Below, piece by piece: positions 1 through 34,787 of a stretch of DNA of 34,787 nt; position 1 is the first letter of the stretch; each line of letters opens with the position of its first letter. Made by a program: the position numbers and the translations under genes. The notes under the pieces were generated by a model that saw nothing but the letters and a program-made list of their open reading frames with translations, was not told the origin of the DNA and searched no databases. This DNA comes from a virus, in IMG/VR virus record IMGVR_UViG_3300043399_000792, positions 1 to 34,787 of that record; one strand, written 5' to 3'.

Positions 1-341
1 AGTGTCGTGTGTACATTTCTGGTGCCGGTGCTGAAGCTGACGGTTACATTATCCGTCAAAAAGGCGCTACCAAGTATTTGGTCAGCGACGGAACCAATAC
101 TGGTGTTTGTGTACTAGCCAACGAAGCTGACGGTGCTTTGACCGAAGGTAACATGAATATCACTTTGACATTTGGCGATTCTACTGCTGTAAACATCGCA
201 AGACTGACAAATCGTTATGCTCTTGACTACAGCAACACTCGCTATTTGGCCAACTTCTTCACTGACGAAGGTACTGAAATCAAGTCTGGTACTGCTGGTG
301 TTACAATTGGTCTGGGTCTTGTAGAAAATTACAACAGTTAA
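1..341 (+). CDS. C-terminal part of a virion-type structural protein (start outside window)
   Basis: The reading frame is open from the first complete codon (position 3) to the TAA at 339-341, so the start lies upstream and only about 112 residues are visible. The GTG at position 9 is not a convincing start, because the frame continues before it. The visible part is rich in Gly, Thr and Asn and predicted mostly beta. It contains DGYIIRQKGATKYLVSDG and NTGVCVL, followed by a segment alternating hydrophobic and Thr/Asp residues. From memory, this style of domain occurs in uncharacterised structural proteins of marine T4-like phages. It sits upstream of the fibre locus and is followed by a strong terminator, so it closes a transcription unit. 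A virion role is inference from style and context. Confidence 0.55.
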   Translation, partial: CRVYISGAGAEADGYIIRQKGATKYLVSDGTNTGVCVLANEADGALTEGNMNITLTFGDSTAVNIARLTNRYALDYSNTRYLANFFTDEGTEIKSGTAGVTIGLGLVENYNS

Positions 342-356
342 TTTCTATGATCTGGT

Positions 357-389
357 AATCCTCCCTGCTACATACAGGGAGGATTTTTT
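357..389 (+). terminator. Rho-independent terminator whose 3' arm is also the next gene's SD
   Basis: There is a perfect 11-bp stem (357-367 with 375-385), a 7-nt loop (368-374) and a run of six T at 384-389. This is a textbook intrinsic terminator for the structural gene ending at 341. The descending arm contains GGGAGG (377-382), which is the only Shine-Dalgarno available to the ATG at 390. Confidence 0.9.
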
Positions 390-977
390 ATGAAAACAGC
401 ATTTGTTCTAGGCAATGGCGTCAGTCGTCAAGCAGTAAACCCCGACACACTGAGAACTCGCGGTCATGTCTACGGATGCAATGCGTTGTATCGAGAATTT
501 GAGCCAGACGTTTTAGTTAGCACTGACGCTCCTATCAGCGCCCAGATACAAAACAGTGGCTACAGCAATCGAAGAGTACATTACACAAGAAAACCACTGT
601 TACATCTAGGGTCCAGAAGAATACCCCCAGATTTTTTTGGGTTTAGTTCGGGACCGGCTGCTGTGGGTATTGCTGCTCAAGAAAATTACAAAGCCATATA
701 TCTCCTGGGGTTTGACATGGGCCCTACTAGATCAGGTAGATTTAACAACGTCTATGCTGACACAGAATTTTACAAAAAAAGCTCAGCCAACCCTACGTAC
801 ACAGGAAACTGGGTTCGGCAAATAACTACCATTGTCAACCGATTTCCAGACATAAAATTTGTTAGAATCATGGGCGACACCACAGCAGATATTGCTGCTT
901 TGCACGGGATCAAAAATCTCTTTTCTATGCCTTTGGAAGAGTTTCTTGACCGCATAAATAATGCAAAGGATCTCTAA
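390..977 (+). CDS. Rossmann-like protein, DUF115/sialyltransferase-like
   Basis: 195 aa, function not established. The N-terminus MKTAFVLGNGVSR followed by YGCNALYREFEPDVLVSTD resembles the nucleotide-sugar site of CstI/CstII-type sialyltransferases and MptE/DUF115 proteins, which have a GNGPS loop then a CN motif. A second conserved-looking patch, YLLGFDMG with NNVYADTEFY, lies near residues 104-130. If the resemblance is real, the protein would bind a nucleotide-linked substrate and act in the cytoplasm, possibly in glycan modification. Its TAA (975-977) abuts the ATG of the first fibre gene, so it is tightly linked to the fibre locus. Its ATG is preceded by GGGAGG inside the upstream terminator hairpin. 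The catalytic assignment is weak; the fold assignment is moderately supported. Confidence 0.6.
   Translation: MKTAFVLGNGVSRQAVNPDTLRTRGHVYGCNALYREFEPDVLVSTDAPISAQIQNSGYSNRRVHYTRKPLLHLGSRRIPPDFFGFSSGPAAVGIAAQENYKAIYLLGFDMGPTRSGRFNNVYADTEFYKKSSANPTYTGNWVRQITTIVNRFPDIKFVRIMGDTTADIAALHGIKNLFSMPLEEFLDRINNAKDL
953..960 (+). promoter_or_regulatory. T4-type late promoter (CATAAATA)
   Basis: CATAAATA ends 17 nt before the ATG at 978, leaving a short leader with AAAGGAT as ribosome binding site. It matches the T4/cyanophage late -10 element (TATAAATA/NATAAATA) and lies inside the 3' end of the 390-977 gene. Confidence 0.6.
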
Positions 978-2471
978 ATGTCTATCTACAAACGTTTTGC
1001 TGGCAACGTTGTTTTTCAAACTGTTGGAAATACTGACACGGTTACGTTTCAAGGACTGACTGCCAACACCGCCACAGTTATCATTGATGGAAACCTCAGT
1101 GTATCGGGCAATGCCACTTTGAGCGGCAACATTTCTGGCGACAAAATTTTCAACGGCACAACCAGTATTGAAATTCCTGTGGCCAGCGGCAATGCCAACA
1201 TCAGTATTGGTGGTACCAGCAACGTTGCTGTGGTTGCTAACACCGGGGTGTATGTTAATGGTTTGATCAGCGCCTCGGGGAATATTACAGGTGCTAATCT
1301 TGTTACAACAGGTAATACCACGCTTTCGAACTTGATAATTTCGAACGGCAGTCAATTTCTTAATTTTACGTCAACAGCAGGTGTTGATCCTGTAATTAGA
1401 TTTACTGATGCCAACACCACGGGTGGAACCGCAGGTAACGTCGGAACCATTCAGTGGTACACCAACGATGCTACTGGCGCTGGCCCAAGAGTAACTGCTG
1501 CAATTCGAGCAGTTTACAGTGATACCAACGGTAACGCCAACATATTGATCCAAACTGGTTCTACTACAACTCCTACAACTAGAATTGCTGTGATTGGTGC
1601 TACTGGAAACGTTGGCATAGCCAACACAGCACCATTGCATGCCCTGGCAGTTACTGGTACAATGTACGGTTCTAGTACATTTACGGCTGTGGGCAACGTA
1701 TCGGGTGGTAATATTACCACTGCCGGACAAGTTTCGGCGACTGCTAACATCACCGGCGGTAACGTTATTACGTCAGGTCTTGCCACAGTAACTGGCAACA
1801 TCACTGGCGGCAACGTCATTAGTCTCGGGGCAGTTAGTGCAGGCGCAGCGGGTATCACAGCCACAGGTAATGTACGTGGTGGTAACGTCAACAGTGACGG
1901 AACTGTCAGTGCAACTGGGTCCGTGACCGCAGTTGGTAACATTATCGCCGGAACAAATCTAAGTGCCAGTGGTAATATTATTACAACTCAAGAGGTTCAA
2001 ACTGGAAATATCAATGTAAGTGGAGCTAGTTACGGAACAGGTATTGGTGTCGAAAACATTGTTTGGCAAAGCACCAGCAACGTCATTGTTCCCACCGCGC
2101 TCAGTAACATTGGCAATTTGCAGTTTTCGTTCTTGGGAGGCAGGTCTTACAAGTTTGAATCTGTAGTTTACATCATTCCCGACGGTGCTTCTAACCCCAC
2201 AAATTATTCTGTGTATTTTGATGCAGGTAGTTGCACATACACTGTTGAAGCGCAAGCTTCGGCAACTGGTGCTTGGGTAGTATCAACATCCAACGTCAGT
2301 GATGCATTGAGTACCAACGTCTCAACAACTGGTACAACACCTAGAGCATTACGTATTTCGGGCACAATCTACAGTGCTACAGCGGCCAATGTGTCCATAA
2401 AAGCTGCAACAGCGGCTGCTAATCTTAATGTTCTTAGCGGCTCATACCTAACCTACACTAGAATCAGCTAA
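978..2471 (+). CDS. Tail fibre protein, repeat type (497 aa)
   Basis: Fibre-like structural protein, rich in Gly, Asn, Thr, Ser, Ala and Val. Residues 1-110 are a unique N-terminal part that already contains GN-x-S-x-SGN steps. Around residues 210-225 is GNVGIANTAPLHALAVTG, a degenerate form of the GNVGIGT-x-P-x-L-x-V-x-G motif common in phage fibres. About residues 235-345 are repeats of the type VSATGN-VTGGN-ITTAG. The last 150 residues are non-repetitive and beta-rich (SFLGGRSYKFESVVYI onward), consistent with a C-terminal receptor-binding or trimerisation head. The ATG directly follows the preceding stop and has AAAGGAT upstream. It is the first of four fibre genes in a row. Attachment to the baseplate is inferred from context. 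Confidence 0.75.
   Translation: MSIYKRFAGNVVFQTVGNTDTVTFQGLTANTATVIIDGNLSVSGNATLSGNISGDKIFNGTTSIEIPVASGNANISIGGTSNVAVVANTGVYVNGLISASGNITGANLVTTGNTTLSNLIISNGSQFLNFTSTAGVDPVIRFTDANTTGGTAGNVGTIQWYTNDATGAGPRVTAAIRAVYSDTNGNANILIQTGSTTTPTTRIAVIGATGNVGIANTAPLHALAVTGTMYGSSTFTAVGNVSGGNITTAGQVSATANITGGNVITSGLATVTGNITGGNVISLGAVSAGAAGITATGNVRGGNVNSDGTVSATGSVTAVGNIIAGTNLSASGNIITTQEVQTGNINVSGASYGTGIGVENIVWQSTSNVIVPTALSNIGNLQFSFLGGRSYKFESVVYIIPDGASNPTNYSVYFDAGSCTYTVEAQASATGAWVVSTSNVSDALSTNVSTTGTTPRALRISGTIYSATAANVSIKAATAAANLNVLSGSYLTYTRIS
1686..2030 (+). repeat. 51-bp (17-aa) fibre repeats in the first fibre gene
   Basis: Several degenerate in-frame copies of a 17-residue unit reading roughly VSATGNVTGGNITTAGL. 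At DNA level the repeated words are GGTAAC/GGCAAC and AC(T/C)GGCGGTAA. The same unit fills the two larger fibres downstream. Confidence 0.75.
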
Positions 2472-2477
2472 AACTTT

Positions 2478-2517
2478 AATCCCGGTCTTTTGGTAAATAC
2501 ACCAGAGAACCGGGATT
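2478..2517 (+). promoter_or_regulatory. Two-part hairpin directly before the 2522 fibre gene
   Basis: AATCCCGGT (2478-2486) pairs perfectly with ACCGGGATT (2509-2517). Inside it, TTTGGT (2489-2494) pairs with ACCAGA (2501-2506) with one G-T wobble, leaving AAATAC as the loop. There is no T run after the stem, so it is not a classical terminator. It ends 4 nt before the ATG at 2522 and occupies the ribosome-binding region. The loop carries GTAAATAC (2493-2500), a weak match to the late promoter element. Confidence 0.6.
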
Positions 2518-2521
2518 ATCT

Positions 2522-3220
2522 ATGACACAACAAATCATCAACATTGGCAGCGCAGAAAACGACGGAACCGGCGAAGCTCTGCGCAGTGCGTTTAATGCTG
2601 TCAATGAAAACTTTACGGCTGTTTGGGCAGCGGGGCCAGTTGACAGCAATGTAGTGATTTCGGGAAATACCATCACAGTTAATGGTATCAACAACAATCT
2701 GGTGCTGGCCGCCAATGGAATTGGCAACATACAAGCCAACAGCACCATTATGCCCAGCATTGACAATGTCTACGATATTGGTGGTCCCACTAAACGAGTC
2801 AACACTGTCTACGCCGGTTACTTTGTTGGTGATGGTAGCTTGCTTACAAACGTTGGCGGCGGGGGCAATGGTACTGCAATTGCCAACGGAACATCAAATG
2901 TACAAGTTTATAACAATGGCAATGTAACCATTGGCATCAACAATACCAGCAACGTAGTAGTGGTGAGCTCAAATCTTGCCAACGTTAACGGCAATTTAAA
3001 TGCTCTAAACTTAACAACCCCCGGGGCAGTGACTGCTGTTGGCAACATCACTGGTGGAAATTTGAAAGCAACCGGCGCAATTTTCATCGGAAACACAGCC
3101 CTCACACGTACTTTGACAGTGGGCACACGAACCAGCCCAGTCACAGTGCCTTTGGCCACAAATAATAGCTTCAATGTTGGAACACGAAGCAGCGGAAACG
3201 TAGTAGTGTACACCACATAA
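2522..3220 (+). CDS. Short tail fibre protein with INIGxxxNDGTGE N-terminus
   Basis: 232 aa. The N-terminus MTQQIINIGSAENDGTGEAL followed by RSAFNAVNENFTAVW is the conserved INIG-x-x-x-NDGTG-D/E-x-L-R-x-AF-x-K/A-x-NENF module found at the start or inside of many T4-like fibre proteins. Then come DNVYDIGGPTKRVNTVYAG (a widespread fibre motif), YFVGDGSLLTN with IANGTSNV, and a short GNITGGN repeat stretch. It lacks a large C-terminal head, so it may be an adaptor or short fibre between the baseplate and the giant fibre that follows. No good Shine-Dalgarno is visible; the ATG follows a hairpin by 4 nt. Its TAA lies inside a late promoter motif. Confidence 0.75.
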   Translation: MTQQIINIGSAENDGTGEALRSAFNAVNENFTAVWAAGPVDSNVVISGNTITVNGINNNLVLAANGIGNIQANSTIMPSIDNVYDIGGPTKRVNTVYAGYFVGDGSLLTNVGGGGNGTAIANGTSNVQVYNNGNVTIGINNTSNVVVVSSNLANVNGNLNALNLTTPGAVTAVGNITGGNLKATGAIFIGNTALTRTLTVGTRTSPVTVPLATNNSFNVGTRSSGNVVVYTT

Positions 3221-3223
3221 ATA
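3216..3223 (+). promoter_or_regulatory. T4-type late promoter (CATAAATA) overlapping a stop codon
   Basis: CATAAATA contains the TAA stop (3218-3220) of the 2522-3220 gene. The motif ends 19 nt before the ATG of the giant fibre at 3243. Confidence 0.65.
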
Positions 3224-3242
3224 TAGAAATTGGATTGAGATA

Positions 3243-6200
3243 ATGACAAACCGAATTCCGTTAATCATAAATGCAGGCACTGGACAAATCCAGGAGTTGC
3301 CTAGTGGTGATAACCTACTGCTGACCAACAATGATATCATTGGTGTTGGCAGCATTACAGCAGCCAATGGCATAGTCACCGGCGGCAATGTTGTAGCTAC
3401 TGGTAATGTCCAAGGCACATACTTTATTGGTAATGGTGCTTTGCTAACTGGACTCAATGTTGGCAGTGCTGGTAAAATTGCCAACGGAACTAGTAATGTA
3501 GATATTTCTACAATCAACGGGGCTGTTACTATTGCTGTGGCCGGAACACCCAACGTTGCAGTGTTTAATGGAAGCAATATCACAGTTGGCGCTTCAATTC
3601 TGCCAGCAGCCAACGTAACATATGATTTGGGTAGCCCAACTCGTCGTTTCAATGACTTGTATTTGTCGGGCAGCACTATTGATCTGGGCGGCGCAACTAT
3701 CAGCGCAAACGCCACAGCCGTTATAATTACTAACCCTGCAGGCGGTACATTTGTTTCGCAAGGTTCGTCTAGCGATATTGAAGCAACAACAGTTACAGCC
3801 AGTGGTAACATTCAAAGCACTGGTGGTATCTTTATTGGTAACGGTGCTGGACTGTTTGGTGTTGTTGCCAGTTCAAACGTTGGATCGGCACAAAAGATTG
3901 AAAACGGCAGCACACAGATGGATGTGCCAGTTTCTGGTGGCAACATCATTGCCAACATTGGCGGCGTAATTGGTGTTGTTGAAATCAGCACTGGCGGCAT
4001 CAGTACTACAGGTAACGTAACTGCTAGCTATTTGATTGGTAACGGTAGTCAACTTACTGGCTTGCCAGCCAGCTACAGCAATGCTGAAGTATCAACATAC
4101 TTGGCCAGTGGCACAAACTCTGCCAATATTGTAACCACAGCCAATATCAGTGGTCAGTACATTCTAGGCAATGGTAGCCAGCTCACTGGCTTGCCAGCAA
4201 CTTACACCAATTCTAATGTTGCTGATTACCTCCCAACTTATACTGGCAATTTGGTATCGCTAACCGGCGATGTTACTACAACAGCTAATATCAGTGGCGC
4301 ATATATTTTAGGTAATGGTAGTCAACTCACTGGCTTGCCAGCAACTTACACTAATTCGGACGTTGCAAACTATTTGGCCAGCGGCACAAACTCTGCCAAT
4401 ATTGTAACATCTGGTAACTTGTCTGGCGGCAACGTAGTGGCCACAGTTGGCACTAGTGCAGTGTTGTTTAGCAATGGCACAGCCACTTTGTCTTCGGATT
4501 ATGTCAGTGACTTAACTGGCGTAAACTTGTTCAAAGACGGCGACGCTCAACTTTATGCCAATGGCAATGTTCTAATCTATTCTGACTCCGGTACCACTAA
4601 CAAAACTTGGACTTTTGGCGCAGATGGTGTATTAGCTGCACCGGGCAACATTGATGCTACCGGTGACGTTACCGGTGCAAATATTCTAACAACCGGCCGG
4701 GTCTCAGCAACCGGTAATATAACTGGTGCCTACATTTTTGGTAACGGTAGTCAACTCACAGGACTGCCTCCAGTATATAACGATTCTAATGTAGCAGCTT
4801 ATCTGCCAACTTACAGTGGCAACTTGGCAAGCTTGACTGGCCCAGTTACAACAACTGGCAATGTCACAGGCGGCAACGTTCGTACTGGTGGTTTGGTTAG
4901 TGCTGCTGGCGGAGTACAAACTGCTGCCGCAGTCAGCGCCGCAGGTAACGTCACCGGTGGCAATATTGTTACAGCTAACTCTGTACTGTCGGCCAACAAT
5001 GTCAGTGCAGGCGGGAATGTCACAGGTGGTAATGTTATTACCACTGGATTTGTTAGTTCTCTAGGTAACGTACAAGCAGCCAACGTTAGAACACAAGGTA
5101 TTGTTAGCGCCGCTGGTAACGTTGTTACAGATGGTTACTTCGTTGGTAACTTTGCTGGTAACATCACTGGTAACTTGACTATTCCTGGGTCAAATACTCA
5201 AGTAGTTTTCAACACCAACGGCAACGCCGATGCGGTAGCCGGATTTACTTACAACAAAGACGCTAACACAATGACAGTGTTGGGTGTAGTTTCTGCACAA
5301 GCCAACGTTATTGCTGGTAACGTAGAAACGGCAGGAAATGTCACAGCAACTGGAAACGTAGTTGGTGGCAACCTAACAACAACCGGTGTTGCGATTGCAA
5401 CAACTGTCAGCGCAACAGCCAACATTGTTGGCGGTAATTTGACCACAGCAGGTCAAGTAGTTGCCACAGCCAACATCACTGGTGGCAATATTGGAACTAC
5501 TGGTCGTGTCAGCGTCGGTGGAAATGTTGACGCTTCAAATCTCAATGCTAGTGGCTTGAGTCTAAGTGGCAATGTATTAGCACCACTTAATACTGGCTTT
5601 GATATCACCACATCGGCCAACGTCACTGGCGCTTATATTTTAGGTAACGTTGCATTTGCTACTGGCATTCCTGCAACTTACGGCGACTCTAATGTTGCTG
5701 CTTACCTGCCAACATACACTGGTAATTTGGCCAGTTTAACTGGTCCTGTGACAACAACCGCCAACGTAACTGGTGGTAATGTCAACACCGGCGGTGGTGT
5801 ATCTGCTACAGGCGCAGTCACTGCTGGAACAACTGTCAACGCAACTGGTAATGTAACCGGTGGCAATTTGACCACAGCTGGACAAGTTAGTGCTACTGGA
5901 AACTTAGTAACCGGTGGAAATGCATTGGTTACAGGCTTTGTACAAGCCACAGGCAATGTCACAGGTGGCAACATTGTTACAACTGGTTTGATCACAACCA
6001 CAGGTAACGTTGCAGCAAACAATGTTACATCAACTAATGTGTTAGCATCAGGCCAAGTCAGTGCCACTGCCAACGTTGTTGGTGGTAATCTAAATACTGC
6101 TGGTGCAGTAAGTGCAACTGGCAATGTTGCAGGTGGAAACTTAATCACAGCCGGATTGGTGAGTGCAACTGGTGATGTTACTGGTGCAAACTTAACCACT

Positions 6201-9200
6201 GCTGGCGCAGTAAGTGCAACTGGCAATGTAGTTGGTGGTAACATCAACGCTGCTGGATTGAGCTTGAGTGGCAACATTATTAGCCCAATCAATACTGTTC
6301 AGAACATTACAACCACAGCCAATATCAGTGGTCAGTACATTATTGGTAACGGTGCTCTACTTACAGGATTGCCAACGGGATACAGCAATGCAGAAGTTGC
6401 AGCTTACCTACCAACATACACAGGTAATCTAGTCAGTCTAACTGGACCAGTGACAACTTCTGGAAATGTCACAGGCGGTAATATCAACACTGGCGGGGGA
6501 GTTTCAGCAACAGGAGCAGTCACAGGCGGCAGCTTTAGTACGACTGGTAATATTACTGGTGCCAATGTCACTGGCACCAATGTCAGTGCTAGTTTGGTTT
6601 CTGCAACTGGAAACGTAGTTGGTGGTAATCTTATCACCGGCGGAACTATCAGTGCATCTGGCGCCATTAGTGCTGCTGGAAATGTGTTGACAAACGGTAT
6701 TATCAGTGCCGCTGGTAACGTTGTTACTTCTGGCTTGTTTATTGGTAATTTCCAGGGTAACATTACTGGTAACATTAGTGTTCCTGGAGCAAACACGCAA
6801 GTATTGTTTAATAACAATGGTAATGTTGGTGCAGCACCTGGATTTACGTTTGACGCTGCGGCCAATGTTCTTAACGTGCCTGGCAACATTGTAGCAACAG
6901 GTAATGTCAGTGGTGGTAATGTTCTCACAGCTGGCTTAATTCAAGCTACAGGAAATTCTACTGCTGCCAACTTTGTAACAACAGGCGCGGTGCAAGCCAC
7001 GGGCAATTCTACTGCTGGCAACTTTGTAACTACGGGCGTAGTTCAAGCCACAGGAAACATTGTAGGTGGTAATTTTGTAACTTCAGGCATAGTACAAGCT
7101 ACAGGAAATATTGAAGCCACCGGTAATATATCTGGCGGTAATATTCTTACAACAGGAAGAATCAGTACAGTTGGTAATATTTTTGCCAACAATGTCATGG
7201 CAACATCCAACATTGGTGGCGGCAATCTTTATGCAGCAACTGATGCTTTGGTAGTTGGCAATATTACTGGCGGCAATATCATAACTAATGCTTTGGTACA
7301 AGCCGCCACATTGAACACCACTGGCAATGCAGTTATTGGTGGTGATTTAACAGTTAATGGCAATATCACATACATCAACGTAACCGACCTTAATGTTGAA
7401 GATCCTATTATTGGTCTAGGCCGCGGTCCCAATAACTCATCGTTGGTTACAAATGATGGCAAGGATCGCGGCGAACAGCTTTGGTATTTTAACACCGCTG
7501 GAAACGTCGAGCAAAGTGCATTTATTGGATATCAAGCATCAACTGGCAAGATGTTGGCCGCAGTATCTGCAGGCATTGCAAATGACATTGTAACAGTAAG
7601 CCAATATGGTAGTTTTGTTGTAGGTACACTTGAAGCTGCAAACGTTACAGCAACTACCAATATCAGTACTGGCAATATTTCTGGAACTGGTCAGTTCAGC
7701 ACACTGGGCAATGTTGTTGCGGCTAACGTAAACACTGGCGCATTGAGCTTGAGCGGAAACGTAATATCACCGCTCGATGTTACTGGAACAGTGACTGCTC
7801 AGAATTTGATTGCTACAGGTAACGTCAGCGCCACAGATATTGACGCATTTGCCAACGTTTCGGGCGGCAACCTTACAACCAATGGTTTTGTAACAGCAAC
7901 TGGAAATGTAACCGGTGGCAATATTCTTACCAGTGGATTGATTAGTGCCACAGGCAATGCCACAGCTGGTAACATTAACACAGCAGGTGCTGTATCGGCT
8001 ATAGGTAACATTGTTGGTGGAAATATTATTACCAGTGGTGTTAGCGGAAACATTAGTGGTGCCAACGTAATTTCTTCAACTACTTTGAGTGCCACTGCCA
8101 ACGTTGTTGGTGGTAATATTACTACTGCTGGTATAGTTACTGCAACTGGCAACATTGTAACTGGCGCTAATGCAATAATATCTGGATTTGTTCAATCAAC
8201 TGGCACAGTAACTGGTGGCAATATCAACACTGCTGGTGTTGTCAGTGCAACAGGTAACATCACCGGTGGTAATATTGTTACAGGCGGCGCAATATCGGCA
8301 ATTGGACTAGTTAATGCAACAGGTAACATCACCGGTGGAAACATTATCACTGGTGGACGAGTTACTGCCACAGGGAACGTAGCCGGCGGTAATATTATTA
8401 GTAGTGATCAAATCAGTGCAGCTGGCAACATTAATGGTGGTAACATTGTTACTCCTAATACAGTCAGCGCATTGTCAGTGGCAGCATCTGGCACAGTTAG
8501 CGCAGTTGGTAATGTTACTGGTGGTAACATCAACACTGGCGGTTTAATAACTGCTGCAGGAAATATCATTGGCGGAAATGTTACCACAGCAGGATTGTTC
8601 AGTGCAAGTGGATCAGTTGCAGCAGGAACTACTATCAGTGCAGCAGGTAATATCACCGGTGGTAACATTATTACCGGTGGTGTAATTAGCTCAACTGGTG
8701 CAATAACTGCACTGGCCAACATTACTGCACCAAACTTTATTGGTAACTTGATTGGTAATCTTGGTGCGCCTGGCGCCAATAGCCAGATCATGTTCAACCT
8801 TAATGGTATTATCAGTGGTGACACTGGGTTGACATATGACTTTACTACCAACGCACTCAGCGTTGGCGGTACATTGGCCACAAACAATGGTGGTGACCTA
8901 AACATTGATGGCCGAATTAGTGCAGCAGGCAATATCATCACTGGCACAGGAAACGTCAGTGGTGGAAACTTGCTAGGCACAGTAATCAGTGCTAGCGGAA
9001 ATGTCATTGGTGGAAATATCAGCACCGGTGGCTTAGTAACTGCTACTGGCAACGTCACTGGCGGTAACATTGTCACAAGTGGTGCAGTGTCAGCAACTGG
9101 ACAAGTATCAGCAACAGCCAACGTTATTGGTGGCAATATCAGCACTGGTGGCTTAGTTACTGCAACTGGTAACATCACTGGTGGTAACATTACCACAGCT

Positions 9201-9824
9201 GGCATAGGCAACATTACTACGCTGGAAGTAGTAACAATTGCCAACGTCAAGAGCACAACAATTTCTACCAGTACAACCAGTGGTGCTCTAAGGGTCGCTG
9301 GTGGCGCCGGTATTGTTGGTAACGTGTATGCAGCAAACGTCTTTACAGCTGGACAAGTATCGGCAACTGGCAACGTCACTGGCGGCAACATTACCACAGG
9401 CGGCATAGGAAATATAACAACTCTTGAAGTTGTAACTATTGCCAACGTCAAGAGCACAACTATTTCTACAAGCACAACAAGTGGTGCGTTGAGAGTAGCC
9501 GGCGGTGCTGGTATTGTTGGCAACGTATATGCAGGAAACGTCTTTACTGGTGGCCAAGTCAGCGCAACAGCCAACGTTGCTGGCGGTAATTTGACCACAG
9601 CTGGACAAGTTTCAGCTACATCGAACGTCACTGGTGGCAACTTAAACGCTGCTGGTCTGAGCTTGAGTGGTAACGTTGTTAGTGCATTGAATATGACAAC
9701 AAATATCACCACAACAGGTAACATAACAGCGGGAAATATCTCAGCTACAGGTAACATAAATATTGCTGGAGCTCGAGCAGCCACAGTTGACGAAGCTACA
9801 GCATTGGCAATAGCGTTAGGATAA
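3243..9824 (+). CDS. Giant repeat tail fibre protein (2193 aa)
   Basis: At 2193 residues it is by far the largest protein here. The N-terminal part (about residues 1-260) has DLGSPTRRFNDLYLSG and two NGA-x-L-x-G units followed by an NG(T/S) stretch. Next come GNGSQLTGLP...YLPTYTGNL modules (copies near nt 4038, 4167, 4311, 4740, 5643, 6345). Long arrays of the 17-residue VSATGNVTGGNITTAG-type repeat follow, interrupted by three PG-x-N-x-Q-x-x-FN-x-NG modules. A non-repetitive DLTVNG...DPIIGLGRG module lies at nt about 7340-7640, and a tandem 67-aa duplication at 9201-9602. There is no distinct C-terminal head; it ends GARAATVDEATALAIALG. The composition (Gly, Asn, Thr, Ala, Val; almost no Cys or Trp) suits a long beta-structured trimeric shaft. 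The late promoter at 3216 precedes it. Role as a host-recognition fibre is inference. Confidence 0.8.
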   Translation: MTNRIPLIINAGTGQIQELPSGDNLLLTNNDIIGVGSITAANGIVTGGNVVATGNVQGTYFIGNGALLTGLNVGSAGKIANGTSNVDISTINGAVTIAVAGTPNVAVFNGSNITVGASILPAANVTYDLGSPTRRFNDLYLSGSTIDLGGATISANATAVIITNPAGGTFVSQGSSSDIEATTVTASGNIQSTGGIFIGNGAGLFGVVASSNVGSAQKIENGSTQMDVPVSGGNIIANIGGVIGVVEISTGGISTTGNVTASYLIGNGSQLTGLPASYSNAEVSTYLASGTNSANIVTTANISGQYILGNGSQLTGLPATYTNSNVADYLPTYTGNLVSLTGDVTTTANISGAYILGNGSQLTGLPATYTNSDVANYLASGTNSANIVTSGNLSGGNVVATVGTSAVLFSNGTATLSSDYVSDLTGVNLFKDGDAQLYANGNVLIYSDSGTTNKTWTFGADGVLAAPGNIDATGDVTGANILTTGRVSATGNITGAYIFGNGSQLTGLPPVYNDSNVAAYLPTYSGNLASLTGPVTTTGNVTGGNVRTGGLVSAAGGVQTAAAVSAAGNVTGGNIVTANSVLSANNVSAGGNVTGGNVITTGFVSSLGNVQAANVRTQGIVSAAGNVVTDGYFVGNFAGNITGNLTIPGSNTQVVFNTNGNADAVAGFTYNKDANTMTVLGVVSAQANVIAGNVETAGNVTATGNVVGGNLTTTGVAIATTVSATANIVGGNLTTAGQVVATANITGGNIGTTGRVSVGGNVDASNLNASGLSLSGNVLAPLNTGFDITTSANVTGAYILGNVAFATGIPATYGDSNVAAYLPTYTGNLASLTGPVTTTANVTGGNVNTGGGVSATGAVTAGTTVNATGNVTGGNLTTAGQVSATGNLVTGGNALVTGFVQATGNVTGGNIVTTGLITTTGNVAANNVTSTNVLASGQVSATANVVGGNLNTAGAVSATGNVAGGNLITAGLVSATGDVTGANLTTAGAVSATGNVVGGNINAAGLSLSGNIISPINTVQNITTTANISGQYIIGNGALLTGLPTGYSNAEVAAYLPTYTGNLVSLTGPVTTSGNVTGGNINTGGGVSATGAVTGGSFSTTGNITGANVTGTNVSASLVSATGNVVGGNLITGGTISASGAISAAGNVLTNGIISAAGNVVTSGLFIGNFQGNITGNISVPGANTQVLFNNNGNVGAAPGFTFDAAANVLNVPGNIVATGNVSGGNVLTAGLIQATGNSTAANFVTTGAVQATGNSTAGNFVTTGVVQATGNIVGGNFVTSGIVQATGNIEATGNISGGNILTTGRISTVGNIFANNVMATSNIGGGNLYAATDALVVGNITGGNIITNALVQAATLNTTGNAVIGGDLTVNGNITYINVTDLNVEDPIIGLGRGPNNSSLVTNDGKDRGEQLWYFNTAGNVEQSAFIGYQASTGKMLAAVSAGIANDIVTVSQYGSFVVGTLEAANVTATTNISTGNISGTGQFSTLGNVVAANVNTGALSLSGNVISPLDVTGTVTAQNLIATGNVSATDIDAFANVSGGNLTTNGFVTATGNVTGGNILTSGLISATGNATAGNINTAGAVSAIGNIVGGNIITSGVSGNISGANVISSTTLSATANVVGGNITTAGIVTATGNIVTGANAIISGFVQSTGTVTGGNINTAGVVSATGNITGGNIVTGGAISAIGLVNATGNITGGNIITGGRVTATGNVAGGNIISSDQISAAGNINGGNIVTPNTVSALSVAASGTVSAVGNVTGGNINTGGLITAAGNIIGGNVTTAGLFSASGSVAAGTTISAAGNITGGNIITGGVISSTGAITALANITAPNFIGNLIGNLGAPGANSQIMFNLNGIISGDTGLTYDFTTNALSVGGTLATNNGGDLNIDGRISAAGNIITGTGNVSGGNLLGTVISASGNVIGGNISTGGLVTATGNVTGGNIVTSGAVSATGQVSATANVIGGNISTGGLVTATGNITGGNITTAGIGNITTLEVVTIANVKSTTISTSTTSGALRVAGGAGIVGNVYAANVFTAGQVSATGNVTGGNITTGGIGNITTLEVVTIANVKSTTISTSTTSGALRVAGGAGIVGNVYAGNVFTGGQVSATANVAGGNLTTAGQVSATSNVTGGNLNAAGLSLSGNVVSALNMTTNITTTGNITAGNISATGNINIAGARAATVDEATALAIALG
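4038..6460 (+). repeat. GNGSQLTGLP/YLPTYTGNL fibre modules
   Basis: Dispersed in-frame modules of about 50 residues: GNGSQLTGLPA, then Y-x-N/D-S-x-V-A-x-YLPTYTGNL and SLTGPVTT. Clear copies start near 4038, 4167, 4311, 4740 and 6345, with a degenerate copy near 5643 (GNVAFATGIPATYGDSNV). Related short NG-x-LLTG units occur in the 2522 gene (near 2830) and the 10164 gene (near 11096 and 11726). Confidence 0.75.
5160..8885 (+). repeat. Three dispersed PGxNxQxxFNxNG spacer modules
   Basis: Three related non-17-aa modules, near 5160-5290, 6745-6890 and 8740-8885, each read GN-x-x-GN(I/L)-x-x-PG-(S/A)-N-(T/S)-Q-(V/I)-x-FN-x-NG, then G-(F/L)-T-(Y/F) and a short hydrophobic strand. They break the repeat shaft at roughly 1.6-2 kb intervals and may be hinges or knobs. 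Confidence 0.7.
9201..9602 (+). repeat. Tandem 201-bp (67-aa) duplication in the giant fibre
   Basis: Copy 1 starts at 9201 and copy 2 at 9402, exactly 201 bp apart. Both encode GIGNITTLEVVTIANVKST, then ISTSTTSGALRVAGGAGIVG and NVYA-(A/G)-NVFT. The proteins are nearly identical, but the DNA differs at many synonymous sites. Confidence 0.9.
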
Positions 9825-9828
9825 TAGA

Positions 9829-10164
9829 ATGGCAAATACTTTTACACGAAAACTTAGTAGACAGATAGGAACCACAGCCACACAAGTTGGTAGCTACACA
9901 GTTGGTGCGGCTACAACCACAGTGGTGGTTGGACTATCAGTTACTAATATCACTGGCAGCACAGTGTCAGCTAATGTCTTTATTCAAGACAATGCTGCGG
10001 CCAACACTTATTTGGTAACAAACGCACCAATTTCATCAGGTTCAAGCTTGGTTGTTGGTGGCGGCGATCAAAAAATTGTGTTAATCACTGGCGACAAAGT
10101 TTATGTTCAGAGTAGTGCAGCCACTAGTCTGGATTGTGTCATGAGTATAATGGAAATCACATAA
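9829..10164 (+). CDS. Small conserved virion-associated protein (111 aa)
   Basis: 111 aa starting MANTFTRKLSRQIGTTATQVGSYTVG. It is all-beta in character, with VVVGLSVTNITGSTVSANVFIQDN in the middle and SGSSLVVGGGDQKIVLITGDKVYVQS near the C-terminus. From memory, close relatives (MANTFTRK...IGT...VGSYTV...GGDQKIV...GD) are common beside fibre genes in marine T4-like phages, without known function. The ATG lies 4 nt after the giant fibre stop, with AGGATAATAG as ribosome binding site. Its stop overlaps the next start (TAATG at 10162-10166). The tight coupling on both sides suggests a structural or assembly role with the fibres, such as an adaptor, but this is inference. Confidence 0.75.
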   Translation: MANTFTRKLSRQIGTTATQVGSYTVGAATTTVVVGLSVTNITGSTVSANVFIQDNAAANTYLVTNAPISSGSSLVVGGGDQKIVLITGDKVYVQSSAATSLDCVMSIMEIT

Positions 10165-13100
10165 TGAGTTATGTAGGCCTTAATCCGCAAACGCCGCTGC
10201 TTAACACCAGCACAGAACAATTGAGCGGCAACAGTGTTGCCTTTCAATTTCCGCTGTCTCGTGCCGTGGCGTCGGCTTCAGATCTTGACGTACTGATCGG
10301 CAATGTACCCCAGCGCCCAAATACGGATTATGAAGCCGAAAACACCACTATTGTGTTTCAGTCGCCACCACCCAGCGGCCTAAACAACATTACCATCACA
10401 TATCGTGCAGGTGCTCTTAACAGTTTGAATTTGCAGGCCAATGTGTTCCCAACAGGAACAGCGGCCGCGCCAGGCGTTTACAGTTTAGCAGCAAACAATA
10501 CTGGCTTGTACTGGGGCAACGCCTCAACACTCAGTGTGTCTATCGGGGGAACCGAAACAGTCCGTTTCAATGGAAACACTATTTCTACAACTGCTACAAC
10601 TGGTGGTATAGTTACTACTGGTGGTATCGGTACCGGCGGCAACGTTCACGCTGGTGGCGGACTTTATGCTGATGCAAATACCGTTAGCACATCAGTTAGT
10701 ACAGGTGCTTTGGTTGTGGCCGGCGGTGCTGGTATTGTAGGCAACCTAAACATTGGTGGTAGCATTACCTGCGTTGGTGACTTCACAGTCAACGGAACAT
10801 TTACTACAACTGGTACAGATAGTCTGGACGTTACAGATCCGTTTATCTTCTTGGCCAACGCCAATCCTGCTGACACATATGACACTGGTGTTGTGAGTGA
10901 ATACTTTGATGGTACCAACACTCGATACACAGGTTATTTTAGAGATATCACAGACAACAAGTACAAATTGTTTGGTAACTTGTTGACCAAGCCCGGCACA
11001 ACAGTTGATACAGGTAATGTAAGTTTCGCATATCAAGATTTAGTTTTGGCTAACCTTAGCGCCACTGGCAACGTTTCGGGAACGTACATTCTTGGTAATG
11101 GTGCGCTGTTGACTGGTATCATTACCTCGGTCTCAAACGTTACAAATGGTACCAGTGGCGTTTATATTCCTGCACTAAACGGCAACGTTTTATCTAACGT
11201 CAATGGCGTGACCATCGTCAACGTTACTTCAGGTGGTGCAGCAGTAACTGGTGCTATTACTGCATCAACAACTGTGAGTGCAACTGGCAACATCAACGGC
11301 GGTAACATTAACACTGCTGGTATAATGAGCGCAACTGGTAATCTTACCAGTGCAGCCAACGTCAGCGGTGGCAACATCCTAACTGGCGGAATGATATCGT
11401 CAGCAGGCAACATTACCGGTGGTAACGTTAATACTGGCGGCCGTGTTAGCGCAACTGGAAACTTAGTAACTGGTGCTAACGTTTTAGCAACTGGTTATGT
11501 TACTGCGACTGGAAACGTGCAAGGCGGTAACATTCGCACTGGCGGGCAAATTAGTGCAACAGGTGCAGTGTATGGTGACAGTTTTACTGGCACAAATGGT
11601 GTCAGTGCTGGCACAACACTGGCTGCAGGAACAGATATTACAGCTGGTGGCACAATTAGTTCAGTTGGAAATATTAGCACAGGCGACGGTATGGTTGCTG
11701 TGGGCAACATTAGTGCCAGTTATTTCCTTGGAAACGGTCGATTGCTGAGTGGCATCGACGCTACAAGTATCCAAAACGGTAACTCAAACGTTCGAGTAGT
11801 TGCCAGCAACGGCAACGTGGCAATTGGTATCAGTCCTACTGCCAACGTTGTAGTTGTGGCCAACACAGGTTCTTATACAACAGGTCTAGCCAGTGTAACT
11901 GGCAACGTCATTGGTGGTAATATTACCACAGGTGGTTTAGTAACTGCCACAGGCAACGTCACAGGTGGTAATATTACCACAGCCGGTGCTATTAGCGCAT
12001 CTGGAGCAATTACATCAGCAGCTAACGTTGCTGGCGGAAATCTTACCACTGGTGGTGCAGTATCAGCAACAGGTGCAATTACAGGCGGAAGTTTTGCAAC
12101 TTCTACCACAGTAAGTGCTACAGGCAACGTCACCGGCGGTAATATTATAACTGGTGGTGCTGTGTTGGCAACTGGCGTAGTAAGTGCCACAGCAAACGTC
12201 ACAGGCGGAAACCTTATTACAACTGGTGCTATCAGTGCTGGTGGTCTAGTTAGCGCCACAGGCAACGTCACCGGCGGTAACATCAACACTGCTGGTATCA
12301 TTAGCTCAACTGGTAACTCAGTACACGGTATTGCTAACGTGCTGGCTGGTAATGCAGTCATTACTACACTTGTACAAGGTGCAACACTCAGCGCAACAGG
12401 AAACGTTGTTGGTGGTAACTTAAACGCAACAGGCCTAAGCTTGAGTGGAAACGTTGTCAGTGCGTTGAGCATGACAACAAACATTACTACCACTGCAAAC
12501 ATTACTGGTGGCAATATTAGCACTGCCGGTAATTTGGCAGCACCAACTGCCGTAGCAGATACAAACACAACTCAAGTTGCTACCACAGCATTTGTGATAG
12601 CCCAAGCAAGTGCAGCAAGTCCATCGGCAATTGCAGCCTCAGGTGCAGTTGGTACAAGTCTGCGCTATGCTCGCGCCGATCACACTCACTCAGGTGTAAC
12701 TTCTGTTAACGGTAGCGCAGGTGCAATCACTAACATAGCTACAACAACCGGCACACTGGCACAATTTGCAGCTACAACATCTTCACAGTTAGCCGGCGTA
12801 ATTAGCGACGAAACTGGATCAGGTGCATTAGTATTTGCAACAAGTCCAAGCTTGACAACCCCTAACATTGGTGCTGCTACTGGTACCAGTTTGAGTGTTT
12901 CTACTGGTACAGTAACACTGGGCAACATTGTCAACGGCAACGGCAACGGTGTTGGTAACATTGGTAGTTCAACAGTGTACTTCAACACAGCGTTTGTCAA
13001 AGCAACATCAGCACAATACGCTGACTTGGCAGAAAATTATCTAGCCGACGCTGAATATGCTCCGGGCACTGTTTTAGTATTTGGCGGCGCTAACGAAGTC

Positions 13101-13391
13101 ACAGTGTCTACAGTCAACGCAGATTCAAAGGTAGCTGGCATTGTTTCTACAGATCCAGCACACGTTATGAACAGCGGCTTAGAAGGTGATCATGTAGTGA
13201 CGTTGGCATTGACTGGACGAGTTCCTGCTAAGGTACTCGGTGCAGTGCGTAAGGGCGACATGATGGTATCGGCAGAAAACGGGCATGCAAGAGCTTGCTC
13301 AACCCCTGCTATGGGTACTGTGATTGGTAAGAGCTTGGAAAACTTCGATGGCGAAGTGGGCACAATCGAAATTGTTGTAGGACGATTATAA
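10164..13391 (+). CDS. Large tail fibre protein with C-terminal YADLAE domain (1075 aa)
   Basis: The start is ATG at 10164 (MSYVGLNPQTP), overlapping the previous stop by one base. An upstream TTG in frame at 10134 is less likely. Domain order: residues 1-85 form a module with NVPQRPNTDYEAENTTIVFQ also seen in the next gene; near residue 180 is STGALVVAGGAGIVGNL; about 205-290 is a DFTVNG...DPFIFLA module like that of the giant fibre; then 17-aa repeats to about residue 790. RYARADHTHSG at 834-844 is a classic phage-fibre motif. The C-terminal domain from residue 952 (YADLAENYLADAEY, GTVLVFGG, KVAGIVST, MNSGLEG, GRVPAKVLG, GTVIGKSLE) is shared by many phage fibres. Probably a receptor-binding fibre. 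Confidence 0.85.
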   Translation: MSYVGLNPQTPLLNTSTEQLSGNSVAFQFPLSRAVASASDLDVLIGNVPQRPNTDYEAENTTIVFQSPPPSGLNNITITYRAGALNSLNLQANVFPTGTAAAPGVYSLAANNTGLYWGNASTLSVSIGGTETVRFNGNTISTTATTGGIVTTGGIGTGGNVHAGGGLYADANTVSTSVSTGALVVAGGAGIVGNLNIGGSITCVGDFTVNGTFTTTGTDSLDVTDPFIFLANANPADTYDTGVVSEYFDGTNTRYTGYFRDITDNKYKLFGNLLTKPGTTVDTGNVSFAYQDLVLANLSATGNVSGTYILGNGALLTGIITSVSNVTNGTSGVYIPALNGNVLSNVNGVTIVNVTSGGAAVTGAITASTTVSATGNINGGNINTAGIMSATGNLTSAANVSGGNILTGGMISSAGNITGGNVNTGGRVSATGNLVTGANVLATGYVTATGNVQGGNIRTGGQISATGAVYGDSFTGTNGVSAGTTLAAGTDITAGGTISSVGNISTGDGMVAVGNISASYFLGNGRLLSGIDATSIQNGNSNVRVVASNGNVAIGISPTANVVVVANTGSYTTGLASVTGNVIGGNITTGGLVTATGNVTGGNITTAGAISASGAITSAANVAGGNLTTGGAVSATGAITGGSFATSTTVSATGNVTGGNIITGGAVLATGVVSATANVTGGNLITTGAISAGGLVSATGNVTGGNINTAGIISSTGNSVHGIANVLAGNAVITTLVQGATLSATGNVVGGNLNATGLSLSGNVVSALSMTTNITTTANITGGNISTAGNLAAPTAVADTNTTQVATTAFVIAQASAASPSAIAASGAVGTSLRYARADHTHSGVTSVNGSAGAITNIATTTGTLAQFAATTSSQLAGVISDETGSGALVFATSPSLTTPNIGAATGTSLSVSTGTVTLGNIVNGNGNGVGNIGSSTVYFNTAFVKATSAQYADLAENYLADAEYAPGTVLVFGGANEVTVSTVNADSKVAGIVSTDPAHVMNSGLEGDHVVTLALTGRVPAKVLGAVRKGDMMVSAENGHARACSTPAMGTVIGKSLENFDGEVGTIEIVVGRL
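11260..12540 (+). repeat. 51-bp (17-aa) repeats in the 1075-aa fibre
   Basis: The same repeat family as in the giant fibre (for example VSATGNVTGGNIITGGA), interrupted near 11570-11880 by non-repeat segments including the FLGNGRLLSG unit. Confidence 0.8.
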
Positions 13392-13783
13392 TGAGTTACA
13401 TTGGTTATACACCACAAATTGGGCAGTATCGAAAAATTGATACACCAACCTTTAATGGAACGACTACATCGTTCCCTATAACAGTGGGTGGTGTATCTGC
13501 TACACCCCCTACTGCTTTTGCTATGTTTGTGGTGCTCAACAATGTACCACAAAACCCCGGTGTTGATTTTAGTATTTCAGGATCAACAATAAGTTTTGCG
13601 TCAGCACCGGCTGCGCTAACACCGTTTTTTGCATTGATTTTGGGCGATCCACTATATACTGGCATACCCGGAGATGCAACTGTTATCAACAGTAAAATTG
13701 CCGATGGAGCAATTAGTTGGGACAAATTTGGCACAGACACGCAGTCACGCCTGACTGCAAATCAAATTATTTTTGGAGTTTAA
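13391..13783 (+). CDS. Small fibre-associated protein, paralogue of the upstream fibre N-terminus
   Basis: 130 aa, starting at ATG 13391, which shares one base with the upstream TAA (TAATG). The N-terminus MSYIGYTPQIG matches the MSYVGLNPQTP start of the 1075-aa fibre. Both then have a beta module with NNVPQNPGVDFSISGSTISF, corresponding to NVPQRPNTDYEAENTTIVFQ in the fibre. This VPQ-x-P-x-x-D-(Y/F)-x-(I/V)-x-F module recurs in phage fibre proteins and is probably a capsid- or baseplate-facing attachment fold. The C-terminus (GDATVINSKIADGAISWDKF) is the IAD-G-A/S-I-x-x-x-KF pattern common in fibres. It may compete with, or complete, the attachment of the 1075-aa fibre. Confidence 0.7.
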   Translation: MSYIGYTPQIGQYRKIDTPTFNGTTTSFPITVGGVSATPPTAFAMFVVLNNVPQNPGVDFSISGSTISFASAPAALTPFFALILGDPLYTGIPGDATVINSKIADGAISWDKFGTDTQSRLTANQIIFGV

Positions 13784-13786
13784 GAG

Positions 13787-16700
13787 ATGGCACGACAAAG
13801 AATTTATGAGTATGCGTTTACACCAGGTGGAGCAGGCACAGGAACAGTAAAGTTTCAAGGTCGCTACAACCTGGCCGACATTCTAGCCATCTACGATACT
13901 ACAAATGGCAAAGCTCTTTATAACTTTGCTGATTCAGCATTGGGTGGTACAATCACCTGGGCTAACGGTGCTACTGCTGATTTCCCAGCAACTTACACTG
14001 GGGTATCAACATTGACACTTGAAGTCGATTGCAGCATGTGCGACTCAACTGACAAGCTGGCAATTTATGTAGAAAATGAATATTTAGAAACACAGCCCTG
14101 GGCTTTTGGCATGGACGCAATCGGTCGTAGCCGTGTTGCTAACCCCGAAGCTCTAATTGACGCTGACTTTGAATACGGCTTACAAAACACAAAGTGGCAG
14201 AACTTTTCAACCAACAACAACATTCCGGGATTCTTTGAATACACTGGTGCTGATATTTTGTATTCAACCAACGGTTATGTAAGTTTGTTTGCTGGCGATG
14301 ACTTGATTACATCCAACGTTGACACAGCAGTAAAGTTAAGCAACCCAGGAACACCAGAGTGGGTCACAGACGATTTTGCATTGTTGGTAAGTCAAACACA
14401 AGGCAATACCACAGCATTTGTTACAACTTATACCACAGCCAATGTGCCTAGCCCACAAGAACGAATGTTCAATGTAGCCAGCACAACTGGATTCAGTGTC
14501 AACGACAACGTATTGTTGATTCAACGCCCCCAAACACCGCTGACTACCATAGCAACTGCCAATATTACCAGCAACGCTACAACCACAGTTAACGTTGCCA
14601 ATGCTGCTGGTATTGTAGACGGTGCTTACATTATTGTAGAAACTGACACTGCCAACGTGTTTGAAACCATGGCAGTTACAAACGTTTCTGCAAACGCATT
14701 GACAGTGGTTCGTCGAACAAACAACACCAACGGTGGTAGTTCTAGCATTACAATTGGCAACGATGTTTATGTTGTTGCTGATTTAGAAATTGCTCGAGTG
14801 CTTGAAGTTACCGATGGCACAACACTGGAACTTACACGTGGGTGGTATAATATTCCCAGTATTGATTACTTGTATCCTGGATCAGTGCTGCAAAAACTCA
14901 GCGGTAACGTTGAATTGGTACAACACACAGCCATTAGCAGTGCTGTAAACGGTACACAAACCATTACTCGTGGTGCGTTCAGTTCAACACCATTGACCAC
15001 CGCTGGTGCTGGAAGTTTAATGATTCGCATGACTGGATTGTACAATGCTAGCACCAATGCCAACATTCCATTAATTGCAGTCAACGCCCCAGACCATGGA
15101 ATTGGAGAAGGCGAAGGCGAATTTTGCACAGTGCTCAATGCTATTGACAGTGATGTTGAAGGTATTAACATTGTAGCAGCAGATGGATATAACACCAATA
15201 ACTTTGCTTATTATCCACACCGAGATCCAGCGTTGGCTCTTGGATTCCCAATGAATCAAACTGATACTATTGTGCGAGAAGCATATCCGTTTACCGGCGC
15301 TGATCTTGACATTGTCAGTATCACCAGTGATGGCGGAAATCCAAGTACTATTACAGTAACAACCAGATATGCACACGGCTTAGTTCCAGGAACTCCAATT
15401 CTTGTGGATATGACTGCGGGTTCTAACTATGCGTATGCCCTGGGCAGTTTCTTAATTGTCAGTGTACCAAGCACAACAACATTTACATTTACGGCCAAAG
15501 CAGGTGCGATTGTTGGAGGTTCGTTGTCTGGTATAATCAACGTTCGTAGCAATGCAACATTTGCACCACGTCCGTTTGACGGAGGTGTTATCCTAGGCCC
15601 CGGCGTCCCTACTCGTGGAGCAAGTGCGATCCGTCAAACCAAGAAATACTTCCGTTATCAATCCGGTAAAGGCATCCTGTTTACTTCAGGTACCATGCTC
15701 AAGCCAACATTTGATATCACATCAATTACAGCTAGCGGAACAGCTCCTGGAAGTACTATCACTGTGACAACCGATCTTGAAAACGGATTACAAGTTGGTG
15801 CTTCTATAGTGTTGATTGGTATCAATACCAGTGGGTATGATGACGGTACAGTGTATCGAGTAACATCGATAGTTAGTGACCTTACATTCACAGTGGTAGC
15901 ACAAACCACACTGGGATCAACTTCACCTCAATTGGCCCCACAACCAAGAGTTAACGTTGCATCATGGCACGGTAGTTCGATTCGTGCTGGTATCTTTGAC
16001 GACCAGAACGGCATGTTCTGGGAATGCGATGGCGAAAACATCAACGTTGTTCAACGTAGTTCGACCTTCCAGGTCGCTGGTTTGGTTTCTGTAGGCACTG
16101 GAACTAACCTTGTGGTTGGCGACTCAGTATCTCGCTTCCAAGAACAGCTCAACAACGGTGACGTAGTAGTCATCCGTGGTATGACACACACTGTGACAAG
16201 TATTCTTGATGAACAGCGTATGACTGTGGTTCCGGTGTATCGTGGCGTATCTAACCAAAACCGTGTTAAGATGTGCTTGCGACAAGAGATTCGCGTACAC
16301 CAAGAAGATTTCAACATTGACCCACTCGACGGCACAGGTCCTAGCGGATATGTGTTAGATGGGGGTAAAATGCAGATGTTGGGAGTTGAATACTCTTGGT
16401 ACGGTGCAGGTTATGTACAGTGGATGGTTCGTGGACAAAACGGCGAGTTTATTATGGCACACCGTCGACCCAACAACAACGTTAACTATGAAGCTTACAT
16501 GCGTTCGGGTAACTTGCCAGCACGCTACGAAGCTATCAACGAAACGCCAGTCAGCAGCCTAGAGTCGGCGATTAATGCTATCCAGACTACTATCACTCTC
16601 AAAGATGCAACAGAATATCCAGACGCTAGTGTAGCGTATCCGGCCTATGTCATGATTGACAGTGAGATTATCAAGTACTCAGGTAAAACTGGAAACCAGC

Positions 16701-17755
16701 TCACTGGTTGTACTCGCGCTGCTACGTTCCAACAGTGGATTGAAGGCGCAAACCGTAGCTTTACAAGCTCAGCAGCTACTAGCCATGATGCTAATACTGG
16801 TGTTATTTTGATTAGTAACACTTGTACTCCACTAGTTAACCACTGGGGTAGTTCGGTAATCATGGATGGCAACTTTGATGGTGACCAAGGTTACCAGTTC
16901 ACATACAGTCGTCTTAACTATGGTCTGCCAGGCACTGTGGGTCAAAAGCAAGTGGCATTTGTCATGAGACTAGCACCAAGTGTCAGTAACGGTATTATTG
17001 GTAACCTGGGTACTCGTGACCTTATTAACCGCGCTCAAGTAACTTTGAAGAACATGATTTTTAACGTTACCGCTGGACGCTATCTTGTTGAAGGTATTTT
17101 GAATCCCAATAACATTGATGCAGCAAACACAAGCTTCTCAGGATTGAACAATCTTGGTGGTGGATACCAACCCAGCTTCTGTGAGTTCTCAACATCGCCT
17201 CGTTACACATCTGAAACCACAGGTGGTTTAACAGGTTCTACATATGGAACCACAGGTGGCTTTACCAAGAGTGGTGTTAAACCTACATTTAGTGGTACCA
17301 GAACTTATGCTAACTTGACCCCAGCAAACATATCAAGTTCGGGTTCTGGGGCAAACATCACTGTGCAGCTCACCGCAGCAGGAACTACCTACAATAACAA
17401 CACAGTACAAATTACTGTGCAGAACCCCGGTACTGGTTATGCTATTGGTGACACACTCAGAGTTCTCGGTAACGTAATTGGTGGCTCAACACCAACAAAC
17501 GACTTGAACTTGACTGTAGCAGCTATTACAACTGAACTCAGTGGCGGTGAACGTTTGTTTGCTATCCCAATTTCAACCACAAACTCAGGACAACTAGACT
17601 TGGGTAGTGTTAAGCAAATTGGAACTAGTGCTGTTCCTGGAACTGGGGTATATCCTAATGGTCCAGAGTTGTTGGCAATTCAGCTTACTGCGCTGACCAC
17701 AGTGTCAAACCCTGTGGGAGAAATACAGTTACAGTATTTCGAAAGCCAGGCTTAA
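13787..17755 (+). CDS. Large virion structural protein (1322 aa)
   Basis: Starts MARQRIYEYAFTPGG with GAG before the ATG at 13787. The sequence is beta-rich, with ALIDADFEYGLQNTKWQNF near residues 115-135. This is a signature I recall from uncharacterised structural proteins of marine T4-like phages. Further on are repeated Ig-like or immunoglobulin-style strands (TANITSNATTTVNVANAAG; SITSDGGNPSTITVTTRYAHG; SITASGTAPGSTITVTTDLENG). The C-terminal third contains NPGTGYAIGDTLRVLG, also recurrent in phage fibres. It differs from the preceding fibres in lacking the 17-aa repeat and in having more aromatic and charged residues. A baseplate or proximal-fibre role is likely from size and position, but no T4 gene number can be assigned. 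Its stop codon overlaps the stop of the convergent Nudix gene. Confidence 0.7.
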   Translation: MARQRIYEYAFTPGGAGTGTVKFQGRYNLADILAIYDTTNGKALYNFADSALGGTITWANGATADFPATYTGVSTLTLEVDCSMCDSTDKLAIYVENEYLETQPWAFGMDAIGRSRVANPEALIDADFEYGLQNTKWQNFSTNNNIPGFFEYTGADILYSTNGYVSLFAGDDLITSNVDTAVKLSNPGTPEWVTDDFALLVSQTQGNTTAFVTTYTTANVPSPQERMFNVASTTGFSVNDNVLLIQRPQTPLTTIATANITSNATTTVNVANAAGIVDGAYIIVETDTANVFETMAVTNVSANALTVVRRTNNTNGGSSSITIGNDVYVVADLEIARVLEVTDGTTLELTRGWYNIPSIDYLYPGSVLQKLSGNVELVQHTAISSAVNGTQTITRGAFSSTPLTTAGAGSLMIRMTGLYNASTNANIPLIAVNAPDHGIGEGEGEFCTVLNAIDSDVEGINIVAADGYNTNNFAYYPHRDPALALGFPMNQTDTIVREAYPFTGADLDIVSITSDGGNPSTITVTTRYAHGLVPGTPILVDMTAGSNYAYALGSFLIVSVPSTTTFTFTAKAGAIVGGSLSGIINVRSNATFAPRPFDGGVILGPGVPTRGASAIRQTKKYFRYQSGKGILFTSGTMLKPTFDITSITASGTAPGSTITVTTDLENGLQVGASIVLIGINTSGYDDGTVYRVTSIVSDLTFTVVAQTTLGSTSPQLAPQPRVNVASWHGSSIRAGIFDDQNGMFWECDGENINVVQRSSTFQVAGLVSVGTGTNLVVGDSVSRFQEQLNNGDVVVIRGMTHTVTSILDEQRMTVVPVYRGVSNQNRVKMCLRQEIRVHQEDFNIDPLDGTGPSGYVLDGGKMQMLGVEYSWYGAGYVQWMVRGQNGEFIMAHRRPNNNVNYEAYMRSGNLPARYEAINETPVSSLESAINAIQTTITLKDATEYPDASVAYPAYVMIDSEIIKYSGKTGNQLTGCTRAATFQQWIEGANRSFTSSAATSHDANTGVILISNTCTPLVNHWGSSVIMDGNFDGDQGYQFTYSRLNYGLPGTVGQKQVAFVMRLAPSVSNGIIGNLGTRDLINRAQVTLKNMIFNVTAGRYLVEGILNPNNIDAANTSFSGLNNLGGGYQPSFCEFSTSPRYTSETTGGLTGSTYGTTGGFTKSGVKPTFSGTRTYANLTPANISSSGSGANITVQLTAAGTTYNNNTVQITVQNPGTGYAIGDTLRVLGNVIGGSTPTNDLNLTVAAITTELSGGERLFAIPISTTNSGQLDLGSVKQIGTSAVPGTGVYPNGPELLAIQLTALTTVSNPVGEIQLQYFESQA

Positions 17756-18186
17756 ACCACAAGATCCTGCTCAACAAGCAGGATTTTGTTTTTTACAGCT
17801 TCGATATTGACGGTGTTCCAAAGCCCCGGGTGCATGGGCTTTGGAAAATTGCCGGTATCTAACCAAGCATAGCCTAAATGCTCGTGATTGAGCACAGGCA
17901 CAAATTCTTCAGCCACAACGCAAACCCATGTGTGGTATTCAAATGCACCATCTGCTGAAGTAAATTTTTCCAAAGGAATAAGACGTTGATAGCTGGGGAA
18001 GAAGCCTAGCTCTTCGGTACACTCGCGCTCCATGCCACCCAACAGGGTCTCTCCAGTTTCAATCTTTCCACCAGGAAGCCCCCAACAGTTAGGGTGTCTA
18101 GTATCGTTGCGCAGTAAGTATAGATAGCGTCCAGTGGTAGTACTTCTAAACCACACTCCTACTGCCTTCAAAGTACGAGTCTCCAT
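17752..18186 (-). CDS. Nudix hydrolase
   Basis: 144 aa from ATG 18186 (METRTLKAVG). This start is chosen because GGAGG sits 4-5 nt upstream; an ATG 54 nt earlier has no such site. The Nudix box is complete at residues 40-62: G40-x5-E46-x7-R54-E55-x2-E58-E59-x-G61. It lies in the usual alpha/beta frame, with LPGG before it and GYAWLD near the end. Nudix enzymes cleave nucleoside diphosphates linked to another moiety; the substrate cannot be read from the sequence (dNTP sanitation, ADP-ribose and Ap(n)A are all possible). It overlaps the 3' end of the gp15-like gene by 19 nt and is the last gene of a minus-strand operon. Its last codons carry the opposite-strand terminator. Confidence 0.93.
   Translation of the reverse strand: METRTLKAVGVWFRSTTTGRYLYLLRNDTRHPNCWGLPGGKIETGETLLGGMERECTEELGFFPSYQRLIPLEKFTSADGAFEYHTWVCVVAEEFVPVLNHEHLGYAWLDTGNFPKPMHPGLWNTVNIEAVKNKILLVEQDLVV
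17764..17794 (+). terminator. Rho-independent terminator of the fibre block, inside the Nudix gene
   Basis: ATCCTGCT (17764-17771) pairs perfectly with AGCAGGAT (17777-17784), with the 5-nt loop CAACA and then TTTTGTTTTTT. The stem can extend through A-T and G-T pairs on the outside. It starts 9 nt after the TAA of the 1322-aa gene and lies within the antisense of the Nudix C-terminal codons. Confidence 0.9.
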
Positions 18187-19565
18187 GTACCTCCGGGATA
18201 AACACCTTGGTAACTCTTGATCCATGCATCCCCAGTCCACTCATATTGAATGCCTGTGGTGAGGTTTGTGACATATTGCCCAGCTGCTTGTTGCGAAGCA
18301 TTAAACACTACACGCCAGAATCCGTTGCTGTATTGAATAATGTCATTGGCATGCGCAACCAACGGGCGTCCGTTGCCGCCGGTCCAAGCAATGGGATTTT
18401 CCACGTTGTTGTAGTCCCCGGTGCTTTCTGTTAGCAAGTAACGCTGCCCTTCAATGGCGCTGTCGAGCCCTTCTAAAGGACCGCTGGTCAAAGGATTGAC
18501 CACAGCATCAATAGGTTCTAGTGTGTTTTGTGGTGTGGTGTCAACGTCAACATCGACCAACAGGAAACGACTGTCATTGGGATCTACAGCTATAGTACCA
18601 ACAACTTCGGTTTCGTCTTCTTGAATCAGTCGTAATTGACTTACTCCTGGACGTAACGAGCCATACAAATCTATCACAGCAGGCCAAAGCAAGGGACTGT
18701 TGCTTATGATTTGAGTGGGATCTATGCTATCGTTGCTGGGTTCTTGACTGAGATACTTTTGATCCAGTACTTGTACCCTGTTTCCGATTACCACCACAGC
18801 GTAGTTAAACGGTGTAATGACCTGGCGTGTGCCCAACAGCAAGTCATTATTGGCAATGCTTTCCACAACATCGCCGTCACTGTTGTACATGTTGGCAACA
18901 ATGCGCTCAACGACACCCAACTTCTTGACCTTGGCTGGACTTGACAACCAAATTGGTAAACTAAACTTTAGCGATGCAATGTCGATAGGGTTTTCTGTGC
19001 CAACAGGAATAGTTCTTGACGTCCAGTTGACGCTGTCCAATTCCACAACACTCAAACTAGTCCAGTCAATGTAATTGTCAGTGCTTTGAATTTCTAAACT
19101 GGGGTTGAACAGTGTCAACAACTGCTCCAGCAGTTGAAACTTTTGATTTGTGTTTGAAGTCCAGATGTCTAGTGTGATGCCTAGCTTATAAGGCACGGGC
19201 ATCAGGCGCTCAATGGTAAATGCATTGCCTTGCGTAGTTTCGTAAGTGTCTGTGGCAGTGTCATAAGTGCGCTGACGCACATTTACCTTGCTGACATGAT
19301 AAGGTTCTTGCATTCTAGGACGGTCGTAGTCTAGGCTAGAAACATAAAAAGTCATCAGTGGTGTGCTAGGCAAACTATTGGATGAGTTTTCCTGTATGAT
19401 AGTTTGAGCGTTGCGACTAGCATCTCCGTAACGCACAGGCACCCGAAGTAATGCAGCAGCATCGCTACCTTCTTGACGGCCATATTCAACTTGGAAGTTT
19501 GAAACTATCCTAGTAAATTGCAATAGAAATCGACGTATTTGTTCGTCGTAAAAGAATTGTTGCAT
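18168..19565 (-). CDS. 15: gp15-like tail sheath stabiliser/completion protein
   Basis: 465 aa. The N-terminus FFYDEQIRRFLLQF, then SNFQVEYG and LLRVPVRYGD, lines up with T4 gp15 (YFYNSSFRRYATLMGDLFSN...IRVPITYAS). So do LDYDRPRMQEPYHVSK and MPVPYKLGITLDIWTSNTNQ followed by LEQLLTLFNP, which corresponds to the T4 region ending EQILPYFQP. In T4, gp15 caps the tail and joins it to the neck. T4 gp15 is about 270 aa; this protein carries an extra C-terminal region of about 190 residues (ESTGDYNNVENPIAWTGG, YSNGFWRVVFNASQ) that looks like a separate beta domain. It starts 3 nt after the gp14-like stop. Assignment is by my own alignment from memory. Confidence 0.8.
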   Translation of the reverse strand: MQQFFYDEQIRRFLLQFTRIVSNFQVEYGRQEGSDAAALLRVPVRYGDASRNAQTIIQENSSNSLPSTPLMTFYVSSLDYDRPRMQEPYHVSKVNVRQRTYDTATDTYETTQGNAFTIERLMPVPYKLGITLDIWTSNTNQKFQLLEQLLTLFNPSLEIQSTDNYIDWTSLSVVELDSVNWTSRTIPVGTENPIDIASLKFSLPIWLSSPAKVKKLGVVERIVANMYNSDGDVVESIANNDLLLGTRQVITPFNYAVVVIGNRVQVLDQKYLSQEPSNDSIDPTQIISNSPLLWPAVIDLYGSLRPGVSQLRLIQEDETEVVGTIAVDPNDSRFLLVDVDVDTTPQNTLEPIDAVVNPLTSGPLEGLDSAIEGQRYLLTESTGDYNNVENPIAWTGGNGRPLVAHANDIIQYSNGFWRVVFNASQQAAGQYVTNLTTGIQYEWTGDAWIKSYQGVYPGGTWRLVL

Positions 19566-19568
19566 AAG

Positions 19569-20939
19569 TTACTCGTTGGGTTGTCCTGGCTGTGTGCCTG
19601 GTCTTGGTCGAGCTGGTTTGAACCCGCCATCATCACCATTATCGGCACGAGGCTTCAATATTTCGCTCAAGCTCTGACGACTTGGGATGTTGCCCAAGTC
19701 CTTGGTAGCCACAGTGTATGTATTGTTGACAAACGAACTGCGTAAAGTATTGTTGACCGGACCGTTGTTGAGATTGGTGCGAACTTTGTCTTCAACCTTG
19801 ATCCAACGTTTGCCATTGAATCTAAACAAACGATTTGGGAAATAATCCAAACGCAAACAATAGTCACCATCTACGGCACTTAATGGAAACGCTACACCTG
19901 TGGTGCAAGGGAATCCGTTGGGGGGAATACCGTCACCAGTTAGGTAACCCAAGGTATATCCTTCGGCTCTAGGTGTAATGTTGGCACCGCCTTGTGTGCC
20001 ATCGACTGTGACGCTTTCGTCTGCTGTAAGCCCGTCAGGATTGGCCGGCAGTCCAGTGACGGTAGTGGGCTCAACATAAAATTTGGTAGTATCGTAACCA
20101 CTGAGCGGAACCTCAACTTCGGCTTGTGTGAGGATTGCATCGTTGATTTCGTAGTCTTTGGGTCTGGTACTGCTCACGTCTGATTGTGTTGGTGGTGTGT
20201 ACTCTTGCCAGTAATCAGTGTTGGTGATTTCAGTACCAGCTGGGGCATTTTGTATGGCTTGATAGTATACATCACCGTAGTTAGTGACCCAACCAGCAGG
20301 ATAAAAATTACCTGGATCCCAGATGTTTTCACTCACAGCAGGCTTGTCAAGGACGTCTTTGTATTCTTGCTGATTGTTCAACGGTGTGGCTTTGACACGC
20401 CAAATGTGCGGTAGCCATGTTTGACTAAAACCCTCAGCACCAAAAGCAGCATCTTGTACAACATAATACTTGGGCAAAGGCAGTTTGTTGGGGTTGAGTG
20501 GATTGTAATCTTTAAGGTTTGGAATTTCTAGCACATCACCGTTCATGAGCTTTCTACCAAAGAAGTCAATCATGTCATTGTAGTGGAAAGAAATAAACAG
20601 TGTGTCGTTGTTTAGGAACAAGCCAAATTGTGTTAAATCAAAGTCAATGTCCTGTTGTTGGTAAACGCCACGCAACACATAAACATCGTCATCATAAACT
20701 CTGTCACGGTTTTCTAGCAACAGTAAGTCTTGTATGTTCAAGGGATTGAGCTCATCGTAAACAGGCTGTGTAGCATCGCCATTGCCCGAAAATGCCGAAT
20801 CTTCGCCCCCAGTTTCTGGACCCATGTATTTGTGGACAAAGATGTCTAGCCCACCAACGGTGTACATTTCAGAAATTGTGCGATCCAAAAACTGGTAGTC
20901 GCGGGTTCTATTGGGGCGGTAAAGGCTTAAACGTGGCAT
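19569..20939 (-). CDS. 14: gp14-like neck protein
   Basis: 456 aa from ATG 20939 (MPRLSLYRPN). An in-frame TTG two codons earlier is possible but less likely. Resemblance to T4 gp14 covers LDRTISEMYTVGGLDIFVHK (T4: VAESIQMRGVECYYVPR), LFISFHYNDMIDFFGRKLMN with GDVLEIPNL (T4: GDLIYFPM), and YYVVQDAAFGAEGFSQTWLP with IWRVKATPL. gp14 forms part of the neck below the portal. The protein is about 200 residues longer than T4 gp14. Its C-terminal extension contains ITPRAEGYTLGYLTGDGIPP and DYFPNRLFRFNGKRWIKVED, and ends in a Pro/Gly-rich tail, a form I recall from marine T4-like phages. It heads the minus-strand operon and is preceded by a late promoter. Confidence 0.78.
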   Translation of the reverse strand: MPRLSLYRPNRTRDYQFLDRTISEMYTVGGLDIFVHKYMGPETGGEDSAFSGNGDATQPVYDELNPLNIQDLLLLENRDRVYDDDVYVLRGVYQQQDIDFDLTQFGLFLNNDTLFISFHYNDMIDFFGRKLMNGDVLEIPNLKDYNPLNPNKLPLPKYYVVQDAAFGAEGFSQTWLPHIWRVKATPLNNQQEYKDVLDKPAVSENIWDPGNFYPAGWVTNYGDVYYQAIQNAPAGTEITNTDYWQEYTPPTQSDVSSTRPKDYEINDAILTQAEVEVPLSGYDTTKFYVEPTTVTGLPANPDGLTADESVTVDGTQGGANITPRAEGYTLGYLTGDGIPPNGFPCTTGVAFPLSAVDGDYCLRLDYFPNRLFRFNGKRWIKVEDKVRTNLNNGPVNNTLRSSFVNNTYTVATKDLGNIPSRQSLSEILKPRADNGDDGGFKPARPRPGTQPGQPNE

Positions 20940-20946
20940 AGTCAAG

Positions 20947-20954
20947 TATTTATG
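20947..20954 (-). promoter_or_regulatory. T4-type late promoter on the minus strand for the gp14/gp15/Nudix operon
   Basis: Read on the minus strand this is CATAAATA, followed by seven bases and then ATG at 20939. Spacing as in T4 would place the transcription start at or next to the ATG, leaving no room for a Shine-Dalgarno. Confidence 0.6.
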
Positions 20955-20960
20955 GGAAGG

Positions 20961-20989
20961 TTGACCAATATTTCTGATCCTGCTATAAT
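20961..20989 (+). promoter_or_regulatory. Extended -10 sigma70-type promoter (early type)
   Basis: TTGACC (20961-20966), 17-bp spacer, TATAAT (20984-20989) with TGC just before it. GCAT follows at 20994-20997, and its A is the A of the ATG of the next gene. It lies back to back with the minus-strand late promoter at 20947-20954. Confidence 0.88.
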
Positions 20990-20995
20990 TTAGGC

Positions 20996-21274
20996 ATGAA
21001 AGTAGTTAAGTTAAACCGCAGATTTCGACAATTCAAAGAACATGGGCATGTTGTGGCCTTGCGATTTCACAGCGGCTACAGCGATCAAGTTCGGGCAATA
21101 GAAAAAGTATGCCGAGAAAAGCTTCGCGGTGGTGGCTGGTTGCGTGAGCATGACTGGTACAGTTATTATGGCAAGTCCCGTGATGGCTTTGCTCGCTCCT
21201 ACTGGATCACGTTTCGCAGGGAATCTGATCTTACTTTAGTATTACTTTCTGTTGACTTGACCAAAAATTCTTGA
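20996..21274 (+). CDS. Conserved-looking phage protein of unknown function (92 aa)
   Basis: 92 aa, basic, starting MKVVKLNRRFRQFKEHGHVV. It has no recognisable catalytic motif. It is rich in Arg, Tyr and Trp (WLREHDWYSYYGKSRDGF, SYWITFRRESDL) and predicted as a small alpha/beta protein; the C-terminal strand LTLVLLSVDL is hydrophobic but too short for a membrane segment. I recall similar small proteins in T4-like phages, always hypothetical. No Shine-Dalgarno is present: the ATG sits 6 nt after a consensus TATAAT, so the mRNA is probably leaderless. Its 3' end contains the promoter of the next gene. Early expression by host polymerase is inferred. Confidence 0.65.
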   Translation: MKVVKLNRRFRQFKEHGHVVALRFHSGYSDQVRAIEKVCREKLRGGGWLREHDWYSYYGKSRDGFARSYWITFRRESDLTLVLLSVDLTKNS

Positions 21275-21285
21275 AATGCTATAAT
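21257..21285 (+). promoter_or_regulatory. Extended -10 sigma70-type promoter (early type) for the 21305 gene
   Basis: TTGACC (21257-21262), 17-bp spacer, TATAAT (21280-21285) preceded by TGC. The conserved GCAT is at 21289-21292. A start at A21291 gives a 14-nt leader containing AAGGAG 6 nt before the ATG. An overlapping TTGACT at 21252 has a poor 22-bp spacer. Confidence 0.88.
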
Positions 21286-21304
21286 TACGCATTAAGGAGC
21301 CTGC

Positions 21305-22438
21305 ATGAAAACAGCCACAATCAAACCCTTGAATCCCCGTAGCCCAGATACCAAATATGTGGGCGAAGAGCCACTGTGGCGTACCCAACCCACAGACAAT
21401 CGCTTTACTGTTTTGAGTCGTGCTTTCAATTGGTACAATTACTTCTACGGCAAAAAAGACGCCAAGGACATGATTGCTGCCTATCTGGAGCGTCAAGATC
21501 GTGCTCGAGACGCTAAGAAAATTCGTACTCTTAGCGACAGTCAGATTCGACTCACAACTGGCTGGCTGTGTCGCATGAGTGACATGGGCTTGCGGTTGAA
21601 TGAGCATGAGCAGATCAAGTTGGATAACATGATTGCTGAACTGCTGGCTATTAAAGATGCACCCAAGGTGGAAGTGGACAATGCTGAACCTGAAGTGCCC
21701 AAAACCACAATCCAGGACCGACTGCGTGAAAAAGTGTCAGAGTGCCTGGGCGAACTTGACGGCTTGTTTGACGAATTTGTTGTAGCCGGAGCCAAGCTCA
21801 ATGCTGATTACAAACCTGTGAGTCTGATGCGTAGTATGAACATTGCTCCGCAGATGATCGGCCAAATTCGCGACACATGGACTCGTAAAATGGCTGAGTT
21901 TGAAGAAGCTGTTGCCGGCAAAGATGCGGATCTTGTCAAGGCCTACGACTTCATGACCAAGACTCAACTCAAGAACTGCATAAAGTTCTGTGAGCTTGTG
22001 CTGTCTGACTGCGGCAGCTATGTTCAGATCAAGAAAGTTGAACGCAAACCGCGCAAAGTCAAGCCGGTGAGTCCAGAAAAACGAGCAGCCAAATTCAAGG
22101 TGTTGATGGAATTTGCTGAGCTCAAGCTCAAAGGCCTACCGGCAGCACAGTTGGTTGATAAAGCCGAAGCATGGCTGTACGACACAAAGAAACGCAAATT
22201 GATCCACATTGTAGCTGACGAGTATGCCAAAGCGTTTACGATCAAGAACAATGCTGTGGTAGGCTTTAGTACAGTGGAAACAATGCAAAAAACTGTGCGT
22301 AAACCAGCCGAAACACTCAAGGCCATACAGGCCGCAGGCAAACCGGCAGCACGTAAGATCTTCAAGGAGCTCAGTACCACTGAAACTGCTTGGAACGGTC
22401 GCGGAACTGAAAACATTATGGTACTGCGAGCTTGGTAA
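21305..22438 (+). CDS. Uncharacterised phage protein, Lys-rich (377 aa)
   Basis: 377 aa with AAGGAG at good spacing before the ATG. I do not recognise a named family. It is mostly helical and highly charged. Residues about 30-60 contain FTVLSRAFNWYNYFYGKKDA, which I recall from hypothetical proteins of T4-like phages. The middle has a long acidic/amphipathic helix (RLREKVSECLGELDGLFDEF), then a basic linker (KKVERKPRKVKPVSPEKRAA, about residues 240-260). The C-terminus ends in TAWNGRGTENIMVLRAW. The basic linker and helices would suit a nucleic-acid-associated protein, but this is only a guess. It is transcribed from its own early-type promoter and precedes the radical SAM gene by 12 nt, so it probably shares its transcript. 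Confidence 0.65.
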   Translation: MKTATIKPLNPRSPDTKYVGEEPLWRTQPTDNRFTVLSRAFNWYNYFYGKKDAKDMIAAYLERQDRARDAKKIRTLSDSQIRLTTGWLCRMSDMGLRLNEHEQIKLDNMIAELLAIKDAPKVEVDNAEPEVPKTTIQDRLREKVSECLGELDGLFDEFVVAGAKLNADYKPVSLMRSMNIAPQMIGQIRDTWTRKMAEFEEAVAGKDADLVKAYDFMTKTQLKNCIKFCELVLSDCGSYVQIKKVERKPRKVKPVSPEKRAAKFKVLMEFAELKLKGLPAAQLVDKAEAWLYDTKKRKLIHIVADEYAKAFTIKNNAVVGFSTVETMQKTVRKPAETLKAIQAAGKPAARKIFKELSTTETAWNGRGTENIMVLRAW

Positions 22439-22450
22439 AATAAGTAAGGG

Positions 22451-23362
22451 ATGCATCACATCCCCACCAAGGTTGATTTTTATATAACCAACGTCTGCAA
22501 TTTAACCTGCGAAGGTTGTAATCGATTCAACAATTACGACTTTCGTGGGTGGCAACGTTGGAGCGATTACTCTGAAGAGTATCGACGCTGGAGTCAACTT
22601 GTATCACTCAAAGCCGCCACCATCATGGGTGGCGAGCCCTTTTTGAACCCTACTCTTCCCGACTGGGTCCGGGGCATCAATCAATATTTTGGTATTGAAG
22701 TGCAAGTGCTTACAAATGGTACACGTTTCCTGCAGGCCCGAGAGCTTTACAAAGAATTGCTGTACACCTCCAGCAAAACCAAAGCACCAAATCACATTGG
22801 AGTGAGTCTTCACAATGCAGACCAAGCCATGACAATGGATCAAGAAATACGTAGCTTTTTGCAAGGCCCCGTTGAAGTGTTTCCCAAACAACATGCTAGA
22901 AACATGTTCAAATCTGATTACGTCTACATTGATCGCAATGGTATCATGGTCAATGTTTACATGGTAAACAAATTTACCAACTCAACACTGCGCCAAGTCA
23001 CGGTGGTCAACAGTACTGGTACCAGCAAACAGTTTGCATTGCACAACAGCAATCCTGACAAAGCACACAACAACTGTGCCTTTGCAACATTCAAGAGTTA
23101 TCATTTTATTCGTGGAAAACTGTACAAATGCGGCCCGGTGGCACTCCTGCCTGAGTTTGATCAACAACACAACATCATGATGAGTGACGAAGATCGTGCA
23201 ATTATGAATTCTTATCGACCGCTAGACCCCGACAACTTCGAAGCTTACCATCAAGAATTTTTTGAGAACCTGGACAAGCCAATACCACAATGTAAATTTT
23301 GTCCCGAGTCCTATGTGTTTACAACAATAAAACCAGTACGCAAAGGACTTCAAGATGTTTGA
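22451..23362 (+). CDS. Radical SAM enzyme with C-terminal Cys cluster
   Basis: 303 aa. C16-x3-C20-x2-C23 in YITNVCNLTCEGCNRFNNYD is the iron-sulfur ligand motif that binds S-adenosylmethionine. IMGGEPFLNP (GGE at 60-62) is the SAM amino-group motif, and QVLTNGTR fits the barrel core. Four further cysteines, C209, C227, C281 and C284 (the last two CKFC), resemble a SPASM/Twitch-type auxiliary cluster, which in that superfamily often marks peptide- or protein-modifying enzymes. The substrate is unknown. The 8-nt overlap with the next gene (ATG inside the stop region) implies translational coupling. AAGGG lies too close to the ATG, and a 6-bp hairpin (22448-22453 with 22459-22464) encloses the start codon, so initiation may be controlled. 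Confidence 0.9.
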   Translation: MHHIPTKVDFYITNVCNLTCEGCNRFNNYDFRGWQRWSDYSEEYRRWSQLVSLKAATIMGGEPFLNPTLPDWVRGINQYFGIEVQVLTNGTRFLQARELYKELLYTSSKTKAPNHIGVSLHNADQAMTMDQEIRSFLQGPVEVFPKQHARNMFKSDYVYIDRNGIMVNVYMVNKFTNSTLRQVTVVNSTGTSKQFALHNSNPDKAHNNCAFATFKSYHFIRGKLYKCGPVALLPEFDQQHNIMMSDEDRAIMNSYRPLDPDNFEAYHQEFFENLDKPIPQCKFCPESYVFTTIKPVRKGLQDV

Positions 23363-24407
23363 AGAATCATTCTACCAAACACAACAAAGCGAAGTGTTTG
23401 TAAAATCAAACTGCATGCAACACGAGCATGCTGTAGCAAACTTATTTGCCAGCCTGTTAAGTAACTTAGGATACACAAACACAAGGCCAAGAACATGGCA
23501 ACGCCAAGATCGCACTGTGATAGTTTGTTTGGCTGATGATTTTAGTGTGTGTCGACAATCGTACAGTGTGCGCCCAGCACAGTGGTTTGATGCTAACACC
23601 ACTGTGCTTACCGACAACTATTTTGCACTGCCTTCGGACTACAGAATTTTACAATTACCCACTAGTTATTTTGGGGTGTTTAACTATGTACCTGAAGATT
23701 CGCATTACCGACCAGACCGTCGATTCCATCTCAGTGTCAATCGTCTTGATGCGCAAAGGGAGTTGATTCTGTTGGAGTGGCTGAAGCAACTTGGGGACAT
23801 TGGCAACGACTACATCAATTTCAATGCCAGAATAGCCAATGAAATTGGCACAGTTGAACAAGCCCAACTGTGTTTTGACACATATTGGCAACAGCTAGAT
23901 CAACTGCACAACACTGATTATCATGCACAGTACCTTCAGGCACGTGATCTAGTTCCTATTAGGAATCACAACTTGTCTATAGAACAAGCCAATGTCAGTG
24001 CCTATGTTAATGTGGTTGTAGAAACTTATGCAGGTGATGCGACCATTGGATTCAGTGAAAAAATATTTCGGGCATTGGTAACACCGGCACCATGGACAGT
24101 GTATTCAGCACGTGGTGCAGTGTCTTACTTGCGGAAGCTGGGGTTCGATGTTCTAGATGACATAGTTGATCACAGTTACGATAATCAGTTTCAAGATACT
24201 TCGTATTTTGGTATATCGAAAATTCGTAAATTTATCCAAACAAACCAGGAAATTTACCAGCGACTTGTGGGCATGGACTTACAAAATGTCGCAGATCGAT
24301 GCAAAATTGCTGCTCAACATAACCAGCAACATTTGGCCAGTCTGGCCCAGCGTTGGCCACAGGACTTTGCTGCTTGGCTACCCGGTGTAATAGAAATAAT
24401 TCAATAA
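23355..24407 (+). CDS. Glycosyltransferase-like protein (SEK-x-F motif)
   Basis: 350 aa. The key region is near residues 230-275: VVVETYAGDATIGFSEKIFR, ALVTPAPWTVYSARG, SYLRKLGFDVLDDIVDHSYD. This matches the pattern of phage and bacterial GT-B/fucosyltransferase-like proteins (ET...TEK-x-(F/W)-K-x-(I/L)...P...G-x-x-x-x-L-(R/K)-x-LGF-x-x-F...DESYD). One difference is that R-A-L replaces the usual K-P-(I/L). The N-terminal 200 residues are divergent, with FGVFNYVPEDSHY and HLSVNRLDAQRELILLEWLK. It overlaps the radical SAM gene by 8 nt, so the two proteins probably work in one pathway. Donor and acceptor cannot be read from the sequence. Its stop TAA forms part of the late promoter of gp13. Confidence 0.72.
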   Translation: MFEESFYQTQQSEVFVKSNCMQHEHAVANLFASLLSNLGYTNTRPRTWQRQDRTVIVCLADDFSVCRQSYSVRPAQWFDANTTVLTDNYFALPSDYRILQLPTSYFGVFNYVPEDSHYRPDRRFHLSVNRLDAQRELILLEWLKQLGDIGNDYINFNARIANEIGTVEQAQLCFDTYWQQLDQLHNTDYHAQYLQARDLVPIRNHNLSIEQANVSAYVNVVVETYAGDATIGFSEKIFRALVTPAPWTVYSARGAVSYLRKLGFDVLDDIVDHSYDNQFQDTSYFGISKIRKFIQTNQEIYQRLVGMDLQNVADRCKIAAQHNQQHLASLAQRWPQDFAAWLPGVIEIIQ

Positions 24408-24410
24408 ATA
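24403..24410 (+). promoter_or_regulatory. T4-type late promoter (AATAAATA) overlapping a stop codon
   Basis: The motif contains the TAA stop (24405-24407) of the glycosyltransferase-like gene. It ends 17 nt before the gp13-like ATG at 24428, with CGGAG as ribosome binding site between. Confidence 0.65.
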
Positions 24411-24427
24411 TAGCATCGGAGATTCCA

Positions 24428-25189
24428 ATGAGCGAAAACACCCTGCCCGAATTAAAACAACAGCTAATTCAGTACTGCCAACTTCAGTTAGGCGATCAAA
24501 TCATTGACCTTGAACTGGATCCGGCGCACTACGAAGCTGCCTATCAAAAGACGCTGGGCAAGTATCGCCAACGAGCTAACAATGCTTATGAAGAAGCGTA
24601 TATCTTCATGGAGCTCATACAAGATGTCAATATCTATACGTTACCACAAGAAGTTGTCAGCGTTCGTCAGGTGTTTCGTAGAACTTTTGGCAATAGCCAA
24701 GGCCCATTTGCTTCAAACTTTGACCCATTTGCCCAGGCCAGCGTAAACGTTTATCTCATGAACTTCAACGTGGCCGGCGGCCTAGCAACCTATGATTTCT
24801 ACACACAATATGTTGAACTGGCTGCTAGAATGTTTGGCGGGTTCATGAACTACACTTGGAACCCAGTGACTAAAAAATTGCAATTGGTGCGTGACCCCAA
24901 GGGCACAGGCGAAAATGTGTTGCTGTGGACATATCAACTCAAGCCCGAAATTCAACTGTTGGCAGATTTCCAAATTAGTCAATGGATCCGAGACTACATG
25001 GTTGCTAACTGCAAAATGATCATTGGCGAAGCCCGTGAAAAGTTTGGTACTATTGCCGGACCGCAAGGCGGCGGTCAACTCAATGGCGCTGCACTCAAAG
25101 CCGAAGCCAAAGAGGCCATGACCGAATTAGAAGACCAGCTCACTCGCTATGTTGATGCTAGTCAGCCACTGACTTGGGTAATTGGCTAA
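24428..25189 (+). CDS. 13: gp13-like neck protein
   Basis: 253 aa. The start is ATG 24428 (MSENTLPELKQQLI), with CGGAG upstream and a late promoter before it. The frame is open further upstream to 24353, but that overlaps the previous gene. Resemblance to T4 gp13: ELKQQLIQYCQLQLGDQIID and LELDPAHYEAAYQKTLGKYR match T4 [20 protein letters not shown] with PDQIYDCIQRALELY. The C-termini also agree in layout (LEDQLTRYVDASQPLTWVIG here; REELYLLDPPFGILVG in T4). WIRDYMVANCKMIIGEAREK matches T4 WVKDYATALAKELNGQ. gp13 and gp14 form the neck that seals the filled head. Here the two genes are about 3.5 kb apart and on opposite strands. Confidence 0.85.
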   Translation: MSENTLPELKQQLIQYCQLQLGDQIIDLELDPAHYEAAYQKTLGKYRQRANNAYEEAYIFMELIQDVNIYTLPQEVVSVRQVFRRTFGNSQGPFASNFDPFAQASVNVYLMNFNVAGGLATYDFYTQYVELAARMFGGFMNYTWNPVTKKLQLVRDPKGTGENVLLWTYQLKPEIQLLADFQISQWIRDYMVANCKMIIGEAREKFGTIAGPQGGGQLNGAALKAEAKEAMTELEDQLTRYVDASQPLTWVIG

Positions 25190-25218
25190 TTGACACAGTG
25201 TTGTAGTCCTGCTATAAT
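25190..25218 (+). promoter_or_regulatory. Consensus extended -10 sigma70 promoter (early type)
   Basis: TTGACA (25190-25195), exactly 17 bp, then TATAAT (25213-25218) preceded by TGC. The -35 begins immediately after the gp13 stop. The shared GCAT is at 25222-25225, with its A being the A of the ATG at 25224. No Shine-Dalgarno is present. Confidence 0.92.
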
Positions 25219-25223
25219 CAAGC

Positions 25224-25748
25224 ATGGACTTGATGATCGATCTTGAAGGCCTGGCAACAGGACCCGACACCACTATTTTAACAATCGCTGCTCAGGGATT
25301 TGACCCGTTTGGGTCCGGCTGGTACGACCAACACTGCTACTATGCCCGAATCACTCTTGAAAGCCAAGAAAATCGTCGCATTGAAGAAGGCACATTGGCA
25401 TGGTGGGCAACTCAGCCCGAAGCTGCCAGAGAAGAAGCTTTCGGTGAAACTGGGCGTGTGGATCTTGACGTTGCCCTGGATCAGCTGGCTAAAATTATTT
25501 GGAAAAGCAAACGTATTTGGGCACAAGGTCCCACATACGACATGAACATTCTTGAGCATGCTTACAAGAGCTACAACAAGCCCATACCCTGGCAGTACTA
25601 TGCTGTGCGTGATAGTCGCACAGTATTTGGTCTTTGGCCCGGGCTAGAAAAACCCCCAACCCCCCACCATGCGCTTGAAGATTGTCGCCGGCAAATTTTA
25701 TTACTTCAAGACACATTAGAATATCTCAAAGTCAAGGAACTAGCATGA
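25224..25748 (+). CDS. dexA: DexA-like DEDDh 3'-5' exonuclease
   Basis: 174 aa. DEDDh residues are visible: D6 and E8 in MIDLEG, D106 in QGPTYDMNIL, and H148/D153 in HHALEDC. The pattern IDLEGLATGPDTTILTIAAQ-GFDP, then GTLAWWATQPEAAR, parallels T4 DexA (IDFETMGSG...AFDP, STIEWWKNQSPEAR), so it belongs to the DexA/Rv2179c-like exonuclease group. It would degrade single-stranded DNA or RNA ends in the cytoplasm; the physiological substrate is unproven. It lacks the longer middle region of T4 DexA (227 aa). Transcription is from the TTGACA/TATAAT promoter with the start at the ATG, so translation is probably leaderless; a second ATG lies three codons on. Its TGA overlaps the dNMP kinase ATG (ATGA). 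Confidence 0.85.
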   Translation: MDLMIDLEGLATGPDTTILTIAAQGFDPFGSGWYDQHCYYARITLESQENRRIEEGTLAWWATQPEAAREEAFGETGRVDLDVALDQLAKIIWKSKRIWAQGPTYDMNILEHAYKSYNKPIPWQYYAVRDSRTVFGLWPGLEKPPTPHHALEDCRRQILLLQDTLEYLKVKELA

Positions 25749-26389
25749 TTATTGGAATCTGTGGATTTATTGGATCTGGCAAGGATACTATTGCTGACTA
25801 CCTGGTTAACTTACACGGGTTTCGTAGGGAAAGTTTTGCCAACAGTTTAAAAGACGCTGTGGCACAAGTGTTTGGTTGGGACAGAACCATGCTAGAAGGC
25901 CGCACAAAGCAAGCCCGAGAGTGGCGTGAGCAACGAGATGAGTGGTGGAGTAATCGCTTGGGCATGAATGTTACCCCACGTTTGGTGTTGCAATACTGGG
26001 GCACCGATGTACTGCGCCGCAATTTTCACGATGATATTTGGATCGCTAGCTTGGAAAACAAACTTCGCAACAGCCGAGATCATGTTGTCATAAGTGATTG
26101 CCGTTTTCCCAACGAAATCAAAGCAATCAAACAAGCTGGGGGCAAAGTCATTAGAGTGGTCCGGGGAGAAGAACCTGCTTGGTATCAAGATGCCATAAAC
26201 GCAAATTCTGGGCCATCTAACATGAGTTGGAGTATTAGCAAAACCAAGCTAGAAAGATTGAAAATTCATGCATCTGAAACCAGCTGGGTTGGCACTGATT
26301 TTGATGCTGTACTAGACAACAACGGCACACTTGACGAACTGTATCAACAGGTCAAGAATCTGGTTCAAGATCTCCCCGTCGCCAAGTAA
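25745..26389 (+). CDS. 1: Deoxynucleoside monophosphate kinase (T4 gp1-like)
   Basis: 214 aa from ATG 25745 (MIIGICGFIGSGKDT), with AAGGA upstream and a 4-nt overlap with the exonuclease stop. The frame runs open to an earlier ATG, but that part is inside the exonuclease gene. The Walker A loop is G7-x4-G12-K13-D14-T15, as in T4 gp1 (SGVKRSGKDT). Other matches are LKDAVAQVFG (T4 IKDALAYAWG), LQYWGTDVLRRNFHDDIW (T4 LMQALGTDLIVNNFDRMYW), VVISDCRFPNEIKAIKQAGG with KVIRVVR, and the end NNGTLDELYQQVKNL (T4 NDGSLEELFSKIKN). The enzyme makes dNDPs from dNMPs for phage DNA synthesis, a fitting partner for a nucleotide-releasing exonuclease. Confidence 0.93.
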   Translation: MIIGICGFIGSGKDTIADYLVNLHGFRRESFANSLKDAVAQVFGWDRTMLEGRTKQAREWREQRDEWWSNRLGMNVTPRLVLQYWGTDVLRRNFHDDIWIASLENKLRNSRDHVVISDCRFPNEIKAIKQAGGKVIRVVRGEEPAWYQDAINANSGPSNMSWSISKTKLERLKIHASETSWVGTDFDAVLDNNGTLDELYQQVKNLVQDLPVAK

Positions 26390-26699
26390 CATCAGTCTTT
26401 TGAATTTCAACTTCACAGTTACGGCAAACTGTTTTTAAGTTCTTTAAGACTGCGTTATTGAGATTCCCGTCAACGTGATATACTGAAGTTTGTGCTGAAA
26501 ATCTAGCCTTAAAGCCACAGCGGTCACAAACCATCTTTTTCTTATACCCCATGCTCTCCCAGCGTGGGGTTCTCTTTTTCAAGCCCTTGTTTTTGCGCTG
26601 GCAGTTCTCACAGCGACTGCGATAATGTGTTACACCATCTTTGTGGTAGTTTACAGCACAAGGCCGCTGCTCACAGGCTTTGCAAACGGGTCTAGACAT
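26352..26699 (-). CDS. Zinc-finger/HNH-like protein (115 aa)
   Basis: 115 aa, minus strand. It has C-x2-C-x4-C near residues 6-14, CENC at 30-33, CDRC at 58-61, and VYHVDGNLNNAVLKNLKTVC-RNC ending at C95. The last element has the layout of HNH nucleases (HH-I-DGN-x-x-N...NL...LC-x-x-C), but the first of the usual paired histidines is Tyr (Y74-H75). It may therefore be a weak or inactive nuclease or a plain zinc-binding protein. It overlaps the 3' end of the convergent dNMP kinase gene by 38 nt. No convincing promoter or Shine-Dalgarno was found upstream of its ATG. Small solo HNH genes are often mobile in T4-like phages. Confidence 0.7.
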   Translation of the reverse strand: MSRPVCKACEQRPCAVNYHKDGVTHYRSRCENCQRKNKGLKKRTPRWESMGYKKKMVCDRCGFKARFSAQTSVYHVDGNLNNAVLKNLKTVCRNCEVEIQKTDVTWRRGDLEPDS

Positions 26700-26718
26700 A
26701 CTTTATTTAAGCAGAACC

Positions 26719-26756
26719 TTTGCCAAAGGGCGTCGTAGAACCGTGATTTTGGCAAA
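26719..26756. repeat. Inverted repeat between the HNH-like gene and the sheath gene
   Basis: TTTGCCAAA (26719-26727) and TTTGGCAAA (26748-26756) are perfect 9-bp inverted repeats separated by 20 nt. They lie just upstream of the sheath late promoter (26761) and in the 5' region of the divergent HNH-like gene. The rest of the 96-nt intergenic gap (26700-26795) shows only the promoter and the sheath ribosome binding site. Confidence 0.65.
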
Positions 26757-26760
26757 AGCC

Positions 26761-26768
26761 AATAAATA
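26761..26768 (+). promoter_or_regulatory. T4-type late promoter (AATAAATA) of the sheath gene
   Basis: The motif is followed by 27 nt containing AAAAGGAAA and then the ATG at 26796. It is the clearest late promoter here because it lies in a true intergenic region. Confidence 0.75.
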
Positions 26769-26795
26769 TCTACAACTTGAAAAGGAAACCACAAG

Positions 26796-29700
26796 ATGGC
26801 TCTAATCTCTCCAGGCGTAGAAGTAACAGTAATTGACGAGAGTCAATACATCCCTTCAGCAGTCAACACAGTACCTTACTTTGTTGTGGCCACTGCACAA
26901 AATAAAGTTTCCAGTGACGGCGTGACAGTTGCTGCTGGTACATTGGCCGCAAATGCCAATAAAACATATCTTATCACTAGCCAGCGTGACTTGGCTGCTA
27001 CTTTTGGTGTTCCGTTCTTCTACAACACCACTACTGGTACTCCAATCAATGGTTACGAACTCAACGAATACGGCTTGTTGGCTGCTTATTCTGCTCTGGG
27101 TGTTACTAACCGTGCATACGTTCAGCGTGTTGATATTGACTTGACTGAACTCACAGCCAGTTTGACACGACCAGTCGGCGCACCTGCCAATGGCACATAT
27201 TGGGTTGATGCTACAACTTCAACTTGGGGTATCTTTGAATGGAACCAAACCAGCTCAACATTTACAAACAAAGTGCCTTTGGTGTTGACTGACTCTGCTG
27301 ACCTAGTCGGCGGCGATGGTACTGATCCTTCTGCTGATTACACTCCATTGGCCACTATTGGTAGCATTGGCGACTATGCAGTTACAATTCAAGCTCCATA
27401 CATTTATGGCTACTACAAAAAGTACGACAATACTTGGCAATTAATTGGTAGCGACGGCTGGAAAACTGCTTGGCCTACTATTCAAGGCACAAACGCACCG
27501 ACCACACTACAGGCAACCACAAACATGTATATCAACGATGTGTTGGTAACTGTTGGTGCTACTAATACTGTTGCTGGGTTTGCTGCATCTATCAATGCTG
27601 CTGCAATTCAAGGTGTAACTGCTCGAGCTGTCAGTGGAAAACTATATTTGTATGCTGATTCAACAGCTACAAATGATGGATCCACTCTACAAAACGACGG
27701 TATTATTTCTATCGAACCGGGTACTAATCCTGGTCTGGGCAGCAACAATCTCTTTACATTGTTGGGTCTAACCAGCGGTGAATATGCTGGTCCAGAATTC
27801 TATCCTGGTTATAGCTACCAGAGTCCTCGTTGGAGAACCACTGACACTGGTCCTCGCCCCACTGGTTCTGTATGGCAAAATTGCAGTTCAGCCAACAACG
27901 GTATGGATATCAGTGTTAAGAAGTATAGCACCACATTGGGAACTTTTGTTGAACAAGCATGCCCAGCATACTTCTCAGAAGCTGCTGCCATCAATGGTTT
28001 TGACCCCAGCGGCGGTGGTAAAAATATTCCTGTTGGAACTACCTATGCTCAAATTGGTGCATTTGCATACACAACACCAATTACACCACCTTATCTAACC
28101 ACTTTCAACATAGAAATTCTGGAGCGTTATGCTCTGGGAGCTACTGAAGTAACTGGCGATATTGCATTCTCTAGCAGCGCAACACCATTCACTGTTGGCT
28201 CGACATTTAACTTAGGTGGCACACAGCCTGGTACAACCACAGCCGTAGTGTCTCCAGTTACAATTGGTGGAACTGGCACAGTTGCTGACTTCATTGCCGC
28301 AGTCAGCGCAGCCAACGTTCCTTACGTTTCAGCCAGCGTCAACAGTGCTGGTAACATTGTGTTTGTTCACAGCCAAGGTGGATCAATTCAATTACTTGAT
28401 ACCACAGTTGGTTCAGTTGACCCAGTGAGCGAAGCCGGATTTACTACTGCAACTTCTAAAGTTCGCACCGTGCGAACAGGCCAAGGTGTTGTGTTGAGTA
28501 ACTGGGTTTCTGACCCACTGTTTACCTATACTGCCAGCGACTCTGAACCTGATCAGAATCCAGTTGATGGTCGTCTGTGGTACTACAGCTCAGTTAGCGA
28601 TGTAGATATCATGATCCAAGACAATGGATCATGGCAAGGTTACCAGAACGTTACCAATGACGTTCGCGGCTTCAACTTGAGTCTTACTAATGCTAGCGGT
28701 CCTATTGTGGCTGCAACTGCACCTACAACACAAAATGATACTGCTGAGTCACCATTGCAATATGGCGATTTGTGGATCGATTCTAGTGATCTAGAAAACT
28801 ATCCAATGATCTATCGTTGGGAACAAGTCAGCGGTGTTGACCAGTGGGTAGCTGTCGATACAACCGACCAAGTGACCGAAAATGGTGTACTGTTTGCTGA
28901 TGCACGTTGGGCTCCAAACGGAACTACAGATCCAGTCGCTGATCCATTCCCAACAATCGAAAGCTTGTTGACCAGTGACTATCTAGATTTAGATGCTCCC
29001 GACCCAGCACTGTATCCACAAGGTATGTTGCTGTTCAACACACGTCGTAGCGGATACAACGTGAAGAAATTCCAAAGCAACTATTTCAATGCGCAGAGCT
29101 ATCCTGATGATGTATTGCCTACTGTCAAGAACACATGGCTGTCGGCCAGCGGAAATCGCAGCGATGGCGCAATGTGGAGCGGACGTCTTGCACAGCGTCA
29201 ACTGATTGTTCAGGCTCTTAAGTCAGGTATTGATCTAAGTGAAGCTGCTCGTGAAGAACAAAATCAGTTCAACGTCATTGCTACACCAGCATACCCTGAG
29301 TTGACACCAAACATGATTGCACTCAGCAATGAGCGCAACAACACATTGTTTGTAGTTGGCGACACTCCAATGCGTTTGGGAAGTGATGGCAACAGCCTAG
29401 TTAGCTGGGCTACAAACAACAATGGTCTAGGATTGACTACAGAAGACGGTAACATTGCTACCAGCAACTACGCCGCTGTCTTCTATCCAAGCTGCCAGAC
29501 TACAGACTTGAGTGGTAACACTGTTGTGGCTCCTCCAAGTCACATGATGGTTCGCACCATTCTGCGCAGTGATGCTGTGAGCTATCCATGGTTAGCTCCT
29601 GCTGGCACACGTCGCGGTGTTGTTGACAATGCTACTGCAATTGGTTACATCAGTGCTGCAACTGGAGAATTCCAGCAGATCAGCGTAAGCCAAAGTGTTC

Positions 29701-30128
29701 GTGACATTCTGTATGAACGCAATATCAACCCAATTACGTTCATTCCTGGAGTTGGTATTACTAACTTTGGTAACAAAACAAGCACTACTACAACTACAGC
29801 GTTGGATCGTATCAACGTTGCACGCTTGATTTGCTTCTTGCGTGCTCGACTCGAAGAGATTGGCAAGTTGTACTTGTTTGAACCTAACGACGAAATTACT
29901 CGCAACGAAATCACCAACACTGTCAACAGCTTGATGATTGACTTGATTGCTAAACGAGCAATTTACGACTACCTAGTAGTCTGCGACTTGAGCAACAATA
30001 CCCCTGCACGTATCGATCGTAACGAGCTGTGGGTTGACATTGCTATCGAACCTGTCAAGGCCGTGGAATTCATCTACATTCCGCTGCGTATTAAGAATAC
30101 AGGTGAGATTTCGGGTGGAGCAGCCTAA
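26796..30128 (+). CDS. 18: Tail sheath protein (gp18-like, enlarged)
   Basis: 1110 aa. The N-terminus MALISPGVEVTVIDESQYIP matches the T4 gp18 start (MTLLSPGIELKE), and the DLAATFG and EYGLLAAYSAL-x-RAYVQRV patterns match T4 LVNTFG...LQYGNDLRVVRAV. The C-terminal fifth is unmistakable: SYPWLAPAGTRRGVVDNA, LYERNINPITFIPGVG, ALDRINVARLICFLRARLEE, YDYLVVCDLSNNTPARIDRN-EL, ending with the IEPVKAVEFIYIPL strand used in sheath interlocking. T4 gp18 is 659 aa; the extra length lies in the middle (about residues 130-700). The middle includes two flagellin-like alpha/beta units (INDVLVTVGATNTVAGFAAS; VSPVTIGGTGTVADFIAAVS) and DGRLWYYSSVSDVDIMIQD. The ribosome binding site is AAAAGGAAA. Confidence 0.95.
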   Translation: MALISPGVEVTVIDESQYIPSAVNTVPYFVVATAQNKVSSDGVTVAAGTLAANANKTYLITSQRDLAATFGVPFFYNTTTGTPINGYELNEYGLLAAYSALGVTNRAYVQRVDIDLTELTASLTRPVGAPANGTYWVDATTSTWGIFEWNQTSSTFTNKVPLVLTDSADLVGGDGTDPSADYTPLATIGSIGDYAVTIQAPYIYGYYKKYDNTWQLIGSDGWKTAWPTIQGTNAPTTLQATTNMYINDVLVTVGATNTVAGFAASINAAAIQGVTARAVSGKLYLYADSTATNDGSTLQNDGIISIEPGTNPGLGSNNLFTLLGLTSGEYAGPEFYPGYSYQSPRWRTTDTGPRPTGSVWQNCSSANNGMDISVKKYSTTLGTFVEQACPAYFSEAAAINGFDPSGGGKNIPVGTTYAQIGAFAYTTPITPPYLTTFNIEILERYALGATEVTGDIAFSSSATPFTVGSTFNLGGTQPGTTTAVVSPVTIGGTGTVADFIAAVSAANVPYVSASVNSAGNIVFVHSQGGSIQLLDTTVGSVDPVSEAGFTTATSKVRTVRTGQGVVLSNWVSDPLFTYTASDSEPDQNPVDGRLWYYSSVSDVDIMIQDNGSWQGYQNVTNDVRGFNLSLTNASGPIVAATAPTTQNDTAESPLQYGDLWIDSSDLENYPMIYRWEQVSGVDQWVAVDTTDQVTENGVLFADARWAPNGTTDPVADPFPTIESLLTSDYLDLDAPDPALYPQGMLLFNTRRSGYNVKKFQSNYFNAQSYPDDVLPTVKNTWLSASGNRSDGAMWSGRLAQRQLIVQALKSGIDLSEAAREEQNQFNVIATPAYPELTPNMIALSNERNNTLFVVGDTPMRLGSDGNSLVSWATNNNGLGLTTEDGNIATSNYAAVFYPSCQTTDLSGNTVVAPPSHMMVRTILRSDAVSYPWLAPAGTRRGVVDNATAIGYISAATGEFQQISVSQSVRDILYERNINPITFIPGVGITNFGNKTSTTTTTALDRINVARLICFLRARLEEIGKLYLFEPNDEITRNEITNTVNSLMIDLIAKRAIYDYLVVCDLSNNTPARIDRNELWVDIAIEPVKAVEFIYIPLRIKNTGEISGGAA

Positions 30129-30135
30129 TGTGAAA

Positions 30136-30157
30136 GGGGGCCAAAATTTTGGCCTCC
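30136..30157 (+). terminator. Hairpin after the sheath gene (possible weak terminator or processing site)
   Basis: A 22-nt near-perfect palindrome: GGGGGCCAA pairs with TTGGCCTCC (one G-T wobble) around AATT. It starts 7 nt after the sheath TAA. There is no T tract after it, so termination is uncertain; it could instead protect the 3' end or reduce readthrough from sheath to tube. Confidence 0.55.
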
Positions 30158-30164
30158 AATCCAG

Positions 30165-30172
30165 GTAAATAA
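30165..30172 (+). promoter_or_regulatory. Possible late promoter (GTAAATAA) of the tube gene
   Basis: GTAAATAA deviates from ATAAATA but is placed like the others, 18 nt before the ATG at 30191, with AGGAGAT as a strong ribosome binding site between. Confidence 0.45.
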
Positions 30173-30190
30173 ACATATAGGAGATAACAA

Positions 30191-30823
30191 ATGGCAGTTT
30201 CATCACTACAGCGTATGACAGTACCTTTAGCTAGCGATCAGAGTTCTAGCGTGCAAGGTCTGTTGATGCCCAAGCTCAAATATCGCTTTAGAGTGATGTT
30301 TGAAAACTTTGGTATTTCGAAACCCACAACAGAATTAACCAAGCAAGTTGTATCAGCAGCTCGTCCCAATTTGACATTTGAAGAAATCACATTGCCAATC
30401 TACAACTCAACATTGAAGTTGGCCGGACGTCATAGTTGGGCTGACATCACTATTGCAGTTCGCGACGATGCCAGCGGCAGCGTGAGCAAGCTTGTTGGTG
30501 AACAGTTGCAGAAGCAAATGGACTTCCTGGAAATGGCATCTGCTGCTTCCGGCATTGATTACAAGTTCTTGACCAAGATTGAAATTCTTGACGGTGGCAA
30601 CGGTGCCGCAACTCCCGTGGTTCTAGAAACCTGGGAATTGTATGGCTGCTACCTCAAGGGCGCCAACTACGGTGACTTGAACTATGGCACAAACGAAGCT
30701 GCTCAAATTGAATTGAGCATTGCTTACGATAATGCTAACCAGACCCCTGCTGGTACTGGTGTTGGTACAGAGATTGGTAGAACCCTCGGTGACGTGGTAA
30801 CTGGTGTTGGCCAAGGTCAATAA
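30191..30823 (+). CDS. 19: Tail tube protein (gp19-like)
   Basis: 210 aa with AGGAGAT upstream of the ATG. It follows the sheath gene, the usual T4-like order. MPKLKYRFRVMFENFGIS then VSAARPNLTFEEITLPIYNS and KLAGRHSWADITIAVRDDAS follow the tube-protein pattern: an N-terminal strand containing F-x-V-x-F, a P-x-x-x-x-E-x-x-x-P-x-(Y/F)-N loop, AG...W-x-D-(I/W)-T-(I/V), then a helix (VGEQLQKQMDFLEMAS). Near the end come VLETWELYGCYLKGANYGDL and AQIELSIAYDNANQ, comparable to T4 EIKGLWPTNVGELQLDWDSN and FEVTLALDY. T4 gp19 is 163 aa; this one has a longer N-terminus and a Gly/Thr-rich C-terminal tail. It forms the inner tube through which DNA passes. Confidence 0.88.
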   Translation: MAVSSLQRMTVPLASDQSSSVQGLLMPKLKYRFRVMFENFGISKPTTELTKQVVSAARPNLTFEEITLPIYNSTLKLAGRHSWADITIAVRDDASGSVSKLVGEQLQKQMDFLEMASAASGIDYKFLTKIEILDGGNGAATPVVLETWELYGCYLKGANYGDLNYGTNEAAQIELSIAYDNANQTPAGTGVGTEIGRTLGDVVTGVGQGQ

Positions 30824-30836
30824 CAGGGAGTAACCC

Positions 30837-31967
30837 ATGCCAACGTTCGGTCAGCAACTCTGGCAAGGTTTTACCAACGTAAATTACTTGCGTGACGCTC
30901 GTCACGCAAGTAAAGTCTTTACTACCAATGCCTTCGAGCTCAAGCCTCGATACAAGTTTCTTTTTCATGTCAGCTTCACATTAAACGTACAAGAAATACC
31001 AGCTCTTAAAGGAGCCATGGGTCTTGATGACATTACTAATTTAAGCTACGTGGTTAAAACAGTTGATCTTCCCAAGTACACTATTGCTAATGAAACATTG
31101 AATCAGTACAATCGCAAACGTGTAGTCCAAACCAAGATCAACTACGATCCAGTAAGCATAGTGTTCCATGATGATGGTGGCGACGTTGTTCGCAACATGT
31201 GGTACAACTATTATTCTTACTACTACAAAGATCCAACTCAGCAATACCTTGACGCCAACAACCAAAACGGTAGTTTAGGCCCTAGTGCAAACCGTCAAGC
31301 TGGATTTGGTTACAATGCAAGAGACATCTACAGCGACAATCGTCAAGTAAACGACTGGGGCTACATTGGCGAAAGTTTCAGCGATGGAACTAGTTCAGCA
31401 TCAGGCAAACCACCATTCTTCCGTGACATTAGAATCTATGGCATGGATCAACACAAGTATGCTGAATACGTACTGATCAATCCTATAATCACAAGCTGGG
31501 CCCACGACCAATACAACTATTCTGAAGGCTCGGGCACTATGCAAAACACAATGTCCATTGCCTACGAAACTGTGAAATACTACAGTGGTGCTATTGGCTC
31601 CAGCAGACCTGACGCTAATGTGCAAGGCTTTGCCAACCCCAGTCACTATGATACAGTTACTAGTCCAATTAGCCGACCGGGATCTACTTCGTCGGTGTTT
31701 GGCCAGGGCGGCTTGTTGGATGCAGGAGGTGGTATTTTGGAAGACCTACAATCAGGATCGCTATTGGGTTTGATTGGTGCAGCACAAAAAGCTGGCACAG
31801 CCTACAACACATTCAAAGGCAAAGACATCAAGAGCATAGCCAAGAGTGAAGCAGTCAGCATAGGTACCCAAGCCATCAAGGGCGGTATTCCTGGCGCTGT
31901 GCGTCAAATACAAGGTCGCGGTAATGGCATGTTCTTCCCAACGCCGCAGTCACCTAAGACTAATTAA
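30837..31967 (+). CDS. Tail-tube-fold protein, gp54/gp19-like (tube initiator candidate)
   Basis: 376 aa with AGGGAG before the ATG, 13 nt after the tube gene. TNLSYVVKTVDLPKYTIANE, then LNQYNRKRVVQTKINYDPVS and IVFHDDGGDVVRNMWYNYYS, follow the tube fold and resemble T4 gp54 (VKMPENRLSYETDWNYNSPN, ITGRELDPLVISFRMDSEA). In the second half, FFRDIRIYGMDQHKYAEYVL and NPIITSWAHDQYNYSEGSGT with TMSIAYETVKYY give the matching closing strands. The last 100 residues are Gly-rich with a short amphipathic helix (KGKDIKSIAKSEAVSIG). gp54 caps the baseplate hub and starts tube polymerisation in T4; a second tube-like gene next to gp19 suits that role, but a different tube-fold function is possible. A perfect 13-bp hairpin lies in codons 16-26. 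Confidence 0.65.
   Translation: MPTFGQQLWQGFTNVNYLRDARHASKVFTTNAFELKPRYKFLFHVSFTLNVQEIPALKGAMGLDDITNLSYVVKTVDLPKYTIANETLNQYNRKRVVQTKINYDPVSIVFHDDGGDVVRNMWYNYYSYYYKDPTQQYLDANNQNGSLGPSANRQAGFGYNARDIYSDNRQVNDWGYIGESFSDGTSSASGKPPFFRDIRIYGMDQHKYAEYVLINPIITSWAHDQYNYSEGSGTMQNTMSIAYETVKYYSGAIGSSRPDANVQGFANPSHYDTVTSPISRPGSTSSVFGQGGLLDAGGGILEDLQSGSLLGLIGAAQKAGTAYNTFKGKDIKSIAKSEAVSIGTQAIKGGIPGAVRQIQGRGNGMFFPTPQSPKTN
30884..30913 (+). promoter_or_regulatory. Perfect 13-bp hairpin inside the gp54-like coding region
   Basis: TTACTTGCGTGAC (30884-30896), loop GCTC, GTCACGCAAGTAA (30901-30913): no mismatch and a 4-nt loop. It starts 48 nt after the start codon. There is no T tract. Confidence 0.9.
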
Positions 31968-31972
31968 CAGAT

Positions 31973-32332
31973 ATGAGTTCGATTAATTACACCAACTACA
32001 ACATTGACCAAACTGTGCGTGTGTTTGATAGCTTCTATGAGTATGATGTCAATGTGCCAGCCAATGAGTACGACATTGTCTATAGCTATTTTCTCAAAGA
32101 AATGGGCACCAAACAAGCTGCTGGTAATTTTACTGTGAGTTTGTTTAGAATTGCCGAAGACACAAAAATACCAGCACTGACATTGTTGCAAGCATTTGAG
32201 GGGCAATCGGGTATGAACCTCAATGCTAATTTGGCTTATTATCTCAACAGCATTAGAAACCGTGCCACTTTGTTGGGCGTTGGTGTGCCGGTAGTGCCTA
32301 ACTTTTACGCCTCTAGAAATGTTGTACAATGA
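31973..32332 (+). CDS. Conserved small T4-like phage protein (119 aa)
   Basis: 119 aa, starting MSSINYTNYNIDQTVRVFDS. DVNVPANEYDIVYSYFLKEM then AAGNFTVSLFRIAEDTKIPA and LTLLQAFEGQSGMNLNANLA give a helical protein. I recall the YD-x-V-x-x-(Y/F)-F...S/K-x-AA-x-NFT-x-SLF-R-I pattern from marine T4-like phages, where it is annotated only as structural or hypothetical. It starts 5 nt after the gp54-like stop and overlaps the gp4 start by 4 nt (ATGA), so it belongs to the tail/head completion operon. Function unknown. Confidence 0.7.
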   Translation: MSSINYTNYNIDQTVRVFDSFYEYDVNVPANEYDIVYSYFLKEMGTKQAAGNFTVSLFRIAEDTKIPALTLLQAFEGQSGMNLNANLAYYLNSIRNRATLLGVGVPVVPNFYASRNVVQ

Positions 32333-32760
32333 GCAAGTGGGCACAAGGTTGGTACAACGTAATCAATCCTGAAAAATACGTTGGCAACAAAACTCCCAGA
32401 TATCGTTCAGGCTGGGAACACAGCTTCATGCGTTTTTGTGACACCAACGATCACATTTTGCAGTGGGCCAGCGAAGCAATACAAATACCCTATCGTCACC
32501 CCTTGACTGGCAAGCAAACAATATATGTGCCAGACTTTCTCATAACTTATCGCACTAGAGATAACACACTAAAAGCCGAACTGATAGAAATCAAACCCAA
32601 AGGTCAAAGCGTGATTGAAGAAAAAATGAAGTCACGAGACCGCGCTGTAGTAGCCATAAACTACGCCAAATGGGATGCAGCAACCAAGTGGGCACGCCGC
32701 AATGGTCTGGTATTCAGAGTAATTACCGAAGACCAAATGTTCCATAACGGCCGAAAATAA
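32329..32760 (+). CDS. 4: Head completion protein (gp4-like, PD-(D/E)XK fold)
   Basis: 143 aa. Alignment with T4 gp4 is clear along the whole length: AQGWYNVINPEKYVGN (T4 KQGYFKPINPEKYKGN), YRSGWEHSFMRFCDTNDHIL (T4 YRSGWEFKFMRFCDNNPNVL), IPYRHPLTGKQTIYVPDFLI, ELIEIKPKGQ (T4 YLVEIKPKKQ), and the end FRVITEDQMF (T4 FLVLTEDQIF). The E30, D69, E87-x-K89 layout is that of TnsA-like PD-(D/E)XK nucleases. The T4 protein is needed to make heads competent for tail joining and affects DNA ends. The length is almost the same as in T4 (150 aa). The start overlaps the preceding stop by 4 nt. Confidence 0.95.
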   Translation: MSKWAQGWYNVINPEKYVGNKTPRYRSGWEHSFMRFCDTNDHILQWASEAIQIPYRHPLTGKQTIYVPDFLITYRTRDNTLKAELIEIKPKGQSVIEEKMKSRDRAVVAINYAKWDAATKWARRNGLVFRVITEDQMFHNGRK

Positions 32761-32762
32761 AC

Positions 32763-32770
32763 CATAAATA
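32763..32770 (+). promoter_or_regulatory. T4-type late promoter (CATAAATA) of the small terminase gene
   Basis: The motif ends only 5 nt before the ATG at 32776. A T4-like start about 7 nt downstream would fall at the start codon, and no Shine-Dalgarno precedes it. Confidence 0.6.
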
Positions 32771-32775
32771 TCCGC

Positions 32776-33267
32776 ATGACGCGGAAACTTGAAGAACTAT
32801 TTGATCTCCCACCCACTGAGCAAGAAGTAGATGCTGCTGTACCTGCCTTGCCTCAAAGCCGTGAGACCCTGAAAAACATCGACGATGCCATTGACAAAAT
32901 CGATGCAGCACTACCTGGGGTCAAGGGCTTAGAATCCACAGACACCGAAATGGACGAGCTTGCTAGCCTAGCAACAAGCAGCTACAAAGATCTCATGGAT
33001 CTTGGTATGCAAGTGGATTCAAGATTTGCCAGTGAAATTTTTAGTGTCGCCAGCAATATGCTGGGGCATGCAATCACTGCCAAAACAGCCAAACTAGACA
33101 AAAAGCTCAAGATGATTGATCTACAGCTCAAAAAAGCCAGACTTGATCAACAACAACAAGGCGAAGCAGACGCCCCACAAACTGGTACGGGAGTAGTTCT
33201 TAGTCGCAATGACTTGCTGGAACGTATTATTAGTCGGGGCCAGGATCAAAACAACAAGAAAGAATAA
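32776..33267 (+). CDS. 16: Terminase small subunit (gp16-like)
   Basis: 163 aa, nearly the same length as T4 gp16 (164 aa). The central helical part, ELASLATSSYKDLMDLGMQV, DSRFASEIFSVASNMLGHAI and TAKTAKLDKKLKMIDLQLKK, follows T4 ([53 protein letters not shown]). The C-terminal GVVLSRNDLLERI resembles the T4 ATVFMGSPTELMDEI segment. The family forms rings that recognise viral DNA and stimulate the gp17 packaging ATPase. The large subunit is not in the window. The ATG has no Shine-Dalgarno and sits 5 nt after a late promoter. The stop TAA lies inside the next late promoter. The call rests on pattern and length, with low strict identity. Confidence 0.72.
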   Translation: MTRKLEELFDLPPTEQEVDAAVPALPQSRETLKNIDDAIDKIDAALPGVKGLESTDTEMDELASLATSSYKDLMDLGMQVDSRFASEIFSVASNMLGHAITAKTAKLDKKLKMIDLQLKKARLDQQQQGEADAPQTGTGVVLSRNDLLERIISRGQDQNNKKE

Positions 33268-33270
33268 ATA
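33263..33270 (+). promoter_or_regulatory. T4-type late promoter (AATAAATA) overlapping the gp16 stop codon
   Basis: The motif contains the TAA of gene 16 (33265-33267) and ends 17 nt before the ATG at 33288, with CAGGAAT as ribosome binding site. Confidence 0.65.
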
Positions 33271-33287
33271 TAAGACAGGAATCGGAC

Positions 33288-33896
33288 ATGAAAAAATTTC
33301 ATCAATATCTAGCTGAGAGCGAACGCACCTACCAATACCGCATCAAAATTGCAGGCTCTGTGCCGCAAGGCTTTGTTAAAGACCTTGAGAGCAAGTTTGC
33401 ACAATTTGATGTTGTCAAGATTGGCGACTTAAAAACTACGCCAGTGCGTAAACAAATTCCTGACTTTCCAGGATTTCCCAATGAGTCTATGAGCATCATG
33501 GACGTTGAATTCAGATACCCAGCCATTGAGCCACAAATCAAACAGTTGGCTCAAATTCTTGGCCTGGATCCTGATCGCATTGTAATGAATACTGTGGGTT
33601 ATGAAGATAGCTTGAATGATGAAAGCAAGAAGATCCAAGACGACAACAAAGATTTGCTCAAGGACACTGAGTATCCTACACCAGACCAAGAGCAAAAAGG
33701 TCTCAAGAAGGATTACAGCGCCGAACCTCACGATCATGTAGTTCTCAAGAATGCATATCGTTCAGATTTCACTGTGGCTGGTGGTAAGACACCTGCAGCC
33801 AAGACTACAAATGAGTTGCCAATGGGAAACAAGAGTCCTATCAGCAATATCAAGCGTCCACCAAAGCCAGCCACTGGCGCCCAACCCCGAGGATAA
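33288..33896 (+). CDS. Putative internal head protein with capsid-targeting-like N-terminus
   Basis: 202 aa. The first residues, MKKFHQYLAE followed by S, match the T4 internal-protein capsid targeting sequence (MKTYQEFIAE followed by A) in length and pattern: K at 2, an aromatic at 4 and 7, and I/L-A-E at 8-10. T4 gp21 protease cuts after that Glu. The rest has an alpha/beta part (QYRIKIAGSVPQGFVKDLES, ESMSIMDVEFRYPAIEPQIK) of a type I recall from uncharacterised marine T4-like proteins. A charged linker with LLKDTEYPTPDQEQKGLKKD and a basic Pro-rich tail (ISNIKRPPKPATGAQPRG) follow. It sits between gp16 and another basic protein. Packaging in the head is inference from the N-terminus. Confidence 0.65.
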   Translation: MKKFHQYLAESERTYQYRIKIAGSVPQGFVKDLESKFAQFDVVKIGDLKTTPVRKQIPDFPGFPNESMSIMDVEFRYPAIEPQIKQLAQILGLDPDRIVMNTVGYEDSLNDESKKIQDDNKDLLKDTEYPTPDQEQKGLKKDYSAEPHDHVVLKNAYRSDFTVAGGKTPAAKTTNELPMGNKSPISNIKRPPKPATGAQPRG

Positions 33897-33902
33897 TACC
33901 AA

Positions 33903-34787
33903 ATGACATTCTTTTACGACTTAAACAAAAAACTCAAGGACGTTTTAGACGCTCCCAAGAGTGTGCATCAAAATCTTAACGAAGGTGCTGTTGCTGAAGT
34001 ATCAGATAAAAAATTAGCTGCATACCAGGCCAAGGCTGACAAACAAATTGCCGCTGGTCAAAATGTAGAAAAGAGAACAGCAGGTCTGCTTCGCACATCT
34101 CATTCAGCACGTAGAAACAAAGGTTTGGATCCACATGCCGATACAGCAAATTTGAAAAATTATCCTCTAGGTGAAGATGAAATGGATGAAGGCCTGGGCA
34201 GTGTTGTTAAGAAAATTGGTAGCGGCGTTAAGAAAGTTGCTGGCAAAGCTCTGGATACACTGGGCCACGGCAGTGACGAAGACCTCATTCGTGATCTACA
34301 AAAGAAAGCCGGTTTACCACAGCACGGTAAGAAGGGCATGGCCCAACCCAAAGAAGGTGTTGACAAACAAAAGTTTGCAGCACTTGCTCCTCCAAAAGAC
34401 AAGATCACTTTCGCTGACAAGATTGCTGGCGCCAAGAAAGAAGTTGACGAAATGCTAGGTCAAGTTGCTGCTGACGCAATGAAAAAGGCAGTAAGCGGTC
34501 ACGGAACTAACAAAAAGAAAGCAACTGACGAAGGTTGGGATGACATGATGAAAGACGTCGAACGTCGTCGTGCCAAGCCAGCAGTCGGTAGCGTTGAGCG
34601 TGGTGCCAAGCACGACATTGAGCACACAGCTACTGGTCGTCGAGTAACTCGTCGCACAGACGATCAAGGTATTTCGGTCGGCGCCGACGATGACAGCTCA
34701 GCTGATGCTCCAAAGCGCGGTAGTGGTCGTCCCAAGGGCACAGGCGGCAAAATGGGCGCCAAGGGTCCTAGCGGCAAGTCTAAGTTG
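33903..34787 (+). CDS. Basic, possibly internal head/core protein (3' end outside window)
   Basis: Open from ATG 33903 to the window end: 295 residues and no stop. GAGGATAAT lies upstream. The sequence is low-complexity and strongly charged: LNEGAVAEVSDKKLAAYQAK near residue 27, EDEMDEGLGSVVKKIGSGVK-KVAGKAL in the middle, and a C-terminal stretch with PKRGSGRPKGTGGKMG that contains an AT-hook-like GRPKG core. LNE, VAE and LGE triplets fit the (I/L/V)-x-E sites used by T4-type prohead protease. A core/internal protein that binds DNA is plausible. No family is recognised, and the large terminase expected nearby in many T4-like genomes is not this gene. Confidence 0.65.
   Translation, partial: MTFFYDLNKKLKDVLDAPKSVHQNLNEGAVAEVSDKKLAAYQAKADKQIAAGQNVEKRTAGLLRTSHSARRNKGLDPHADTANLKNYPLGEDEMDEGLGSVVKKIGSGVKKVAGKALDTLGHGSDEDLIRDLQKKAGLPQHGKKGMAQPKEGVDKQKFAALAPPKDKITFADKIAGAKKEVDEMLGQVAADAMKKAVSGHGTNKKKATDEGWDDMMKDVERRRAKPAVGSVERGAKHDIEHTATGRRVTRRTDDQGISVGADDDSSADAPKRGSGRPKGTGGKMGAKGPSGKSKL

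Follow-up and report, generated by a model that had tools for sequence, protein, structure and literature searches.

SpeY is a spectinomycin biosynthesis enzyme that acts on a sugar. The label "Twitch Radical SAM Dehydrogenase" comes from the PDB title of its structures (7wzv, 7wzx, 7x0b). BtrN, of butirosin biosynthesis, is a 2-deoxy-scyllo-inosamine dehydrogenase that performs a two-electron oxidation of an aminocyclitol and has a four-Cys auxiliary cluster (PMC9012708). Among phages, radical SAM genes were termed highly unusual in a 2010 report on Campylobacter phages, in which CP220 and CPt10 were found to carry a module of radical SAM and amidinotransferase genes with no chemistry assigned (PMC2853527). 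Radical SAM cassettes and glycosyltransferases were described in 2020 in pelagimyophages, and that report proposes for the glycosyltransferases a role similar to the host-surface-glycan one considered below (PMC7029224). Clusters of phage radical SAM, glycosyltransferase and amidinotransferase genes are already known; a SpeY/BtrN-type assignment, a recurrent coupling to an orphan GT-B enzyme, and an early-type promoter inside a virion cluster were not found in the openly licensed papers searched.

The locus described here lies in an IMG/VR virus record of 34,787 bases from an aquatic virus of bacteria, analysed over its entire length and referred to as the window. Its genes include those for neck protein Ad2 (24428), sheath (26796), tail tube (30191) and head closure (32329), the presence of which marks it as a myovirus whose gene content is broadly that of a T4-like phage. 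The two overlapping ORFs of the original prediction have the extents and the overlap first given for them, and they belong to a unit with the following features:

21257..21285, + strand: sigma70-like promoter (TTGACC-N17-TATAAT, the -10 preceded by TG), 19 nt 5' of the phrog_11903 gene
21305..22438, + strand: opening gene of the unit, encoding 377 aa, phrog_11903 without assigned function (PHROG E 2.5e-59)
22451..23362, + strand: radical SAM protein with predicted twitch domain, 303 aa (PF04055; model; SpeY fold match)
22496..22519, + strand: CX3CX2C, motif of the SAM-binding cluster (Cys16, 20, 23), invariant in 28 relatives
23075..23302, + strand: predicted twitch region with the four auxiliary-cluster Cys (209, 227, 281, 284), invariant in 28 relatives
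23355..23362, + strand: 8-nt overlap of the radical SAM and glycosyltransferase genes, from the ORF coordinates
23355..24407, + strand: 350-aa predicted GT-B glycosyltransferase, its family undescribed (predicted fold; no family match)
24054..24068, + strand: SEKIF motif, putative donor-binding site, whose E and K never vary among 13 diverse phage paralogs
24404..24410, + strand: ATAAATA, core of a T4-late-type promoter lying over the glycosyltransferase stop codon and probably serving the next (virion) gene, Ad2, 5' of which 34/53 relatives carry one
24428..25189, + strand: head-tail adaptor Ad2 (virion neck), a late gene that follows the unit and is not part of it (phrog_211, E 4.8e-28)

Nearly every relative has the phrog_11903 gene next to that for the radical SAM protein, and the junction between the radical SAM and glycosyltransferase genes ranges among the relatives from -67 to +2 nt, mostly -11 to +2. 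Among relatives, selection on both genes is purifying (dN/dS about 0.1-0.25). Elsewhere in the window, a 195-aa ORF at 390-977, adjoining phrog_30607, has a weak match to phrog_4603 (alpha-2,3-sialyltransferase; E 1.6e-5).

The first protein of the pair matches PF04055 at 34.4 bits against a cut-off of 29.5 and contains exactly seven Cys (16, 20, 23, 209, 227, 281, 284), spaced as CX3CX2C (16/20/23), C209-x17-C227 and C281-x2-C284; none of the seven varies in an alignment with 28 relatives, the most distant of which shows 28% identity. A radical SAM protein with CX3CX2C and four further Cys, as originally predicted, is thus borne out, but the description of these Cys as SPASM-like is not, since four extra residues correspond to the one-cluster twitch arrangement. 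A SPASM peptide maturase, with two auxiliary clusters, was rejected on the same count and on the absence of PF13186 at E values up to 1. By its Cys arrangement, the protein is predicted to be a twitch enzyme with a single auxiliary cluster. A model built from 27 sequences (pLDDT 90.9, pTM 0.89) matched SpeY in the PDB (Foldseek E 2.7e-10; VIA Z 20.8 over 243 residues), far ahead of BtrN (12.8), SuiB (11.8), viperin (10.9) and SkfB (10.5), in Z lists that served as second looks and do not by omission exclude a family. The two best structural matches, SpeY and BtrN, are both twitch dehydrogenases. The sequence profile also aligned with SpeY (E 8.9e-14), with a second aligned stretch in the twitch region, and a twitch-only profile found one match in the PDB, again SpeY, at a weak E of 0.32.

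The phage protein resembles SpeY in predicted whole-chain fold, CX3CX2C and the twitch CxxC, with C-x17-C in place of the C-x18-C of SpeY; the two share 17% identity, however, and SpeY comes from an antibiotic cluster, not a phage. With BtrN it has in common the twitch, the four-Cys auxiliary set and first-cluster Cys at identical numbers (Cys16/20/23; PMC9012708), at a Z of 12.8, although BtrN is bacterial, 16% identical and shorter in chain (246 residues in 4m7t). Fold alone is no proof of reaction, as viperin, MoaA and RiPP maturases have the same core. Viperin itself was set aside, with NCBIfam NF038283 scoring 34.3 bits against a cut-off of 180 over the core only, and the PADLOC pVip match (5.1e-10) covering residues 8-96 only; likewise, the match to phrog_2076 (QueE) is confined to residues 15-127, again the core. 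A pattern search of bacterial genomes for relatives, an insensitive one, gave 78 matches with none confirmed. We infer that the radical SAM protein probably oxidises an alcohol on a sugar or cyclitol.

The second protein carries SEKIF, LGF and HSYD at residues 234, 262 and 273, so the motifs taken earlier for a glycosyltransferase-like signature are present, and its predicted fold is that of a glycosyltransferase. Searches of Pfam, PHROGs, NCBIfam and PADLOC assigned it to no family. Its model (pLDDT 77.5, pTM 0.81) found SdgB as best Foldseek match (E 6.4e-5) and gave VIA Z scores of 10.8 to both SPY and T4 beta-glucosyltransferase; nearly all of the top Foldseek ranks and of the VIA matches, at Z 8-11 over ~250 residues, are glycosyltransferases. 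By this predicted fold it is a GT-B glycosyltransferase of an undescribed family. A profile built around SEK from 13 phage paralogs had one PDB match, an alpha-1,3-fucosyltransferase (9s6a), aligned on TEK at a weak E of 0.089. The protein is like GT10 alpha-1,3-fucosyltransferase and T4 beta-glucosyltransferase in its predicted GT-B fold and, weakly, in the E...TEK alignment to 9s6a, but 6-14% identical to any solved glycosyltransferase listed and without a match to any Pfam glycosyltransferase family. Assignment to GT10 by Pfam profile was rejected, the window protein matching nothing in Pfam at E up to 1, and Pfam searches of its relatives gave no glycosyltransferase-type family at E up to 5. 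A tblastn search with the protein against phage records returned no match, and single jumbo-phage records contain up to 13 matches to its profile. Relatives at 39-41% identity occur in jumbo phage contigs (L127 9061-10602, L135, L137, L145), where they are followed by a further glycosyltransferase paralog and by an AsnB-like amidotransferase (in L127, PF00733 at E 2.6e-23). These relatives lack a radical SAM neighbour, so the pairing is not universal.

How regularly the two genes occur together was counted at one site, flanked by phrog_11903 and Ad2, in 52 dereplicated loci: 22 have both, 29 the radical SAM gene without the glycosyltransferase, and one the glycosyltransferase alone. The co-occurrence expected of a functional pair therefore holds from one side, with the radical SAM gene present in 22 of the 23 glycosyltransferase loci, and fails from the other, with 29 of the 51 radical SAM loci lacking the glycosyltransferase. 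Mapped on the radical SAM tree, glycosyltransferase presence requires 5 changes, compared with 16.8 in shuffles. A GDSL/SGNH hydrolase belongs to the unit of some relatives, as an extra gene in one of the 22 loci with both genes and in four of the 29 without the glycosyltransferase. Tandem radical SAM copies occupy the same site in L073 (1029-3543) and L038 (5556-6864); one of the two pairs has a GDSL/SGNH hydrolase in between, and the first L038 copy is shortened. Two independent accessory genes, sharing a promoter by chance and having no common pathway, would account for a glycosyltransferase in just 22 of 51 radical SAM loci with 5 changes on the tree, for the hydrolase that fills the glycosyltransferase slot in other relatives, and for the 39-41% homologue that stands beside an AsnB-like gene, away from any radical SAM gene, in other phages. 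We nevertheless regard this as unlikely, as the glycosyltransferase is found at the site without the radical SAM gene only once in 23 loci, and the coupling recurs among distant relatives of both proteins.

Those distant relatives place the pair in a wider context. Among 54 dereplicated loci, the radical SAM gene directly adjoins a glycosyltransferase relative in 28 and a StrB1-like amidinotransferase in 17; 11 loci have both neighbours and 20 neither. Distant relatives of both proteins are encoded by genes overlapping by 4 nt in L178 and L179, the latter pair in a run with a nucleotide-sugar epimerase, and one neighbourhood of radical SAM relatives is a cluster of glycosyltransferase, aminotransferase and inosamine amidinotransferase genes. 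The amidinotransferase profile has as its best PDB match 1bwd, the inosamine-phosphate amidinotransferase StrB1 (E 1.6e-61); the gene is absent from the window and occurs in 9 of the 14 tested records, among them two (G003 and G005) that have both genes of the pair. Several side observations concern its placement. Three-gene runs of amidinotransferase, radical SAM and GT-B-type genes, mostly with overlaps of a few nt, occur in many viral contigs (L230, L234, L235, L237, L239, L240, L242, L252, L256 and L258, at around 3900-7030). In two records that have the gene pair of the window (L274 4318-6747, L275 5120-7530), the StrB1-like amidinotransferase is apart from the radical SAM gene and belongs to a run of small ORFs, itself conserved, that adjoins structural genes. 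In L181 (4552-6798; Marine virus AG-345-D19) a radical SAM relative directly follows what by eye resembles a carbamoyltransferase divided between two ORFs. The seven-Cys pattern is found in 79 of 92 distant radical SAM ORFs, with a spacing mostly of x15, not x17, and their function may differ from that of the near relatives.

The Campylobacter phage module is comparable in that phage radical SAM genes stand beside an amidinotransferase (PMC2853527), and CP220 also has two genes with nucleotide-diphospho-sugar transferase domains. CPt10 gp92 matches the radical SAM profile (2.2e-12) and has the seven-Cys spacing. The module differs in its type of glycosyltransferase, and the radical SAM gene that immediately follows the amidinotransferase in CP220 lacks the seven-Cys pattern.

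The promoters of the unit and of its neighbours are of two kinds. In T4-like phages, sigma70-like promoters of this type have early or middle roles, and promoters with the ATAAATA core late ones. The promoter at 21257..21285 has 11 of 12 sigma70 consensus bases and an extended -10; a similar extended -10 promoter at 25190-25218, with 12/12, precedes the exonuclease/dNMP-kinase genes. Upstream of phrog_11903 in dereplicated relatives, TGNTATAAT was found in 23/41 and ATAAATA in 0/41, whereas ATAAATA lies 5' of Ad2 in 34/53 and of the sheath gene in 18/27, with TGNTATAAT in 0 at both (backgrounds 0.6% for TGNTATAAT and 0.9% for ATAAATA); the loci are related and the counts hence not independent, yet the contrast is still clear. 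As further observations on the window, another extended -10 sigma70-like promoter (20961-20989) precedes a 92-aa ORF at 20996, and early-type units alternate with late-type virion genes. ATAAATA occurs at 954, 3217, 24404, 26762, 32764 and 33264 (+) and at 20947 (-), the last 2 nt from a same-strand gene start; 6 of 8 copies lie 6-28 nt 5' of a same-strand gene start, in zones making up 1.7% of the sequence.

On this basis, the unit would be expressed early or in the middle period and the surrounding virion genes late. Placement in a "tail cluster" hence holds by position only, as the unit has its own sigma70-like promoter. Since the neck and sheath genes have T4-late-type promoters, co-expression of the unit with the virion is doubtful and gene position becomes poor evidence for a virion target, which removes the ground for taking the fibres, by position, as natural acceptor. 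A virion protein or peptide that is modified by the radical SAM protein, in the manner of a SPASM/twitch maturase, and then glycosylated would nonetheless fit the location of the unit between virion genes, the peptide maturases SuiB (Z 11.8) and SkfB (Z 10.5) among the structural matches, the protein glycosyltransferases SdgB and HMW1C among those of the second protein, and the virion glycosylation known in mycobacteriophages, as cited in PMC12619734. We consider it improbable: the promoter type disfavours a virion protein, being early at the unit and late at the next gene, and the want of a precursor ORF disfavours a peptide. The small peptide substrate envisaged earlier does not exist in the unit, which is too tight for one (intergenic gaps -67 to +25 nt), the single auxiliary cluster also argues against a maturase, and the neighbours of distant relatives include sugar enzymes, with no peptide substrate recognised among them.

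An early-type promoter, shared in type with the exonuclease/dNMP-kinase unit, is also what hypermodification of phage DNA would call for, the radical SAM enzyme altering a base or base-linked group and the glycosyltransferase adding a sugar; T4 beta-glucosyltransferase is among the best fold matches (Z 10.8). This proposal is disfavoured, and we give it little credence, because a PF00303 thymidylate-synthase-type hydroxymethylase is absent from 10 records, which comprise the window plus nine relatives (five of these are 236-364 kb; records may be incomplete), with control genomes positive. A search for TET/JBP also gave nothing, but there the controls were silent too. The resemblance to QueE, moreover, is limited to the core.

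We give somewhat better than even odds to the view that the pair serves an aquatic T4-like phage as a sugar-modifying unit, expressed early or mid infection and with a host-surface glycan as likeliest acceptor. In favour of this view are the lead of SpeY over all other structures, the GT-B fold, the sugar-related genes beside distant relatives, the hydrolase in some units and the promoters; against it are the 29 of 51 radical SAM loci that lack this glycosyltransferase and the absence of PF01370 and PF00483 genes from the window. Families, Cys arrangement, predicted folds, pairing and promoter sequences were computed, and from these a reaction, an order of steps, a timing and an acceptor may be proposed. 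The unit would be transcribed early or mid infection from its host-type promoter. The radical SAM protein would cleave SAM at its first cluster, and the resulting radical would take hydrogen from a hydroxyl-bearing carbon of a sugar or cyclitol; the second electron would pass to the twitch cluster to yield a ketone, in the two-electron manner in which SpeY and BtrN oxidise an alcohol. The GT-B enzyme would use a nucleotide sugar as donor and act either after the radical SAM enzyme, by attaching its product to the acceptor, or before it, by assembling the glycan that is then oxidised. With a host-surface glycan as acceptor, the outcome may be a change of receptor or the exclusion of rival phages. 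The earlier notion of an unusual sugar thus appears reasonable, since the predicted fold makes the second protein a glycosyltransferase and the pair recurs.

As to the acceptor, a host-surface glycan is preferred on indirect and weak grounds, and by analogy would be the likeliest, because these phages have many glycosyltransferase paralogs and epimerases and because of the parallel with pelagimyophages. The latter are also T4-like aquatic phages with both gene classes, but their genes lie in a host-recognition region, and the accessible part of the 2020 report assigns them to no family and describes no pairing (PMC7029224). PF01370 epimerases are present in 7 of 10 records searched, while the PF00483 nucleotidyltransferase is absent from all 10; the 34.8-kb window has a gene of neither family. 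A more specific version, which we offer tentatively as a rather doubtful extension, is that T4-like aquatic phages possess an early, aminoglycoside-like sugar pathway that makes a radically oxidised sugar, guanidino-bearing in some phages, and transfers it to a macromolecule of the host or of the phage. Its members would be the amidinotransferase, the twitch radical SAM sugar dehydrogenase and the orphan GT-B enzyme, the last two of which are those of the window.

Overall, these findings suggest that such phages tailor an unusual sugar and attach it to some acceptor. They bring to notice a glycosyltransferase family that is absent from the family libraries searched. Phage radical SAM genes mostly still have no assigned function, and placing this widespread family, with its recurrent glycosyltransferase and amidinotransferase partners, among the sugar-oxidising twitch dehydrogenases would provide a chemical hypothesis that can be tested.
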